Below, in pieces: positions 1 through 64,000 of a stretch of 64,000 nucleotides of DNA (position 1 is its first letter; each line of letters opens with the position of its first letter). Made by a program: the position numbers and the translations under genes. Source of the stretch: Bacteroidota bacterium (lineage in GTDB: Bacteria > Bacteroidota > Bacteroidia > JACCXN01); the NCBI GenBank assembly GCA_013696965.1, contig JACCXN010000094.1:1-64000 (forward strand), read 5' to 3'. A model generated the notes under the pieces. The model worked only from the letters and a program-made list of their open reading frames with translations, did not search any database and was not told the origin of the DNA.

Positions 1-68
1 CAATCCCGGAACAAACAGGAATGAATGAAACATGGATATACAATTTGGCAATTAAAATACAATTTTTT

Positions 69-312
69 ACATATGAAATAGCCATGCACGAACCGTTCAC
101 AAACGCTAATGAATATAACATGGCTATCCCGATAAATCGGGATGACAATTAAAAAACAAATTATATACATATGAAATAGCCATGCACGAACCGTTCACAA
201 ACAGCAATGAATATAACATGGCGTATTCCATATGACATTTAAAAAAACAATTATATACATATGAAATAGCCCTGCACGAACCGTTCACAAACAGCAATGA
301 ATATAACATGGC
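69..312. repeat. Tandem repeat, three copies, about 90-98 bp period
   Basis: Three near-identical blocks begin at about 69, 167 and 257, each containing the string ATATGAAATAGCC, then CACGAACCGTTCACAAAC and ending in AATATAACATGG. Spacing is 98 then 90 bases. Spacers in the first and third units carry a perfect short palindrome (ATCCCGAT-AA-ATCGGGAT, at 126-143 and 314-331). An ORF can be read through this on the minus strand, but it only reflects the repetition. A decayed related segment lies at about 10-36. The units are too long and too few for a CRISPR. Confidence 0.85.
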
Positions 313-404
313 TATCCCGATAAATCGGGATGACATTTAAAAAACAAATGCTTTAGCATTCTTGAGTTCCTTAAAGGAAAAATTAAAAACGAATAAATTA
401 TATA
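299..404 (+). repeat. Dispersed hairpin-rich repeat, copy 1
   Basis: This roughly 105-base stretch recurs in inverted orientation at 36841-36943 with about 90 percent identity by eye. It contains three consecutive short palindromes: CCCGAT/ATCGGG, AATGCT/AGCATT and TTCCTT/AAGGAA. It ends 82 bases before an antitoxin-like gene, and the other copy also lies directly upstream of an antitoxin gene. Part of its left arm is also present at 25517-25546. It has no coding capacity. Confidence 0.8.
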
Positions 405-486
405 CATATTAAAAGTGCCATTTCAGCTAAAAATTTCACTGATCCAAAAAATGGCAAGTTCCATCGAGCTTTAATAATAAAATTTT

Positions 487-1497
487 ATGAAGATGAAAAG
501 TCCAATCACAGGTAAAGAAATGATATTGACCAGAGAAAGAAAGTCGATGGATTTCAGAAAAGAAACATTTGATGTTGTTTTTCATTATTTCAAATGCACT
601 GATAGTGGAGAACAATTTACCACCACCACATTAGATGAAGTGAACATGAATCAGGGATATAACCAATACCGCGATAAATTCAATATTCCATTTCCTGATG
701 AAATTGTCCGCATTCGTGAAAAATATGGGTTGCCGGCATCCAGGATGTCAAGCATTTTGGGGTTTGGAACCAATAGCTACCGGCAATATGAAGCAGGTGA
801 AATGCCGAGCGTTTCAAATGCCCGATTGATACAAATGGCAGATGACCCAAAGAAGTTTATTGATATGGTAGAATTGTGCATTCTGCTGGATGATAAAACA
901 AAAGCTAAATACATTCACAAAGCACAGTTGTTAGTGGAGGAAAGAACACGTAATCTTTTTAATTTTAATCTGAAAGATTATTTGCTTGGCGATCATTTGG
1001 CTGATATTTATTCAGGATACAGAAATCCCAATTTTGAAAAGTTTTCTGAAATGGTGGTTTATTTCTCAGAGCAGGTACAGCCTTTTAAAGCCAAGATGAA
1101 CAAATTGTTATTCTATGCTGATTTTTTAATGTTTAAACAAAGTTGCTTTTCCATTAGCGGAGTAAGATATAAAGCCATTGATATGGGCCCTGTTCCCAAT
1201 AATTTTCAAAGCATTTTTGAATATTTAGCCAACAAAGACGAAATTGATATTAATTATATACAGTTTCCCCAGGGGCAAATAGGAGAACAATTTAAAGCAA
1301 GAAAAGACAGGCCCTTTAACCCAGGTTTATTTTCTGAATCAGAATTAGAAGTCTTAAGTAAAGTTTCCACCGTATTTAAGCAAACAAGCACCAATGATAT
1401 TATAGAATTAAGCCATTTGGAAGGAGCCTGGAAGAAAAACGAAAAAGCTAAAAGTGTGATCAGTTACGCGTATGCATTTGAATTAAATCAGATTTAA
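487..1497 (+). CDS. MqsA-type HTH / Panacea (SocA, DUF4065) antitoxin-like protein
   Basis: The 336-residue protein has three parts. Residues 1-60 resemble the YgiT/MqsA zinc-finger module, but only one cysteine remains, so zinc binding is doubtful. Residues about 70-125 are an Xre-like helix-turn-helix (RIREKYGLPASRMSSILGFG). Residues about 180-310 match the Panacea/SocA fold, with KMNKLLFYADFL and a GPVPN motif in place of the usual YGPV. In known systems the HTH represses the operon and the Panacea domain neutralises a partner toxin. No toxin-sized gene adjoins it on either side in the window, so it looks like an orphan antitoxin or stand-alone regulator. The start is the first of two close ATGs. 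A repeat array lies directly upstream. The toxin-antitoxin role is inferred from domains only. Confidence 0.8.
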   Translation: MKMKSPITGKEMILTRERKSMDFRKETFDVVFHYFKCTDSGEQFTTTTLDEVNMNQGYNQYRDKFNIPFPDEIVRIREKYGLPASRMSSILGFGTNSYRQYEAGEMPSVSNARLIQMADDPKKFIDMVELCILLDDKTKAKYIHKAQLLVEERTRNLFNFNLKDYLLGDHLADIYSGYRNPNFEKFSEMVVYFSEQVQPFKAKMNKLLFYADFLMFKQSCFSISGVRYKAIDMGPVPNNFQSIFEYLANKDEIDINYIQFPQGQIGEQFKARKDRPFNPGLFSESELEVLSKVSTVFKQTSTNDIIELSHLEGAWKKNEKAKSVISYAYAFELNQI

Positions 1498-1601
1498 GCA
1501 AAAACTTCCCTATATGTATTGTAAACGAAGGTTTTGTGAAAGCAATTCATACAACTGAAGCATAAGTTTAAAAAAAAATCTACTGAAAGTTTAATTATCT
1601 T

Positions 1602-1621
1602 AAATAGGATTTCTCCTATTT
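1602..1621. terminator. Weak hairpin, possible terminator
   Basis: AAATAGGA/TCCTATTT forms an 8-bp stem with a 4-base loop, about 105 bases beyond the antitoxin-like gene and before the convergent phoU remnant. The stem is AT-rich and has no good T-run. The rest of 1498-1687 shows no gene. Confidence 0.3.
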
Positions 1622-1687
1622 TAAGGAGCCATAAACAACGCTGAGGCTATGCTAATGCAGAATCCGCTTCTCAAGTAGAAGATTAAA

Positions 1688-1984
1688 TTAAGTTCTATGC
1701 TTTAACACTTTTGCTTCAATGTAAAAAATAATTTCCTCGGCAATGTTTTTAGATTGATCGCCCATTCTTTCTATTTTTCTAATTACGGATAAAACGGAAA
1801 AGTAATGAAGAGGATCTGGGTGATTGTTTTCAATCAAAGCAAGGGTGGTTTTTATTGCAGCCAAATTAATTTCATCAAGAAAATCGACTTTTATAAATAC
1901 TTTTCTGGCAAGTTCGGTGTCCTCGTTTATCAAAGCATCTAGGCTATCATCAAGCCTAGAAAGAGTTCGATTTATTCCTCCATA
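1688..1984 (-). pseudogene. phoU: 3' remnant of a phosphate-transport regulator PhoU gene
   Basis: The reading frame encodes the C-terminal part of a PhoU domain. RLDDSLDALINEDTELARKV matches the start of the second PhoU helix bundle, and the end ERMGDQSKNIAEEIIFYIEA matches the hallmark ERIGDHATNIAE-V motif near the C-terminus. PhoU is normally about 220 residues with two such bundles; here fewer than 100 codons remain. Homology runs upstream to an in-frame stop near 1985 without an ATG; only a TTG at 1933 could start an 81-residue product. The 5' end overlaps the last codons of the lipoprotein gene at 1972-2541 in another frame. I read it as a truncated pseudogene. No pst transporter genes are in the window. 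Confidence 0.65.
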
Positions 1985-2541
1985 TCATATCTCCACTCTT
2001 TTTTCAGTTTGTCATACTTTAGCCTGTCGTCCGGCCATTCAATGAATTTCGTATTGTTTAAATAAGCGTTAACATTGCCTTTTTCAATCATTTCTTCAAA
2101 CAATAGTTTTCCTTTGCTCTTTAAATCCTCCACCGGCATTACAGGGGTATTAAAAAGTTCTTCAAAATCAATTATATTTCCATTTTTATCCATGCTGAAT
2201 TTTCCTCCAACTCCTCGAGTTATGCCTTGTACTGATCTTGCAGGGCGAATCATGTAATAATAATGGATGTTGCCAGGGGCAATAAAATAATAGCATAATT
2301 CAAACTTGTTAATATGCCCGGTGTAATAACTGCGGTATTTGGGCTCAAACTTAGAGATGTAGTCCGCAGACTTGGGTTTTACATAAATATATGTTATTAA
2401 ATTAGCCATTTGCGTATCTAGCTGATGATTCTGGTAATATGCAGCAGGGGCGTATTTGTTTGTTATTTCACTTTCTTTAGGACTACATGAAAATAAGAAC
2501 AGGAATAAAAAATAATTAGAGAAAAGAAATAAACGAATCAT
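1972..2541 (-). CDS. Hypothetical lipoprotein
   Basis: The 189-residue protein has a hydrophobic N-terminus ending in a lipobox (LFLFSCSPKE, acylated cysteine at about residue 19), so it is probably anchored in the outer or inner membrane facing the periplasm. The rest is Tyr-rich (CYYFIAPGNIHYYYMIRPAR) and Lys-rich with no motif I recognise. It lies downstream of the beta-helix lipoprotein on the same strand, but a strong terminator at 2574-2607 separates them, so it probably has its own promoter. Function unknown. Confidence 0.7.
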   Translation of the reverse strand: MIRLFLFSNYFLFLFLFSCSPKESEITNKYAPAAYYQNHQLDTQMANLITYIYVKPKSADYISKFEPKYRSYYTGHINKFELCYYFIAPGNIHYYYMIRPARSVQGITRGVGGKFSMDKNGNIIDFEELFNTPVMPVEDLKSKGKLLFEEMIEKGNVNAYLNNTKFIEWPDDRLKYDKLKKEWRYDMEE

Positions 2542-2573
2542 GCCAAATAAGATTTAAAAGTAATTATACATTA

Positions 2574-2607
2574 AAAAACCAGGAAGTATGATAGCTTCCT
2601 GGTTTTT
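2574..2607. terminator. Rho-independent terminator (bidirectional)
   Basis: AAAAACCAGGAAG and CTTCCTGGTTTTT form a 13-bp perfect stem with an 8-base loop, flanked by A/T runs on both sides. It lies just downstream of the minus-strand beta-helix lipoprotein gene, which ends at 2644, and would stop that transcript. Confidence 0.9.
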
Positions 2608-2643
2608 ATTAATCAAAAATTAAAGTCAAAGGTCATTTATAAA

Positions 2644-4428
2644 TTAGTTGTATTCAGTAAGTGCACAGTTCCAATCCACCCATCCTGCTGTCCAGTCTGT
2701 TGCGCCAAATGCACCTCTAAAAGTAACATTTTCCATTCCTGAAAGGTTTGCGTTAGTAAAATCAGCTCCAGTAAGTAAAATAGAACCAGCGCCAGGTGTT
2801 ACTGTAGGTTTTCCAGCATCAAACATGTTTAAGTTGATGCCCGCATCCTGCCATTTGTCTAGCAATTGGTTGCCCCATCCGGCAGTATTGTACCAGGCAA
2901 TAACATCAAAACCCGCTTCAGTTGTTTTTAAGGCAACTCCTCTAGGGTTGGTTGGGTGTTGATCTCCATTTGCAGGAGAGTTGGTAAATAATGTGCCAGC
3001 AGAACCATATCCGCTGCCGCCCCAATGTTCAACCCCTGCAAGTACCACATTTCTTAATTGCAGTTCATCGCCAGTTGCGTGAGCCGCAGTGTTTACCCCA
3101 TCTATAAACAATCCGTTTGGATATCCTGTTAAGAATGAATTGTATATTTTGATTTTGTTGCTTCTTCTCAAGTGCATTGCATTTTGAAACTGAAGACTAA
3201 TTGCAGTTTCTCTTGTCTTCTTTGGCCCTATCATAGTTACGTTTGAAAACTTAGCAGATGTGTATGGAGCAACCAAAGCACCCGATCCATTGTTGTCAAC
3301 CTCAAAACCATTTGATCCTGACTGATCAGCCATTGAAACCCCTCTTATTGCAAGAGCATACTGGATATTTCCGCTAAAACCAAAATCAACATCCATATCA
3401 TCATCTAAACATTTGTAAGCAACAAGATATTTGCAATTTACTGTTCCGCCAAACCATTCAAAAGCATCATCAAGGCCATAAGCACACTGTACGTGCTCTA
3501 TAACCGTACCTTTTCCAACGCTGCCCATTGTTAAAGAATTTACTTCCTCATTAGGGTTAATCGGAATACCTGCATAATTGATCTGCACATATCTTACAAC
3601 TCCTGAATTATCGTTGTCATCATTGCCTCCATGGATTCCTCCGTAGCCACCTTCTAGTTCAACATCAGTTCCCTGGTTGTTTTTTGCTCTACCGCAAATA
3701 ACAAGTCCACCCCAATCGCCTGGTTCTCTTAATCCCGGAGCTCTTTCTGATGTCATAATAATTGGCTCAGAAGCGGTGCCGTTGGCCAATATTTTTCCAC
3801 CTCTTTGAATAATTAAAACGCCTTTCGTTTCTCTGTCGCCCATAATAACTGTTCCGGCCTCTATGGTAAGTATTTTACCATCCTGAACCCTGCAATAGCC
3901 ATTTAATTTGTATATGTTACCTTTTGTCCAGGTAGCTGTTTCAATATCTCCCGATATTTCTATAACCTGCTTTGCTGGAACGGCCGTTACAGTTACCACA
4001 AAAGTTTTAGCAGCAGATTGTTCTCCTCTTATATCGGTAGCCTGAAAACTGAAATTTATTGTTGACCCAATAGCTAAGTTTTCTACTATATAAGTAAATT
4101 CATGGTCTTTAGTGGTACCATTTAATTCTATAACAGGATAATTAGCATCAGCAAGCCCATTTTTTAATATGTTAAGCGATTTTAAACCAGAGGCAGCGGT
4201 GAGTTTAACAGTTGTGCTTACCTGATTTCCTGGTGTATTACCAGCAGTTTCGGAACTTAAAGATAACTGAACAGCCCCATACAGGCAGGATCCATCATCT
4301 TTTTTTGCTTTTGGATCATAATTTAAAGAAGTAGGATCTATACACCCTTCTCTTTTACAAGAAGAAAACACCATAACAGATGCCAGTGCGATCATTGATA
4401 GAAGTTTCAAATTTTTCATATTTTTCAT
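2644..4428 (-). CDS. Secreted parallel beta-helix lipoprotein
   Basis: The 594-residue protein starts MKNMKNLKLLSMI; an upstream in-frame TTG was rejected because it would only extend the signal peptide. A lipobox (VFSSC, Cys about 24) is followed by CIDPTSLNYDPKAKKDDGSC, a Cys-flanked motif common on Bacteroidota surface proteins. Residues about 45-150 form an Ig-like segment. From about 165 the sequence is a right-handed beta-helix family (TIEAGTVIMGDRETKGVLIIQRGGKI, DWGGLVICGRA, GGTVNCKYLVAYKCLDDDMD). Databases sometimes mislabel this family as a multidrug transporter; nothing here supports that. It directly follows a TonB-dependent receptor gene (133 bases), a recurrent pairing in the phylum, which suggests a surface partner for ligand capture. 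The ligand is unknown. Confidence 0.85.
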   Translation of the reverse strand: MKNMKNLKLLSMIALASVMVFSSCKREGCIDPTSLNYDPKAKKDDGSCLYGAVQLSLSSETAGNTPGNQVSTTVKLTAASGLKSLNILKNGLADANYPVIELNGTTKDHEFTYIVENLAIGSTINFSFQATDIRGEQSAAKTFVVTVTAVPAKQVIEISGDIETATWTKGNIYKLNGYCRVQDGKILTIEAGTVIMGDRETKGVLIIQRGGKILANGTASEPIIMTSERAPGLREPGDWGGLVICGRAKNNQGTDVELEGGYGGIHGGNDDNDNSGVVRYVQINYAGIPINPNEEVNSLTMGSVGKGTVIEHVQCAYGLDDAFEWFGGTVNCKYLVAYKCLDDDMDVDFGFSGNIQYALAIRGVSMADQSGSNGFEVDNNGSGALVAPYTSAKFSNVTMIGPKKTRETAISLQFQNAMHLRRSNKIKIYNSFLTGYPNGLFIDGVNTAAHATGDELQLRNVVLAGVEHWGGSGYGSAGTLFTNSPANGDQHPTNPRGVALKTTEAGFDVIAWYNTAGWGNQLLDKWQDAGINLNMFDAGKPTVTPGAGSILLTGADFTNANLSGMENVTFRGAFGATDWTAGWVDWNCALTEYN

Positions 4429-4561
4429 TTTGGTTTTTACTTGTTTTTTATGATACAAACATATAGCTTGAATTTTACCTGTTCATTAAGTCTAAATGAT
4501 GCTTTTGTTATCAAGTCGTTTTTTTAATGTTAAGAAGTTCGGTTAAAGAATTTATACCCGT

Positions 4562-7435
4562 TCAAAATTTAAGTTCAACCCCGGCTGAAATTACCGCCCC
4601 TGGCTTAAACCCCTGAATTCGCTGATCTGTTTTTCTATCCCATTTTCCATCTCCATTTCCATCCTGTAACAATATTATTTCCTGGTTCAGCAAGTCTGAT
4701 ATGCCTATCTTTATTTGAGTATATTTTCCAATACTTTTGGAAAGGGTTAAATCAATAAGATTTCGAGGCATTTCGTATATGTCGGGATAATCATCTGTTC
4801 CGATAATAAATAACCTGCGGCCAATAACATTGTACATTAAAGTTATCTGCAGGTCATGCTTTGCATTGTTATAGAAAAGGCCGGAATTAATCATGTATGG
4901 CGACTGCCCCATCAAAGGCCTGTTTTGAGATTGCCTAAGATCTTCTCCTAAATTTACCCTGCTGTTGATCAAAGAGGTATTAAATAAAATACCCAAATCG
5001 TCTAGAAATTTAATGGTAGTTAAACCGATAAATGATTTTCTTGCCTCAATTTCTATTCCTAAGCTTCTTGCTTCCACAGCATTTCCGTAAGTAAACGTTT
5101 TAATTCCCCCAGATCCTCCACCGGGAACAAAAAATGTTTCAATGGGGTTTATAAATTTTTTATAAAAACCGGCAACAGAAACAACCTCATTGGCGCTTGG
5201 ATATAGTTCCCACCTTGCGTCAAAATTATGTATTTGAGCTGTTTGAATATTCTCGTTTCCTTTTTTAACCAGATTAAAATTGAAATCATAAAACCCAAAT
5301 GGGGCGAGCTCTCTAAATTCCGGCCTGTTCACTGTCATTCCATAAGCCCCTCTTAGAAGCATTTTTTCTGTAAGGTTATAAGAAAGATTTGCAGAAGGAA
5401 GAACGCTTACAACAGGATTATAAACAACTACAGGAATGTTGGTAAGCGTTGCACTTCTGAGTTCTTGTATGTTATTCTCTATTCTTACCCCTGCCTTAAT
5501 TTTAAATTTTCCAAAAGGCACGGCAGCGGTAAAATATGGAGCAATTAAATTATTTGAAGCAGTATATGAATCAGAAGGGTTTGATTGTTCATCAATCCGA
5601 ATTCCGTAAGAGGCATTAATGTTATTGGGATGAAAAAGAGAATCAATTGATACATCAAGCAGGTTGTTGTCAAAACCAAAAGTACTGGATCTTGTATAGC
5701 CGATGTTTCTTGCGGTAAAATAACGTTCTTTATTTTCGAAAAACACACCTGCGCTTATAACAGGAACCAATTCAGGAAAGCACTCAAATCTGAGCTTATG
5801 ATCAGCATTTAAAGAAGCAGACTTACTGGTTTCTTCCATTTTCGAATAAAACCTTCCAAGAAAAAATGCAGCTGCCGCGCCTGCCGGAACATATAATGTT
5901 GCATTTCCTGTTGAGGTATCCCTGTCGGAACGGTACCTTCTGTAATCGGGAGTGTTTAAATAAGATTTTCCATAACCACCCACCCAGTCAATGGTTGTGT
6001 TTTCATTGTTAAATTCATGCTTTCCGGTTAACTGACCTGAAAAAATTCCCCTGTAAAGCTGTAAAAAAGAATGATTGCTGGGAAAATAATTGAATTCATA
6101 GGCTTGTCCTGTGCGGTGTACATATTCACTCATTGAATTTTGATTGAATAGGGTTTTCATTTCAATAATGTGATGCGGATTAAATCTGAAGGCCCAGTTA
6201 TGTATTAAACCAACACGAATATTTTGTACAAACCTTTGGTCATTAAATTGAAAAATGGGATCGCTTTTGTTATTTATTTCATCATATACATTGTAATCAT
6301 GTCTTTGTATTTCATTTATTTGTTTGGTGTTGCTATAATTAAGAGCTGTAATGTTCCCGATCTCTATTTTTCCGGCTTTAAATTTTGTTGATTTTGAAAA
6401 AGAAAAACGCTGATCAAGGTTTGCAGTTGTAACTTGTGGAACCCAGTTGTTTTGCAATGACCTTCCTACAGCTGTAAGGGGGCCATTTTCTCCATTTTCG
6501 TCAGATATAACTCTTAAATCGTTTGGGAACGAAGCAGGCAAATCATATTTTCCGTTATTGAAACCTGTCCAGTGATTTTCTCCATTTTCTGCACTGTAAA
6601 AAGGTTTAAAAGTTGTTCCCTGTCTAAAGGAAGTGGTATAACTTCCACTCGTGCTATTTTCATCAGGTATACTTTTAGTAAAAATTTTAACTATGCCACC
6701 TGCAAAATCTCCAGGAAGCTCAGCTGAAGGGGTTTTATAAATGAGCATCCTGTCTATTAAAGAACTTGGTATTATGTCAAACGAAAAGGATTTTACATCC
6801 GCCTCCATGCTTGGGGCATAGGTGTTGTGGAGCATTACAGTATTGTATCTTTCCTGTAAGCCTCTTATTAAAATAAACCTGTCATTGATTATTGTCACTC
6901 CCGGTATTCTTCTCACCACTTGAGAGGCATCCCTATCCTGTGAACGCCCTATTTGTTCACTTGAAACACCGCTTACAATCTGATCGCTTTTTTTAATTTC
7001 CATTAAAACTGCGGCATCTGTTTTAGTTACACGTGTTGCTGTGATGTTTACAGATTGCAACTCCTTTATATTTTTACCGATAGTGAAGTCTAGTTTTTTT
7101 GATTCACCGGAATTAATACTCACATTTCTTATGGTATCAGACACATACCCAACATAACTTACCACAAGGGAATGAACCCCGGCCTCAATTGAAATACTGT
7201 ATTTGCCATCAAAATCTGTAGTAACCCCAATTGTAGTGCCTTTTATAATCACATTTGCAAAAGGAACAGGAATTAACTTTCCATTTTCTTTTTCAGTTAC
7301 TTGCCCGTGAAATGAACCATTTTGAGCAAACAAAGAAAAAGTGAGAAATAGAGTTGCAAGAGTTAACCAAAACTTAATGCTACTCGCTGAATTAAATAAG
7401 CCCCAAAATTTTATTCTAACTGCTTTGTTTTCCAT
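4562..7435 (-). CDS. TonB-dependent outer-membrane receptor
   Basis: The 957-residue protein has a signal peptide (residues about 1-38, ending SLFAQ), a carboxypeptidase-D regulatory-like domain (about 42-130, FHGQVTEKENGKLIPVPFANV, VSYVGYVSDT), a plug domain (about 150-260, with DASQVVRRIPGV and ILIRGLQERYNTV) and a long beta-barrel ending in the terminal aromatic signature VELKF. It would import a substrate across the outer membrane using the proton-motive force through TonB-ExbBD. The architecture is SusC-like, but no SusD neighbour is present; the beta-helix lipoprotein downstream takes that position. Its own promoter should be in the 249-base gap 7436-7684, where I see no gene. The substrate cannot be read from sequence; the nearby phoU remnant is only a weak hint at phosphorus. 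Confidence 0.92.
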   Translation of the reverse strand: MENKAVRIKFWGLFNSASSIKFWLTLATLFLTFSLFAQNGSFHGQVTEKENGKLIPVPFANVIIKGTTIGVTTDFDGKYSISIEAGVHSLVVSYVGYVSDTIRNVSINSGESKKLDFTIGKNIKELQSVNITATRVTKTDAAVLMEIKKSDQIVSGVSSEQIGRSQDRDASQVVRRIPGVTIINDRFILIRGLQERYNTVMLHNTYAPSMEADVKSFSFDIIPSSLIDRMLIYKTPSAELPGDFAGGIVKIFTKSIPDENSTSGSYTTSFRQGTTFKPFYSAENGENHWTGFNNGKYDLPASFPNDLRVISDENGENGPLTAVGRSLQNNWVPQVTTANLDQRFSFSKSTKFKAGKIEIGNITALNYSNTKQINEIQRHDYNVYDEINNKSDPIFQFNDQRFVQNIRVGLIHNWAFRFNPHHIIEMKTLFNQNSMSEYVHRTGQAYEFNYFPSNHSFLQLYRGIFSGQLTGKHEFNNENTTIDWVGGYGKSYLNTPDYRRYRSDRDTSTGNATLYVPAGAAAAFFLGRFYSKMEETSKSASLNADHKLRFECFPELVPVISAGVFFENKERYFTARNIGYTRSSTFGFDNNLLDVSIDSLFHPNNINASYGIRIDEQSNPSDSYTASNNLIAPYFTAAVPFGKFKIKAGVRIENNIQELRSATLTNIPVVVYNPVVSVLPSANLSYNLTEKMLLRGAYGMTVNRPEFRELAPFGFYDFNFNLVKKGNENIQTAQIHNFDARWELYPSANEVVSVAGFYKKFINPIETFFVPGGGSGGIKTFTYGNAVEARSLGIEIEARKSFIGLTTIKFLDDLGILFNTSLINSRVNLGEDLRQSQNRPLMGQSPYMINSGLFYNNAKHDLQITLMYNVIGRRLFIIGTDDYPDIYEMPRNLIDLTLSKSIGKYTQIKIGISDLLNQEIILLQDGNGDGKWDRKTDQRIQGFKPGAVISAGVELKF

Positions 7436-7684
7436 TTGTATTGTTATAATTTTTCAATACAAAATAACAAAGCCCAGTTAACCCCAGTTTTAACTAAAAA
7501 TCAACCTTAAGTTATGGGACTGGGGTGCTTTGTAAATTAAAGGTTAACAAACAGTAGTTATAATTAAAGATGATATAACCTAGGACCAGGATGATTATAA
7601 TATTTGGAGGTTTTTTTAGCTGTTGTACTTATGGTATGCTACAATGCAATCAAAAGAAATAAAAGAATTCGGGATTACATTTTT

Positions 7685-9046
7685 CTATTTAAACTTTCTA
7701 AGGTTTCTTTCAATAAATTTCTCTGTAGGCAATAAAGATTGCTGTATTCTTTTGGCATAATGAATACTGTCTAAAACTTCTTTTTGTTTTTCTTCTACAA
7801 GATGTTTTTGTTCTTCAATTATTGATTTTTGTTTTTTTGTAATTCGAAGTGAACGAAAAACTATGGCAGCGATTACTGCTACCGCAAGAGCAATTGCTGC
7901 AAAAAGGATTAAAAACAATTTTTGTCTTTTGCTCTCTTCCTCAGTAATGGCAAGCTGCCTGGCTTGCTCTTCTTTTAAAAGTACTTCTTTTTTATCATAC
8001 TCGTATTGCATTTGTTGCTGTACGAGTTGTTTGGTGTTTTCTTCATTTATTAAACTATCCCGGTAGCTAATGTATAATTTAAAGTGTATTAATGAAGACA
8101 GGTAATTTCCCATTGCACTGTCTACCATAGATAAGCCATGATAAGAGGACTTAATATCTTCCCTGCTATCATTTTCAATGGAAAGCATAAGCGCATCACC
8201 TAAATATGTTTTTGCTGATTTAATGTTATTAAGCTTAAGTTCCAGCATTCCTATATCAATAAAGGAAGAAACTATTCCTGATTTATCTGCTGTTTCTTCA
8301 AATATTTTTAAAGCAGTAAAATAACTAGCAAGGGCTTTAGAATAATTTCCCTGGTGTTCATGAATTAAACCTAAATTAAGATAAGATGAGGCAATGCCTT
8401 GTTTGTCATCAAAATCTTGCCTTATTTTTAACGAAGACAAATGGTTTTTTAAAGCCTGTTCAAAATCCCCAAGTTCCGAATAAATATTTCCAATGTTGTT
8501 GTATGATGAACCCATGCCTTTTTTATCACCTAATTCTTCTCTTATTTTTAATGAGGCAAAATAGTTTTCCTGTGCCTTTTCATAATTCTGCTGATAATAA
8601 TAAATATTTCCTATATTGTTATAAGAGTCTGAAATTCCTACCTTATCCCTTATATATTCTCTTATTTTTAAAGAAGCGGTGTAATTTTTAAGGGCTTCCG
8701 GATAGTTGCCTTTATACATATAAATGGCACCAAGAATGTTGTAAGCATCACCTGCAGCACGTTTAAAATTTATTGATTCAGAAAGCTTAAGTGCTTCATT
8801 GGCATAATTTAATGCAGAATCAAAATCGGCAATCCAATAGGAAAGCCTGCTAATTTCATATAAAGTCTTTACCCTTGATGTATCGGCTTGTTCTGTTTTT
8901 AATATAGTTTTTAAAGAATCTATTTTATGGTTTTTGCCGTTAACAGTATTAGAAAACCAGGCACAAAGAATGCTAAGAATAAAAAATGAAAAAATGTGAT
9001 ATTTCCATTTACCAGGAAATGTTTGGGTGGAGGTAATTGTTTTCAT
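7685..9046 (-). CDS. TPR membrane protein with sensor-like C-terminus, no output domain
   Basis: The 453-residue protein has an N-terminal hydrophobic segment (about 17-37), about seven tetratricopeptide repeats (about 55-330; DSYNNIGNIYYYQQNYEKAQENY is typical), a charged coiled coil (QQQMQYEYDKKEVLLKEEQA), one transmembrane helix (about 378-398) and a second cytoplasmic coiled coil ending KEVLDSIHYAKRIQQSLLPTE. In related Bacteroidota proteins that last motif is the linker to a SpoIIE/PP2C phosphatase or kinase domain. Here the protein stops about 10 residues later. It is probably a periplasmic TPR scaffold that signals by partner binding. It is a tandem paralogue of the next gene upstream, two bases away. 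Confidence 0.85.
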   Translation of the reverse strand: MKTITSTQTFPGKWKYHIFSFFILSILCAWFSNTVNGKNHKIDSLKTILKTEQADTSRVKTLYEISRLSYWIADFDSALNYANEALKLSESINFKRAAGDAYNILGAIYMYKGNYPEALKNYTASLKIREYIRDKVGISDSYNNIGNIYYYQQNYEKAQENYFASLKIREELGDKKGMGSSYNNIGNIYSELGDFEQALKNHLSSLKIRQDFDDKQGIASSYLNLGLIHEHQGNYSKALASYFTALKIFEETADKSGIVSSFIDIGMLELKLNNIKSAKTYLGDALMLSIENDSREDIKSSYHGLSMVDSAMGNYLSSLIHFKLYISYRDSLINEENTKQLVQQQMQYEYDKKEVLLKEEQARQLAITEEESKRQKLFLILFAAIALAVAVIAAIVFRSLRITKKQKSIIEEQKHLVEEKQKEVLDSIHYAKRIQQSLLPTEKFIERNLRKFK

Positions 9047-9048
9047 AT

Positions 9049-9600
9049 TTAAAATTTCAATTTTTTCAGATTTCTCCCAATGTAATTTTCAGTAGGCAAT
9101 AAGGATTGCTGTATTCTTTTAGCATAATGAATACTGTCTAAAATTTCTTTTTGTTTAACTTCCACAAGATGTTTTTGCTTCTCTATAATGGATTTTTGCA
9201 TTCGGGTAATTCTTAAAGATCGGAAAACAATTCCTGCTATAACTGCCACAGCAATTCCAATTGAGCCTACCAGTATTAAAAACAATCTTTGTCTTTTACT
9301 TTCTTCCTCTGCAATGGCTGTCTGGCGGACTTGTTCTTCTTTCAGTAATGCCTCTTTTTTATCAAACTCATATTGCATTTGCTGCTGAATAGTTGCTCTT
9401 GTGTTTTCTTCATTTATCAAACTATCTCTATAGAGAATAAACATTTTATAATTTCCTAAAGCTGATTTATAATTTCCAAGCGCGCTATCATTTTTTGTTA
9501 AAGCCTCAAAAGTTGTTTTAATTATTTCATTGCTGCCAATTCCTGTACTCAACAACAAGCTTTTTTCTAACCATTGCTTGCCTTCGCGAGGTTTTTGCAT
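9049..9600 (-). CDS. 3' part of a frameshifted TPR membrane protein
   Basis: This 183-residue frame carries the coiled coil (QQQMQYEFDKKEALLKEEQV), transmembrane helix (LFLILVGSIGIAVAVIAGIVF) and terminal linker (KEILDSIHYAKRIQQSLLPTE) of a protein nearly identical in plan to the one at 7685-9046. It has no signal peptide or complete TPR array. The ATG at 9600 is probably internal: the frame runs open upstream to about 9666 and encodes EIGDQSGIASSYNGIGSLYT, exactly the TPR sequence that should follow the end of the frame at 9657-10676. The two frames are therefore one gene split by a one-base loss. Whether this short product is made is unknown. Confidence 0.75.
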   Translation of the reverse strand: MQKPREGKQWLEKSLLLSTGIGSNEIIKTTFEALTKNDSALGNYKSALGNYKMFILYRDSLINEENTRATIQQQMQYEFDKKEALLKEEQVRQTAIAEEESKRQRLFLILVGSIGIAVAVIAGIVFRSLRITRMQKSIIEKQKHLVEVKQKEILDSIHYAKRIQQSLLPTENYIGRNLKKLKF

Positions 9601-9656
9601 ACTTGTATAAAGTGATCCTATTCCATTGTAAGAAGAGGCAATACCCGATTGATCAC

Positions 9657-10676
9657 CTATTTCTTCAATATTTTCAGGGAAATAAAATAGTTTTCGAGCG
9701 CTTGCTGATAATTTTTCTGTGCATGATAAACCTGCGCAATGCCATTGTAAGAAATTGCTATACCATATTTATCGCCAAGTTCCTGCTTTATTTTTAGAGC
9801 TGCAACATAATTTTCCAAGGCTTTTTGATAATCACCCTGGGCGTTATAAATACAGCTAATACCAATGTAAGAATCGGCCATTTCTCCTTTGCTGCCAATT
9901 TCCTTAAATATTTTCAGGGCCGAAAAATAGTTTTCCAGGCCAAGGGCATAATTAACCTGGGAAAAATAATTGCTTCCTATATTAACATAAGTAATTGCGA
10001 TTGGATATTTATCACCAAGTTCTTCTTTGATTTTAAGGGAAGAAAAAAAATATTCCAGTGCTTTGGGATAATTTCCCTGAGATGAATATACATTTCCAAT
10101 ATTGTTCAACGAGGAAGATATTTCCTTTTTGCCCCCCGTTTGTTTATTTATTTTTAAAGCTGCTAAATAATTTTCCAAGGCGAGCTGAAAGTTTCCCTGG
10201 TAATAGTGAATATTTCCAATACCATTATACGAAACAGCAGTTCCTTGTTTATCATCAATTGCTTCCCTTAGTTTTAGAGCAATAAAATGATATTCCAAAG
10301 CCTCACTGTAATTTCCCTGAAAATGTAAAATAGTGGCTATATTATAATAAGAAGTTCCTATTCCCTTTTTTACTGCAATCGTTTTTGGGTTGATTTTTTC
10401 TGCAAGGTCTCTGGCTGATTTGGCATAAAAATATGCGGTATCAAAATCGCGGCTTTTGCATAATTTGTAACTCAAATCATTTAATAAAGTTACCCTGCTT
10501 GTATCTGCCTTTTCTGTTTTTAAAAGTGCTCTAAGCGAATCTATCTCTATGGTTTGGGCCGAACAAGAAAAAACAATGCTTACAAAAAACACAAAGAAAA
10601 AGCACACCAGCAAAAAGTGATTCGAAGTTTTGGCTTTGTTTAAAAAGAGTTTGTTTTTTGAAGATAAAATAGTCAT
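9657..10676 (-). CDS. 5' part of a frameshifted TPR membrane protein
   Basis: The 339-residue frame has an N-terminal hydrophobic segment (about 20-40, ending SCSAQ) and roughly seven TPRs (for example GTAVSYNGIGNIHYYQGNFQLALENY). It ends abruptly at LKILKK* inside a repeat. Inserting one base at about 9660-9666 (AAGAAATAG read as AAG-GAA-ATA-G) restores LKILKEIGDQSGIASSYNGIG and joins it to the frame at 9049-9600, giving a protein of about 540 residues. There is no slippery heptamer with a downstream structure that would argue for programmed frameshifting, so a mutation or a sequencing error is more likely. Paralogue of 7685-9046. Confidence 0.8.
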   Translation of the reverse strand: MTILSSKNKLFLNKAKTSNHFLLVCFFFVFFVSIVFSCSAQTIEIDSLRALLKTEKADTSRVTLLNDLSYKLCKSRDFDTAYFYAKSARDLAEKINPKTIAVKKGIGTSYYNIATILHFQGNYSEALEYHFIALKLREAIDDKQGTAVSYNGIGNIHYYQGNFQLALENYLAALKINKQTGGKKEISSSLNNIGNVYSSQGNYPKALEYFFSSLKIKEELGDKYPIAITYVNIGSNYFSQVNYALGLENYFSALKIFKEIGSKGEMADSYIGISCIYNAQGDYQKALENYVAALKIKQELGDKYGIAISYNGIAQVYHAQKNYQQALENYFISLKILKK

Positions 10677-10848
10677 TCTTTTTGTTTTCTAACTTGTTCT
10701 TTTAATTTTTGATTTAGCAATACAACTACAGAATCCAACATTAAAAATAGTGGGATGCAAAGCAAATTTAGTAAATTGTTAAGGAAAATTGATAACTATT
10801 GATGTTTTGATTAAAAAAACAAAAGCAACTGAAAAATTAAAAAAAAGC

Positions 10849-10856
10849 TAAGTTTG
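10849..10856 (+). promoter_or_regulatory. Candidate -7 promoter element TAAGTTTG
   Basis: This matches the Bacteroidota TAnnTTTG consensus and lies 22 bases before the GNAT start codon. No clear -33 TTTG is visible. The rest of 10677-10878 shows no gene. Confidence 0.45.
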
Positions 10857-10878
10857 TAGGAATAAAACAGGTATAGAA

Positions 10879-11331
10879 ATGAGCTTTATTACAAGAGAAG
10901 CAAATGTTAAAGATTTTTCACCAATTACTGAATTGTCCACACAATTAGGATATGATTCAACCAGTGGAAAAATTAAAAACCGATTAAAAGATATTTTAAG
11001 AAATAAGGACCACTGTGTTTTTGTTGTTGAAGATGGTGACAAAATAGTTGGTTGGATTCATGCATTTTATTCTTTAAGAATTGAATCAGATTCTTTTTTA
11101 GAAATAGGTGGAATGGTTGTAGATGCTAGTCATAGAGGGAAAGGGCTTGGAAAAATGCTGATTAAAAAAGCGGAAGAATTTTGCAGCCTTAAAAAGCTAA
11201 AAAAAATCAGAGTTCGCTGTAATACAATTCGAAAACAAACTCACGGGTTTTATGAAAAGCTTGGTTTTTCAGAAATCAAAGAACAAAAAATATTTGACAA
11301 GAATCTGGATTTTGACTTGGATCAATTTTGA
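10879..11331 (+). CDS. GNAT family N-acetyltransferase
   Basis: The 150-residue protein fits a single GNAT fold. Motif A is IGGMVVDASHRGKGLGKMLI (about 75-95), with the acetyl-CoA pyrophosphate loop RGKGLG. Motif B contains NTIRKQTHGFYEKLGF (about 114-130), where Tyr is the usual general acid. It transfers an acetyl group from acetyl-CoA to an amine; the substrate cannot be predicted. It is a single-gene unit, divergent from the TPR genes, with a short leader after a TAnnTTTG element. The start is the first ATG of the frame. Confidence 0.88.
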   Translation: MSFITREANVKDFSPITELSTQLGYDSTSGKIKNRLKDILRNKDHCVFVVEDGDKIVGWIHAFYSLRIESDSFLEIGGMVVDASHRGKGLGKMLIKKAEEFCSLKKLKKIRVRCNTIRKQTHGFYEKLGFSEIKEQKIFDKNLDFDLDQF

Positions 11332-11470
11332 AAAAATGTTAACTCCATTACCTTTCAAATACCGAAAAATTTAGCTCTAAAGGAGTGATAAAAATCATTT
11401 AGAAATTTCAACATTTTTATCTTTTAAAATTTAAGATTACAATATTAGTGGAAATAAAAACCGTTTTTTA

Positions 11471-11501
11471 TTGATACTAAAAGATTAAAGGCTTATACTT
11501 G
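11471..11501 (+). promoter_or_regulatory. Candidate promoter of the metalloprotease gene
   Basis: TTG at 11471-11473, a 20-base spacer and TATACTTG at 11494-11501 approximate the Bacteroidota -33/-7 arrangement (TTTG, 19 bases, TAnnTTTG). The start codon lies 22 bases further on. Confidence 0.5.
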
Positions 11502-11523
11502 TTACTTTAAACCTTGTCTATTT

Positions 11524-14244
11524 ATGAGAACATACCTCTACAAAACAATATTATTACTTCCCATTGCATCCATAGTTTTTTCATTTTCTGTATCCGCACA
11601 AAAAACAGTTAAAAATGTTTTTTCAGAATTAAAACATACTCCTTTTGTTCAGGGAAAGGAACCGCAAATAAATGCATCTTCTTATAAAGTATTTCAGATA
11701 GATACTCAGGTCCTAAAAAACGAATTAGCAGGAACAGGTCACAGAAACACCTTCAATGTGGGAGAACAATCCCACTTTAAAATACCTATGCCTGATGGTA
11801 CTTTCCATACCTACCGTGTATTGGAAAACAACACGATGCATTATGAACTTGCTGCAAAGTTTCCAGAAATAAAATCCTATGATGCTTATGGAATTTCTCA
11901 TCCCGGAGAATTTGTTAAGTTCGATATAACTCCCCACGGATTTCATGCTATGGTACTTTCACCATACTCAGGAACAGTTTTCATTGACCCACTATTCAAA
12001 GGAAATAGTGATTATTACATGGCTTATGCTAAAAAAGATTATATTTCAACACAAAAGGTAGATTGCCAGGTAAATGGTGATTACATTAATTACGATGTAA
12101 AAGATTTAGAAAGATCTGCTCAAACTCCTTTTGCCTCCTGCTCATTACGTACCTATCGTTTGGCAGTAGCAGCAACGGCAGAATATACAACCTTTCATGG
12201 AGGAACTATACCTTTGGCTCTAGCCGCCCAGGTAACAACAATGAACAGGGTGAATGGTGTGTATGAAAATCAAATGGGTATAACTATGGAAATTGTTGCC
12301 AATAATAATTTGATTGTTTATACAAACGCTTCAACCGATCCTTATACAAATGGAAACGCAAGTACAATGCTTGGGCAAAATCAAACAACCTGCGATAATG
12401 TTATAGGCACTTCCAATTATGATATAGGGCATGTGTTTGGAACGAATAGTGGCGGTGTTGCTTATTTGGGAAGTGTTTGCAGTACTACAAACAAAGCAAG
12501 AGGGGTAACAGGAAGCAGTTCTCCAAAAAACGATACTTTCGATATTGATTATGTAGCTCATGAAATGGGTCATCAATTTGGAGCCAATCACACCCAAAAC
12601 AATAGTTGCAACAGGAACGCTTCAACAGCAATGGAACCAGGAAGTGCCAGTACTATTATGGGTTATGCAGGTATCTGTTCTCCAAATGTACAAAACAATA
12701 GCGATGATCATTTTCATGGAGTGAGCAAAAGAGAGATTGGATTGTTTGTTTCCAGTTCTTCGCATACTTGCCCCGTGGTTACCTCCGTTGGCAATACCCG
12801 CCCCTTGATATCTTCAACTACAGGAAATATTACCGTTCCAGCAGGCACTCCCTTTGCACTTACAGCTGTGGCAAGTGATGGCGATGGTGATGTACTTACT
12901 TATTGTTGGGAACAAATGAATAACCAGGTTTCCACACAACCACCCCTTGCAACTTCAACAGGAGGGCCTAACTTCAAAAGTTTTTCACCCACAATAAACC
13001 CAACTCGTTATTTTCCCAACCTTACTGCCATTGCAAACAACGGCCCTTTTACATGGGAAAGACTTGCTACTGTTTCCAGAACAATGAATTTCAGGGTTTC
13101 TGTTCACGATAATCATCCTGTTGCGGCATGCAATGATTTTGCTGATATAAGTGTAGCAATAGATGCCACTTCAGGTCCTTTTGTTGTTGCTTACCCTTCC
13201 GTTACAGGAATATCATGGGCAGGAGGTTCTTTACAAACAGTAACCTGGGATATTGCAAACACCAACAATGCTCCTGTTAATTGTGCAAATGTGGATGTTT
13301 TTCTTTCTACGGACGGTGGGCAAACTTATCCTAATGTTTTAGCTACGGGCACTCCAAATGACGGTTCTCATGAGATTTCTGTTCCTATGCTTTCATCAAC
13401 AACCGCAAGAATTATGGTAATGTCTTCCGCAGGAACTTTCTTTGATATTTCAAACAATAATTTCAGCATTGTTACCAACGGTTATACATTGTCTTCTGCC
13501 CAACAATCATCAAGTACATGTACACCCGATGATGTAATTTATACAATTGATGTAAATTCCATTGGAGGCTTTAATAGTCCTGTGGCCTTAAGCATATCCA
13601 CTCTTCCAACAGGTTTAACTTATTCATTTTCACCTGCAAGCGTTACACCTCCAGGATCAAGCCTTCTTACCATTTCAAATACATCAAATGTTGGCACTGG
13701 TAATTTTAACTTCATTGTAAATGGTACCAGCGCTACTGTAAATAGCTATTATTCTCTTGATTTAGCAGCAACCAATATAATTACCAATGTTGTTAATACC
13801 AATGGAACATTAACCTCTTCTCAATCCAATGCCTCTTACCAATGGGTGGATTGCAGCAATGGGAATCAACCCATAAGCGGACAAACCTCACAATCATTTA
13901 CTCCCGTTGCTTTAATGGGAAACTATGCTGTAATGATAAATCTAAACAATTGCAGTGCAATTTCTGACTGTTTTCAAATAGATATTACAGGACAAATTGA
14001 GATGAATAGGAATCAATTTAAAATATTCCCGAATCCAACAAAAGAAACCGTTTTTATTAGTGGAATTAATATAAATACAAAAGCAATTAGGATTACAGAT
14101 TTACAGGGCAAAATGCTAAAGGAAATAAACACCTTTAACAGCGAGATTGTTAGTATTAACATTCCAAACTTTCCTTCGGGAATGTATTTTATTCAAATAG
14201 AATCCAGCAAGGGCAGCGAATATTACAAACTTATTCTTGAGTAG
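11524..14244 (+). CDS. Secreted reprolysin-like zinc metalloprotease with type IX sorting domain
   Basis: The 906-residue protein has a signal peptide (about 1-25, ending SVSAQ), a propeptide-like region to about 195, and a metzincin catalytic domain (about 205-410). The zinc motif HEMGHQFGANH places ligands at His346, His350 and His356 with catalytic Glu347; the Met-turn is in STIMGYAGIC. Cysteine-rich and Ig-like segments follow, and residues about 830-906 form a type A Por secretion sorting domain (FKIFPNPTKETVFI, FPSGMYFIQIES) that is cleaved when cargo is exported and attached through the T9SS. It probably digests extracellular protein. The T9SS machinery genes are not in this window. 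Confidence 0.93.
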   Translation: MRTYLYKTILLLPIASIVFSFSVSAQKTVKNVFSELKHTPFVQGKEPQINASSYKVFQIDTQVLKNELAGTGHRNTFNVGEQSHFKIPMPDGTFHTYRVLENNTMHYELAAKFPEIKSYDAYGISHPGEFVKFDITPHGFHAMVLSPYSGTVFIDPLFKGNSDYYMAYAKKDYISTQKVDCQVNGDYINYDVKDLERSAQTPFASCSLRTYRLAVAATAEYTTFHGGTIPLALAAQVTTMNRVNGVYENQMGITMEIVANNNLIVYTNASTDPYTNGNASTMLGQNQTTCDNVIGTSNYDIGHVFGTNSGGVAYLGSVCSTTNKARGVTGSSSPKNDTFDIDYVAHEMGHQFGANHTQNNSCNRNASTAMEPGSASTIMGYAGICSPNVQNNSDDHFHGVSKREIGLFVSSSSHTCPVVTSVGNTRPLISSTTGNITVPAGTPFALTAVASDGDGDVLTYCWEQMNNQVSTQPPLATSTGGPNFKSFSPTINPTRYFPNLTAIANNGPFTWERLATVSRTMNFRVSVHDNHPVAACNDFADISVAIDATSGPFVVAYPSVTGISWAGGSLQTVTWDIANTNNAPVNCANVDVFLSTDGGQTYPNVLATGTPNDGSHEISVPMLSSTTARIMVMSSAGTFFDISNNNFSIVTNGYTLSSAQQSSSTCTPDDVIYTIDVNSIGGFNSPVALSISTLPTGLTYSFSPASVTPPGSSLLTISNTSNVGTGNFNFIVNGTSATVNSYYSLDLAATNIITNVVNTNGTLTSSQSNASYQWVDCSNGNQPISGQTSQSFTPVALMGNYAVMINLNNCSAISDCFQIDITGQIEMNRNQFKIFPNPTKETVFISGININTKAIRITDLQGKMLKEINTFNSEIVSINIPNFPSGMYFIQIESSKGSEYYKLILE

Positions 14245-14304
14245 TTAAATTCAGAGGGATCAAATTCGCATATTGTTGAGGGTTTGAGGGAATTTCTAAA
14301 TTAT

Positions 14305-14862
14305 ATGAACCTGATTTCTGTTCTTCTTTTAATTGGATGTTTTTCAAATCCAACTAAATTTCATGTTCTTTATGAAGTTGGAAGGCCTGCATCCATAGAA
14401 TATAACAATGCAAAGCGTACAGTAGGGGAAAAGTGGAATATACTTTGGGTATATGCAGATGATAACAGAGTTGAAACAACAGGTTATGAAAAAATTGGCA
14501 GCCATAATGATTCTGTAATGGCTGTTATAGCCAAAAAAAAAGGTGAAAACTGGCAGGAAAAATTTTATTCACAGCTTGATGAGGAACTCATAAAGCAAAA
14601 TAGAATAAGAGAAAAGCTAAAATCGAATAAAGAATACGAATTAGTAAGCGAGAAATTAATAGAGCCTTATATACTCTTTAAAACAAAAAACAAAAAACAA
14701 TCCAAATATGAAGTGCATATTGTAGGGCAAAAAAAAGAAGATCCAAGTGAGGGTTTCATCACACTTTGTAAATTTGATTTTAAACCCCTTAAAAGTCCAC
14801 ATTCCTTTGATTGTAAAGAACAGTCCTTAACACTCTTTTTTCCGCAGAACGGCATAAAATGA
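14305..14862 (+). CDS. Hypothetical lipoprotein
   Basis: The start is placed at the internal ATG (MNLISVLLLIGCFSN) instead of the upstream TTG at 14284, because it gives a compact lipoprotein signal with the lipobox cysteine at about residue 12. The 185-residue product is Lys/Glu-rich with no recognised domain. It follows the metalloprotease by 60 bases on the same strand and may be co-transcribed. Function unknown. Confidence 0.65.
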   Translation: MNLISVLLLIGCFSNPTKFHVLYEVGRPASIEYNNAKRTVGEKWNILWVYADDNRVETTGYEKIGSHNDSVMAVIAKKKGENWQEKFYSQLDEELIKQNRIREKLKSNKEYELVSEKLIEPYILFKTKNKKQSKYEVHIVGQKKEDPSEGFITLCKFDFKPLKSPHSFDCKEQSLTLFFPQNGIK

Positions 14863-14965
14863 TTTTATAGGCTTTGTTAATCATTGTATTGTTGTGGCTT
14901 TTACAATAATATCAAACCAAAATCAGCTCTGGTTTTTTTGCAATTTTTCGATTCGCAGAATATTT

Positions 14966-14973
14966 TATCTTTG
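14966..14973 (+). promoter_or_regulatory. Candidate -7 element TATCTTTG
   Basis: This is a perfect TAnnTTTG 18 bases before the ATG at 14992, with a T-rich stretch at about 14943-14947 giving a 19-base spacer. It supports the downstream start for the methyltransferase over the longer reading frame that opens at 14884. Confidence 0.55.
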
Positions 14974-14991
14974 CCAGAAATATTACAGATC

Positions 14992-15669
14992 ATGGCAATT
15001 CATAAACTTTTCAAATTTTATTACAAGGAAAAATTTCTACAGGAAGCATCTAAAATTAAATCCATAGACTATTACCTGGACCTTTTATATACCAAGTATT
15101 ATTACTTTATTTCTCCTTGGCAATCAAGGTCTGAGCTTACACGTTTACTGGAGCTTATCCAGGAGCTAAAACCTTCAACTATTGCCGAAATAGGCACAGC
15201 TAATGGAGGAAGTTTATTTTTGTTTTCAAGGCTTGCTGCTCCTGATGCGCGCATAGTAAGTGTTGATTTGCCAAACGTAAAATTTGGTGGAGGATACAAG
15301 AGTTGGAGAAAGAATTTTTTTAAAAAAATGGTACTTCCAAAACAAGATTTGCATCTTTTAATCGGAGATTCTCACAGTAGTAAAATGCTTGGCAAGGTAC
15401 AAATCCTTTTACCTGGAAAAAAAGTAGATTTTCTTTTTATTGATGGAGACCATACTTATAATGGAGTAAAAAAAGATTTTGAAATGTATTCACCCTTTGT
15501 ACGCAAAGGAGGCATGATTGCTTTTCACGATATCGTAAAAGGAGATCCAGAGCTGGTTGGGGAAGTAAGCAAGTTCTGGAATGAAATTAAAATCCAATAC
15601 CGGCATTTGGAAATAATCGAAAACCCCGATCAGAAAATTTTTGGAATAGGTGTTGTGTTCGCAAATTAA
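14992..15669 (+). CDS. Class I SAM-dependent methyltransferase (CmcI/Methyltransf_24-like)
   Basis: The 225-residue protein has a Rossmann methyltransferase core. Motif I is IAEIGTANGGS (about 64-74), an acidic residue follows beta-2 (IVSVDLP), and VDFLFIDGDHTYNGV (about 145-160) followed by GGMIAFHDI is typical of the CmcI/Methyltransf_24 group, in which the DGDH motif can bind metal. The substrate is unknown. The frame is open to 14884 from a TTG, but a good -7 promoter element sits inside that extension, so I use the ATG. It stands alone between two unrelated genes. Confidence 0.82.
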   Translation: MAIHKLFKFYYKEKFLQEASKIKSIDYYLDLLYTKYYYFISPWQSRSELTRLLELIQELKPSTIAEIGTANGGSLFLFSRLAAPDARIVSVDLPNVKFGGGYKSWRKNFFKKMVLPKQDLHLLIGDSHSSKMLGKVQILLPGKKVDFLFIDGDHTYNGVKKDFEMYSPFVRKGGMIAFHDIVKGDPELVGEVSKFWNEIKIQYRHLEIIENPDQKIFGIGVVFAN

Positions 15670-15725
15670 AACTTTTTCCTGATACAATAAATTCCATTTA
15701 ACCCTCCCGTTTTTAAACTGAAAAT

Positions 15726-16391
15726 ATGAGTTACTTTAATCCTTCATTTTTGAACTTCTTTAAGGAACTTTCAAAAAATAATACTACCGATTGGTTTAAT
15801 GAAAACCGTAAGACCTATGAAAAAGAAGTTAAAAAACCTTTTTCAGATTTTGTCCAATTAATGATTAATCGAATTCAGGAATATGAACCGGATGTTCAAA
15901 TTAAACCTGCAGAGGCTATAATGAGAATAAACAAAGATATTCGCTTTTCAAAAGACAAAATCCCATACAATGCATCTGTTTCTGCTAATATATCCAGGTT
16001 CGGAAAAAAGGACAAATCATTTCCTGGGTTTTATTTTCAATTATCACCAGAAAAGATAATGATTTATGGAGGCGCTTATGCAATTGAAAAGGAAACATTG
16101 CAACAAATTCGAAATCATATTGGGGATAATCTAAAAGAGTTTTCAGCAGTATACAACGATAAATTATTCAAAGAAAATTACGGAAAAATACAAGGAGAGC
16201 AAAACAAACGAATACCGCCTGAATTCCAATCCATATTAGAAAAGGAGCCCCTTATTGCTAACAAGCAATTTTATTTCAGTGCAAGTTTAAAGCCCCAACT
16301 AATTCTAGATAACTCCTTGCCAGAGGTTTTGATGAAGTATTATGTTGCCGGAATAAAATGCAATACTTTTTTAAGAAAAGCTTTTAATTAA
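15726..16391 (+). CDS. DUF2461 family protein
   Basis: The 221-residue protein has the whole DUF2461 (TIGR02453) pattern: FLNFFKELSKNNTTDWFNEN at the N-terminus, IMRINKDIRFSKDKIPYN in the middle and PGFYFQLSPEKIMIYGGAY after it. The length is the family norm. The family is widespread in Bacteroidota and Actinomycetota, is probably cytoplasmic, and has no established biochemical role. No operon partner is evident; 56 bases separate it from the methyltransferase. Confidence 0.9.
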   Translation: MSYFNPSFLNFFKELSKNNTTDWFNENRKTYEKEVKKPFSDFVQLMINRIQEYEPDVQIKPAEAIMRINKDIRFSKDKIPYNASVSANISRFGKKDKSFPGFYFQLSPEKIMIYGGAYAIEKETLQQIRNHIGDNLKEFSAVYNDKLFKENYGKIQGEQNKRIPPEFQSILEKEPLIANKQFYFSASLKPQLILDNSLPEVLMKYYVAGIKCNTFLRKAFN

Positions 16392-16440
16392 ATTTCCAAA
16401 GAAAAAACAGATCAAACCATAAGAAAAGGCTGCCTCATTT

Positions 16441-16563
16441 GGAGGTTTCTGAAAAAGCTAATCCCGGAAGGGATGATATAATCTAATATTTTTATTCTCT
16501 GGTAACCCATAGAAGGTGAAATTTTGTGCTACTCCTTCGGGCTTAGCATTTTAAGTTGTCTCC
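16441..16563. repeat. Fold-back repeat, diverged copy (second copy at 61053-61189)
   Basis: CTGAAAAAGCTAATCCC at the left and CTTCGGGCTTAGCATTTTAAG at the right are inverted relative to each other and match the arms of the better preserved element at 61053-61189. The centre (ATGATATAATCTAATATTTTTA) also aligns. No flanking duplication is visible here. It is non-coding; 16392-16698 holds only this and the terminator. Confidence 0.7.
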
Positions 16564-16617
16564 CAATTTGTACTTGGCTTTCTTTATATTTATTTGAGTC
16601 CTTCATTTTGAAATAAG

Positions 16618-16668
16618 TTGACAAAAAAAATCCCGATTACCAAAAGGCAATCGGGATTTTTTTGTCAA
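16618..16668. terminator. Strong bidirectional rho-independent terminator
   Basis: TTGACAAAAAAAATCCCGATT pairs almost perfectly with AATCGGGATTTTTTTGTCAA across a 10-base loop. It serves the minus-strand type IX cargo gene ending at 16699 and could also stop plus-strand transcripts. Confidence 0.92.
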
Positions 16669-16698
16669 CTTGTTTTAGATACTACAAGTGAAAGAAAA

Positions 16699-17730
16699 TT
16701 AATTTGCAACGGCAAATTTTCCGTTTATTTTTTCTGTATTTGTTTTAACAGAATAAAAGTAAATCCCGTTGTTGTAATTTGATGTATTTACCTCAATAGA
16801 CTGAGTAGAAGAAACATTGGCAACAGAAAGTGTTTCAACAATTCTTCCGTTAATATCCGTTATTTCCAATGTTACATTTGAAGTAGAAGGAAGGCTGAAC
16901 ATAACGGTAATTTTATCCATGGCTGGATTTGGGCGAACGCCATGAGAAGCTAAGCCATTGTTGTTTTTAATGCCAACAGGAAGAAACTCAACAACAGGAT
17001 AAATTGCCAATGCAACATCTATTCCCCAAGTATTAGCAGTACCATCATTAAAAGGCATCCAGTCACCTGGTAATGGTCCCCATAATTCGAAAGTATTTGT
17101 TACGGCATCAGTAAAATCACCATCCGATGAAGTCCAAACACCAGCATAAGTGCCTACAATGTGATTAAAGGTAAATCCTGCCCAGAAAATCTCATCCATA
17201 GGAATTAAAGCACCAGTAGGAAATGCAGCAGAAACATTGTAAGCAGCTCTAGTGCCAATAGGTTGTGCAGCCAGCTGGTTTGTATCCATGTCAGCATGAG
17301 TAAAAGGGGTGCCAGTGGCTAATACTGCTCCCGGTATTCCATTATTATCAGCCCAAATGGTTGGTGTAAATGATTGAGCTCCAGTACCCTCTTTTCCACC
17401 AAACCAGAATAAAAGTTCACTTATTGTTCCAGCACCAGTTACACCATAAGTAGCATCAAATTTTTGAGCTTTTGCTATATCTCCATAAGAGTTTGATCCA
17501 CCCACAAAGCCACCATCTCCTGCTGTACCTGAACGAATAAGAGTAGGCGTGCTTGAGTTAAAATCAAGGTGAAGGGTTAGGGTATCGGAAGCGTTTCTGC
17601 TTACAGCCCCATTTGAACTGCTAATTTCCAAAGGTAAAACATTAACAGCTTGTGAGGTTGAAATTCTTTTTTGCCCTATCGAAAAAGAGGCAAGTCCCAT
17701 AAGGACTGAGAAAAAGTAAATTTTTTTCAT
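16699..17730 (-). CDS. Secreted protein with type IX sorting domain
   Basis: The 343-residue protein has a signal peptide (about 1-19, ending SIGQ), a beta-rich middle of no recognised family (about 50-250, Gly/Thr/Asp-rich, with WFGGKEGTGAQSFTPTIWAD) and a C-terminal type A sorting domain (about 268-343: GVRPNPAMDKITVMF, TDINGRIVET, YNNGIYFYSVKT). It is probably exported by the T9SS and either released or attached to the surface. It is monocistronic, with a strong terminator 30 bases downstream. Confidence 0.88.
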   Translation of the reverse strand: MKKIYFFSVLMGLASFSIGQKRISTSQAVNVLPLEISSSNGAVSRNASDTLTLHLDFNSSTPTLIRSGTAGDGGFVGGSNSYGDIAKAQKFDATYGVTGAGTISELLFWFGGKEGTGAQSFTPTIWADNNGIPGAVLATGTPFTHADMDTNQLAAQPIGTRAAYNVSAAFPTGALIPMDEIFWAGFTFNHIVGTYAGVWTSSDGDFTDAVTNTFELWGPLPGDWMPFNDGTANTWGIDVALAIYPVVEFLPVGIKNNNGLASHGVRPNPAMDKITVMFSLPSTSNVTLEITDINGRIVETLSVANVSSTQSIEVNTSNYNNGIYFYSVKTNTEKINGKFAVAN

Positions 17731-17826
17731 AGTTAGATTTATTTGTTTTTATTGATTGTACTTGCAATATTAAGGATTTTTACTGATATTTCAAAAGCAC
17801 AAAGGATTAAATAAATTTTATTGGGC

Positions 17827-18311
17827 TCATTTAGAGTTTATAAAACCAACAAGCTCATCATAAAGTTCGTTTTCTTGATCCTCTAGTTGCATAATCATTT
17901 GCATGTGGGTTTTGCCCGGATAAATTTTATGGATAAAATCTTTTCCAAATTTGGATAGCTTGTCAATGAAAAACCGGTTGTCTGATTTTAGCACCTCATT
18001 GGTTTTCACCAGTAAAAATCAGGAAAGGAATTTCACTTTCTTCAAGAAATTCAGAGGGAGAGCCTCTGTGCCAGTTTTCCGGGTTGTTGGTGAAAATCAG
18101 CTTTATCTGCTCGAAGTAAATATTTTTATGGGCCTCAATAAAGTCCTTTGAATTGAGGCCAAAAGCATCAATGAGAATGCATCCTTTAATAACACCAGGG
18201 GCATTTGATGCAATTAAAAATTCAGGATTCAAGGAAACCAATGCAGCAAGATGTCCACCTGCAGAATGACCGGAGATAAATATTTTTTGATTGTTTCCAT
18301 TAAAATATTGG
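17827..18311 (-). pseudogene. Decayed alpha/beta-hydrolase (esterase/lipase) gene
   Basis: Two frames together read as the C-terminal two thirds of an alpha/beta hydrolase. The nucleophile elbow GHSAGGHLAALV lies at about 18245-18285, EIPFLIFTGENQ at the end of the first frame, and the catalytic-His region PGKTHMQMI in the second. A single base is missing in the A-run at about 18003-18006 (GGTGAAAACC for GGTGAAAAACC), which splits the frames at ENQ*/KTNEV. Upstream, an in-frame stop appears near 18312, so the N-terminal third is gone. The break lies about 13 bases from the 15-bp tRNA-like repeat at 18325, which suggests rearrangement removed the 5' end. Confidence 0.8.
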
Positions 18312-18324
18312 ATACCTTATGTGT

Positions 18325-18339
18325 GTGGCCTCTACAGGA
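18325..18339 (-). repeat. 15-bp copy of the tRNA-Arg 3' end (att-like, distal)
   Basis: GTGGCCTCTACAGGA is identical to 21897-21911, which is the 3' acceptor/T-arm end of tRNA-Arg(CCG), in the same orientation. Together they bracket about 3.6 kb on the 3' side of the tRNA, the geometry expected of tyrosine-integrase insertion. No integrase gene is present inside. The rest of 18340-18536 shows no gene. Confidence 0.6.
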
Positions 18340-18536
18340 CTAATGACCTAAGCTCATAAAAACAGTATACTCTAAGAGCTTCAAGCCTCTTTATTTAACC
18401 TGCTTTATTAACTGTATGTTCATCTAAAACACAAATAATACCTTTTATTCCCTTTCATTAATTATAGTTATGGGCAGTTTGTAAGTAATACCTGCCTACT
18501 ACAATTATAGGTTGAGCATATCCGGTTTAACAATTT

Positions 18537-19865
18537 TTACTTTTTATCGCCCCGCTTTCTGATAGGTTTTTTATACTTGGCAGCGGCCTTTTTTTTATGG
18601 GCGCCTCTTACATTTACTTTCTTGTTTTTATCAGACTTTTCATGAAAGCTAAGCCCGGAGGTTTTCTTCTTTATTTCGGGAAGATAATTCTTGACGAAAA
18701 CCTTGGGCTTTTCCTCAGGAATTAACTCATCAGAGATGGCTACTTCAGAAGGAAAATCAGTAATTGGAATTTGATACGACATCAATGATTCGATTGCTTG
18801 CTTTGCTTTTTCTTCCTGCTGTGTATAAAACAAAATAGAATTGCCATGTTGTTCGGCTCTGCCAGTTCTGCCAATGCGGTGCATGTAATTTTCAGGAAAC
18901 TCAGGAACGTCAAAATTGATCACATGTGATATTTTATCAAAATCTATCCCTCTTGCTATTACTTCCGTTGCTATCAATACTCTTTTAGCCCCACTTTCAA
19001 ATTCTTCAATTGATCTGATCCTGTAATTTTGCGATTTGTTAGAATGTATAATTCCAACCAAAGAAACATTGGATTTCTCCAGGCAATCAAATAATCTGTC
19101 CGCAATCTTTTTTCCTGTAACAAAAACCAATACTTTTTGGTATTCCTTACCTTTTAAAAGGTGCTTTAGCAAATTCACTTTTGTAAGAAAGTTTTTTACC
19201 GGGTAACATTGCTGGGAAATATTATTCAGGCGGGCTCCACTGGGGACAATGGAAATTTGGAACGGAGCGATAAAAAAATCCTCGATAATCGCTGCTACAT
19301 CACTAGTCATAGTGGCAGAAAACATAATGTTTTGCCTTTTTGCCGGAAGCAGCTCAAAGATATTGATGAGTTGGGGACGAAATCCATTGTCCAACATAAT
19401 ATCCACCTCGTCAATTACTAATTTTTTTATTGATTTAAAACTAAGTGACCCGCTAAGTACCAAGTCATACAGTCTGCCAGGGGTAGCTACCAATATATCC
19501 AGGCCCTGGGCAATGGCTTTCTTTTGAACATTAATGTTTGTTTCGCCAAATATGCCCAATACACGTACACTTTTGTATTTGGCATAACTGTTAATATTCT
19601 CAACCACCTGCATTACCAGTTCCCTGGTTGGTAAAAGAATCAGCACCCTTGGGTTAACTTCTTTGGAATATTTCATTTGATGCAAAATAGGCAGCATGTA
19701 GGCAAATGTTTTCCCTGTGCCTGTTTGGGCGATGCCAACAATATCCTTGTTGGAAAGTATAACAGGGTAGGCCTGCTCCTGGATTGGAGTTAGGGTATCA
19801 AAGCCCAGGTCTTCAATGGCTTGGTGCAGTTCTTTTGACAGGTTTAAATTTTCGAAGGTTTTCAT
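18537..19865 (-). CDS. DEAD-box-family ATP-dependent RNA helicase (DEVD variant)
   Basis: The start is placed at MKTFENLNLSKEL; the 38-codon upstream extension lies in REP DNA and is not typical. The 442-residue protein has the Q motif GFDTLTPIQ (21-29), motif I AQTGTGKT (46-53), motif Ia PTRELV, motif II DEVD at 152-155 instead of DEAD, motif III SAT (183-185), and the C-terminal motifs ARGIDF and HRIGRTGRA. A Lys/Arg-rich tail (about 395-442) probably adds RNA binding, as in RhlE-like cold-shock and ribosome-assembly helicases. It lies inside the segment bounded by tRNA-3' repeats, with REP DNA directly upstream. Family certain, cellular target inferred. Confidence 0.92.
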   Translation of the reverse strand: MKTFENLNLSKELHQAIEDLGFDTLTPIQEQAYPVILSNKDIVGIAQTGTGKTFAYMLPILHQMKYSKEVNPRVLILLPTRELVMQVVENINSYAKYKSVRVLGIFGETNINVQKKAIAQGLDILVATPGRLYDLVLSGSLSFKSIKKLVIDEVDIMLDNGFRPQLINIFELLPAKRQNIMFSATMTSDVAAIIEDFFIAPFQISIVPSGARLNNISQQCYPVKNFLTKVNLLKHLLKGKEYQKVLVFVTGKKIADRLFDCLEKSNVSLVGIIHSNKSQNYRIRSIEEFESGAKRVLIATEVIARGIDFDKISHVINFDVPEFPENYMHRIGRTGRAEQHGNSILFYTQQEEKAKQAIESLMSYQIPITDFPSEVAISDELIPEEKPKVFVKNYLPEIKKKTSGLSFHEKSDKNKKVNVRGAHKKKAAAKYKKPIRKRGDKK

Positions 19866-19933
19866 CACTAGTGTATTTGCATCTAAAGGTAGTGCTTTGA
19901 TTTTTAAGAATTTTATTTGTACATTAAACACTT

Positions 19934-20048
19934 GTAGAAAAATGGTTAAAACCATTTCTACGCTCAATTCAACATCCATCTATAACCCACGGTTTAAAAC
20001 CGTGGGTTATAGAGACGATAATTAGATTACAAACCATTTTAATGGTTT
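19934..20048. repeat. REP-like block A (three hairpins) before the transposase
   Basis: It contains three palindromes: an AATGGTT/AACCATT hairpin extended by flanking GTAGAAA/TTCTAC (19934-19961), ATAACCCACGGTTT/AAACCGTGGGTTAT (19981-20011) and AAACCATT/AATGGTTT (20031-20048). The same order recurs in blocks at 20574 and 20812. This fits the REP/BIME elements processed by REP-associated tyrosine transposases, whose gene starts 16 bases later. Confidence 0.85.
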
Positions 20049-20063
20049 AAAAAACGAACAATT

Positions 20064-20507
20064 ATGCCTCACTCATTCAATAAAATATGGATACATGCCA
20101 TTTGGGCAACCAAAATGAGAGTTCCGATGATACATTTACCCATTGAGCAAAAAATCTATCAATTTATTTCAGAGCAATTACGTGAACAAGGCTGTCCTGT
20201 TAGAATCATTAACGGCATGCCGGATCATATTCATTGTTTATTTCTTTTAAACCCTCAAAAATCCATTGCTGAAGTCATTAAACAAATAAAAGGCAGCAGT
20301 TCTCACTTTGTAAATCAATGCGATTTGATTCCTGAAAAATTTTCCTGGCAAACCGGATATGCCTCTTATTCGGTTTCTGAATCGGTTGTTGAAAAGGTTT
20401 TTCAATACATCAAAAACCAAAAGCAGCACCATCATAAAAAAACCTATGAAAAGGAATACGGTGAATTTTTGAAACTTTATGGGTTAAATAATGAAAGCGC
20501 TATTTAA
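20064..20507 (+). CDS. REP-associated tyrosine transposase (IS200/IS605-like, Y1_Tnp)
   Basis: The 147-residue HUH-type single-strand transposase has the metal-binding motif HIH at 55-57 (GMPDHIHCLF) and the catalytic tyrosine probably at Tyr115 (VFQYIKNQ), with an N-terminal strand FNKIWIHAIWAT typical of the family. It would nick and join single-stranded DNA at REP hairpins; RAYTs usually mobilise or disperse REP sequences instead of themselves. It is intact in length and flanked by its probable substrates on both sides (19934-20048, 20574-21030). The start ATG is confirmed by conservation of the first codons in the downstream truncated copies. Confidence 0.92.
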   Translation: MPHSFNKIWIHAIWATKMRVPMIHLPIEQKIYQFISEQLREQGCPVRIINGMPDHIHCLFLLNPQKSIAEVIKQIKGSSSHFVNQCDLIPEKFSWQTGYASYSVSESVVEKVFQYIKNQKQHHHKKTYEKEYGEFLKLYGLNNESAI

Positions 20508-20573
20508 TTTAGTAAACCCAGAGGTTACACACATCAAATCATAAATCTTTATATTCCTGAGCTATACTAGATT

Positions 20574-20811
20574 GCAGGTTGACACTTGTAAACAAAGGTT
20601 AATTATTTTCTGTGAGGGAAAATGGTTAAAACCATTTCAAAAAGCAAATCAACATCCATAACCCCCGGTTTAAACCGGGGGTTATGGAGACGATAATTAA
20701 GATTACAAACCATTTTAATGGTTTAAAAAAACGAACAATTATGCCTTACACTTCAATAAAATATAAATATATTCCATTTTGGGCAACCAAAAAGAGGAGT
20801 TTCGCTGAATA
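20574..20811. repeat. REP-like block B with truncated transposase start
   Basis: This 238-bp unit is followed in tandem by block C. It has the AATGGTT/AACCATT hairpin, a longer hairpin CCATAACCCCCGG/CCGGGGGTTATGG (20656-20687), the AACCATTTTAATGGTT hairpin and then a copy of the transposase start region (ATG at 20741) that breaks off after about 15 codons and ends in a stop. The C/G pair in the stem replaces an A/T pair of block A, a compensated change. Confidence 0.85.
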
Positions 20812-21030
20812 GCAGGTTTACACTTGTAAACAAAGGTTAATTATTTTCTGTTGGGAAAATGGTTAAAACCATTTCAAAAAGCAAATCAACATCCATAACC
20901 CCCGGTTTAAATCGTGGGTTATGGAGACGATAATTAGATTACAAACCATTTTAATGGTTTAAAAAACGAACAATTATGCCTCACTCATTCAATAAAATAT
21001 GGATACACTCCCTTTGGGCAACCAAAATAT
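20812..21030. repeat. REP-like block C with truncated transposase start
   Basis: This second tandem copy of block B has the same order of hairpins (main stem 20893-20924). Its stem mixes the left arm of B with the right arm of A and so carries a mismatch. From 20976 it encodes MPHSFNKIWIHSLWATK in frame with the real transposase N-terminus, then diverges and stops at 21044, giving a 22-codon stub. Confidence 0.85.
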
Positions 21031-21117
21031 TGAAACAACATTGAAAAATGTATTAATTCCGATTAATAACAATTAATCTGTTTGGTATAGGTAAAAATAT
21101 TTGTTTAAATTCAACCT

Positions 21118-21588
21118 ATGAAAATAATCCTAATTGCATTTTTAACTATTATAGTTTCATGCGCTCCTACTGCAAAAAGCCCTATGTTAGGGAGTACTTC
21201 AATATATCATTTTAGTTATGAGCATTTTCATGATGCAGATATTGAAGTGTTTCATCAGTACTACCCATTAGATAAATACAAGGAAGTAGAATCCTTTACA
21301 GTTAGCTATATTGCTAATATGCATAATCATGATTCTGACAAAACTGTACCCGAAAACTATATTTTAATTAACAGAGGGAATTCTGTTAACACAATAATTG
21401 AAAATAAAAAATATTGCAAAAGTAAAATTGATTCAATTTGTATAGATTACCTTAAAGGAATTAAAGCAGATGGGATTTTAAATTTGAAATATTCAGTTCA
21501 AGAATCAGAATACGGAAAGTTAACAGCATCAGGGCTTATAAAAAGCACAGAGTATAATTATAGTGGTATTTTATTGAGGAAGAAATAA
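21118..21588 (+). CDS. Hypothetical lipoprotein
   Basis: The 156-residue protein has a short lipoprotein signal (MKIILIAFLTIIVSCAP, Cys at 15). The mature part has a Tyr/His-rich segment (YHFSYEHFHDADIEVFHQYY) and a central KADGILNLKY motif; I recognise no family with certainty. It lies in the segment between the tRNA-like repeats, 74 bases past the last REP copy, and ends before a bidirectional terminator. Function unknown. Confidence 0.65.
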   Translation: MKIILIAFLTIIVSCAPTAKSPMLGSTSIYHFSYEHFHDADIEVFHQYYPLDKYKEVESFTVSYIANMHNHDSDKTVPENYILINRGNSVNTIIENKKYCKSKIDSICIDYLKGIKADGILNLKYSVQESEYGKLTASGLIKSTEYNYSGILLRKK

Positions 21589-21804
21589 AACTTTTCTATT
21601 TCAGAAGCCCTGATTCTAACTAAAAAATCAAAATAGCCATTATGAAAACAACGAACAGAGGGTGCTACATCCGCCCCAATCAATTTTTTCATATGGTTCT
21701 GTTATTTCTTTTCTCAAGTGTCATCTAATTACTATTAATATTGTTGCCTATTTAAAAGTGCCCTAATAATTCTTTTTTCAATCTAAACCGAGCAAGTTTT
21801 GGTA

Positions 21805-21845
21805 ATAAAAAAAGGCCTCAAGATTCTTGAAGCCTTCTTTTTTGT
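21805..21845. terminator. Bidirectional terminator
   Basis: GGCCTCAAG-ATT-CTTGAAGCC (21814-21834) is flanked by A7 on the left and T6 on the right. It can end the plus-strand lipoprotein transcript and the minus-strand tRNA-Arg transcript. The rest of 21589-21894 shows no gene. Confidence 0.85.
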
Positions 21846-21894
21846 CATTGATTTTGTCAATGTCGTCACTTGACTTGCTGATTATCAGCCTTGT

Positions 21895-21969
21895 TGGTGG
21901 CCTCTACAGGAATCGAACCTGTATCGTGGGCTTCGGAAACCCATGTACTATCCGTTGTACTAAGAGGCC
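21895..21969 (-). tRNA. tRNA-Arg (anticodon CCG)
   Basis: On the minus strand the acceptor GGCCTCT pairs with AGAGGCC. The anticodon loop is TTCCGAA (anticodon CCG, reads CGG), the T-arm is ACAGG-TTCGATT-CCTGT, and the discriminator A is followed by an encoded CCA. The length is 75 bases with CCA. Its 3' 15 bases are duplicated at 18325-18339. Confidence 0.95.
21897..21911 (-). repeat. 15-bp tRNA-Arg 3' end, proximal partner of the direct repeat
   Basis: GTGGCCTCTACAGGA inside the tRNA gene is identical to 18325-18339 and in the same orientation. It would be the tRNA-side attachment core if the segment between them is an integrated element. Confidence 0.6.
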
Positions 21970-22006
21970 AGAGGTTAATGCATCTCTAAAAACGATTAAA
22001 ACCGGC

Positions 22007-22014
22007 CAAAGGTA
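22007..22014 (-). promoter_or_regulatory. Candidate -7 element of tRNA-Arg(CCG)
   Basis: TACCTTTG on the minus strand fits TAnnTTTG, 37 bases before the 5' end of the tRNA. Confidence 0.5.
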
Positions 22015-22102
22015 CAAATTATCGAAGCTTTTAAAAGAAGGATTTTGCCTAAATCCAAGATAATTTCATTCAGACAATTTTAAGCATGTGGGTTTGATTC
22101 CA

Positions 22103-22321
22103 TTAATGTTCGGATATTTTTATTAAAAAAGTGGCGAGAGTAGCAAAAACAAAGCTGATAAAAAATATTATCCGGGTAATATTGGCCATTTTTAGGTTGT
22201 GCAACATTGCCCTTCCGTTTTTTGTCTTAAACCACATTAGGCTTAACAGAACAAGAATAAGGCTTGTAAGAACAAAAATTACCAGGCCAATTAAAATATA
22301 CCTGTCCATTTTTATATTCAT
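22103..22321 (-). CDS. Small two-helix membrane protein
   Basis: The 72-residue protein has two hydrophobic segments (about 8-30 and 50-67) separated by the basic loop WFKTKNGRAMLHNLK. The composition is that of a real small inner-membrane protein, and the frame opens at ATG with a second ATG four codons later. No family recognised. It stands alone between the tRNA and a plus-strand lipoprotein gene. Confidence 0.5.
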   Translation of the reverse strand: MNIKMDRYILIGLVIFVLTSLILVLLSLMWFKTKNGRAMLHNLKMANITRIIFFISFVFATLATFLIKISEH

Positions 22322-22644
22322 TTAAAAATTTTTCACCGCTAAAAGGGCGTTATGAACAGGATAATTGCAAGGAATATTCCATTAATTGCAAGGAATAGAT
22401 AAAGTGTTTTTTTCCCCGGAAAAGCATTTCAAACAGATAACAAATGCTTGGCTTAAATTGTTTTTGTTTTAATTCTGGTACTTTAATTTTTAGTTTGTTT
22501 AAATTTTTTTGAACAATTAAATATGTAACCATTTAGAAGAAAACCCATATAAGAAGTACTGAAATCGCTTAAAAAGCAAACCATCTTCCTTAAATTTTTT
22601 ACCTGAATCAGAAGTGAAATAGTACTAACGAAAAACTATGCGCC

Positions 22645-23007
22645 ATGAAAACAAAACTACAAACTCTGCCCTTCGTTTTTATTTTCTTCATTTTAATAGG
22701 ATGTCACAAAACAGGTCCTGTTGGGGATTGCAACTGCCCCATGGAAACTGGAAAAACCAGGCTAATGTACCAATCCACAAATTGCGATGATCCATGGGGT
22801 TATGCAAATTCACGTGAAAATACGGCTGCCCTGGTTGTAAAGTATTTCAATCTCCAGGGAATTAATTTTTCAAGTATAGGATTTGATGAAAAAGGAATTA
22901 CTAAAAACTGTTATAGCTGCAATTGTGTATCTGAAATAAGAATTTGTGTACAAGTTAATGAAAATGATGTACTTGCAATGATGGAAAACGGTTTTGCTCC
23001 TTTTTAA
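22645..23007 (+). CDS. Small cysteine-rich lipoprotein
   Basis: The 120-residue protein has a lipoprotein signal (FVFIFFILIGCHK, Cys about 21) and a mature domain with several cysteines (GDCNCP, STNCDD, NCYSCNC, IRICV) that could form disulphides in the periplasm. GINFSSIGFDEKGITKNCYSC is followed by a short beta-rich end. A terminator follows 18 bases downstream. Related short lipoproteins exist in the phylum, but their function is unknown. Confidence 0.7.
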   Translation: MKTKLQTLPFVFIFFILIGCHKTGPVGDCNCPMETGKTRLMYQSTNCDDPWGYANSRENTAALVVKYFNLQGINFSSIGFDEKGITKNCYSCNCVSEIRICVQVNENDVLAMMENGFAPF

Positions 23008-23024
23008 AATCGAATAAGTTTTAA

Positions 23025-23064
23025 AAAAAGAAGCAGCGTGTGAATTTCAGGCTGCTTCTTTTTT
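23025..23064 (+). terminator. Rho-independent terminator
   Basis: AAAAAGAAGCAGC pairs with GCTGCTTCTTTTT across a 13-base loop, followed by a T-run. It ends the small lipoprotein transcript and may also serve the convergent AI-2E-family gene. Confidence 0.88.
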
Positions 23065-23115
23065 TTATATCACAAAAGGATGAATAATATTAAAATAGGG
23101 AATTGGAATTTTAAT

Positions 23116-24138
23116 CTAAAGGCTTTGGCCGCCTTGCTTGCCATATTCGTTTTTATAAATACGAACAAGGAGCAGGAACAAACTCACTAATAAAGGACCA
23201 AAAATAAGTCCGATAAAGCCAAACAAAGGAACGCCAACTATCACCCCAAAAAGTGTTATTAAGGGGTGCACATTTGCCAGTTTGCGTTGAATAACAAGTC
23301 TGAAAAAATTATCAGATGCTCCCACTACAGCAACCCCATAAATGAGCAGTGCAATTGCCTGCCAGTTTTGACCCATCGAAAACAAAAGGATGCATACGGG
23401 TAAAACACCCATGGCAGTACCAACAAAAGGAATCATTGAAGAGATGGCAGTTATTGTGAACCAGAAAATGGGATCAGGAACCCCAAGTATTAAATAGCCT
23501 ATAAGTGCAATAGTTCCCTGTAACAGGGCAACTATGGGAATCCCAATAGCATTTGATTTTACCAGCTCGTTGCTGTCATTTCCAATTGCCAGGATGTTTT
23601 CTTCTTTTAAAGGAAGGTATTCAATAGCAAGTTCTTTAAGTTTTTCCGTGTTTACAAACAAATAATAAAGAATAAAATACATTATTCCAATTGCAATAAT
23701 AATGGTAAAAGTTCCTCCTGCCAGGCTCTCCAGGGTAGTTGCAACATAACTGCTTGCCTGGGAAGTATCAATGTTTTTTGTAATATCAAATCCCAGATAA
23801 TTTTCCGCAAATTTTGCCTTGTCTTCTATAAATGCAAGTATTTTTTCCGAATGCTTTATTGCCTTGCTAATTTTGTTTGAAATCATTATAACCACTGCTG
23901 TTACAGGCAGTAAAAAACACAGAAATGATGCAATCATTAATGTAACTGCTGCTGTGGAAGGTTTCCACCCCCTCAAAAGCAAATTGGACATCAATTTACG
24001 CAGTATAATATAGATTGTAAATGCGCCTAAAATTCCTGAAAGATAAGGGCTTAGCTCAAGGAAAATGAGCCCTCCCAGAAGTAGAATTGAAAACAAGGCA
24101 AATAACTGCCTGAACACCTCAGGTTTTATTTTGTCCAT
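23116..24138 (-). CDS. AI-2E family transporter
   Basis: The 340-residue inner-membrane protein has the AI-2E/YdiK/TqsA layout: paired N-terminal helices (LFALFSILLLGGLIFLELSP), a soluble central region, then C-terminal helices with the family motifs IPIVALLQGTIALIGYLILGVPDP and GVPLFGFIGLIFGPLL. Members export small molecules or ions, and the autoinducer-2 name fits only some of them, so the substrate is not predicted. A second member lies at 29581-30663 with limited identity. It is the last gene before a convergent terminator. Confidence 0.9.
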   Translation of the reverse strand: MDKIKPEVFRQLFALFSILLLGGLIFLELSPYLSGILGAFTIYIILRKLMSNLLLRGWKPSTAAVTLMIASFLCFLLPVTAVVIMISNKISKAIKHSEKILAFIEDKAKFAENYLGFDITKNIDTSQASSYVATTLESLAGGTFTIIIAIGIMYFILYYLFVNTEKLKELAIEYLPLKEENILAIGNDSNELVKSNAIGIPIVALLQGTIALIGYLILGVPDPIFWFTITAISSMIPFVGTAMGVLPVCILLFSMGQNWQAIALLIYGVAVVGASDNFFRLVIQRKLANVHPLITLFGVIVGVPLFGFIGLIFGPLLVSLFLLLVRIYKNEYGKQGGQSL

Positions 24139-24324
24139 CTGATTTTTCGGTTAGATTTACTGCGAATATACTCAAACATTAATAATTATGCTTAGACTAT
24201 TCTTAAAGATCAATAACTCTAACAGTATTTAATCCTGTTAAGCTGTTTTTGTGTAAATAAAACCTTTTGGGATTTTATCTAATTAAGACGGATTTGAAGG
24301 GAATTTTTTGATCTCACTTAATTT

Positions 24325-24690
24325 TTATACCAATGGATAAAAAGCATCTTCTATATGCTGAATTTTTGGTTCTCCTTTTATTGAAAACAGCACAGTGATT
24401 ATATCAAAACGCACTTCCAAATCAAGCTTTTTTTGTAGAACATAAGCCTCAGCACCTTTTACCAGTTGTTTTTGTTTTATTCTGGTTACCCAGGCTTCTG
24501 GTTCACCAAAATAATTCCCACTTCGTGTTTTAACTTCTGCCACTACTAAGGTTTTGTTTTGTTGAGCAATAATATCTATTTCGAACTTCTTGTAAATCCA
24601 GTTCTTTTCAATTATACTAAATCCCTTACTAAGTAAATATTCCAGTGCCATTTCTTCTCCTTTTTTCCCCGTAATATTATGTTCTGCCAT
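24325..24690 (-). CDS. yraN: YraN family (UPF0102) nuclease-fold protein
   Basis: The 121-residue protein has the UPF0102 pattern: GKKGEEMALEYLLSKGF, then NWIYKKFEIDIIA and VVAEVKTRSGNYFGEPEAWV. The E-ID-E-K residues form a PD-(D/E)xK endonuclease-like site (Glu, Asp, Glu-x-Lys). The length is normal. The family is nearly universal and implicated in Holliday junction or DNA processing, without a firm role. The 186-base gap to the upstream AI-2E gene shows no other feature. Confidence 0.93.
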   Translation of the reverse strand: MAEHNITGKKGEEMALEYLLSKGFSIIEKNWIYKKFEIDIIAQQNKTLVVAEVKTRSGNYFGEPEAWVTRIKQKQLVKGAEAYVLQKKLDLEVRFDIITVLFSIKGEPKIQHIEDAFYPLV

Positions 24691-24768
24691 AGAATTGGTT
24701 TAATTGTTATTGTTTTTTCTTGCACCATTCAATAAAATCACTATTTTCGTAGAACATAATTCACGGTG

Positions 24769-25419
24769 ATGAAAAAGCAGAATATGAAGTTACAAATAAT
24801 TATTTTGCTGGCATATTTTTCAACCCAAATGTCATTCGCTCAATCTTTTGAGGGATTAATTGAATCTAGAAAAATTTCCCCAATTGATACTGTCCATTTC
24901 ATCTTTTATATTAAAGAGGATAAGATTAGAATAGATCAAATAGGTTACGATAAAAAAATTGAAGAGATAACTCTTGTTAATTTGAGTGATTTCAAATCCA
25001 AATCACTTAACCCAATCCGAATGCTGTTAACTGATATAGAATCCGCACCTACTAAAGAATTTGTAAAGATCCAGAATGTCAGTGTTTCTAAAGGAAAAAA
25101 AATAAAAACTATTGCTGGTTACCAATGCCAGGAATGGGTTGTTGTAAAAAAAGAACAAAATATTCAAATAACGTATTTCCTTGCAAAGGATAATTTCTTT
25201 TTTTTCGAAAAAATGCTGATTAGCTTAAACAGAAAAGATAAGCTTTCTACTTTTTACCAACAATTACCAGAAACAACAAATGCATTTCCTTTTTATGCTA
25301 TTGAGGCTGATTTAAAAGGCAAGCCAACCAACATTTTCGAGGTTACCGGCATTACAAAAAAAAGCCTTGATCACTCCCTGTTCCACATTCCTGAAGGTTA
25401 CAAAAGATTTGGTAAATAA
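24769..25419 (+). CDS. Secreted DUF4412-like protein
   Basis: The ATG at 24769 is preferred over the adjacent GTG. The 216-residue product has a signal peptide (ending MSFAQ), then a beta-strand-rich body: FEGLIESRK, VHFIFYIKEDKIRID, a central KTIAGYQCQEWVVV motif resembling DUF4412/GLPGLI-type proteins, and IPEGYKRFGK at the end. Such proteins are periplasmic or outer-membrane-associated and of unknown function. No operon partner is visible. Confidence 0.7.
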   Translation: MKKQNMKLQIIILLAYFSTQMSFAQSFEGLIESRKISPIDTVHFIFYIKEDKIRIDQIGYDKKIEEITLVNLSDFKSKSLNPIRMLLTDIESAPTKEFVKIQNVSVSKGKKIKTIAGYQCQEWVVVKKEQNIQITYFLAKDNFFFFEKMLISLNRKDKLSTFYQQLPETTNAFPFYAIEADLKGKPTNIFEVTGITKKSLDHSLFHIPEGYKRFGK

Positions 25420-25516
25420 AGCTTTTCACACAATGCGATTAAATCCATATTTCCATCTGGATATAATTTAGTAGCTTTTTAATTATTCCTCTAAGTCTTC
25501 CCCCGTTTTATGGGCA

Positions 25517-25546
25517 TAGCCATGTTATATTCATTCCTGTTTGTGG
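25517..25546 (-). repeat. Fragment of the left-edge repeat family
   Basis: On the minus strand this matches about 29 of 30 bases of the CACAAACAG...AATATAACATGGCTA segment at 286-313. It is the only recognisable feature in 25420-25761; a 65-codon frame across it has no protein-like character. Confidence 0.65.
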
Positions 25547-25761
25547 ATCAGGACATTACATAAAATCTTTCCCAGAAATTGTATTTTCCCGCTTTGGGAA
25601 TTTTATTTTCAATCCAGAACAAGATCAAAATTCTTAAGTAGAATCTTTTTGATTATTCTCATTTTTTCCCGTATTTATTGGTGGTTTATTTTTTTTCTTA
25701 AAAAAAAGCGAATTGGCAGGAAATTTTTAAGTGTTTAACAACGGATCAATAAATATTAGCT

Positions 25762-26217
25762 ATGAAAACTACAATGAGAACCATACTTATGCAAGGAAGT
25801 CCTCCACAGGGAATAGCAGGTTCAAGACAAGCGGCATTAACCACTATGCTTTTGATTTATGTATACAATGAATTATTCTCACAGGAGATGGAAATTGTTG
25901 GAAAATTATCGGGCAAAAAATTCAATATAACACTGCAAAATAATGAAGATGAATTTCAAAAGATTAATGACATACTGTTTTTTCACGATGCATTTATTTC
26001 CAATGAATGTAAACTGTTTTCTCTGGAAAAGAGTGAATATACAGTGAGTGAAATGGAGGACTCAATTATTTTTGAAACAGAAACTATCAATGATGTTGAA
26101 GGTGTTAGAATTTGGAAAGGAGCAGTTAAAAACAAAGAAATTGAAGGAATAATGGTTTGGGCGCAAACAGGTAAGGAAGTGGAAAGTTTTTCTTTTTCAG
26201 GATTGTTGGAGGAATAA
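25762..26217 (+). CDS. Hypothetical protein
   Basis: The 151-residue protein has an N-terminus (MKTTMRTILMQGSPPQGIA) that is not a normal signal peptide. The body from about 45 looks like a compact beta-rich domain: GKKFNITLQ, SEYTVSEMEDSIIFETET, VRIWKGAVKNKEIEGIMVW and a final FSFSGLLEE. That last pattern recalls secreted Bacteroidota proteins that end in a W-G-x-V-x-G-x-x-x-G-x-x-x-W motif. An internal ATG (MEIVGKLSGKK) could be the real start. Function unknown. Confidence 0.55.
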   Translation: MKTTMRTILMQGSPPQGIAGSRQAALTTMLLIYVYNELFSQEMEIVGKLSGKKFNITLQNNEDEFQKINDILFFHDAFISNECKLFSLEKSEYTVSEMEDSIIFETETINDVEGVRIWKGAVKNKEIEGIMVWAQTGKEVESFSFSGLLEE

Positions 26218-26383
26218 AGAATTAATTATGCCATTAATTTCCACTTTGGTTTGCCTCCCTATAAACTCCACAATAAACCAGCATGGATAATTGTGTTCAA
26301 AATACCAGAAGCAAAAGAAAAATCTTTGAATTTTTTTCGAATAAATGAACATAAACCATTTCATTTATCTGCAAAGCTTCTGC

Positions 26384-27289
26384 TTATATATAATTCAGAC
26401 TGCTTTTTTCTGCCCCTACATCTAAAACAACCCGCCCTCCTAAAATTATTGCCTTATTTTCTTTTATATGTCCTGAAGGAAAATTAAAACAAACAGGGTA
26501 ATTATATTCTTTTACAGCATCCACAACAATCTCTTCAGGACTTTTTCCAAAAGGGACAGCATTGTCCTTCATATCATTCATGCCACCTACAATTAAACCG
26601 GATAAATTTTCCAGCATTCCTGTTCTTTTCAGGTTTATCATCATCCTGTCCAAATGGTATAGGTATTCATCCAGGTCTTCAAGAAGTAAAATTTTACCAT
26701 TTGTGATTGCTTGTGAGCATGTTCCGGATAAGCTATATAAAATAGATAAATTGCCTCCAGTAAGCGTACCTTGGCCTGTTCCAGTTCTATTGAGATAATT
26801 GTTTTCTATCAGGTAACTTAAGGGTTCACCAAAAAGTGCTTTCCTTATGGTTTCTACAGCATCGCAAAAGGATCCATCGTTTGGAAAATTAACCGGCATT
26901 GCACAATGTAATGTTGCAATGGATAAATTCTGCTGAATATGGGAATGTAAAACAGTAACATCACTAAAACCGGCAATCCATTTTGGGTTTTTAGCAAATT
27001 CCGAGAAATCAAGGCGATCTATAATTCTTACTGTTCCATAGCCTCCTCTTGCACAAATTATGGCCTTTACCTTAGGTTCATCAAGCATCTTTTGTAAATC
27101 AAGCACACGCTGCTCATCAGTACCTGCAAATTGATGGAAAACATTGAACAGATCTTCACCAAATACAACTTTTAGTCCCCATTTTTCGAATTGTTCAACA
27201 GCTGGAGCCACTTCTTGTGGACTTATCTTCCTGGCTGTAGAAACTATGCCAATTGTATCCCCTTTTTTCAGATATGCAGGTATTTTCAT
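26384..27289 (-). CDS. ldcA: LD-carboxypeptidase (S66 family), peptidoglycan recycling
   Basis: The 301-residue protein is of typical S66 length. It begins YLKKGDTIGIVSTARKIS and has the GGYGTVRIIDRLDF segment. The nucleophile serine is in GFSDVTVLH (about 120), and the GNLSILYSLSGT and LLLEDLDEYLYHLDRM segments carry the catalytic Glu; the His of the triad is probably in FPSGHIKEN. It removes the terminal D-Ala from murein tetrapeptides in the cytoplasm. It is monocistronic, transcribed divergently from metG. The 166 bases on the downstream side (26218-26383) show nothing. Confidence 0.92.
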   Translation of the reverse strand: MKIPAYLKKGDTIGIVSTARKISPQEVAPAVEQFEKWGLKVVFGEDLFNVFHQFAGTDEQRVLDLQKMLDEPKVKAIICARGGYGTVRIIDRLDFSEFAKNPKWIAGFSDVTVLHSHIQQNLSIATLHCAMPVNFPNDGSFCDAVETIRKALFGEPLSYLIENNYLNRTGTGQGTLTGGNLSILYSLSGTCSQAITNGKILLLEDLDEYLYHLDRMMINLKRTGMLENLSGLIVGGMNDMKDNAVPFGKSPEEIVVDAVKEYNYPVCFNFPSGHIKENKAIILGGRVVLDVGAEKSSLNYI

Positions 27290-27471
27290 TTTTTTTTAAT
27301 AGTTACACCCGCAAGTTACAAGTTTAAATTAATTTTTTTGTTTGATTTGATTAATTGAATCCATGATTTTTCTATTTTCATTTGTTATTTTAGATCTATG
27401 AGGGATTGTAAAATCAGGTGTGAATACTTAAGGTTTCTAAATTTCACAAAGTAGGTTAAATGAATTAACTT

Positions 27472-27479
27472 TATATTTG
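27472..27479 (+). promoter_or_regulatory. Candidate -7 element of metG (TATATTTG)
   Basis: This perfect TAnnTTTG lies 29 bases before the TTG start codon of metG. The -33 region is poor. Confidence 0.5.
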
Positions 27480-27508
27480 CGAAAATTATCGAATAATAAA
27501 TCATCACA

Positions 27509-29542
27509 TTGAAAAGACATACCATTACAGCAGCCCTGCCTTATACTAATGGCCCAGTTCACATTGGCCATCTTGCCGGAGTTTACATTCCTGCAGATAT
27601 CTATGCACGTTATTTAAGGCTGCTGAAAAAGGATGTGCTCTTTGTTTGTGGTTCAGATGAACATGGTGTTCCTATAACAATTAAAGCAAAGCAGGAGGGA
27701 ATAAGTCCTCAAAAAGTAGTGGATAAATACCATAAAATTATTGGAGATTCTTTTAGAGATTTTGGAATAAGTTTTGATATTTATTCGCGCACATCCTCGC
27801 CAATGCATCATCAGACTTCTTCTGATTTCTTTAAAAAATTATACGATAAAGGCATTTTTGAAGAAAAAGTCACAAGTCAGTATTATGATCATGAGTTTCA
27901 GATGTTTCTTACCGACAGGAACATTACGGGTACTTGTCCAAAATGCGGAAATGAAAATGCATATGGTGATCAGTGTGAAAAATGTGGGAGTTCCCTTGAT
28001 CCAACTGAATTGATTAATCCGGTTTCTAAATTAAGCGGCAAAAAGCCTGTTTTAAAAGAAACAAAACACTGGTATCTGCCCCTTAATAAATACCAGGAAA
28101 GACTCAGCAAATGGATACTTGATGAGCATAAACACGATTGGAAAACAAATGTTTACGGACAGTGTAAATCATGGCTGGATCAGGGATTGCAACCTAGAGC
28201 AGTAACAAGGGATTTGGATTGGGGAGTACCTGTTCCCATTGAAGGAGCAGAGGGCAAGGTTTTGTATGTTTGGTTTGATGCACCTATTGGATATATTTCT
28301 GCTACAAAAGAATATTTTTCAAAAACGGATAACCCCGATAATTGGGAACTTTATTGGAAAGATAAGGAGACAAGCCTGGTGCATTTTATAGGCAAGGACA
28401 ATATCGTTTTCCATTGCATTATTTTCCCTGCAATGTTAATGGCCGATGGTGATTATATTCTTCCGGCAAATGTACCTGCCAATGAGTTTTTAAATTTAGA
28501 GGGAGATAAAATTTCTACTTCAAGGAATTGGGCGGTATGGTTGCATGAATACCTTATTGATTTCCCCAATAAGCAGGACGTATTAAGGTATGTGCTTTGT
28601 TCCAATGCTCCGGAAACCAAAGACAATGATTTTACATGGAAGGATTTTCAAGCTAAAAACAACAATGAACTTGTTGCCATTTTCGGAAATTTCATTAACC
28701 GTGCCTTGGTTTTAACGCATAAATATTATGAAGGAAAAGTGCCTGAAATTGGTAAATTGTCTGATTATGACAAGGAGGTTTTAGATGCCCTTTCAAAAAT
28801 ACCAGCTAAAATCAGCCACAGTATTGAATTATACCGTTTTAGGGAAGCCCTTGCAGAAACAATGAACCTTGCCAGGCTTGGAAATAAATACCTTGCTGAT
28901 ACCGAACCATGGAAATTAATAAAAACAGATGAGCAAAGGGTAAAAACAATATTAAATATCAGTTTGCAAATAGCAGCAAGTCTTGCCATTGCCACAGAAC
29001 CATTCATGCCTTTTACCAGTAAAAAACTTGCCTCAATGCTGAATTTTTCTTTTGATGGATGGGAAAAAGCCGGAAAACAGGATAATTTGCAAGCAGGTAC
29101 CTTAATAAAAGATGCCGAATTGCTTTTTGAAAAGATTGAAGATCCTGCAATAGAAGCGCAGGTTGAAAAATTAAGCGCAACAAAACAACAAAACCTGGTT
29201 ATTCCCGCATTTAAGGAGGAAACAACTTTTGAGGATTTCAGTAAACTTGATATTCGTGTTGGAACAATCATAGCTGCGGAGCGAGTGCCCAAAACGCAAA
29301 AACTACTTAAACTGCAAGTGGATTTAGGTATAGATAAGCGTACGATTGTTTCAGGGATTGCCGAATTTTTTGAACCGGAAAAAATAATCGGAAAAAAAGT
29401 AAGTGTTTTGGTAAATCTTGCCCCAAGAAAAATTAAAGGAATTGAATCAAAAGGAATGATTTTAATGGCCGAAGATTTAAATGGCAGCCTTATATTTATT
29501 GGGCCCGACCAGGAAATTTCCAATGGAGGTACAATTCGTTAA
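27509..29542 (+). CDS. metG: Methionyl-tRNA synthetase with C-terminal tRNA-binding domain
   Basis: The 677-residue class I synthetase charges tRNA-Met with methionine. The HIGH motif is [12 protein letters not shown] (about 15-26), the zinc knuckle is [18 protein letters not shown] (about 150-167), and the KMSKS equivalent is [12 protein letters not shown] (about 332-343). Residues about 570-677 are the dimerisation/EMAP-like tRNA-binding domain ([18 protein letters not shown]). The start is TTG: the frame begins [15 protein letters not shown] as expected for the family and no ATG is available. It ends 39 bases before the convergent AI-2E-family gene. Confidence 0.97.
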
Positions 29543-29580
29543 TCCAGGATTTGTTTTTTATGGAAAGGGATAAAGTTAAA

Positions 29581-30663
29581 TCAGCGCTTAAATAAATTAT
29601 CCAGGAATTTTCCAATCCTTTTTTTCCATCTGTTTTCTTTGTTTTTTTTAGGTCCAATTAAGTCCCCTAAGGGTTGAAGGTAAGGCACTTGATCGAATAT
29701 TATTTTGGCCATTCCAAATAAAGGGATGAACAAAATCATTCCTGCAATTCCCCATAATATTCCTCCTGTTACAATAGCCATAATAACGGCTAATGGACTT
29801 ATGTTTATTTGTCCGCCAATAATATAAGGTTCTATAAAATAATCATCAATTAACTGAATAAAAAAAACCACAGCAAGTACGGATAAAGGATTAGTGGTGC
29901 CTGACAAAACAGCGGCACTTGCAGGAATTAGGCCGCCTATAAATGTACCAACATAGGGCACTATTGTTAAAAAAGCAGCGATACTTCCTGTTAATACAGC
30001 ATGTTTAAGTCCCAATGCTGATAAACCAATTATATACAATGCACTTAAAATTAGAATGGAAATTAATCTCCCTATCAGATATTGAGTGCTAACCTTGCTT
30101 ATCTTGTGCAACGTGCTGCTTATTTTTTCCGGGTTATTGTTTTTACTTATACGGATTATAAATTCTTCATATTTTTCCCTTTTTAAAAGAAAAAAAATTA
30201 TGTAAACCAGTATCAGAATTACATCTGTAAGAAAACCTAAAAAGCTGCCCAGGAATCCTGAAACTGTTTTTTCACCTTCCTGTATTATTGAGGAGTTTTT
30301 AAAAAAAGATTTTTGTTGTTCTATGGAAATATCCAGTTTTTCTGAAATATACTCCTGAGTTTGTTTCTCCTTAGCTAACAACGAGGATTTGAAGCTGGGA
30401 AGGTCATTTTTAAAATTGGCAACCTGGGAAGCCATTACTGTTATGAGTGCAGTTCCAGTTAAAATCAAAATGAAAATGCTTATAATTATGGCAATCATCC
30501 TATGAATTCCCCATTTTTCGAGTTTCTGACATACAGGAAGTAATAGCATCGAGAGAATAATGCCAAAAGTTAAAGGGATAAAAAAGGAATAGCCAAAATA
30601 AAGAGCGGAAAAAAATCCAAAGCCAAAAACAATAATATTGTTTATTTTCCAAAATGAATTCAT
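29581..30663 (-). CDS. AI-2E family transporter (second copy)
   Basis: The 360-residue inner-membrane protein has the AI-2E family organisation: N-terminal helices (FGFGFFSALYFGYSFFIPL), a charged periplasmic or cytoplasmic segment (KEKQTQEYISEKLDIS), then the conserved helices GSIAAFLTIVPYVGTFIGGLIPA and GGILWGIAGMILFIPLFGM. The C-terminus is basic (KKNKENRWKKRIGKFLDNLFKR). The exported substrate is unknown. It is only distantly similar to the member at 23116-24138, so it is not a recent duplicate. It is monocistronic. Confidence 0.88.
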   Translation of the reverse strand: MNSFWKINNIIVFGFGFFSALYFGYSFFIPLTFGIILSMLLLPVCQKLEKWGIHRMIAIIISIFILILTGTALITVMASQVANFKNDLPSFKSSLLAKEKQTQEYISEKLDISIEQQKSFFKNSSIIQEGEKTVSGFLGSFLGFLTDVILILVYIIFFLLKREKYEEFIIRISKNNNPEKISSTLHKISKVSTQYLIGRLISILILSALYIIGLSALGLKHAVLTGSIAAFLTIVPYVGTFIGGLIPASAAVLSGTTNPLSVLAVVFFIQLIDDYFIEPYIIGGQINISPLAVIMAIVTGGILWGIAGMILFIPLFGMAKIIFDQVPYLQPLGDLIGPKKNKENRWKKRIGKFLDNLFKR

Positions 30664-30895
30664 AACAATAAATTTTAACTTTTTCTTTATTTAAAGTTAA
30701 TACAATAACCTCCAAAAACCAAGGTTGAGATATAAACAGGTAAATAAGCGTTTGAAGCAATTTGTAAGGAAAACGTTGTTGTTAATTTGGCAGTAATTTA
30801 TTGGATGAGCCGAACTCAATCCTATTTTAAAATACAGCAACCTAGCTAAAGTTTGCTAAAGTGTTTAATTAGGAAGTTTTTCTCCTTATTATCTT

Positions 30896-30903
30896 TATAT
30901 TTG
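30896..30903 (+). promoter_or_regulatory. Candidate -7 element of tRNA-Arg(CCT)
   Basis: TATATTTG fits the consensus and lies 63 bases before the tRNA. Nothing else is visible in 30664-30966. Confidence 0.5.
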
Positions 30904-30966
30904 CAACCTTAATTTTTTAAAATTTAACTGTTGTCAAACAAAAAAAACAGCAGTAATTTTTTTATT

Positions 30967-31038
30967 GGTCTCGTAGTTCAACGGATAGAATAGAAGTTTC
31001 CTAAACTTTAGATACAAGTTCGATTCTTGTCGAGATCA
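30967..31038 (+). tRNA. tRNA-Arg (anticodon CCT)
   Basis: The acceptor GGTCTCG pairs with CGAGATC (one G-U). The anticodon stem GAAGT/ACTTT closes the loop TTCCTAA (anticodon CCT, reads AGG), and the T-arm is ACAAG-TTCGATT-CTTGT. The discriminator is A; CCA is not encoded, unlike the other tRNA-Arg here. Confidence 0.93.
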
Positions 31039-31040
31039 CA

Positions 31041-31065
31041 AGCCAGTTTAACAACTGGCTTTTTA
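31041..31065 (+). terminator. tRNA terminator
   Basis: AGCCAGTT-TAAC-AACTGGCT is followed by TTTTATTTTTT, three bases after the tRNA. Confidence 0.9.
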
Positions 31066-31291
31066 TTTTTTGTCTTTTTTTTCTTTTTTATTTGGTCCAA
31101 ATTTTTCAAAGAAACAGCAAACTTTATTTTGAGTATAAATAAAAGTAATTGATAAGCAAATGAAAGGAGTTAAGCTTTTTTTGCATACCATTTTTACTGC
31201 ATCCCTACTCGAAGGATTTATATAGATTGTGGAGTACGTATTTTTAGCCGTATTCGGGAGGTTCTTTTAACAAATAAGGATATTATTAAAG

Positions 31292-31429
31292 ATGGAGCAG
31301 TTTGAAAAGAAAATCCTTAAACAAGAAGGAAAGACCAAAAATCAGGAAGAAGAAACCCAGCTTATTTTTAAAGCTTTGAAAGAACTTTTAAATCCAAACG
31401 TAAGAACCCAGAGAATCCATAGGATTTAA
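31292..31429 (+). pseudogene. Possible 3' remnant of an ORF6N-type gene
   Basis: A 45-codon frame encodes a charged helix: FEKKILKQEGKTKNQEEE followed by IFKALKELLNPN. That resembles the coiled-coil C-terminus of ORF6N-domain (phage-like, KilA-N related) proteins, but the usual IGFK end is degenerate and the DNA-binding domain is absent. It is best read as a decayed fragment or an unrelated small ORF. The surrounding 31066-31606 shows no other gene. Confidence 0.35.
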
Positions 31430-31606
31430 GACGAAACAAAAAAAACAACTCCAATCCCCACATTGCAGAATTTACATCTGTTTAGATTATGCGCTATAAA
31501 AATCAAAATACAAATTATTAGTTTTTGAATGTACAAAAGTCTGTCATTTTCTGTTCTTATATCAAAAATAACAAAGGGAGTTTACCGATAATTTTAAAAT
31601 TGAAAT

Positions 31607-32152
31607 TTAGTGAAGCGTAAGCAAGTCGAAATACATTATTCTGGTTTTATCTTCAACACCTGTTGATAAAAGAAATTCAAAACCATTTTTTGCATAAAAG
31701 GATAGCTGTTTAGGTTTATTGTAGGCATCCAATAGTAATAACCTACAAGCAGGTTTAGAATCCATTATTGAGTAACCCTTGATAAAATCCATCAACTGAT
31801 AAGAAATTCCAGTTCCATGATATTTATTATCAACACCTAACCTACCAACTTTTACAGCAGGGTACTGTCTAATTCTTTTTTCATTAGGAAGTTTTATTTT
31901 CCTGTGAAGCTTATTAAAAGCGCTATTATCATAAAGATCATTCAAACAATCATTTGAGATACAGAAAAAAGCTACTACCTTCTCTTTTCCTGTTTCACCT
32001 TTTGTAAACACATATGTGTTTGCCATCAATTGTCTTTGGTAGTTTAGGGCGTCATCTCTTAAAAATGCATTTATGTCTGCATCTTTACAGTCAAACTCAG
32101 AAATATCAATTTCTGTTGAAAATAATTTGAATTTGAAATCAAAAAGCTCCAA
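31607..32152 (-). CDS. GNAT acetyltransferase, toxin-like family
   Basis: The 181-residue protein begins with a hydrophobic strand and DISEFDCKDADINAFLRDDA, then has VGRLGVDNKYHGTGISYQLM, where the acetyl-CoA loop is a degenerate HGTGIS for the usual R/QxxGxG, and ends with LLLDAYNKPKQLSFYAKNGFEFL (the Tyr is the usual general acid). This N-terminal layout is shared with GNAT toxins of the TacT/AtaT type that acetylate aminoacyl-tRNA, although that activity is inferred. The start is a TTG, three bases after the stop of the 48-residue upstream gene, so the two are translationally coupled. Confidence 0.8.
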   Translation of the reverse strand: MELFDFKFKLFSTEIDISEFDCKDADINAFLRDDALNYQRQLMANTYVFTKGETGKEKVVAFFCISNDCLNDLYDNSAFNKLHRKIKLPNEKRIRQYPAVKVGRLGVDNKYHGTGISYQLMDFIKGYSIMDSKPACRLLLLDAYNKPKQLSFYAKNGFEFLLSTGVEDKTRIMYFDLLTLH

Positions 32153-32155
32153 GTA

Positions 32156-32302
32156 TTATTTATTTGATAGAACTTTTTTAACTATACTGCTAATTCTTTC
32201 TTTTACTTCCTTGGTTGCTTTCTTATTGGATGCAAGAAGGCGGTTAAATCTTTCAGAAGACTTACCTTTTAGTAAAGGAGTGGGTTTAATTGGAGTTGCC
32301 AT
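32156..32302 (-). CDS. 48-residue partner gene of the GNAT protein (putative antitoxin)
   Basis: This short frame (start ATG at 32302) encodes 48 residues: it starts MATPIKPTPLLKGKSSERFN and ends RISSIVKKVLSNK. It is basic and mostly helical, with a proline-rich start followed by GKSSERFNRLL, a pattern I associate with small genes placed before GNAT genes in Bacteroidota. It is not a ribbon-helix-helix of the DUF1778 type that accompanies TacT. The three-base gap to the GNAT start argues for an operon. An antitoxin role is inferred from position only. Confidence 0.6.
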   Translation of the reverse strand: MATPIKPTPLLKGKSSERFNRLLASNKKATKEVKERISSIVKKVLSNK

Positions 32303-32736
32303 AATCTTTATTGTTTTTCAAATTTAATAATTTACTGGAACTTCCCCTTCTTTTACTTCCTTTTAAACGTAGTTATTACTTTAAATGTTTTAGTTTACAT
32401 GTATTTACCACTAATTTCCTTCAAAAACGATGCCTTATCTTAAGGGAAAGTAATTGTTCATTAGTTCCCCGTGGATGGGACTGTGGAAGTTACTACTTGT
32501 TTTTTTTATATCCAATCTGTGGCTGGGGCTTAGGTTTTTTTTTCTTGTCCAGTAATTCATCAAGATTCTGATTATCCTCCTGCAGCACTGTTCATTGTGC
32601 TTATCCTTAATTGGATTAGGGGGTTACTAAACCTTGTAGTAAAAAGCCTGATAATACAGCATTTTTAAAAATTGCAGATAAAAAACATTTGTTTATCGTA
32701 ATTATAATTTAATTTAGCAGTAAAAATTATAAAATC
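32303..32736. other. Intergenic region
   Basis: This is 434 bases between divergent genes. A plus-strand frame at 32311-32571 has aromatic/Cys-rich, unstructured composition and I do not consider it coding. The promoters for the GNAT pair (right to left) and the large surface protein (left to right) must lie here. A TA-rich stretch at about 32700-32725 is the likely one for the latter. Confidence 0.5.
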
Positions 32737-35700
32737 ATGAGAAACAAACTACTTATCATTACTTTTTTTATTGCATACGGATTTATTCAAAATCCTTTAT
32801 CTGCACAAATTGTATTTCTTGTAAATTCACCTGCAAGTGTGGCTGGGACTTATCCCATTACTTTTGTCGATAACACATGGGGAATTGATATGGCCACAGC
32901 ACCTATGGTTTGTGGCACATTGGTAGTTGTAAGAGATAATACAACAGGAGATTCCTTAGGATGCAACCCTTTGATTAATTCAGCACAAGTCAACGGAAAA
33001 ATAGCGGTTGTTTACCGTGGCTCATGCCAATTTGGAAAGAAAGCTTATCAAGCTCAATTAGCTGGTGCAATTGCGGTTATTATTGTAAATAATGTAACTG
33101 GAGGACCTATAGGCATGGCAGCTGGAGATGATGGGCCATTTGTAACCATACCTACAATTATGATAGGTATGGAGGATGGAGCCTTGTTAAGGCCTCATAT
33201 TAATGCAGGAACTGTTAATGCGTGTATTGGAACCCAGTTTGGACTTTATCCAAATGACATTGGTATTTCCAGTAAAGATGTATTAAAAGCCAAGAGTTTT
33301 TCCATTCCCAGTTTATTGGCTCAGACTAGTGCCGACTTTTCTATTCCCTTAGGCGCCTGGGTAGTTAATTATGGTACAAATAATCAAACAGGTGTATCCC
33401 TATCCTCTTTAGTGAGGTTAGGAGCAAATGTATTATACAACCAAACATCCTCTGCCTATTCAATTAATTCCGGAGACAGTGTTTTTATTCCTTTACCCGC
33501 TTTTTCTCAACCTTCTTATAACCCTGGGTACTATACCCATACCTATTCTGTTACCTCCAGTGTGACAGATGATTTTCCCAACAATAATAATGATCTGAAA
33601 TTTAACTTTTGGATCAACAATTCCATTTATTCAAAAACCAGGATAGATTCTGTTAGTTTACAGCCTATTTCAACAACCCATACTAAGGCTAATTCTTCAA
33701 GTAATTGGAGATGGTGCATTTATATGGATGATAATAATTTAAACAGGGTTCAGGTAGATTCAATTTCTTTTAGCAGTACCACTCCTGCTGGTATTTCACT
33801 TCTTGGTAAAACTGTAATTACAGAATTATACCAATGGAATCAGTCTTTTAATGATATTTTTTTAGTTGATCAGGAATATTATGATTATACCCAGGATTTA
33901 CAGGGGCAGTTTGTAACTTCAAATTTTGCCTCCCCTGTAATATTGAACAGTAACACTAAATATATGGCTTGTTTGAATCTATATGATCAGGATATAAATG
34001 TAGGTTATGACAATCAGTCAAACTATGCTTTAAATGCTGCAACCAATAATGATTTGAATTCAAATTTTCCTGTATATGCGAATAATACCTGGTATACCGG
34101 ATTTGCAGGAAATCCGGTTCCCTCAATAATAGTTCATACTTCCTCCTCGTTGCCGAATGCTGATTTTACTGCCAATCAAACCAGTGTTTGTACTGGAAAC
34201 CAGGTAGCATTTACCAGTACATCAACAGGATCAATTACTTCCTATTCCTGGAATTTTGGTGCCGGAGCCTTCCCTGCCTCAGCAACAGGTGTGGGACCCC
34301 ATAATGTTAGTTATTCTACAGCAGGAAATAAAACAATAAGCCTTACAATAAATGGGTCCTCTGGTTCAGACGTAGAAACTAAGAACAATTACATTTCGGT
34401 ATTGCCAACCCCAGCTCAGCCAGGTGCCATTTCCGGAAGTATAAATGTATGCGAAGGGAATACTGAGAGTTATTCCATAGCACCGGTTGCTGGAGCCATT
34501 AATTATACCTGGAACCTGCCTTCGGGATGGAATGGTTCTTCTTCTACTTCATCTATTTCTACCACAACAGGTAGTGCAAGCGGCACAATTCAAGTTACTG
34601 CTAATAATTCTTGTGGAAGCAGTGCTGCTCAAACTTTAAATGTTTCTTCAAATCCCACAGTAAATGCAGGTATTTCGATTGCTGCCAACAATACAATAAT
34701 ATGTGCAGGGGAAATGGTTACATTTACTGCTACCCCCATTAATGGAGGTACAGCACCTATCTATCAATGGAAGTTAAACGGAGCAAATGCAGGAACAAAC
34801 AGCAATGTTTTTTCTTCCCCATCCTTTAATAATGGAGATGTTGTAAGTTGTGAAATGACCTCTAATGCACCCTGTGTAATGGGATCGCCAGCAATGTCTG
34901 CTGCATTAACCATCAGTGTGGTTTCTTCAATAACTCCAACACTGGGTATATCAACAGATGCAAACCCTGCATGCGTTGGTTCTCTGGTTACTTTCACATC
35001 TTCTCAAACAGGTGGAGGAACAACTCCTGCATACCAATGGAAACTTAATGGAAGCAATGTTGGGACAAACAGTAACACTTACTCCAGTTCTGCCCTGAAT
35101 AATGGTGACGAAATTGAATGTACAATGACTTCTTCTTCAAGCTGTGCCACTGTTTCTACTGTTAATTCAAATACCATCGTTATGAGTATGTTGTCTTCTG
35201 CTGCCACAAGTGTAAGTATTAGTGCAAGTGCTAATTCTGCCTGTGCGGGAAGTACTATTATTTTTACTGCTACTCCTGTGAACGGGGGAACAAGCCCAGC
35301 TTATCAGTGGAAATTAAATGGAAGTAATGTGGGAGCAAATAGCAATACGTATTCAAATAGTGCTTTGGTTAATAATGATAATGTAACTTGTGAAATCACT
35401 TCTTCTCTTAGTTGTGCTTCAAATCCAACAGCTGTTTCAAATACAGTTACTATGAGCATTGACCAGGTTGTTGCAGCAAGTGTTGCTATTGCAGCGGATG
35501 TTAACCCGGTTTGTCCGGCAGCACCTGTGGTTTTTACAGCCACTCCTAATAATGGTGGTTCCTCTCCGGCATATCAATGGATGGTAAATGGAAGTAGTGT
35601 TGTTGGAAATGGTGCTACTTATTCCAATTCAACCCTGGCAAATGGGAACAATATCACCTGCTCAATGCTGTCCAATGCTAATTGTGTTACAAATTCTCCT

Positions 35701-36210
35701 GCTATCTCAAACAATGTAAGCATGAGCATTCATCCCAACCCTGCAATACCCGCTATTACCCCAAGCAATAATATTCTTGTTTCATCTACAGGAAATTCTT
35801 ATCAATGGTCTTGGAACGGAATTGTAATAAGTGGTTCAAACTCACAATTATACACGGCAACCTTAGATGGAGATTATACTGTTACCATTACCGATGCTAA
35901 TGGTTGTAGTGCAACCTCCGGTATTTACACCCTAAATACAAGTAGCATTGAGAAAATAAACCAGAATAGTAAGGTTGAGATCTATCCAAATCCTAGCAGC
36001 GGGCTATTTACTCTTTTATCTGAAGATTTAAATGGCAAAACCGAATTAAAGGTTTATAATTTATTGGGAGAATGTGTTAAGTCCGAACAAATAGAAGTTT
36101 CAGGAAAATTAGAATATAGTTTGGATATCTCTGAAATGGCCCCTGGTGTTTATAATCTTACTATTCAAAACAACAACACCCTTATAAACAATAAAATAAT
36201 TAAGAATTAG
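32737..36210 (+). CDS. Large secreted type IX cargo protein with PA, PKD and Ig-like repeats
   Basis: The 1157-residue protein has a signal peptide (about 1-24), a protease-associated (PA) domain (about 50-160: GKIAVVYRGSCQFGKKAYQAQ, AGAIAVIIVNN) and a long beta-rich region to about 470. A PKD domain follows (about 475-555: SYSWNFGAGAFP, STAGNKTISLTI), then a PKD/Ig-like domain and four Ig-like repeats of about 90 residues (about 645-1005; consensus AYQWKLNGSNVG.NSNTYS). The C-terminus is a type A sorting domain (about 1080-1157: VEIYPNPSSGLFTL, MAPGVYNLTIQ). There is no protease active site, so it is more likely an adhesin or cell-surface structural protein exported by the T9SS. It is monocistronic with a terminator downstream. 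Confidence 0.9.
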   Translation: MRNKLLIITFFIAYGFIQNPLSAQIVFLVNSPASVAGTYPITFVDNTWGIDMATAPMVCGTLVVVRDNTTGDSLGCNPLINSAQVNGKIAVVYRGSCQFGKKAYQAQLAGAIAVIIVNNVTGGPIGMAAGDDGPFVTIPTIMIGMEDGALLRPHINAGTVNACIGTQFGLYPNDIGISSKDVLKAKSFSIPSLLAQTSADFSIPLGAWVVNYGTNNQTGVSLSSLVRLGANVLYNQTSSAYSINSGDSVFIPLPAFSQPSYNPGYYTHTYSVTSSVTDDFPNNNNDLKFNFWINNSIYSKTRIDSVSLQPISTTHTKANSSSNWRWCIYMDDNNLNRVQVDSISFSSTTPAGISLLGKTVITELYQWNQSFNDIFLVDQEYYDYTQDLQGQFVTSNFASPVILNSNTKYMACLNLYDQDINVGYDNQSNYALNAATNNDLNSNFPVYANNTWYTGFAGNPVPSIIVHTSSSLPNADFTANQTSVCTGNQVAFTSTSTGSITSYSWNFGAGAFPASATGVGPHNVSYSTAGNKTISLTINGSSGSDVETKNNYISVLPTPAQPGAISGSINVCEGNTESYSIAPVAGAINYTWNLPSGWNGSSSTSSISTTTGSASGTIQVTANNSCGSSAAQTLNVSSNPTVNAGISIAANNTIICAGEMVTFTATPINGGTAPIYQWKLNGANAGTNSNVFSSPSFNNGDVVSCEMTSNAPCVMGSPAMSAALTISVVSSITPTLGISTDANPACVGSLVTFTSSQTGGGTTPAYQWKLNGSNVGTNSNTYSSSALNNGDEIECTMTSSSSCATVSTVNSNTIVMSMLSSAATSVSISASANSACAGSTIIFTATPVNGGTSPAYQWKLNGSNVGANSNTYSNSALVNNDNVTCEITSSLSCASNPTAVSNTVTMSIDQVVAASVAIAADVNPVCPAAPVVFTATPNNGGSSPAYQWMVNGSSVVGNGATYSNSTLANGNNITCSMLSNANCVTNSPAISNNVSMSIHPNPAIPAITPSNNILVSSTGNSYQWSWNGIVISGSNSQLYTATLDGDYTVTITDANGCSATSGIYTLNTSSIEKINQNSKVEIYPNPSSGLFTLLSEDLNGKTELKVYNLLGECVKSEQIEVSGKLEYSLDISEMAPGVYNLTIQNNNTLINNKIIKN
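34669..35745 (+). repeat. Four Ig-like coding repeats of about 270 bp
   Basis: Units begin with variants of GISIAANN / SISASANS, then CAG-x-x-VTFTATP, YQWKLNG and CEMTSN. Units 2 and 3 share long near-identical coding stretches around the YQWKLNGSNVG segment, suggesting recent duplication or gene conversion. They could expand or contract by recombination. Confidence 0.75.
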
Positions 36211-36229
36211 TACGTTTTTTTTAAAATAC

Positions 36230-36277
36230 AATGGGTACAAAAATAAAATTTTCATGATTTTATTTTTGTACCCATTT
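36230..36277 (+). terminator. Terminator of the surface-protein gene
   Basis: AATGGGTACAAAAATAAAAT pairs with ATTTTATTTTTGTACCCATT over a 7-base loop, 20 bases after the stop codon. Confidence 0.85.
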
Positions 36278-36301
36278 AAATTTATGAAAGATACAGGGGG
36301 A

Positions 36302-36345
36302 GCTTGTTGGAAAATAAATCGGTAAGGAATTGTTTTCCAACAAGC
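36302..36345. repeat. Perfect 13-bp inverted repeat, no T-run
   Basis: GCTTGTTGGAAAA and TTTTCCAACAAGC are separated by 18 bases. There is no T-tract, so it is less likely a terminator than a protein-binding or RNA-structure site. The rest of 36346-36444 shows nothing. Confidence 0.6.
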
Positions 36346-36444
36346 ATAGTAATATTAAATAAGTCGAAACAGATTTAAAGAAAACCCCTTGAACATTATG
36401 TTTAAAGGCTAGAAATAAAGTAATTTTCTTATTATTTCTTTAAG

Positions 36445-36837
36445 TTATGCTACTTCCAATATGAATTGAGCATCAATATTTAGTTTTGCATGTAATTTCT
36501 TGGCCAGTTCAATTGTAAGTTTTCTTTTGCCAGAAAGTAATTCTGATAGACGTGTTTCACTCACTTCTAAAAGCTTTGCAAGTTGCTTTTGTTTCAGATT
36601 CATCTCAAACATTTTATACCTAATCATCTCAATAATATTTGTTGGCTTCTTTATTGGCATCAAAGGAATACTATCTTCATATTCTTCGGCCATTAGGGAA
36701 AGTTCCTTTAGGGTCTTCACAGCCTTTGATGGTAATTTATCTATTCCGCCAAGCTGGGTAATTTTCTGAAGTGATTTTTCTATTCTTTTCATCACTTCGT
36801 CATATTCTTCCCTATTCTTGATTTGTGAGGTTTTCAT
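36445..36837 (-). CDS. higA: HigA-type antitoxin (Xre HTH)
   Basis: The 130-residue protein has an N-terminal helical half (KNREEYDEVMKRIEKSLQ, EDSIPLMP) and a C-terminal helix-turn-helix (about 72-125: NLKQKQLAKLLEVSETRLSELLSGKRKL). This is the common Bacteroidota HigA layout. It would neutralise HigB, an mRNA interferase, and repress the operon. Its toxin partner, upstream on the same strand, is broken (37005-37217), and the 105-bp dispersed repeat sits between them, ending three bases before this start codon. It is therefore probably an orphan antitoxin whose transcription may now depend on the repeat. Confidence 0.87.
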   Translation of the reverse strand: MKTSQIKNREEYDEVMKRIEKSLQKITQLGGIDKLPSKAVKTLKELSLMAEEYEDSIPLMPIKKPTNIIEMIRYKMFEMNLKQKQLAKLLEVSETRLSELLSGKRKLTIELAKKLHAKLNIDAQFILEVA

Positions 36838-36840
36838 AGG

Positions 36841-36943
36841 TATATAATTTATTCATTTTTAATTATTCCATTAAGGAACTCATGAATGCTAAAGCATTTG
36901 TTTTTTAATTGTCACGCGATTTATCGGGAGCCATGTTATATTC
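36841..36943 (-). repeat. Dispersed hairpin-rich repeat, copy 2
   Basis: In reverse complement this aligns with 299-404 at about 90 percent identity, including the AATGCTTTAGCATT palindrome and the ATAAATTATATA end. It lies inside the broken higBA module, directly upstream of higA. Confidence 0.82.
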
Positions 36944-37004
36944 GATTAGTGTATGTGACCTTGGTTGTATTCCAATTTCATATTAACGATTTTTAGTTTT
37001 ACAA

Positions 37005-37217
37005 TTATATGTTTGAGCAATCTATCTTATCATAATCAGCATGTGTGCCAATAAAGCGGATATACATAGTTCTGATATTAAAAAACAACAATATCACTAA
37101 TCTGTATTTATTTCCTCCGATATTGAATACATACCTGTCATTCCCGACAAAATCAACGCTTTTACTGAATGAAGCTTTAACATCGTTAAGGTTGTTCCAA
37201 TCAGATTTTTTGCATAA
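37005..37217 (-). pseudogene. higB: 5'-truncated HigB toxin gene
   Basis: The frame reads KKSDWNNLNDVKASFSKS, then VGNDRYVFNIGGNKYRLV, then IRFIGTHADYDKID, which are the middle and C-terminal hallmarks of HigB family toxins (RelE fold; ribosome-dependent mRNA cleavage). About 70 codons remain of the usual 95-100, and an in-frame stop precedes them with no start codon, so the N-terminal helices are lost. The C-terminus is complete. It lies between lutB and the dispersed repeat. Confidence 0.85.
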
Positions 37218-37253
37218 TTAATACCACCTGTTCAAAGCAGTTAGACAAAGGCT

Positions 37254-38624
37254 TTATTTTTTCTCTTTCCAAATCTGATTAAAAGACTTAGGAGCAATTT
37301 TAGGCAAGTCCCTTTTTTCTCCCCAGGCTTTTTTGAAGAGGCGTTTTAGCATGAAATTTTTTAAGTTTGCTCCTCCTTTTTCCATGGTGCTTCTCTTTAG
37401 CATGGCTGCTTTCCAAAAAAACATGGACCAGTTTTCCGACTTTGTGCTTAAGCTTTGTTTCACAGAATCCTTTCTGTTGTATAAAAGCATTTTATGCAAT
37501 TCTATTTTAACAGGGCACACTTCAGTGCATTTTCCGCATAATGAGGAGGCAAAGCTAAGGTGCTTATTCTTTTCCATTCCTTCAAGATGAGGCATAATAA
37601 CCGCACCAATTGGGCCACTGTAAGTAGTTCCATAGGAATGTCCGCCAATGTTTTTATATACAGGGCATGCATTCAGGCAAGCTCCACAACGAATACAAGA
37701 CAAGGCCCTGCGCTGTTCGGGTTGGGCAAGTAAGTTTGTTCTTCCATTATCAAGTAAAATAACATACATTTCCTCAGGCCCGTCTGTTTCTCCTGCTTGG
37801 CGTGGACCATTAATAATGGTATTATAAACGGTGAGATTTTGTCCCGTTCCATGCGTGGCTAAAAGAGGCCAGAAAAGGTCAAGGTCTTTGGTTGAGGGAA
37901 TTAATTTTTCAATACCGGCAATGGCAATATGAACTTTTGGAAAAGCCATTGACATCAAAGCATTTCCTTCGTTTTCTGTTATGGCTATGGCGCCAGAATC
38001 AGCAATTAAAAAATTTGCACCGGTTATGCCTGCTTGGGCAGTTCTGAATTTATCCCTTAGCTTTTCTCTCACATAAGCTGTTATATCAGCCGGGGAACTG
38101 TCTAATGGTAAATTGAATTTTTCATGAAACAACTTTGCCACATCCTCCTTTGATTTATGCATGGCAGGGGTAACAATATGATAGGGTGGCTCGCCATCCA
38201 ATTGTTGAATGTATTCGCCCAAATCTGTTTCCACTGTTTCTATTTGCCTTTTTTCTAAAGCTTTATTCAAACCGATTTCCTCGGTAACCATTGATTTTGA
38301 CTTAACCACAATCTTTGTGTTGTGTTTCTCCAGTATCTGAAATACTTCTTTTAGTGCCTCCTCTGTATCTTGTGCCCAAATTACTTTTCCGCCCTTTTTG
38401 GTAAAATTGGCTTCAAATTCAATAAGGTACTTTTCCAGGTTATCAATTACTTTGTTTTTTAAATGGGCAGCCCTGGTCTTGGCCAGGTCCAGGTTGCTGT
38501 ATTGTTCTTTTCCAAGAACTACTGAATGATCGTATTTGGAAATGTTGAAATTTAATTTTTTCCTGTGATCCAGGTCAAATGCCTTTTTTGAAGCAATTAA
38601 AAACGAATCTAAATGTGGAGCCAT
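37254..38624 (-). CDS. lutB: LutB-type iron-sulfur protein, lactate utilisation
   Basis: The 456-residue protein has an N-terminal LUD domain (about 60-290; VVKSKSMVTEEIGLN, IADSGAIAITENEGN) and two 4Fe-4S ferredoxin-type clusters (CIRCGACLNACPVY at about 311-324 and CGKCTEVCPVKI at about 363-374). LutB acts with LutA and LutC in oxidising L-lactate to pyruvate. LutA and LutC are not adjacent here, so they are encoded elsewhere or absent. It starts at ATG with a TAnnTTTG element 34 bases upstream, and ends 36 bases before the HigB remnant. Confidence 0.93.
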   Translation of the reverse strand: MAPHLDSFLIASKKAFDLDHRKKLNFNISKYDHSVVLGKEQYSNLDLAKTRAAHLKNKVIDNLEKYLIEFEANFTKKGGKVIWAQDTEEALKEVFQILEKHNTKIVVKSKSMVTEEIGLNKALEKRQIETVETDLGEYIQQLDGEPPYHIVTPAMHKSKEDVAKLFHEKFNLPLDSSPADITAYVREKLRDKFRTAQAGITGANFLIADSGAIAITENEGNALMSMAFPKVHIAIAGIEKLIPSTKDLDLFWPLLATHGTGQNLTVYNTIINGPRQAGETDGPEEMYVILLDNGRTNLLAQPEQRRALSCIRCGACLNACPVYKNIGGHSYGTTYSGPIGAVIMPHLEGMEKNKHLSFASSLCGKCTEVCPVKIELHKMLLYNRKDSVKQSLSTKSENWSMFFWKAAMLKRSTMEKGGANLKNFMLKRLFKKAWGEKRDLPKIAPKSFNQIWKEKK

Positions 38625-38657
38625 AGCTTGATTATTGCAGTATCATTACTGGAAAGA

Positions 38658-38665
38658 CAAATTTA
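38658..38665 (-). promoter_or_regulatory. Candidate -7 element of lutB
   Basis: TAAATTTG on the minus strand fits the consensus, 33 bases upstream of the lutB ATG. Confidence 0.5.
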
Positions 38666-39023
38666 AGTTAAATTATATGCTAATTAATAGGAATTTACAG
38701 TTTTAATGAACTTAAAATTGTTAATTGAGGAAAATGATTGTCTAAAAATTATTTTTTGGTCTTTTGGATGGGTAAAATGTAGACTAAACGGGGCCTAAAT
38801 ATTGCATTAATGGTGAAATTTAATCCTGCGGGATCATTTTATATGCAGATTTAATTTTACTATTTTAATAGCCATAAATTTATTTCCCTCCATGATTCCC
38901 CTAAAAAGTAAATTTATAATTTCTATCTTTATATAATTAAATGGAAAAGTTCATTTTCCGATGCGCAGTGCTACAAAAAGGTGAATTGCCAAAACCCATT
39001 TGAACGGATATCAAATTACAGCA
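38666..39023. other. Intergenic region between lutB and rnr
   Basis: No gene seen. A near-consensus TATCTTTA at about 38926-38933 and a small GGAAAA/TTTTCC palindrome at about 38943-38959 precede rnr and may be part of its promoter or leader. A TTG-initiated extension of rnr begins at 39000. Confidence 0.4.
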
Positions 39024-41270
39024 ATGAAAAAAAAACACAAATCCAAAGATCCTATAAAGTCTATATTAACAAAAGATATTACTTCTATTCTTGAAAAGAA
39101 TCCTAAAAAAGCATTTAATTACAAGCAAATTGCCGGAATTCTTCGCATGGATGATCCTGCGACAAGAACACTGATAAATGAAATTTTAGTTGAATTAAAG
39201 GATAGGAATGTGTTGGAAGAAGCGCAAAGAGGATGCTTTAAAATGAATGTTTCCAATCCCTACATTACAGGTGTTGTAGATTTAAAGGGAAATGGAGCTG
39301 CCTATGTAATTACAGATGATTTGGAAGAAGATGTATATGTAGCCCCAAAATTCGTAAGAACGGCCATGCATGGAGACACTGTAAAGGTGTATATAATCAG
39401 TAACAAGAAAACGGGTTCAACAGATGGTGAAATAGTTGAAATTATAAAAAGAGCACGAACTGAATTCGTTGGAAGAGTTCAACTTTCTGCACGTTTTGCT
39501 TTCCTTATTCCGGATAGCACAAAAATGAATGTTGATTTGTTTATTCCCCTGGAACATTTAAAAGGCGCAAAGGATGGACAAAAAGCAATTGGAAGAATTA
39601 CAGAATGGCCCAGAGGAGGTAAAAACCCGGTAGGTGAAATAATTGATGTATTAGGTGAACCGGGCGATAACGATGTAGAAATGCATGCAATTTTAGCAGA
39701 ATTTGGTTTGCCTTATTCATTTCCCAGAGATGTGGAAATACTGGCGGATAAAATTCCTATAGAAATTTCACAACAAGAAATTGAGAAAAGAAGGGATTTT
39801 CGCAAAATCACAACCTTTACCATTGACCCGGTTGATGCTAAAGATTTTGATGATGCTTTATCCATTCGTAAACTTGAAAATGGCAATTGGGAAATAGGAG
39901 TACACATTGCCGATGTTTCACATTATGTGAAGGAAGGCTCAGGGATTGACAAAGAAGCTTTTAACAGGGCTACTTCTATTTACCTTGTTGACAGGGTAGT
40001 GCCAATGCTCCCGGAGGTTTTGTCTAACAACGTTTGTTCCTTAAGGCCAAACGAAGAAAAGCTTTGCTTTTCTGCAGTTTTTGAAATGGATGATGATGCA
40101 AGGCTAATTAAAGAATGGTTCGGAAGAACCATAATAAATTCCGATAGAAGGTTTACATACGAAGAGGCCCAGGAAGTAATTGAAACAGGTAAAGGAGATT
40201 TTCAAGATGAAGTGCTGACACTTGACCGACTGGCAAAAATTTTAAGGGCCGATCGTTTTAAAATAGGCTCTATCGATTTCCATACCATTGAAGTTAAGTT
40301 CAAAATGGATGAAAAAGGAAACCCAATAGGTGTTTATATTAAGGAGCAAAAGGATTCTAATGAATTAGTGGAGGACTTTATGCTCTTAGCAAACAGAAGA
40401 GTTGCCACATTTGTTGGAATGAAGCATACAGATAATTCTGATGGCAAAGAGAAAGAAGAATCAGCAAATGGTAAGCAAGGCAAGCTTAACCATAAAAACA
40501 TAAAGGATAAAAACAAGGACGAACAGTTAACTGAAATTAAACTTGATCCTTTAAGGCCCTTTGTTTACCGCATTCATCCCACACCTAATGAGGATAAACT
40601 GAGAACCTTTGTGCAGTTTGTAAATAAGATAGGATTTAAAATGACGCTAAAATCAAATGCGGATGCATCCTTTGCATTAAATAAGTTGATTAAGGAGGTA
40701 GAAGGAAAAAAAGAAGAAAACATGATTAGCCAGCTTGCCATTCGCACTATGGCAAAGGCAATTTATACCACAAAAAACATTGGCCATTATGGATTAGGCT
40801 TTAAATACTATTCTCATTTTACCTCACCCATTCGTAGATATCCTGATTTAATGGTTCACCGCTTGCTGGCTCAATACCTGGAAGGAAAAACAGTTAAAGC
40901 AGAAGGCCTGGAAGAGCAATGCAAACACTCCTCAGATATGGAAAAACTTGCTTCTGAAGCAGAAAGAGCATCTATAAAATACAAGCAAGCCCAGTATCTT
41001 GAAGAAAGAATAGGGGAAGCATTTGATGGCGTTATTTCTGGAGTTACAGAATGGGGCTTGTATGTTGAGATAATTGAAAATAAATGCGAGGGAATGATCC
41101 GTATAAAAGACATTGAAGGTGATTTTTATATTTACGATGAGGAGTCATATTGCCTTATCGGGAAAAAACACGGAAAAAAGTATCAAATAGGGGATAAATT
41201 AAAAATAGAAGTAAAAAAGGTTGATTTGATGAAAAAACAAATCGATTTTATGCTTGCCGAAGAGGATTGA
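39024..41270 (+). CDS. rnr: Ribonuclease R (3'-5' exoribonuclease)
   Basis: The ATG at 39024 is chosen over a TTG at 39000, giving 748 residues. A winged-helix domain comes first, then cold-shock domains, the RNB catalytic domain with TIDPVDAKDFDDALSI (about 266-281; Asp residues bind two metals) and HYGLGFKYYSHFTSPIRRYPD (about 590-610), and an S1 domain at the C-terminus (GVISGVTEWGLYVEI). It degrades structured RNA. Unusually, residues about 468-508 form a Lys/Asp-rich insertion (DGKEKEESANGKQGKLNHKN) that I do not expect in the family at this position. Confidence 0.95.
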   Translation: MKKKHKSKDPIKSILTKDITSILEKNPKKAFNYKQIAGILRMDDPATRTLINEILVELKDRNVLEEAQRGCFKMNVSNPYITGVVDLKGNGAAYVITDDLEEDVYVAPKFVRTAMHGDTVKVYIISNKKTGSTDGEIVEIIKRARTEFVGRVQLSARFAFLIPDSTKMNVDLFIPLEHLKGAKDGQKAIGRITEWPRGGKNPVGEIIDVLGEPGDNDVEMHAILAEFGLPYSFPRDVEILADKIPIEISQQEIEKRRDFRKITTFTIDPVDAKDFDDALSIRKLENGNWEIGVHIADVSHYVKEGSGIDKEAFNRATSIYLVDRVVPMLPEVLSNNVCSLRPNEEKLCFSAVFEMDDDARLIKEWFGRTIINSDRRFTYEEAQEVIETGKGDFQDEVLTLDRLAKILRADRFKIGSIDFHTIEVKFKMDEKGNPIGVYIKEQKDSNELVEDFMLLANRRVATFVGMKHTDNSDGKEKEESANGKQGKLNHKNIKDKNKDEQLTEIKLDPLRPFVYRIHPTPNEDKLRTFVQFVNKIGFKMTLKSNADASFALNKLIKEVEGKKEENMISQLAIRTMAKAIYTTKNIGHYGLGFKYYSHFTSPIRRYPDLMVHRLLAQYLEGKTVKAEGLEEQCKHSSDMEKLASEAERASIKYKQAQYLEERIGEAFDGVISGVTEWGLYVEIIENKCEGMIRIKDIEGDFYIYDEESYCLIGKKHGKKYQIGDKLKIEVKKVDLMKKQIDFMLAEED

Positions 41271-41327
41271 ATTCAATTTAAAACCCACCATTTTCAATTA
41301 TAAAAAGCGAAACAAAGCACAGAAGAA

Positions 41328-42059
41328 ATGATAAAAGTAGCAATTGTTACAGGAGGCAGTAAGGGCATTGGCAAGGCATTGGTTAAAACATATTCAGAAA
41401 ATGGATATACAGTTTATTCCATAGCAAGAACAAAAAACACTGAACTGAAAAATAAAAACATAAAGCATATTCTCTTTGATCTTAGCAATACCATTGAATT
41501 GGAAGAAATGGTTGCTAAAATGTTTAAAAAAATTAAATTGAAAGAACTTGATTCCATTACACTTATTAACAATGCAGGGAGTCTTGGTAAAATTAAAAGT
41601 ATTGAAAAAGTGGATGTAGAAACAGTTCAAAAAACCATTGCATTAAATACAACAGCTCCAATGGTTTTAAGTGCCTTATTTATACGAAACACTTCCAAAT
41701 TATCCTGCATTAAAAAAATTATAAATATTTCTTCCGGGGCAGCTAAAAATCCTTATGCCGGATGGACCATGTACTGCTCAACAAAAGCAGCTTTGGACAT
41801 GATGACAAAAACAATAGCACTTGAGCAGCAGGAACTTCCATTGGGAGTGAAAATCATATCGCTTTATCCTGGAGTTGTGGAAACAGCAATGCAGGAAAAA
41901 ATAAGGAAAACTCCGATAAAAGATTTTAAGAGTGTTGGAAAATTCATTGACCTAAAAGAACAAAATCTTTTGGCGGACCCTATTGATGTTGCATCTGCTA
42001 TTTTTTCACTGGATGAAAAAAATCAATTTGCCAATGGGGAGGTTGTTAGTTTGAAATAA
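41328..42059 (+). CDS. SDR family NAD(P)-dependent oxidoreductase
   Basis: The 243-residue short-chain dehydrogenase has the cofactor loop TGGSKGIGKAL (about 8-18), NNAG (about 83-86) and the active site serine in INISSGAAKNPY, with the YxxxK motif as YCSTK (about 148-152). The sequence GVVETAMQ after the PG motif and the compact length recall benzil-reductase/sepiapterin-reductase-like SDRs. NADP preference is likely from the charge pattern at beta-2 (ARTKN). The substrate is not predictable. It follows rnr by 57 bases and may be co-transcribed. Confidence 0.9.
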   Translation: MIKVAIVTGGSKGIGKALVKTYSENGYTVYSIARTKNTELKNKNIKHILFDLSNTIELEEMVAKMFKKIKLKELDSITLINNAGSLGKIKSIEKVDVETVQKTIALNTTAPMVLSALFIRNTSKLSCIKKIINISSGAAKNPYAGWTMYCSTKAALDMMTKTIALEQQELPLGVKIISLYPGVVETAMQEKIRKTPIKDFKSVGKFIDLKEQNLLADPIDVASAIFSLDEKNQFANGEVVSLK

Positions 42060-42086
42060 AAAAGGCCTAAAAGAAGAATGAACTAA

Positions 42087-44018
42087 TTATTTAATATTCA
42101 TTACAACTTTTTGCTTTCCGGCCATTTTTCTTGCTGCAGCAGCTATATTCTCGGCACTGTAACCACATTCTTCATGAAGCTCAGCTTGTTCTCCATGTTC
42201 AATAATAACATCGGGAATTCCAAGGCGGATTACTCTTGATGAATAATTGTTATCAGCCATAAACTCAAGAATTGCACTTCCCATTCCACCCATAATACAA
42301 CCGTCTTCAACAGTAATTACTTTTTCAAACTTTTGAAAAACTTCATGCAATAGCATTTCATCCAGGGGTTTTGCAAAACGCATATCATAATGCGCTACTG
42401 ATATTCCTTCATTCTCCAAAACATTACAAGCATTTACAGCATAATTCCCAATATGGCCAATAGTTAAAATAGCAATTTCTTCACCTGTTTTTATCCTGCG
42501 TCCGGTTCCAGGAATTATTTTTTTGAATTGGGTTTTCCAATCGGTCATTACTCCGTTTCCCCGAGGATAACGGATTACAAAAGGCCCCATGTCTTCCAGT
42601 TGGGCAGTATACATAAGGTTGCGTAATTCTTCCTCATTCATTGGAGCAGACACAATTAAATTGGGAATACACCGCATAAAAGCAATATCATAAGCACCAT
42701 GATGAGTTGAACCATCTGCACCAGCAATGCCTGCCCTGTCAAGACACAAAACTACATTGAGGTTTTGAAGGGCCACATCATGAATAACCTGGTCATAAGC
42801 CCTTTGCATAAAGGAGGAATAAATATTGCAAAAAGGAACCATTCCCTGTGAAGCCAAACCTGCTGAAAAAGTTACAGCATGTTGCTCAGCAATGCCTACA
42901 TCAAATGCCCTGTCTGGCATTGCTTTCATCATAATATTCAAGGAACAGCCCGAGGGCATGGCTGGCGTAATTCCCATTATTCTGGAATTTTTTTCTGCAA
43001 GCTCAACAATAGTATGTCCAAATACATCCTGGTATTTTGGGGGCTGGGGTGATTTTGGTGATATTTTTATTATCTCTCCCGTTTCCTTATTGAAAAAGCC
43101 GGGGGCATGCCATACAGTTTGATTTCCCTCTTCGGAATATTTGTAACCCTTGCCTTTTTTAGTTACACAATGTAAAATTTTAGGCCCTGGAATATCTTTC
43201 AAATCACGCAACACTTTTTCCAGATGCAAAACATCATGCCCATCAATAGGACCAAAATACCTGAAGTTAAGAGACTCAAACATATTGCTTTTATTTAAAA
43301 CAGCTGTTTTAATAGAGTTCTCGATTTTTTGTGCAATTACCTGAGCATTCGGACCAAATTTGCTGATTTTACCCAGCAAGTTCCATACCTCGTCCTTTAC
43401 CTTGTTGTATGTATGGGAAGTGGTGATATCAGTTAAATAATGTTTCAATGCCCCTACATTGGGATCAATGGACATGCAATTATCATTTAAAATTACAAGA
43501 AGGTTTGTGTTTTCAACACCTCCATGATTTAAACCTTCAAAAGCAAGTCCTGCTGTCATTGCCCCGTCTCCTATTACTGCAATGTGCTGCTTGTCTTTTT
43601 CTTTCTTGTAGTGAGATGCTACGGCCATTCCAAGGGCAGCAGAAATGGAAGTGGATGAATGTCCTACTCCAAAGGTATCAAAAGGACTTTCTGATCTTTT
43701 TGGAAATCCACTTATACCTTTATAAATTCTGTTTGTTGGAAAAGATTCTCTTCTGCCAGTTAAAATTTTGTGACCATAAGCCTGATGGCCAACATCCCAT
43801 ACCAATTGGTCAAAAGGAGTGTTAAAAACATAATGAAGTGCAACAGTAAGTTCAACCACTCCAAGGCTTGCCCCGAAATGACCTCCTTTTACTGAAACAA
43901 CATCTATAATATACTGCCTCAACTCCATGCACAATTGAGGGAGTTGTTCGGTTTTTATTTTTCTTAAATCAGCCGGATCTTCTATTTGCTTTAGAAGAGG
44001 CCCTGCAGCATTTTTCAT
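42087..44018 (-). CDS. dxs: 1-deoxy-D-xylulose-5-phosphate synthase
   Basis: The 643-residue transketolase-like enzyme makes DXP from pyruvate and glyceraldehyde-3-phosphate, the first step of the MEP isoprenoid pathway and a source for thiamine and pyridoxal. The thiamine diphosphate motif is GDGAMTAGLAFEGLNHGG...NDN (about 150-185), and the pyrimidine domain has the HHGAYDIAFMR segment with GIAEQHAVTFSAG. The length is typical. It is transcribed from its own promoter. It ends 28 bases from the SDR gene on the opposite strand. Confidence 0.97.
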   Translation of the reverse strand: MKNAAGPLLKQIEDPADLRKIKTEQLPQLCMELRQYIIDVVSVKGGHFGASLGVVELTVALHYVFNTPFDQLVWDVGHQAYGHKILTGRRESFPTNRIYKGISGFPKRSESPFDTFGVGHSSTSISAALGMAVASHYKKEKDKQHIAVIGDGAMTAGLAFEGLNHGGVENTNLLVILNDNCMSIDPNVGALKHYLTDITTSHTYNKVKDEVWNLLGKISKFGPNAQVIAQKIENSIKTAVLNKSNMFESLNFRYFGPIDGHDVLHLEKVLRDLKDIPGPKILHCVTKKGKGYKYSEEGNQTVWHAPGFFNKETGEIIKISPKSPQPPKYQDVFGHTIVELAEKNSRIMGITPAMPSGCSLNIMMKAMPDRAFDVGIAEQHAVTFSAGLASQGMVPFCNIYSSFMQRAYDQVIHDVALQNLNVVLCLDRAGIAGADGSTHHGAYDIAFMRCIPNLIVSAPMNEEELRNLMYTAQLEDMGPFVIRYPRGNGVMTDWKTQFKKIIPGTGRRIKTGEEIAILTIGHIGNYAVNACNVLENEGISVAHYDMRFAKPLDEMLLHEVFQKFEKVITVEDGCIMGGMGSAILEFMADNNYSSRVIRLGIPDVIIEHGEQAELHEECGYSAENIAAAARKMAGKQKVVMNIK

Positions 44019-44043
44019 GGCTTCAATTTATTTTTTAAAAAAA

Positions 44044-44051
44044 CAAAGATA
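44044..44051 (-). promoter_or_regulatory. Candidate -7 element of dxs
   Basis: TATCTTTG on the minus strand lies 25 bases before the ATG and is a perfect TAnnTTTG. The stretch 44052-44286 shows no gene. Confidence 0.55.
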
Positions 44052-44286
44052 TAAAGAAAATCTTTGAATAGATTTTTGATGTACTAATTACTGTCCGCCA
44101 CGGGTTATTGGGTAATTTAATACAATTTAAATTATCGATTAGTCTGATTTTAATTTTCTTGTTTTTTCCTAATTATAGATGATTAGGTTCCAATATATAG
44201 TAAACGCATTAAATAAAATTAATTGTCCCTAAAACCGACATCCTTGTTTATTAAAAAACGGAAATATTTCTAATTTAATTCAAAAA

Positions 44287-44321
44287 AAACACACTAAAAG
44301 TAAAGCTCTTTTAGTGTGTTT
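44287..44321 (-). terminator. Terminator of the efflux operon
   Basis: AAACACACTAAAAG pairs with CTTTTAGTGTGTTT over a 7-base loop, followed on the minus strand by a T-run. It lies 55 bases beyond the RND permease stop. Confidence 0.9.
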
Positions 44322-44376
44322 GCCCATTTAGTTTTGTGTTACCAGAATTTACTTTAAATCTTCAGCAAATTCAAAT

Positions 44377-47300
44377 TTAATTTTTTCTGCCATAAACTCT
44401 CTCTTTAAGAGCGTTCATCAAGTAATACATTCCTGGAACGATAATCAATGTTAGAAAAGTTGCGAAAAACAAACCAAAAATCACTGTAGATGACATTGGG
44501 CCCCAAAAAAGCGCATTGTCTCCGCCAAAATATATTTGTGGATCAAAATCGGACAAAAGGGTGAAAAAATTAATATTCATTCCTAAAGCAAGCGGCAATA
44601 ATCCCAGTATGGTGGTAATGGCAGTAAGCAACACCGGGCGTAATCTTTTTTGCCCGGCCTCCACGATAATGTTTTTAATTTCATCTATTGGTAACATTTC
44701 ACCCATGGGCATATCAAGCTCCTGTTTGCGCCGGTCCATAAGTAAGTTGCTGTAATCAATTAGTACAATGGCATTGTTTACTACAATCCCTGCCAATGAA
44801 ATAATTCCAATCATAGTCATGATTACAATAAAGTCCATTTGGAAAATAACCAATCCTAACAATACTCCAATTAAACTGAATACTACAGAAGCAACAATGA
44901 TAAAGGGTGTTCCTGAGGAGTTAAATTGTGCTACCAAAATTAAAAAGATAAGAAAAACGGCCATAAGCAAAGCCTTGCTCAAAAAGCTCATTTCTTTTGC
45001 TTGTTCCTCCTGCTCTCCGGTAAACTTAACCTGGTATCCCTCCGGAAGATTAAAGTCCTTCATCGCATTTTTAATTTCCTGAACAGTTTCATTGGGATTA
45101 ACACCTTCCTTTACGTTGGAGGTAATAGTAATAACCCGGTTTTGATTTTTTCGCTTCACAGCACTAAAGGTGGTGCTTTTTACAGGAGTTGCAATGGATG
45201 AAATGGGTACTTGTCTCATCTTTCCGCTAACCATATCCCTGAAGGTAATGCGTTGGTTTAACAAGCTTTCGGTATTGTATCTGTACTCGTCTTTAAAGCG
45301 AATATTAATTGGATAATCATCCTTTCCCTGTTTAAACCTGGAAATCTCTTTACCAAACAAAGCCGTTCTTATGGCCGAACCAACCTGGCCTGTTGAAATT
45401 CCAAACCTTCGGGATTTATCTCTGTCTATTTCTACTAGTAATTCAGGTTTGCCAAGTTCCACATCAGGCTTTAGTTCCTCAATGCCATTTACATTTAAAT
45501 CATTAATATACGCCCGTATATTCTCTGCATAAATCACCAGTGAATCATAATCTTCGCCACTTATTTCTATGTTTATCGGCTTTCCACGCGGTGGCCCTGC
45601 CTGGTTTTTATCTACTGTAACCTGTACACCCGGAATTGCTTTTATATTATTCCTTATTTTCTCCATTACCTCAGCCGTACTAACTCCCCTGCGGTGTTGG
45701 AATTCTACAAAATTTACAGTTATTCTCCCTTTATGCGGAGTGTTACCCATAACAGGACCTTGAGAGGGATCACTTGTTCCATCTCCAACTTGTGCAATAA
45801 CAGATTCCACAAGGAAGTTTTTTCTAGCTAACATGCTTCCTTCTTCTACAGGCTCTTCAAATTCAGCTAAAGTGTTTACAAGAATGTTTTCAACTCTAGA
45901 GGTTGCTGCATTCGTAGCCTCTATATCTGTTCCAATAGGTTTTTCAATAAAAATATTTACATAATTCGGTTGGTTTACCGGGAAAAATTCAACCTTTGGA
46001 GTAAAAAGAATCAATAAAACGAAAGATAAAATTAGCAGTACAAAGGTTCCAAAAAAGAACACGAGTGGGTTTTTCTTTTTTAATGTAAAGGTTAAAAAAC
46101 GACTGTATTTTGATTCGATTTTTGGAAGAAATACATTCTGAAATCGTGCCGTTGCCGGCCCTAAAATATACAAGTTCAGCACCAGAAGAAAACCGGCAAT
46201 AATTAACAGGTTTCCAAAAGTATTAAACTTTAAAAATAAGGAAATAAGCCCCAAAACAGTAACGATTGAAAAGGCAATTAAAACTTTCTTTTTACTAGGG
46301 ATGGTTTCCCCCGATTTCATAAATGCTGCTGTTAAAACCGGATTAATTACCAAGGCCACAAACAGTGAGGAGCCAAGTACAATAATCAGAGTAATTGGTA
46401 AGTATTTCATGAATTCCCCCATCATTCCCGGCCAAAAGGCAAGAGGAAGAAAAGCAGCCAGTGTTGTTGCAGTAGATGTAATAATTGGAATTGCAACCTC
46501 ACCAACACCTTGTTTTGCAGCCTGTACTGCATTCAGGCCTTCATCCATTAAGCGATAAATGTTTTCAACAACCACAATGCCATTGTCAACCAACATGCCT
46601 AATGCTAGAATCAGGGCAAACAACACCATAAGATTTAAAGTAACACCCATAGCACCTAAAATCATAAAGGCCATGAACATGGAAAGAGGAATGGCTACAC
46701 CAACAAATAATGCGTTGCGAAGCCCAAGGAAAAAAAGAAGTACCAAAACTACTAGGATAATACCTGAAATAATACTGTTTTCAAGATTGTCAACCTGGTT
46801 ACGGGTCATATTTGATTGATCGTTCGTAACTGAAATTTGCAGGCTTTTCGGAAATTTTTCACTTTTTGCAGAGGCAATAATCTCATTGATTCGTCTGGAA
46901 GCCTCCAATAAATTTTGACCAGAGCGTTTTACAACATCAAGCATTACCACAGGTTTTCCAAATTCCCTGGCATAGCTTCTGCTTTCCTCATCCTTAAAGG
47001 AAACAGTTGCAATATCCACCAAATGAACAATGTTATATTTCTCATCCTTTACTATAATGCTTTTAATTTCATTCAGGGTAACAAATTCACCTACAATCCT
47101 AACAGATCTGCGTAAATCACCATTCAATAAATCTCCGCCAGAAATAGTTACATTTTCCCTTTGAATGGCCTCCTCAATGTTTTGAAAATTAATTTGTAAG
47201 GCATCCATTTTATGCATATCCAGAGCTATTTCAACTTCTTTTTGTTGCACACCTCTAATGTCAACCTTTGATATTTCCGTTAGGCTTTCTATACGATCTT

Positions 47301-47805
47301 CAAGATATTCAGCATAAGCACTTAATTGTTCGATTGAAAAATCCCCGGAAAGATTAATATTCATAATTGGGAATTCAGAAAAATTCATTTCAAATACATT
47401 GGGTTCTGCAGGAAGATCTTTTGGAAAGTCGTTGCCGCTTTTTGTCCTGTCAACAGCATCTTTCACTTTACGTAATGCCTCTGAAGGATCGGTTTCAAAA
47501 TTAAATTCCACCAATACAGTTGAAAATCCCTGGATTGAAGTTGAGGTAACTTTTTCCACCCCGCTAATTGATTTTATTTCTTTCTCCAGTGGCCTGCTTA
47601 CCATTTTTTCAATATCCAGGGCTGAATTTCCAGGGTAAGCCGTCCCAATAAAAATTTGGGGTATCACCAGTTCTGGAAAATTCTCTTTTGGCATATTGGA
47701 ATAGGATATTATGCCTGCAAAAAATATAATGATGGTTAAAACAAATATTGTGGTTTTATTATCAACCGCAAAGGAGGAAAGTTTGAACTCCCTGGTAATT
47801 TTCAT
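44377..47805 (-). CDS. RND efflux pump, inner-membrane permease
   Basis: The 1142-residue proton antiporter is of the AcrB/HAE1 type, about 80-100 residues longer than AcrB, mainly from a second linker (about 505-560). There are twelve helices in two halves. The first-half relay motif is GMLVDNGIVVVEN, so only one of the two usual Asp residues is kept. Conserved GxxxG-rich helices (FVGVAIPLSMFMAFMIL) and VAQFNSSGTPFIIV are visible. The adaptor, TolC and TetR genes lie upstream in the same operon, so it would expel drugs, dyes or fatty acids. Substrate range is unknown. Confidence 0.94.
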   Translation of the reverse strand: MKITREFKLSSFAVDNKTTIFVLTIIIFFAGIISYSNMPKENFPELVIPQIFIGTAYPGNSALDIEKMVSRPLEKEIKSISGVEKVTSTSIQGFSTVLVEFNFETDPSEALRKVKDAVDRTKSGNDFPKDLPAEPNVFEMNFSEFPIMNINLSGDFSIEQLSAYAEYLEDRIESLTEISKVDIRGVQQKEVEIALDMHKMDALQINFQNIEEAIQRENVTISGGDLLNGDLRRSVRIVGEFVTLNEIKSIIVKDEKYNIVHLVDIATVSFKDEESRSYAREFGKPVVMLDVVKRSGQNLLEASRRINEIIASAKSEKFPKSLQISVTNDQSNMTRNQVDNLENSIISGIILVVLVLLFFLGLRNALFVGVAIPLSMFMAFMILGAMGVTLNLMVLFALILALGMLVDNGIVVVENIYRLMDEGLNAVQAAKQGVGEVAIPIITSTATTLAAFLPLAFWPGMMGEFMKYLPITLIIVLGSSLFVALVINPVLTAAFMKSGETIPSKKKVLIAFSIVTVLGLISLFLKFNTFGNLLIIAGFLLVLNLYILGPATARFQNVFLPKIESKYSRFLTFTLKKKNPLVFFFGTFVLLILSFVLLILFTPKVEFFPVNQPNYVNIFIEKPIGTDIEATNAATSRVENILVNTLAEFEEPVEEGSMLARKNFLVESVIAQVGDGTSDPSQGPVMGNTPHKGRITVNFVEFQHRRGVSTAEVMEKIRNNIKAIPGVQVTVDKNQAGPPRGKPINIEISGEDYDSLVIYAENIRAYINDLNVNGIEELKPDVELGKPELLVEIDRDKSRRFGISTGQVGSAIRTALFGKEISRFKQGKDDYPINIRFKDEYRYNTESLLNQRITFRDMVSGKMRQVPISSIATPVKSTTFSAVKRKNQNRVITITSNVKEGVNPNETVQEIKNAMKDFNLPEGYQVKFTGEQEEQAKEMSFLSKALLMAVFLIFLILVAQFNSSGTPFIIVASVVFSLIGVLLGLVIFQMDFIVIMTMIGIISLAGIVVNNAIVLIDYSNLLMDRRKQELDMPMGEMLPIDEIKNIIVEAGQKRLRPVLLTAITTILGLLPLALGMNINFFTLLSDFDPQIYFGGDNALFWGPMSSTVIFGLFFATFLTLIIVPGMYYLMNALKERVYGRKN

Positions 47806-47852
47806 AAGTGAATATTTTGAATTGTTTTTTTTGTGGAAACCCCTCTTAATAA

Positions 47853-49007
47853 TTATTGGCTCACGTTTATTTTATCGTTTTCCTTAAGTCCTCTGGCCCC
47901 TTCTATAATTATTTGCTCATTCCCGGAGAGTCCCTCGAAAATAAAGGTCTTATTGTTATAGGATTGTCCGCTTTTAATATCTGATCTTTTGGCAAAGTAC
48001 CCCAAACCATCTTTCTGCACTACAAAAACAAACTCTTTCCCTTTTGCATCATATTGAATAGCAGCAGAAGAAACTACTGCGGCAGAATCCTTTTCGAATG
48101 TTTTTATCAACATAATAGCGAGTAGATTTGGCTTTAATACTTCATTTGATTTATCTAAATTTATCTGAACCTTGAATGTTCTGTTGGCAGGATTAATAAA
48201 TTGTCCCACGCGGCCTATTTTGCTTGCCATTTCTATGTCAAGAGAAGGAAATTTTATCATTACCTGGTTGCCTTCCTTAATTGTTTTAAGATAGTTTTCA
48301 GGTAAATCTGCAGTTATGTACATCTCATCAAGGTTCATTAATCTAATTAGTGGGGCCATTGGGCTTGCCATTTCTCCTTCTTTTGGAAATATCTCATCAA
48401 CTATTCCACTAAATGGAGCTTTAACAATAGTCATTTCTCGCTGAGACTTTAATGTTTTAAGTTTTTGTTCCATGGATTCTTTCCTGTTTTTTGCCTCCAG
48501 GTACTGCATTTCAGAACCTATGTTTTGCTTCCAGAGTTTTTCTTGACGCTGAAAAACAGTGTTTGCATATTCAAAAGCAGTTTCCACTTCATTTATATTC
48601 TTTTGAATAATTTCCTGATCAAGTACAACAAGCACTTGTCCCTTTGTTACTTTCTCCCCTTCAAAAACTTTAATGGTTCGTATAACACTGTTGATCTCCG
48701 CATTTAGTGTTATGTTTTTCCTTGTTTCCACAATACCATGAACTTCAAGATAATGTTCGAATTTTTCAGGTTTAAGTACAACAGTTGACACAAGCACTGA
48801 TTTTATTTGAATGGTAGTGTCTTTTAAATTAATTTGTTTCTTTACCTCATTCAATTGTTGGGATACCTTTGAAATCAATTCCTGCATAGAATCCCTTTGG
48901 TGTAATAAGTTTCCCAATTCCTTGTCAACTTCTTCTGGTTGGCCACAGGAGGCAATAAAAACAGTTGCCAATGCAACAACAATAATTCTTTTCATATTTC
49001 TAATCAT
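47853..49007 (-). CDS. RND efflux periplasmic adaptor (membrane fusion lipoprotein)
   Basis: The start is placed at ATG 49007 rather than the GTG at 49019; a further ATG follows four codons on. The 384-residue protein has a lipobox (VFIASCGQ) and a coiled-coil hairpin (residues about 35-60 and 135-190). The lipoyl half-motifs are VFEGEKVTKGQVLVVLDQ and MTIVKAPFSGIVDEIFPKEGE, followed by beta-barrel and membrane-proximal domains. It bridges the RND permease to TolC. It lies 47 bases from the permease gene and 56 from the TolC gene. Confidence 0.94.
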   Translation of the reverse strand: MIRNMKRIIVVALATVFIASCGQPEEVDKELGNLLHQRDSMQELISKVSQQLNEVKKQINLKDTTIQIKSVLVSTVVLKPEKFEHYLEVHGIVETRKNITLNAEINSVIRTIKVFEGEKVTKGQVLVVLDQEIIQKNINEVETAFEYANTVFQRQEKLWKQNIGSEMQYLEAKNRKESMEQKLKTLKSQREMTIVKAPFSGIVDEIFPKEGEMASPMAPLIRLMNLDEMYITADLPENYLKTIKEGNQVMIKFPSLDIEMASKIGRVGQFINPANRTFKVQINLDKSNEVLKPNLLAIMLIKTFEKDSAAVVSSAAIQYDAKGKEFVFVVQKDGLGYFAKRSDIKSGQSYNNKTFIFEGLSGNEQIIIEGARGLKENDKINVSQ

Positions 49008-49063
49008 TTTATTGATCACTTATTTTATTGGTTTATTTTTTGTTGTAATCATTTTTTTGAAAA

Positions 49064-50470
49064 TCAATTGGTTGATTGGTTGAAATTCATTGCCTTATCA
49101 AACCTGGATTTTGCATTAAGCAGGTCAAATACAGTGTTAATGTAATTTCCTTGTGTAGATAAAAGTTGATTTTGTACCTGGTTCAGGTCAAGGCTAGATG
49201 CAAGCCCTTCCTGATATTTAATGAGTGTTTTGTTTTGAATTTTTTCAGCAAGTAACAGATTTTGTTTTTCTGTTAAAAGCCTCTCATAGGAACTAATTAA
49301 ATCTGCTTTTGATGTTTGTGCCTGAAGTTTCAGACTTTGTTCTACCTGGGTCGTAGAAATTATTGTTTTCTCATATTCCATTTTAGCCTGTTTTATTTTT
49401 GCATACTTCATACCACTGTCAAAAATTGGAACCTTTATACTCACTCCCCATACTGTTGTTGGATACCAGGGACCATTTTCAAAAAAAGTAAATTCATTGC
49501 GCAATGCATTTTCCTGGTGACTTAAAAAGGCTCCAATAGAAGGTAAATAAGCATACTTTTCTTTTTTCAGGTTTAATTGCATCAGGTTTTGCTGGTTGAG
49601 CATAAGTTGATAATCAATGTGTTTACTGGATTGAAAATCCGTGTTGTATAGATTTTCTATGTTCAATGAAAGTAAAATTTCATCCAGGTTTTCGGTTAAT
49701 TCAATTTGATTATCAATATCAAGCCCTATTTGAAATTTAAGCAGTTGCAGGGCTAAATCCGCTTGCCTTTCACTTCGCTTTAAAGAATTTTGCAGGTTTT
49801 GCACCAGCAGGTTTAATTGATCAACATCATTTTCCTCAATAAATCCACTTTTGTATACTTCATTGGTTTCAGATAAAAGCTTTTTGCTGTTTTCAATGCT
49901 TTGCCCCAGAATACGAATATTTTCTTTTGCTACCAGTGCAGAATAATAGGCCTGTGCTACATTTGCTTTTAAATCATTTTGGGTTTTCCCCAGTTGATTT
50001 TTGGAAAGTTTTCCATAGGTTTTAGAAGCCTGTAGTCCAACTATATAAGCTCCGTCAAAAATCAATTGTGTTGCTGTTAGGCCAACAGCAGCGGTATAAT
50101 TTGTTCCGAATTGTACTGCAACTAGTTCTCCATACTCTGCCATAGGGTTAAACGCTTTTGCAGGAAGAACCTGGGTAGGAATGTTTAGCATGTTCTGGAA
50201 ATTAATTTCCCCGTTAACCTGGGGTAGTCCTATAGTGGTGGTTTCCAGAATTTTTTTCTTGGCTATTTCTACTTCTAGCCTGGCATTAATTACACTGTAA
50301 TTATGCGTTAATGCATAATTTGTTGCTTGTTCAAGACTTAACCTTAATGTTTCACTATTTTTTGAACTTGTATTTTGAACACCTCCACTACTTTGTCCAT
50401 GGACAGCTAGTTTAGAAAGGCAAAGTAAAAAAAAACAAAAAAAGAAAGTTTTTGCGTGGAAATACCTCAT
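49064..50470 (-). CDS. TolC-family outer-membrane efflux protein
   Basis: The 468-residue protein has a signal peptide (about 1-26, ending HGQ) and two repeats of an outer-membrane efflux domain: alpha-helical barrel segments (TLRLSLEQATNYALTHNYSV; ASSLDLNQVQNQLLSTQGNY near the end) and short beta-strand stretches. It forms the exit duct for the pump encoded downstream. Its start codon overlaps the stop of the TetR gene by four bases (ATGA), so the regulator and the channel are translationally coupled. Confidence 0.93.
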   Translation of the reverse strand: MRYFHAKTFFFCFFLLCLSKLAVHGQSSGGVQNTSSKNSETLRLSLEQATNYALTHNYSVINARLEVEIAKKKILETTTIGLPQVNGEINFQNMLNIPTQVLPAKAFNPMAEYGELVAVQFGTNYTAAVGLTATQLIFDGAYIVGLQASKTYGKLSKNQLGKTQNDLKANVAQAYYSALVAKENIRILGQSIENSKKLLSETNEVYKSGFIEENDVDQLNLLVQNLQNSLKRSERQADLALQLLKFQIGLDIDNQIELTENLDEILLSLNIENLYNTDFQSSKHIDYQLMLNQQNLMQLNLKKEKYAYLPSIGAFLSHQENALRNEFTFFENGPWYPTTVWGVSIKVPIFDSGMKYAKIKQAKMEYEKTIISTTQVEQSLKLQAQTSKADLISSYERLLTEKQNLLLAEKIQNKTLIKYQEGLASSLDLNQVQNQLLSTQGNYINTVFDLLNAKSRFDKAMNFNQSTN

Positions 50471-51090
50471 ATTAAATCAAGATTGGTGTTTTTATATTTT
50501 TTGATCATGTATTTTAATCCTTTTTCACTTGCAATTCCACGAATATGATAGCGCATCACTTGATTATGCACATCGGTGAATCTAAATTCAGAAACTGGAA
50601 ATATATTTGAATCGAAAATTGCTTCAATTCTGGAAATATGGATTTTGGCAATGATGGCTGCATTAAGATTTTCACGATACAATTGCTCTTCTATTCCTTT
50701 TTCCAAATTCGCTTTTACACAGGAGAAAATAAAGTTTAATTTATAATTAATAAATATTTGCCAGGCTTGGGGATAATATTTTTCCAGGTCAAAATGTATG
50801 GATGGATGGATATCTTTAATTTGTTCACCAACATGTTTAGTAATGGCATACATTTCATCAATTGCATTGTATTTTAATAAACAAATGCTATTCAGCGCTT
50901 TTTTATCTTCCTCCAGGTAATTTTCCAGAACCTTGTAAACCAAATCAGCCTTGTCTTTAAATGATTTATAAAGGGTTTTTTTAGAAAGTCCAAGATTTCT
51001 GGCAATATCATCCATTGTCATGCTTTTTATGCCGTTACGCATAAGCAATTTGTAAATTGATTCTAATAACTGAATGTTGAGGTTTTCCAT
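50467..51090 (-). CDS. TetR/AcrR-family transcriptional regulator
   Basis: The start is taken at the ATG before ENLNIQLLESIYKLL, because the 31 codons upstream look non-coding. The 207-residue protein has an N-terminal helix-turn-helix (about 8-55: MRNGIKSMTMDDIARNLGLS followed by KKTLYKSFKDK) and an alpha-helical ligand-binding domain. It is the first gene of the operon and would repress its own pump genes until a ligand binds. Its operator should lie in 51091-51366, where no other feature is evident. Confidence 0.92.
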   Translation of the reverse strand: MENLNIQLLESIYKLLMRNGIKSMTMDDIARNLGLSKKTLYKSFKDKADLVYKVLENYLEEDKKALNSICLLKYNAIDEMYAITKHVGEQIKDIHPSIHFDLEKYYPQAWQIFINYKLNFIFSCVKANLEKGIEEQLYRENLNAAIIAKIHISRIEAIFDSNIFPVSEFRFTDVHNQVMRYHIRGIASEKGLKYMIKKYKNTNLDLI

Positions 51091-51366
51091 TTGGGATGCA
51101 AAGTTAATTTTTTTTACACACGGGAAACAAAAAACGTAAAAAATGTTTCCATAGTGTTGTTTTGTTTTTAAATCCCCCCACAAAATCTTTTTATGTAAGT
51201 TGCCAAAAGTATTTAATTGGAGAATAATTCAGGGAAGACTTAAAACAACAATTTCAAAAAGAGGCTTTTGCCAGTTTAAATTAAAAGAATAAAATTATTT
51301 ATGGCATAACACTCACTAAAATACCGTAAAAAATCGTTTTTTTGTATAAAATTTAAGATATTTAAG

Positions 51367-52773
51367 GTGAAGACAAAAAGTAGAATTAAAATAATTGATT
51401 TGTTAAAGGAAGGCAGTTCAGGACTTTTAAACAATGAAGTAACAGTAAAAGGTTGGGTAAGGACCAAAAGGGGCAACAAAAATATTGCTTTTATTGCCTT
51501 AAATGACGGTTCAGTTATCCATAATATACAGGTAGTTGCTGATCCTTTGGAATTCAGTGAAGAAATACTTGATAAAATAACTACAGGTTCGTGCCTTAGC
51601 GTTACTGGTATTTTGGTGCAATCACAGGGTCAGAGCCAAAGTGTGGAAATACAGGCCAAAACCATAGAAATATATGGAACAGCCGATGCTGAGGTTTTTC
51701 CACTCCAGAAAAAGGGACATTCTATGGAATTTTTGCGTGAAATTGCCCATTTGCGTCCTAGAACCAACACTTTTGGGGCCGTTTTAAGAATAAGGCATGC
51801 AATGGCTTATGGTATTCATAAGTATTTTAATGATAATGGCTTTTTTTATGTCCATACTCCTATTATTACTGGTTCCGATGCTGAAGGTGCGGGTGCAATG
51901 TTTAGAGTTACAACTCTGGATGGCCTAAATCCTCCTAAAAAGGAAGATGGAAGCGTGAATTATAAAGAAGATTTTTTCGGAAAAGAAACTAATTTAACTG
52001 TTTCCGGCCAACTGGAAGCCGAATTGGCTGCACTTGCTTTGTCTCAGGTTTATACCTTTGGGCCAACATTTAGAGCAGAAAACTCAAATACAACAAGGCA
52101 TTTGGCTGAATTCTGGATGATAGAACCTGAGGTTGCATTCAATGATTTGGATGACAACATGGATCTGGCTGAAGATTTTTTGAAATATATGGTGCGCTAT
52201 GCTCTGGATAATTGTAAAGATGACCTGGAGTTTTTAACCAAGATGTATGATAAAGACTTGTTGGAGCGTTTATATAGTGTTACTCAAAATGATTTTATTC
52301 GATTAAGTTATACAGATGCAGTTGAAATTTTGATTCAAAGCAAACAAAAATTTGAGTTTAAAGTAGAATGGGGTACTGATTTACAATCAGAGCACGAGCG
52401 GTTTTTAGTAGAGAATCATTTTAAAAAGCCGGTGATAATTATTGATTATCCAAAAGGAATAAAGTCTTTTTACATGCGGCAGAATGAGGATGGAAAAACA
52501 GTTAGGGCAATGGATGTTTTATTTCCAGGCATAGGCGAAATAATAGGAGGTTCTCAAAGAGAAGAAAGGTATGAAAAATTAAAAGAAAGAATTAGTGAAT
52601 GCAATATTGCACAGGATGATATTTGGTGGTACCTTGAAACCAGGAAATTCGGAACTGCTCCACATTCAGGATTTGGCCTTGGTTTTGAACGCTTAATGCT
52701 TTTTATTACAGGTATGGCAAATATCAGAGACGTAATACCTTTTCCGCGAACCCCTAAAAATGCAGCATTTTAA
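51367..52773 (+). CDS. asnS: Asparaginyl-tRNA synthetase
   Basis: The 468-residue class IIb synthetase has an OB-fold anticodon-binding domain at about 18-105 ([25 protein letters not shown]), motif 2 with [21 protein letters not shown] (about 235-255) and motif 3 [21 protein letters not shown] (about 435-455). It attaches asparagine to tRNA-Asn. The start is GTG: the frame begins with the expected [14 protein letters not shown] and no ATG is available. It is divergent from the efflux operon. Confidence 0.96.
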
Positions 52774-52856
52774 GCGTTTGCTTTAGACAATAGATTTGAT
52801 TAGTTTTATATGTGTTTTCAGAAATCAGGTTAGAAGTTTAAGAAACAACAGAAAAT

Positions 52857-54323
52857 ATGTTAAAACAAAGTTTACAACAAAGACTCTTACAAAAATTATC
52901 ACCTCAGCAGATTCAGTTAATGAAATTGCTGCAGATTCCTACTATATCTCTTGAACAAAGGATTAAGGAAGAGCTCGAATTAAATCCTGCCCTTGAAGAG
53001 GGGCGTGAAGAGGAGGAAGCTGGAGAATTTGATGAGGAATTTCAAGCAGATAATACTGCTGAGGAGCCTGTAAAGGAAAATACCCGCGAGGATTTTGATT
53101 TCGAACAATATTTTGATGATGACGAAACCCCCGGATATAAACTCTCTGCAAAAAATACGGGTCCGGATGATGAGCGCAAAGAAATACCTTTTTCAGGCGG
53201 AACAAGCTTTCAGGATTTCCTATTAGCCCAGCTTGGATTGCGCGTTTTGGATGAACACCAGCACACTGTTGCCGAAAACATTATTGGCAATATTGATGAC
53301 GATGGTTATTTAAGAAGAGAAATAGAATCTTTGGTAAATGATCTTGCTTTTTCCCAAAATATTATGACCTCCGAGCAGGAAGTACTCTCAATGCTTAAAA
53401 TAATTCAGGAATTTGATCCATCTGGAATAGGTGCCCGAAGTTTACAGGAATGTCTTGCACTGCAGCTGCAAAGAAAGGACAGTAAAAATCCATATATAAA
53501 GATTGCCCTTAGCATTATAATCAAACATTTTGAGGAGTTTACAAAAAAACATTACGATAAAATATCAAGGAAAATTGGGATCAATGATGAAACACTTAAA
53601 TCTGCAATTAATGAAATATTAAGGCTTAATCCAAAGCCAGGAAGCTCCTCCCAATCAAGTGAATCATCAAAACTCTCCTTGCAAATAGTTCCCGATTTTG
53701 TTGTTAACAACAATGAAGGAGGACTTGAGCTTAGTTTAAATTCAAGAAATGCACCTGAACTTAAAATTAGCAGGCCTTATATGGAAATGCTTGAAAATTA
53801 TCAGAATAATAAAACAAGGGAAACAAAGGATGCATTAATGTTTGTAAAGCAGAAACTTGATGGAGCCAGGTGGTTTATTGATGCCATAAAACAAAGGCAA
53901 CAAACACTTTCCCTTACCATGCAAGCCATAATGGAATACCAGTATGATTATTTCCTCACAGGAGATGAAACAAGGCTTAAGCCAATGATTTTAAAAGATA
54001 TTGCCGAAATGGTAAGTCTTGATATTTCCACTATTTCCAGAGTGGCAAACAGCAAATACGTGCAAACTGAATTCGGAACCTTTTCCCTGAAATCGTTTTT
54101 TTCAGAATCACTCTCCACAGATACAGGAGAAGAGGTTTCTACCCGAGAGGTTAAAAAAATATTACAGGACTGCATTGATGCAGAAAATAAAAGCAAGCCT
54201 TTAACCGATGACAGGCTTACCAAAATTTTAAAGGACAAAGGATACAATATAGCACGCAGGACAATTGCCAAATACCGCGAGCAATTAAATATACCCGTGG
54301 CAAGAATGAGGAAAGAACTCTAA
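52857..54323 (+). CDS. rpoN: RNA polymerase sigma-54 factor
   Basis: The 488-residue protein has the three sigma-54 regions: a Gln/Leu-rich activator-interacting region (QSLQQRLLQKLSPQQIQLMK), an acidic linker (about 45-85, GREEEEAGEFDEEFQADN), a core-binding region with RFIDAIKQRQQTL-like sequence (DGARWFIDAIKQRQQTLSLT, about 340-360), an HTH and the C-terminal RpoN box ARRTIAKYREQL. It directs transcription from GG-N10-GC promoters with AAA+ activators. No activator gene is in the window. The following gene overlaps its stop codon. Confidence 0.96.
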   Translation: MLKQSLQQRLLQKLSPQQIQLMKLLQIPTISLEQRIKEELELNPALEEGREEEEAGEFDEEFQADNTAEEPVKENTREDFDFEQYFDDDETPGYKLSAKNTGPDDERKEIPFSGGTSFQDFLLAQLGLRVLDEHQHTVAENIIGNIDDDGYLRREIESLVNDLAFSQNIMTSEQEVLSMLKIIQEFDPSGIGARSLQECLALQLQRKDSKNPYIKIALSIIIKHFEEFTKKHYDKISRKIGINDETLKSAINEILRLNPKPGSSSQSSESSKLSLQIVPDFVVNNNEGGLELSLNSRNAPELKISRPYMEMLENYQNNKTRETKDALMFVKQKLDGARWFIDAIKQRQQTLSLTMQAIMEYQYDYFLTGDETRLKPMILKDIAEMVSLDISTISRVANSKYVQTEFGTFSLKSFFSESLSTDTGEEVSTREVKKILQDCIDAENKSKPLTDDRLTKILKDKGYNIARRTIAKYREQLNIPVARMRKEL

Positions 54324-54937
54324 TGATTCAAACAAGGTTAGCCACAGTTATTTCGTATTTGTTTCATCCCCTTTTAATGCCTACAATAGGCACTTTTCTT
54401 ATTTTTAACATTGGTGGATATATTGCTTTTACCGTTACTCCAACCGTGAAATATATGGTATATGGAATAGTTTTTTTGAACACTTTTATTTTTCCCTCCA
54501 TGGCCAGTTATTATCTTTTGAAAAAAGGATACATAAACAGCACAGGAATGGCTACTATTCAGGAAAGGAGAATACCAATGGCACTTACTGCTGTTTTTTA
54601 TTTCTTTACCTATTATATTTTAAGAAAAGCTACTTTGCCTCCGGTTCTCTTTCTTGTAATATTGGGCGCTACATTATCTGTTCTTTTAACTCTCATTATT
54701 ACTCTTGTTTGGAAAATAAGTGCGCACATGGTTGGTGTGGGTGGAATAGTTGGAGCAGTAATTGGTTTATCTGTAATGTTTTCAGTGAATCTCCAGTTGT
54801 TAATAATGGCATTGATTTTAGTTGCCGGACTAGTTGGTTATTCCCGTTTAAAACTTAATGCCCACTCACATTTACAGGTTTATGTAGGCTTTTTGTTGGG
54901 ATTGTCCTCCATGCTCCTGCTAATTTTAGGAGTTTAA
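54323..54937 (+). CDS. PAP2-superfamily-like membrane protein
   Basis: The 204-residue protein has about six transmembrane helices. It starts on the last base of the rpoN stop (TAATG), so translation is coupled. KISAHMVGVGG and YSRLKLNAHSHLQVYVG resemble PAP2 phosphatase motifs (PSGH and SRxxxxxH), but the final Asp of the third motif is replaced, so lipid-phosphatase activity is uncertain. The rpoN association seems common in the phylum. The 106 bases after it contain no terminator that I can see. Confidence 0.78.
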   Translation: MIQTRLATVISYLFHPLLMPTIGTFLIFNIGGYIAFTVTPTVKYMVYGIVFLNTFIFPSMASYYLLKKGYINSTGMATIQERRIPMALTAVFYFFTYYILRKATLPPVLFLVILGATLSVLLTLIITLVWKISAHMVGVGGIVGAVIGLSVMFSVNLQLLIMALILVAGLVGYSRLKLNAHSHLQVYVGFLLGLSSMLLLILGV

Positions 54938-55043
54938 AACCCCGGATTTTTCGTTTCTTATACTAATTAACCAATCAAGGATGTTTTGAATCGCTAGGAA
55001 AACCTGGCTTTCTCTGAAGTTAAAATAGTGCCAGGTAAATTAT

Positions 55044-55559
55044 TTATTGAGTCATTTGAACAACATTCATTCTGCCAATCATTTGTGGATAATGGCCAGG
55101 ATAGGTGCAAATGAAATGATAAGAACCTGCTTTTGGTGCACTGAAATGCATTTGAATGGTTTCTCCAGGAAGCGCAACTTTAGATCCTGCTATTACTTTT
55201 GGATTGTTGGGAATATATTCTTTCTCTGGCCCAATGGCTAAGCCCTCGGCTGAAACTTCTGCCCCGGATCCTAATTCAACAAAAACGATATTGTGATTCA
55301 TTCCTTCTACAGTACTTTCATTTATTAAAGTAATTTCTATTATCGAATTTACATGCACCTCTATTTCCTTTGGTTCAAAGGCAATAGCAGTCATATTGTT
55401 CCCTATGGCTTTAATAGTCAAACTAACAGTTTGTAACTGCCCATTGTTTTGAGAATCCAAAGGTTGGGGCATGTTAAAGGTTTTTTCAGGCGGCACTTTG
55501 CCCTCTTCACATGAAGTTAATAATAATGATGTTGATAAAACGAATATTATTTTTTTCAT
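55044..55559 (-). CDS. Azurin/plastocyanin-like cupredoxin lipoprotein
   Basis: The 171-residue protein has a lipobox (LLLTSCEEG, Cys about 17) and a C-terminal cupredoxin domain (about 45-170). The type 1 copper ligands are visible: His in GMNHNIVF, and Cys, His and Met in FICTYPGHYPQMIGRM. It would carry single electrons in the periplasm, tethered to a membrane, between respiratory complexes or to a terminal oxidase or reductase. No obvious redox partner is adjacent. It resembles azurin and auracyanin more than plastocyanin in its C-terminal loop. Confidence 0.9.
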   Translation of the reverse strand: MKKIIFVLSTSLLLTSCEEGKVPPEKTFNMPQPLDSQNNGQLQTVSLTIKAIGNNMTAIAFEPKEIEVHVNSIIEITLINESTVEGMNHNIVFVELGSGAEVSAEGLAIGPEKEYIPNNPKVIAGSKVALPGETIQMHFSAPKAGSYHFICTYPGHYPQMIGRMNVVQMTQ

Positions 55560-55715
55560 CCTTCCGATTTATTTTGATATGTTTAAAGATAATTATAAAA
55601 AAGAATTTTTAACAACGAGAATTAATTTTAAAAAATCAGCCGTAAAACCAGCTGATTTTATTACTTTTGTTATCCTAGATCATTAAATGCCGGACAGGTT
55701 TAATTATAAAAATAA

Positions 55716-56162
55716 ATGAATAAAGTATTTCTCCTGATTTTTGTTTTGGTTTTCTTTTCGCTTTTTTCTTGCCATCCTGTTTCTTCTCCCTCGGGAAAAG
55801 CAAATAAAAATTATAATTCTGATCCTTCAAGCGGAGGCTTTAGTAAAAGCTCAACTAAAAAAAGCCGCAAAGCTCCTCAAATGGGCTTTTATGAGAAAAA
55901 AAACAAAACAAATATTTTTGTAGCTGTTAAACATAAAGTAACTTATGTTTTTGCCGGAAATGATAAAAAACATAAACTCAATAATGATCAACGCTCTTCA
56001 TCCCAAAGCTACTCAAATAAAAAACAGGGGGAACAAACGGCAAAAATGAATAAAAGCTTTGTTAAGGGCAAGAAAAGCAAAGGCAGAAAAAAGAACAAGT
56101 CCTCAGATTCTAATTCCGATTCATTTTCTTCAAGTCCAAAAAAGAAAAAATCGAAAAAATAA
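55716..56162 (+). CDS. Basic, low-complexity lipoprotein
   Basis: The 148-residue protein has a lipobox (FSLFSCHP, Cys about 19). The mature part is disordered and strongly basic: Ser/Lys/Asn-rich throughout, with blocks such as KGKKSKGRKKNKSSDSNS and a final KKKKSKK tail. Only VAVKHKVTYVFAG looks folded. It could bind anionic surface polymers or nucleic acid; that is speculation. It lies four bases from the convergent NUC1 nuclease gene. Real gene likely, function unknown. Confidence 0.65.
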   Translation: MNKVFLLIFVLVFFSLFSCHPVSSPSGKANKNYNSDPSSGGFSKSSTKKSRKAPQMGFYEKKNKTNIFVAVKHKVTYVFAGNDKKHKLNNDQRSSSQSYSNKKQGEQTAKMNKSFVKGKKSKGRKKNKSSDSNSDSFSSSPKKKKSKK

Positions 56163-56166
56163 AGAG

Positions 56167-56967
56167 CTAATCAAACCATTTTTCAAACTCATTTGAAGAT
56201 TCAATCCTGTTTTCAAGTTTATCATCCATTGCTGGAAAAAAATCAATGCCTGTTAAAGCTTCAACAGAATCTATTGTAACAGCAAAATAATTAAGTTCTT
56301 TGTTTTGGGCTTTGTTTTCCATAACAAATCCTATGGCTTTTATTTCAGGCTCCTTAAAATCTAAAATCACTTTGTAATAATAAAGAGGTACGGTTATTTT
56401 GTTTTTTGTTCCTATTGCTGGCAAATCCTCTGTTAATACTCCTGCCGTTACAACATAAATTTCTCCATTTTCTCTTGCCCACTGCCTTGCCTTTTCTTCT
56501 AGTTTTTTCCATATTCCACGGTTAAATGCAGGCATTTGAGGTGAAATATTGCTCATGTAAAAAGATTCGCTCATCGCTTTTTCCGACCACGTGAAATCTC
56601 CTGCGGGAGCCAAATGCCCACGGTCATAACCACTCTGTTTATATTCCACCGGGAAAACAGAATTACTTAATATATTGGGGTCAGCATAAAAGTTGTTCTT
56701 TCTTTTAAAATCACCAGTATGTGCAGAATCCAGTTTATAAGCTACCCAGTTTGCCTGTTTATGATTTGGATTATAGCTAATCTTAATTTGTGAATGAATT
56801 ATTAATTGTTCCCCTTTAATTGGCAAAGGATAAAAATTGCTTGCAAAATCAGGTTTTGATTGTGCCTTATTTACTAAATGGCATTGCTGAAGAAAAAAAG
56901 TGAAAAAGAAAATAAAAAGCAAAAGGAGGAATACTGTTTTGCCGGAATGTTTTTTTTTGTTTCTCAT
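56167..56967 (-). CDS. DNA/RNA non-specific endonuclease (NUC1 family)
   Basis: The 266-residue secreted or membrane-anchored nuclease has an N-terminal hydrophobic helix (VFLLLLFIFFFTFFLQQC), then a NUC1 domain. The DRGH motif (GYDRGHLAPAGDF, about 115-127) holds the general base His, and NISPQMPAFNRGIWKKLE carries the metal-binding Asn and downstream Glu of the HNH-like (beta-beta-alpha-metal) site. It probably degrades extracellular or periplasmic nucleic acid for nutrient use or defence. It is monocistronic. Its own promoter is in 56968-57176, where nothing else is visible. Confidence 0.92.
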   Translation of the reverse strand: MRNKKKHSGKTVFLLLLFIFFFTFFLQQCHLVNKAQSKPDFASNFYPLPIKGEQLIIHSQIKISYNPNHKQANWVAYKLDSAHTGDFKRKNNFYADPNILSNSVFPVEYKQSGYDRGHLAPAGDFTWSEKAMSESFYMSNISPQMPAFNRGIWKKLEEKARQWARENGEIYVVTAGVLTEDLPAIGTKNKITVPLYYYKVILDFKEPEIKAIGFVMENKAQNKELNYFAVTIDSVEALTGIDFFPAMDDKLENRIESSNEFEKWFD

Positions 56968-57176
56968 TGAATTAAAGGTAATGTAAAAATTTCATCCATT
57001 ACTTTTTGTGCAAATATTTTCCTATATTAACAGCAAAGTTTTCAAAATTAACAAAGTTTGCAAACTTTATTTAAAGATGGATTTATCCTAAACCATAAGT
57101 CACCTAAATTCACAATTTCATTAATTTATTAATTCTAAAATATACTAAAACAAAAGTATTAAAGGTTAGAAAACAA

Positions 57177-57683
57177 ATGAAAAAACTTTTTCTCGTACGG
57201 CATGCAAAGTCAAGCTGGGAGGATTTCTCCATTAACGACAAAGATCGTCCGTTAAAGGCATCGGGAGTGCAGGACGCCTACCTGATGTCTGCTTTCCTTC
57301 AAAGCATTAATGTATCTCCAGAATTAATTATAACCAGCCCAGCGGCAAGGACCTTGAGTACAGCAATAATATTTTCCCAAGGATTATTGGTACCCCTCGA
57401 AAACATTAAAATGTTTTCCAATTTGTATGAATCGAGTCCTCAAAAAATACTTGATGTGATTTTAATGACAGACAATGCATTAAGTTCTTTGATGGTTTTC
57501 GGGCATGATCCTTCTTTGACTGCTTTGTACACTATTCTTACAGGAATTAATATAGAAAAAATACCTACTTCTGCTGTAGCTTCAATTTCCTTAAACATTA
57601 ACCATTGGAAGGATTTAGCTCAAGGTACTGGAATTTTAGAATTCTTTCATAAACCAAAAGAAGTAAAATCCATTTCAAATTAA
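57177..57683 (+). CDS. SixA-like histidine phosphatase
   Basis: The 168-residue member of the histidine-phosphatase clan has LFLVRHAKSSWED (RHxK signature with catalytic His8) and the second core His in VFGHDPSLTAL (about 107-112). TSPAARTLSTAIIF fits the phosphate-pocket Arg. SixA-like enzymes remove phosphate from His-phosphorylated proteins such as phosphotransfer proteins. The substrate here is not known. It lies 149 bases before ppk, with a separate promoter-like element in between, so independent transcription is likely. Confidence 0.88.
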   Translation: MKKLFLVRHAKSSWEDFSINDKDRPLKASGVQDAYLMSAFLQSINVSPELIITSPAARTLSTAIIFSQGLLVPLENIKMFSNLYESSPQKILDVILMTDNALSSLMVFGHDPSLTALYTILTGINIEKIPTSAVASISLNINHWKDLAQGTGILEFFHKPKEVKSISN

Positions 57684-57766
57684 GCCTTCGTTTTTTCTTT
57701 TTTAGAATGGCAGAAAATAAAAATTCACCCCGGAATAAGCTATTCCCACAATACAAAGGGCTAATT

Positions 57767-57774
57767 TATTTTTG
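57767..57774 (+). promoter_or_regulatory. Candidate -7 element of ppk
   Basis: TATTTTTG fits TAnnTTTG, 58 bases before the ppk ATG. Confidence 0.4.
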
Positions 57775-57832
57775 ACAATAAGCTGTTTCATAAAAACAAA
57801 TTTTTATCTTCCCCATAAATTACACTAAAATT

Positions 57833-59899
57833 ATGTCAACTAAAAAAGTTGAAGTCATTAACAGAGAAATTAGCTGGTTATCATTTAATGAACGGGTATT
57901 GCAGGAAGCATGTGATCCTACAGTTCCATTGATTGAAAGAATTAAATTTTTGGGCATATTCTCTAATAACCGTGATGAGTTTTTTCAGGTAAGGGTTGCA
58001 ACGATAAAAAGAATGGCCAAAATTGGGAAAAAAGCACAGGAAATTATTGGCGAAAACCCTTCAAAAGTTTTAAAAGAGATACAGGAAATTGTAATTAAGC
58101 AGCAAAAGCTCTTTGAGAGTACTTACAAAAATTTATTAAAGGAGTTCGAAAAGCAAAATATCTTTATCATAAATGAAAGTCAACTTTCAAAGAAACAAGG
58201 CGAATTTGTAAAGAATTATTTTCACCAGGTTGTAAGGCCAACACTTGTTCCAATTATGTTGGATGATTCCCTTGCATTTCCTTATCTTAAGGAAAAAGCA
58301 ACACATTTATTGGTAAAGTTAAACAGCCATAAAAAATCAATAAAAGCAAAGCATGCAGTACTCGAAGTACCTTCTTCTGCACTATCTAGATTCGTGGTTT
58401 TGCCAAGTGAACAGAACAAGCATTACATCATTATTCTTGATGATGTAATACGGTATTGCCTGAATGATATTTTCTTGATTTTTGATTTTAAAAGTATTGA
58501 GGCACATACCATAAAACTGACCCGTGATGCGGAACTTGATATTGACAATGACATTAACAAAAGCCTGATAGAGAAAATCACAAAGAGTCTTAAGAAAAGA
58601 AAAACGGGAGCCCCGGTAAGGTTGGTTTATGATGGAGAAATGGCACCCGATCTTTTAAATTTATTGACTACAAAATTGAAACTAAATGAAAATGATAATT
58701 TAATACCAGGGGGGAGATACCATAATTTTAAGGACTTTATGAATTTCCCGGATATTGGCCTTGCAGAATTAAGATACCAGGCTATGCCCTGTTTTGCTCA
58801 TCCGGATTTTGCTAAAAAACATAAAAACATGTTTGAAGTAATTAGGAAAAAAGATGTATTGCTAACCTACCCATACCAATCTTTTGGACATGTAATTGAT
58901 TTGCTGCGCGAAGCGGCAATTGACCCTGATGTTTTAGCCATAAAAATTTCACTCTACAGGGTGGCTAAGAATTCAAATATCATTAATACCTTGGTTAATG
59001 CCCAAAAAAACGGAAAAAGCGTAACTGTTATCCTGGAATTGCAAGCCAGATTTGATGAAGAGGCAAATATATATTGGGCAAACAAACTCCAGGATGAAGG
59101 AGTAAAGGTAATTTTTGGCGTTCCCGGTCTTAAAATTCATGCAAAATTATTTCTCATCACTCGAAAAAATGGAAGCAAAACAGAAGAATATGCTCACATA
59201 GGAACCGGGAATTTCAACGAAAACACCTCCGGGATTTATTCTGATCATAGCCTGTTAACAGCAGATAAAAGAATTACTATGGAAGTAATAAAGCTGTTTA
59301 ACTTTTTTACAAATAATTTCAAAACCAATACTTACCGACATCTGATTGTTTCTCCATTTTCAATGCGAAAAAGGTTTATACAACTAATTAACAATGAAAT
59401 TAAGAATGCAAATGCAGGTAAAAAAGCATTTATTCATATCAAACTAAATAATATTACTGATGCAGTGCTTATTGAAAAATTATATGAAGCAAGCAAAGCG
59501 GGAGTTAAAATTAAGATGATGATAAGGGGTGTATGTTCTCTTATTCCCGGAATTAAAAAATTTAGTCAGAACATTGAAGTAATAAGTATTGTTGACCGAT
59601 TTTTGGAACATTCCCGGATTTTTGCTTTTTGTAATGAGGGTGAAGAGCTGTATTTTTTATCCTCAGCAGATTGGATGGTAAGGAGCATGGATCACAGGGT
59701 TGAGGTTGCCTGTCCAATTTATGATAAACAAATACAAAAGGAGATTAAGGATTTTATGAATATACAATTCAAAGGAAACATTAAATCACGTGTAATTAAT
59801 GGGGAAAGAAACAATTCCTACCGCAAAATTGATTCAGATAAACCAGTGAGGGCTCAATATGAGCTATATGAGTATTTTAGAAACAAGCTGCAAAATTAA
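57833..59899 (+). CDS. ppk1: Polyphosphate kinase 1
   Basis: The 688-residue enzyme has the four Ppk1 domains in order: NREISWLSFNERVLQEA (N domain), head domain, then two PLD-like C domains. The autophosphorylated histidine is His436 in LKIHAKLF, and the second core has YAHIGTGNFNENTSGIYSDH. It polymerises ATP gamma-phosphate into inorganic polyphosphate. The exopolyphosphatase gene follows 29 bases later, forming the classic ppk-ppx pair. The length is normal. Confidence 0.97.
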   Translation: MSTKKVEVINREISWLSFNERVLQEACDPTVPLIERIKFLGIFSNNRDEFFQVRVATIKRMAKIGKKAQEIIGENPSKVLKEIQEIVIKQQKLFESTYKNLLKEFEKQNIFIINESQLSKKQGEFVKNYFHQVVRPTLVPIMLDDSLAFPYLKEKATHLLVKLNSHKKSIKAKHAVLEVPSSALSRFVVLPSEQNKHYIIILDDVIRYCLNDIFLIFDFKSIEAHTIKLTRDAELDIDNDINKSLIEKITKSLKKRKTGAPVRLVYDGEMAPDLLNLLTTKLKLNENDNLIPGGRYHNFKDFMNFPDIGLAELRYQAMPCFAHPDFAKKHKNMFEVIRKKDVLLTYPYQSFGHVIDLLREAAIDPDVLAIKISLYRVAKNSNIINTLVNAQKNGKSVTVILELQARFDEEANIYWANKLQDEGVKVIFGVPGLKIHAKLFLITRKNGSKTEEYAHIGTGNFNENTSGIYSDHSLLTADKRITMEVIKLFNFFTNNFKTNTYRHLIVSPFSMRKRFIQLINNEIKNANAGKKAFIHIKLNNITDAVLIEKLYEASKAGVKIKMMIRGVCSLIPGIKKFSQNIEVISIVDRFLEHSRIFAFCNEGEELYFLSSADWMVRSMDHRVEVACPIYDKQIQKEIKDFMNIQFKGNIKSRVINGERNNSYRKIDSDKPVRAQYELYEYFRNKLQN

Positions 59900-59928
59900 T
59901 TTCATTCATTTATTTAATCCTTTTTAAT

Positions 59929-60813
59929 TTGGTATTTGCCGCAATAGATATTGGTTCAAATGCAGTTCGATTGCTTTTTTGTAATGTATATGAAAAAGAA
60001 CCAGCTCCAATAATTAAAAAATCATCACTTATTAGAGTTCCCATACGCCTGGGAGAGGATGTTTTTAAAAATGGGCTGATATCTGATGAAAAGGCAGACA
60101 GATTGGTGCTTGCCATGCAGGCGTTTAAAAAACTTATGCTGGTATATAATGTTGTGACTTTTAGGGCATGTGCAACATCAGCGATGCGTGAGGCAGTAAA
60201 TGGGCCACAGGTTGTAAAAAGAATAAAAAAGGAGGCAGAAATAGATATTGAAATTATTAAGGGAGATGTGGAAGCTGAAATAATATTTTCAACCCACCTT
60301 TCTGATAAATTTAACGATAAAAAATCCTATTTGTATATTGACGTTGGAGGAGGAAGCAGTGAAATTACTCTTTTTTCTAAAAACAAAAAAACAGCCTCCC
60401 GGTCTTTTAATATTGGAACAATTCGAATGCTTCAGCAAAAGGATAACAAAGATGAATTCAACCGGATGAAAAAATGGATTAAAGTGCATACCAAAGATAT
60501 CAAAAACACTATTGCCATTGGAACAGGAGGGAATATCAACAAGCTTTCCAAATTGGCAAATAAAAAGGATATAAAAAACATCAGTATTGAAAAACTCATG
60601 GAATTGGATGCATACCTTAACAAATTCACTTACCAGGAAAGGATTGAAACACTTGGATTAAATCCAGACAGGGCTGATGTGATAGTACAAGCAACCGCTA
60701 TTTTTATTGCCATAATGAAAACTGCAGGAACTAAGAAAATATTTATTCCCCAAACTGGGCTTTCTGATGGCATTATAAACTTGCTTTATAAGGATTTTCA
60801 AAAGAAGAAATGA
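59929..60813 (+). CDS. ppx: Exopolyphosphatase / pppGpp phosphatase family
   Basis: The 294-residue Ppx/GppA enzyme has the actin-like ATPase fold: VFAAIDIGSNAVRLLF at the start, LYIDVGGGSSEITLF (about 135-150) and AIGTGGNINKLSK (about 195-208). It is a short, Bacteroidota-type form without the C-terminal HD-like domain of E. coli Ppx. It hydrolyses polyphosphate ends and perhaps pppGpp. The start is TTG; no in-frame ATG is compatible with the conserved N-terminus. Very likely co-transcribed with ppk. Confidence 0.93.
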   Translation: MVFAAIDIGSNAVRLLFCNVYEKEPAPIIKKSSLIRVPIRLGEDVFKNGLISDEKADRLVLAMQAFKKLMLVYNVVTFRACATSAMREAVNGPQVVKRIKKEAEIDIEIIKGDVEAEIIFSTHLSDKFNDKKSYLYIDVGGGSSEITLFSKNKKTASRSFNIGTIRMLQQKDNKDEFNRMKKWIKVHTKDIKNTIAIGTGGNINKLSKLANKKDIKNISIEKLMELDAYLNKFTYQERIETLGLNPDRADVIVQATAIFIAIMKTAGTKKIFIPQTGLSDGIINLLYKDFQKKK

Positions 60814-61052
60814 TTTTTTTAGCAAGATTGTTTTTTAATAATCTTTAATACATTTTTTCCTTGCTAACCCAAATTCCGGGTGCAATAACAGGGGCAAATT
60901 TGTTTGATACCACTAGGGAAGCAATTAAGCGATAATAACAGAACAAGGTTTTTTTTAAAACAAGCCCTAATACATAATAATACGGCTTGTTTCAATTGTT
61001 TCCTTATGGCAACCCACATTAATCAAGAAGAAACTCTCCCTGATTAATTAGA

Positions 61053-61189
61053 GGCCACTGAAAAAGCTAATCCCGAAGGGATGATGCAATTATAGATTAA
61101 TATTTTTAATTCCGTCCAACCCTGGAGGGGTGAAATTATTGATTGTTTATTTTTATGCCACCCCTTCGGGCTTAGCTTTTTAAGTGGCC
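61053..61189. mobile_element. MITE-like fold-back element with 11-bp flanking direct repeat
   Basis: Its ends are inverted repeats 28 bases long with two mismatches (GGCCACTGAAAAAGCTAATC at the left; right end reverse complement GGCCACTTAAAAAGCTAAGC). It is flanked by CTGATTAATTA on both sides (61040-61050 and 61189-61199), which looks like a target-site duplication. The right copy supplies the stop codon of the neighbouring DUF6973 gene. It encodes no protein. A diverged relative is at 16441-16563. The remaining parts of 60814-61192 show no gene. Confidence 0.75.
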
Positions 61190-61192
61190 TGA

Positions 61193-61846
61193 TTAATTAC
61201 CCCCGGCTTTTCGAAAATCTGACCAAGTGTGACATTTTGGATTGTCCCATTTATTTAACAACTCCTTTTCTATAACAACTCCTTTGCAATCAAGATAATT
61301 TCCGGATTTATCCTTCTTTATAATTTTCATTTCCCCTTTTAAAAGGTATTCAATTACTTTAATTTTTAATTCCTCCTCGTTTAGCTGCTTATACTGTTTA
61401 CCTAAGTAAATTCCTACCTTGTTGTTCCAGATATCCATTTCAAAAGAAGCCTTATCAGGTAATGAACCATCTTCTAGTATCCCTTTTTGATATTGAATGT
61501 AATTTGCCTTTTCATGGGCTTCTCCTAATTGGCGTGCCTTTTTAGCAGAAATGGATTGGGCTAAAAGCGCCATCCAATAGGAGTGTTTAAACGCATCTGC
61601 CTGGCCACCCATTAAATCATTATCAATTGGAAATTCAGAAGCAATTGTTTCTACACTCCTTAACGCTTTGTGGGTGATACGGCTGGTTTTTTTGGCAATA
61701 AAGGGATGTTTAATAACCCAGAATTTTTCAGGACTGCTCAACTTAAAATACATACTCATTAAGGACTCCTGGGCCTTAATTACCACGGGAAATAGGAGTA
61801 AGCCAAATAAAAAAACTATTGTTTTCGTTTGTATTGTCAATGTCAA
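61193..61846 (-). CDS. DUF6973 family protein
   Basis: The 217-residue protein has a signal peptide (ending VIKAQ, about 25) and a helical domain with DAFKHSYWMALLAQS (about 85-100), then GEAHEKANY (about 107-116) and MDIWNNKVGIYLG (about 135-148). The invariant His, Asp, His-Glu and Asp-x-x-Asn-Asn are those of DUF6973, thought to be metal-dependent hydrolase-like, but without a demonstrated role. The only plausible starts are TTG. Its last codon and stop lie in the direct repeat flanking the fold-back element. Confidence 0.78.
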   Translation of the reverse strand: MTLTIQTKTIVFLFGLLLFPVVIKAQESLMSMYFKLSSPEKFWVIKHPFIAKKTSRITHKALRSVETIASEFPIDNDLMGGQADAFKHSYWMALLAQSISAKKARQLGEAHEKANYIQYQKGILEDGSLPDKASFEMDIWNNKVGIYLGKQYKQLNEEELKIKVIEYLLKGEMKIIKKDKSGNYLDCKGVVIEKELLNKWDNPKCHTWSDFRKAGGN

Positions 61847-61898
61847 GGGTTTTTAGAACTATAATATCTTGCATTCATTATTCAGGCAAGTGTTTTTT

Positions 61899-61906
61899 TA
61901 TATTTG
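61899..61906 (+). promoter_or_regulatory. Candidate -7 element of the edge gene
   Basis: TATATTTG is a perfect consensus match 27 bases before the TTG start at 61934. Confidence 0.5.
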
Positions 61907-61933
61907 TAAAATTAATTAATCACTCAATTTAAG

Positions 61934-64000
61934 TTGAAAATACTTTTATTCCGTTATCGCTTTTTGCTCCTTGCATTGATTTCTTTAATAATAGCTATTG
62001 TTGTAAATAACAGTGCCCTGCCTTTTTATTCAAAAGAATTATGCACAAGTAAATTTAACAAGGAACTTCAGAATAAAGATATTGAACTTGAAAAAACGGT
62101 ATCTTATTTTGCCAATTTCATTAAAAACGCTAAGCCCCAAAAGCTTTTTATTCAAGAAAAGGATCAACTCGAGAAATTATACAATGAACAAGGAATCTCC
62201 ATTTTTGTTTTTGAAGATGATTCAATGGCATTTTGGTCTCATAATGCTGTTCCGGTACTTAATTCTTTTAACCTATCTGAGCTGAGCGCAACAATTGTTC
62301 GATTACAAACAGGTTGGTACAGGGTAAATATCCAAAAAGAAAAGAATTTAACAGTTGCCGGCCTGGCATTAATTAAAAGCGAATATACGCACCAAAACCA
62401 ATATTTGCAGGATCATTTTCAGAAGGATTTTTCATTGCCAGAGAATACACAGTTGAATTTTAACCAGCGCGCCTCAGAAAATCATGTATTTGATTCAAAA
62501 GGAAAATTTCTTTTTACCTTAATATATGACAGTGCAATACATTTTAATCAACTAAAAAATTACTTTGTAATAACTCTTGTATTACTTGTTGTGCTGTTTC
62601 TTATATTGTTTTTTCAGAATGAAATTGTAAGGCGACTTAAACAAAATCAAGGATTTTACTTCCTGCTTTTTTCAATTACACTGATTGTTGGGCGTGTTTT
62701 AACCATTCAAACCCAGTTTCCTGGAATCATTTATTCCCTTGATTTGTTTTCTCCTGTGCATTATGCAACTTCCTGGGCATTCCCCTCAATGGGCGATTTT
62801 TTAGTTAATGCTCTTTTACTGTGCTATTTGTTTTATTTTATAAATCAAAAAATGCCCTTAAAAAGCGCTTTTGTCGATAGGTTAAGCATTGCTAAAAAAG
62901 ATTACCTTGGCTTGCTTGTTGTATTGCTAGTTCTTGCCTTTGCTTTGTTAATTACAATGTGGCTTTCCGGCCTTGTCTTGCATTCTGATGTATTGTTTAA
63001 CCTAAGCAATATTTTTGAACTGAATTATTTGAGTTTAACCGGGTATTTTATTGCTTCACTCTTGTTGTTTGCCTTTTACCTGCTTTGCGATAAGGCCATG
63101 GGAGTTTTATTACTTTTGAAGATTAAAAACACAAGAATTGCGCAACTTGTTTTATTTGCCTTTTTGCCATTTGCTCTGCTTTCATACCAGGAGTCAGGTT
63201 CCTTTGATTTGATATTGTTAATTTGGCCGCTTCCTGTGTTATTCACTATCTGGTGGATTAAGACAAAACAAAATAAAATTTATAACTTTTCAACTGTATT
63301 AATCATTGTTCTAGTATTTTCAATTTATGCCTCCCATGTATTTAATTCTTTTTCATCTTTTAAGGAAATAGAAAACAGGCGAGTATTAGTTCAAAAACTT
63401 GCACGGGAGAAGGATCCAATTGCAGAATATCTATTCAAGGAAATAGAAGAGAAAATAAGTGTGGATAAAAAAGCAAAGTCACTTTCTTCTGAATATTGGA
63501 AAAACAGGGAGGAATTGGACACTTACTTAAAAGAAAATTATTTTAATGGTTTTTGGGACAGATATGACCTGCAAGTAACAGTATGTAGGGAACAGGATTC
63601 ATTGTTTGTTGCACCAATGGAGCAACGGGTTAATTGTGCCGCCTTTTTTGAAAACCTGATTAATGTAACAGGAGAAAAGGTAAATGGTTCCAATTTGTAT
63701 TTTCTTGATAACAACTCTGGCAGGGTTAGCTATCTTGCTAAACTTACAATTCATTCTCATTATCCCAATAAAAACACCCAATATCTTTTCCTTGAAATAG
63801 ATTCAAAATTCAAGCCCGAAGGAACAGGATATCCCGAACTTTTATTGGATGCATCTGAAATTGTTCAAAGCGCGGATATTTTAAATTATTCTTTTGCTAA
63901 GTATAAGGATGGTAAATTGGTAAGTAAATCAGGGCCTTACCAGTATACTATTTTTTCCTCTCCCTATTTAAAAACGGAGAATGATTTGCACTTTTTTAAG
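61934..64000 (+). CDS. Large multi-pass membrane protein, probably a sensor histidine kinase (N-terminal part)
   Basis: The frame starts at TTG 61934 and is open to the window end, 689 codons, so the gene is truncated by the window. One signal-anchor helix (about 8-27) comes first, then a periplasmic region (about 30-195), then about eight hydrophobic segments between 196 and 470, and a second soluble periplasmic-type domain from about 480. This plan (periplasmic domain, multi-helix core, second sensor domain) is known from long Bacteroidota hybrid-free histidine kinases with HAMP and HATPase domains further downstream. The kinase domain itself is not in view, so the assignment is inferred from topology and family memory. 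Confidence 0.7.
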   Translation, partial: MKILLFRYRFLLLALISLIIAIVVNNSALPFYSKELCTSKFNKELQNKDIELEKTVSYFANFIKNAKPQKLFIQEKDQLEKLYNEQGISIFVFEDDSMAFWSHNAVPVLNSFNLSELSATIVRLQTGWYRVNIQKEKNLTVAGLALIKSEYTHQNQYLQDHFQKDFSLPENTQLNFNQRASENHVFDSKGKFLFTLIYDSAIHFNQLKNYFVITLVLLVVLFLILFFQNEIVRRLKQNQGFYFLLFSITLIVGRVLTIQTQFPGIIYSLDLFSPVHYATSWAFPSMGDFLVNALLLCYLFYFINQKMPLKSAFVDRLSIAKKDYLGLLVVLLVLAFALLITMWLSGLVLHSDVLFNLSNIFELNYLSLTGYFIASLLLFAFYLLCDKAMGVLLLLKIKNTRIAQLVLFAFLPFALLSYQESGSFDLILLIWPLPVLFTIWWIKTKQNKIYNFSTVLIIVLVFSIYASHVFNSFSSFKEIENRRVLVQKLAREKDPIAEYLFKEIEEKISVDKKAKSLSSEYWKNREELDTYLKENYFNGFWDRYDLQVTVCREQDSLFVAPMEQRVNCAAFFENLINVTGEKVNGSNLYFLDNNSGRVSYLAKLTIHSHYPNKNTQYLFLEIDSKFKPEGTGYPELLLDASEIVQSADILNYSFAKYKDGKLVSKSGPYQYTIFSSPYLKTENDLHFFK

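Follow-up and report, generated by a model that had tools for sequence, protein, structure and literature searches.

A short fold-back element lies between the convergent Ppx/GppA and DUF6973 genes in the 64,000-nucleotide stretch of Bacteroidota bacterium DNA analysed here (contig JACCXN010000094.1, positions 1 to 64,000; hereafter the window). The initial annotation described it as a non-autonomous mobile element inserted at the 3' end of the DUF6973 gene. The locus raises the question of what moves such an element, and of how its family selects the sites in which it is found.

The window element and its copies

The features of the locus, and of a diverged copy elsewhere in the window, are as follows.

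61041..61050: left target duplication, TGATTAATTA
61051..61191, + strand: short form of MITE-A, 141 bp if its end is GGCCTG (138 bp, to 61188, under an 11-bp reading of the flanking repeat)
61051..61065, + strand: left terminal repeat, GAGGCCACTGAAAAA, identical to the ends of a 1745 bp IS1182-family element
61069..61094, - strand: REP-like unit, TATAATTGCATCATCCCTTCGGGATT, in the MITE-A core
61118..61130, - strand: second REP-like hairpin, CCCCTCCAGGGTT
61161..61173, + strand: third REP-like hairpin, CCCCTTCGGGCTT, at the junction of an internal deletion
61177..61191, - strand: right terminal repeat, with 2 mismatches relative to the left one
61190..61199: right target duplication, TGATTAATTA, holding the DUF6973 stop codon
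61043-61050 and 61192-61199: 8-bp core duplication, ATTAATTA
61193..61846, - strand: DUF6973 gene (PF22322, 73.3 bits), reading frame intact, insertion site at its 3' end
16442..16562, + strand: diverged MITE-A copy with no clean duplication, just downstream of a DUF2461 gene (15726-16391)

The inverted-repeat arms at 61053-61080 (left) and 61162-61189 (right) pair at 26 of 28 positions, as originally claimed, and the flanking repeat CTGATTAATTA is present at 61040-61050 and 61189-61199. The enclosed fold-back element is real, but its length under the 11-bp reading is 138 bp and not the 137 bp first given, and that reading of the repeat probably includes one base of the element. Comparison with five full-length copies suggests that the true MITE-A end is GGCCTC, altered to GGCCTG in the window copy. 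Since this last base has probably changed, the duplication is best read as the 8 bp ATTAATTA or the 10 bp TGATTAATTA. The right repeat does contain the stop codon of the DUF6973 gene (TAA at 61193-61195), and the gene was left intact as described, its reading frame being unbroken. However, the insertion cannot be said to have 'restored' the stop codon, which is wrong wording: the right repeat remains attached to the gene, and its stop was therefore never parted from it.

The element folds strongly, with z scores of -7.2 as DNA and -8.7 as RNA, each matched by 0 of 200 shuffles. When window positions 60800-61400 were scanned against Rfam at E up to 1, the sole matches were two weak ones on the element, one per strand and below the gathering score, to the plant microRNA MIR393; both were dismissed as artefacts of that long hairpin.

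The host assembly of 106 contigs has whole or partial MITE-A copies at 13 places, the diverged copy in the window included. The relationship of that copy, annotated at 16441-16563, proved to be real at 16442-16562 (69% identity, E 2.4e-8). The five complete copies measure 189-193 bp, and both copies in the window are short. Aligned to the complete ones, the copy at 61051-61191 is short by about 50 bp between two CACCCCTTCGG repeats, and the same internal deletion is present in the copy at 16442-16562. As a check, a search for further copies and their flanking duplications had been proposed; dispersed copies were found, and their duplications differ between places (TATTTATTAT at C99, CCTTTTGGG at C91, AAAATTT at C59 and CTTGCACA at C19). 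Duplications of 7-10 bp flank 5 of the 7 complete host MITE copies or composites, and the C4 copy of MITE-A has 6 exact duplicated bases if three extra bases are allowed. Outside the host, the longest match to the window element is 32 bases, matches of 32 and 26 bases occurring in 2 of 39 other genomes; thus, MITE-A could not be traced beyond the host genome.

In a second type, MITE-B (116 bp at C59), IS-end sequence encloses an internal terminator. A composite of MITE-A, CTTTTTGGG and MITE-B is present at both C59, with outer duplication AAAATTT, and C19, with outer duplication CTTGCACA. The occurrence of the same composite between different outer duplications suggests that the pair probably moved as a unit.

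A single copy may account for two of the 13 MITE-A places, on C5 and C38. There (C38:66048 and C5:132; L253, L252) another element, with ends CAATGTCATTAAGTTAAGGA, apparently lies inside a REP-like hairpin of a MITE-A copy and is flanked on its two sides by the near-identical sequences CCCTTCGGG and CCCTCCGGG; two further ends of the CAATGTCATTAAGTTAAGGA type are found at C54 and C66. Close by, at C38:65867-66042, is a hybrid element in which an IS left end, terminator included, is fused to right-hand MITE-A core sequence.

An autonomous IS1182-family partner and the REP-like core

No transposase gene is present in the window MITE-A (138-141 bp). A full-length element with the same ends and a transposase, which the initial annotation had proposed to look for, was found in the host. 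This element of 1745 bp (C9:194416-196160) is bounded by GAGGCCACTGAAAAAG at both ends, and the single ORF of at least 80 aa between them encodes a 510-aa transposase of the IS1182 family (NF033551, 387 bits against a cut-off of 270), with DUF772 and DDE_Tnp_1_6 likewise above cut-off. MITE-A and this IS have the same 15-16 bp ends. The window copy agrees with the IS ends at 15 of 15 bases on the left and 13 of 15 on the right, and the copies at C99, C19 and C59 are exact at both ends. Judging from these shared ends, the 1745 bp element most likely supplies the transposase that mobilises MITE-A in trans. Together, the copies with differing duplications and the transposase-bearing element sharing their ends support the description of the window element as non-autonomous and mobile.

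Further IS left ends lie near contig ends of C6, C30, C46 and C69, and one right end near the start of C89, as might be expected of a collapsed multicopy repeat. At the two readable host IS sites, the duplications measure 8 and 9 bp. The IS copy on C9 was left out as an insertion site; TAAAAACT is common to its right flank and the left flank at C46, which implies that the C9 flanks have been recombined or misassembled. In this only full IS copy, the left and right flanks seem to come from two different insertion sites. A location of the C46/C9 site inside an antiporter gene was considered and dropped, as no open frame of at least 100 aa spans the site on C46.

Hairpins resembling CCCC-TTCG-GGGG make up part of the MITE-A core, four in the full-length form and three in the window copy. 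A pattern for one REP unit, with up to 2 mismatches allowed, matched 19 places in the host, 14 of them within MITE-A copies, and the reversed pattern, used as a control, had zero matches in the host. The remaining 5 matches lie on C41 (3) and C72 (2) near Y1_Tnp matches; each of these Y1_Tnp matches sits at a contig end, and the two could be fragments of a single gene. In the window itself, a Y1_Tnp gene (20079-20420, 93.5 bits) is surrounded, within 19900-20950, by repeated palindromes such as AACCATTTTAATGGTTT and ACCCCCGGTTTAAACCGGGGGT; these are unlike the MITE-A units and perhaps represent a second REP-like system.

The core invites another reading, in which a RAYT (Y1_Tnp), and not a DDE transposase, would have spread the fold-back element as a repeat of the REP/BIME type. 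The alternating GC hairpins are shared with REP/BIME elements, BIMEs have been proposed to be RAYT-mobilised repeats of alternating palindromes (PMC2817692), and the only unit matches outside MITE-A are those near the host Y1_Tnp matches. Unlike REP/BIME, however, MITE-A has IS1182 ends and target duplications: its copies end exactly like a DDE-type IS, most complete host copies or composites bear the 7-10 bp duplications, and no GAGGCCACTGAAAAA end occurs in the examined stretches beside the Y1_Tnp matches of C41 and C72. Spread by a RAYT is therefore regarded as highly improbable. Hardly credible is the view that the two convergent genes simply share the window element as a static, bidirectional terminator. 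It would fit the position between Ppx/GppA and DUF6973 and the strong fold, but not the dispersed copies with differing duplications or the existence of an autonomous partner; a terminator role could be a secondary function of the window element. Mobilisation by the IS1182-family transposase remains the preferred reading. Because they have IS1182 ends, the MITE-A copies are not classed as BIMEs, despite core units resembling those on C41 and C72, and with such ends and target duplications MITE-A looks like a REP cluster caught between IS ends.

Target sites of the transposase family

Of 295 genomes of the class, 3, including the host, have relatives of the transposase, and such relatives also occur at 55 loci in a wider genome-contig set that includes Flavobacterium, Chryseobacterium, Tenacibaculum, Lutibacter, Lysinibacillus, an Oscillospiraceae bin and others. 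For end finding 34 of these loci were used, the other 21 being partial matches or lacking a flank. The ends of the relatives mostly fit GAGGNCACTGAAAAA, and a few differ, such as GAGGTTGCTGAAAAA. The 53 non-redundant sites comprise those of the IS, its relatives, the relatives' MITEs and the host copies. From 40 loci, L108 was removed as a duplicate of the L096 site and L122 as a second hit, in another species, on the L120 terminator; L112 and L127 were removed for short flanks. Among the 6 x 8 split ends of Tenacibaculum, just 2 pairs had at least 7 bp in common, and those were counted. Outside the count are L220 and L236-L249, the truncated or hybrid host copies C29, C81, C37, C5, C56 and C38, and the partnerless IS left ends at C6 and C69.

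A duplication of 7-10 bp is present at 41 of the 53 sites (8 bp at 29, 9 bp at 10, 10 bp at one and 7 bp at one), and contains one mismatch in 4 of the 41 (L101, L137, L215, L221). A site was taken to pass the hairpin test when, in a search within +-3.5 bp, its hairpin score exceeded that of 99% or more of the equal-sized control windows from its own flanks. By this measure, a strong hairpin occurs at the insertion point in 32 of the 41 duplication-bearing sites (binomial p about 3e-56, with sites taken as independent), and 32 of the 41 retain both arms of the stem. The insertion lies at most 1 bp from the dyad axis in 31 of the 32 hairpin sites, or 31 of the 41 with duplications, and a T run of at least 4 follows the stem in 31 of the 32, L133 being the exception. 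At L099, for example, the target is AAAAAAGCCTTAAC-GATATT-GTTAAGGCTTTTTT, with CGATATTG duplicated. With host sites removed, 29 of 34 duplication-bearing sites pass; dyad-centred hairpins are present at most such sites of the relatives. Control windows taken outside long ORFs allowed 27 of the 41 to be judged, 17 of which ranked in the top 2%. A superseded form of the hairpin statistic (+-1.5 bp, 48 sites, shorter flanks) had placed 30 in the top 1.25%. Among the relatives' MITEs with these ends, 6 were read, of which 4 lie in strong hairpins and 2 fail.

At 30 of the 32 related duplication-bearing sites, an open frame of at least 80 codons ends toward the site within 200 bp (stop-to-stop frames, counted with no control set). 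This placement at gene ends agrees with the over-representation of IS1182, among ten such families, between convergent genes (PMC9208149). Copies lacking duplications and always located as terminators downstream of genes had been named in the initial annotation as the pattern that would speak against a mobile element. The elements are indeed often associated with terminators, having inserted into them, yet duplications are still made.

The duplication is absent at the other 12 of the 53 sites, whose flanks were joined assuming an 8-bp overlap; 2 of these 12 pass the hairpin test. In our reading, they are probably recombined, decayed or misassembled copies. The duplication-less IS copies L103, L104, L105, L109, L110, L111 and L134 each have two flanks that resemble half-terminators of different origin, which would fit recombination between copies.

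In the host, 3 of the 9 readable sites (C99, C59 and C91) pass the strict hairpin test and 6 fail, the window copy among them. Neither of the two readable host IS sites passes (C30/C89 with score 17, C46/C9 with score 11). The window insertion site has no recognisable hairpin, its score of 6.5 being equalled or exceeded by 84% of control windows; as a MITE, the window copy is ordinary, shows some decay and lies outside a terminator.

Comparison with an empty site, another proposed check, did not succeed for the window copy in 39 other genomes, but an uninterrupted site was seen for a relative of the autonomous IS. L120 and L122, in two Chryseobacterium genomes, occupy the same terminator with duplications GTTTTTAA and GGTTTTTA; these are 1 bp apart, which suggests that the two insertions were probably independent. 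The gene ahead of this terminator appears regulator-like from its translated end. Among 36 genomes of that group, 34 (counting the query genome) match the joined flanks, many of them over the gene end only. In a third Chryseobacterium genome, the site is contiguous at 89% identity over 416 of 420 query positions, and in another genome of the group it is contiguous at 73% identity over 344 positions. The IS end motif is absent within 600 bp at all 28 matching loci read, both uninterrupted sites included (28 of 30 loci, L257 of the query genome and L258 of the second occupied genome being left out). A terminator-like hairpin with a score of at least 18 occurs within 160 nt past the gene end in 18 of the 28, and a weaker or differently shaped hairpin is visible by eye in several of the remaining 10.

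The elements also carry apparent terminators of their own. Among 27 distinct elements, oriented by transposase, 23 have a strong terminator-like hairpin with a T run no more than 170 bp from the left end, 23 have one equally close to the right end, and 21 have both. The same terminator score was reached by 0 of 162 dinucleotide shuffles of the ends and 0 of 171 internal segments. An internal terminator is also found in MITE-B and in the relatives' MITEs L215, L217 and L219; that of MITE-A is weaker (score 16), and the L221 MITE has none (L216 and L218 were not included in this scoring).

A proposed mode of insertion and its relation to known systems

The explanation in which we have good confidence is that the window element is a MITE of IS1182 ends and a REP-like core, moved in trans by a transposase whose family cuts 8-9 bp around the dyad of a hairpin, with terminators preferred. 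MITE-A would be two IS1182-family ends around REP-like hairpins, with no gene, on which the transposase of the 1745 bp element would act in trans. This transposase and its relatives in Bacteroidota and Bacillota would cut palindromes able to form a hairpin, with an 8-9 bp stagger placed symmetrically about the dyad axis, and would strongly favour the loops of rho-independent terminators that closely follow a gene. As the stagger is centred on the dyad axis, the stem would be kept and the loop region duplicated on both sides of the insert. The IS's own terminators would then replace the split one; since the full IS has a terminator inside each end, a gene whose terminator is split would probably still have termination. 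The host's own element presumably has the same target preference, and confidence in the explanation is tempered by the failure of both readable host IS sites in the hairpin test. A broader proposal, towards which we lean with less assurance, is that for this widespread IS1182 branch the terminator loop is the normal landing site, with the loop duplicated, the hairpin not lost and the element's own terminators swapped in, so that both neighbours keep working. Such loops would serve as a 'safe harbour' for these structure-guided elements and their matching MITEs.

The association with terminators might instead be due to selection only, other insertions having been lost and gene ends being the harmless remainder. 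Selection against gene disruption is general, and nearly all related duplication-bearing sites lie just beyond a gene end. Harmlessness, however, does not explain why insertions are centred so closely on the dyad axis, nor why these hairpins outscore at least 99% of windows in the same flanks, and selection alone is considered very unlikely. Within the favoured explanation of a dyad-centred cut, it may be asked in which form the target is read. That it is palindromic or A-tract/T-tract duplex DNA, and not an extruded hairpin, is given slightly less than an even chance. An A run and a T run of at least 4 are both present at 33 of the 41 duplication-bearing sites, and the duplication is nearly constant at 8-9 bp while the predicted loops span 3-10 nt. 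The idea that duplication length equals loop length was accordingly rejected (r 0.035). On the other hand, the cores have by eye no common sequence beyond symmetry and the A/T runs, and a palindrome without a T run is also a target (L133, GGCGCGA-TGAAGACA-TCGCGCC). Under the dyad-centred explanation, structure and not sequence would be recognised.

Targeting of this kind has a known counterpart. IS1272 / TnSha1, of the IS1182 family in staphylococci, target inverted repeats or stem-loops, several of which are transcription terminators, and no primary-sequence specificity is reported for IS1272 targets in the accessible parts of the two sources (PMC4923244, PMC5678879). The present group resembles IS1272 in combining an IS1182-family transposase with a hairpin target, but differs from it in outcome: with IS1272 the stem-loop is deleted or replaced and the target is not duplicated (PMC4923244, PMC5678879), whereas here the stem is kept and the hairpin centre is duplicated, typically by 8 bp. 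Duplication of the loop is drawn only as hypothetical pathway c in the legend of Fig. 13 of PMC5678879, as far as that source is available. According to the same source, Siguier et al. gave no detailed data on the palindrome targeting that they ascribed to IS1182-family members; the palindromic target is shared with the present group, in which the insertion point is placed to within 1 bp of the dyad axis at most duplication-bearing sites. No report of loop duplication in terminators by IS1182 elements was found in the literature searched, a scope outside which ISfinder, TnPedia and subscription papers lay.

MITE-A is also small, non-autonomous, intergenic and hairpin-forming, like RUP, BOX and SPRITE. 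None of these three, nor other bacterial MITEs, is known to be moved by this IS1182-family IS. RUP, BOX, SPRITE and other bacterial MITEs share those four properties, and the pneumococcal SPRITE is terminator-like; insertion into terminator loops is not described for them in the accessible part of PMC10969869.

These observations make the target choice of IS1182 elements testable, in particular whether a DDE transposase recognises hairpin or cruciform DNA or instead a palindrome in duplex form. The near-constant 8-9 bp duplication on the dyad axis, and the single terminator hit in two species and intact in a relative, offer clean substrates. They also suggest how such elements may spread without breaking genes, and how terminators at gene ends may turn over. 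In annotation, split terminators and fold-back repeats at Bacteroidota gene ends may sometimes be insertions of IS1182-type elements or their MITEs.

A truncated MITE-A without its left end was also observed at C56:58450-58660 (L066). It lies within a terminator-like hairpin and has an exact 11-bp repeat, TGAAAAAGCAG, at both borders; a one-ended insertion is possible.
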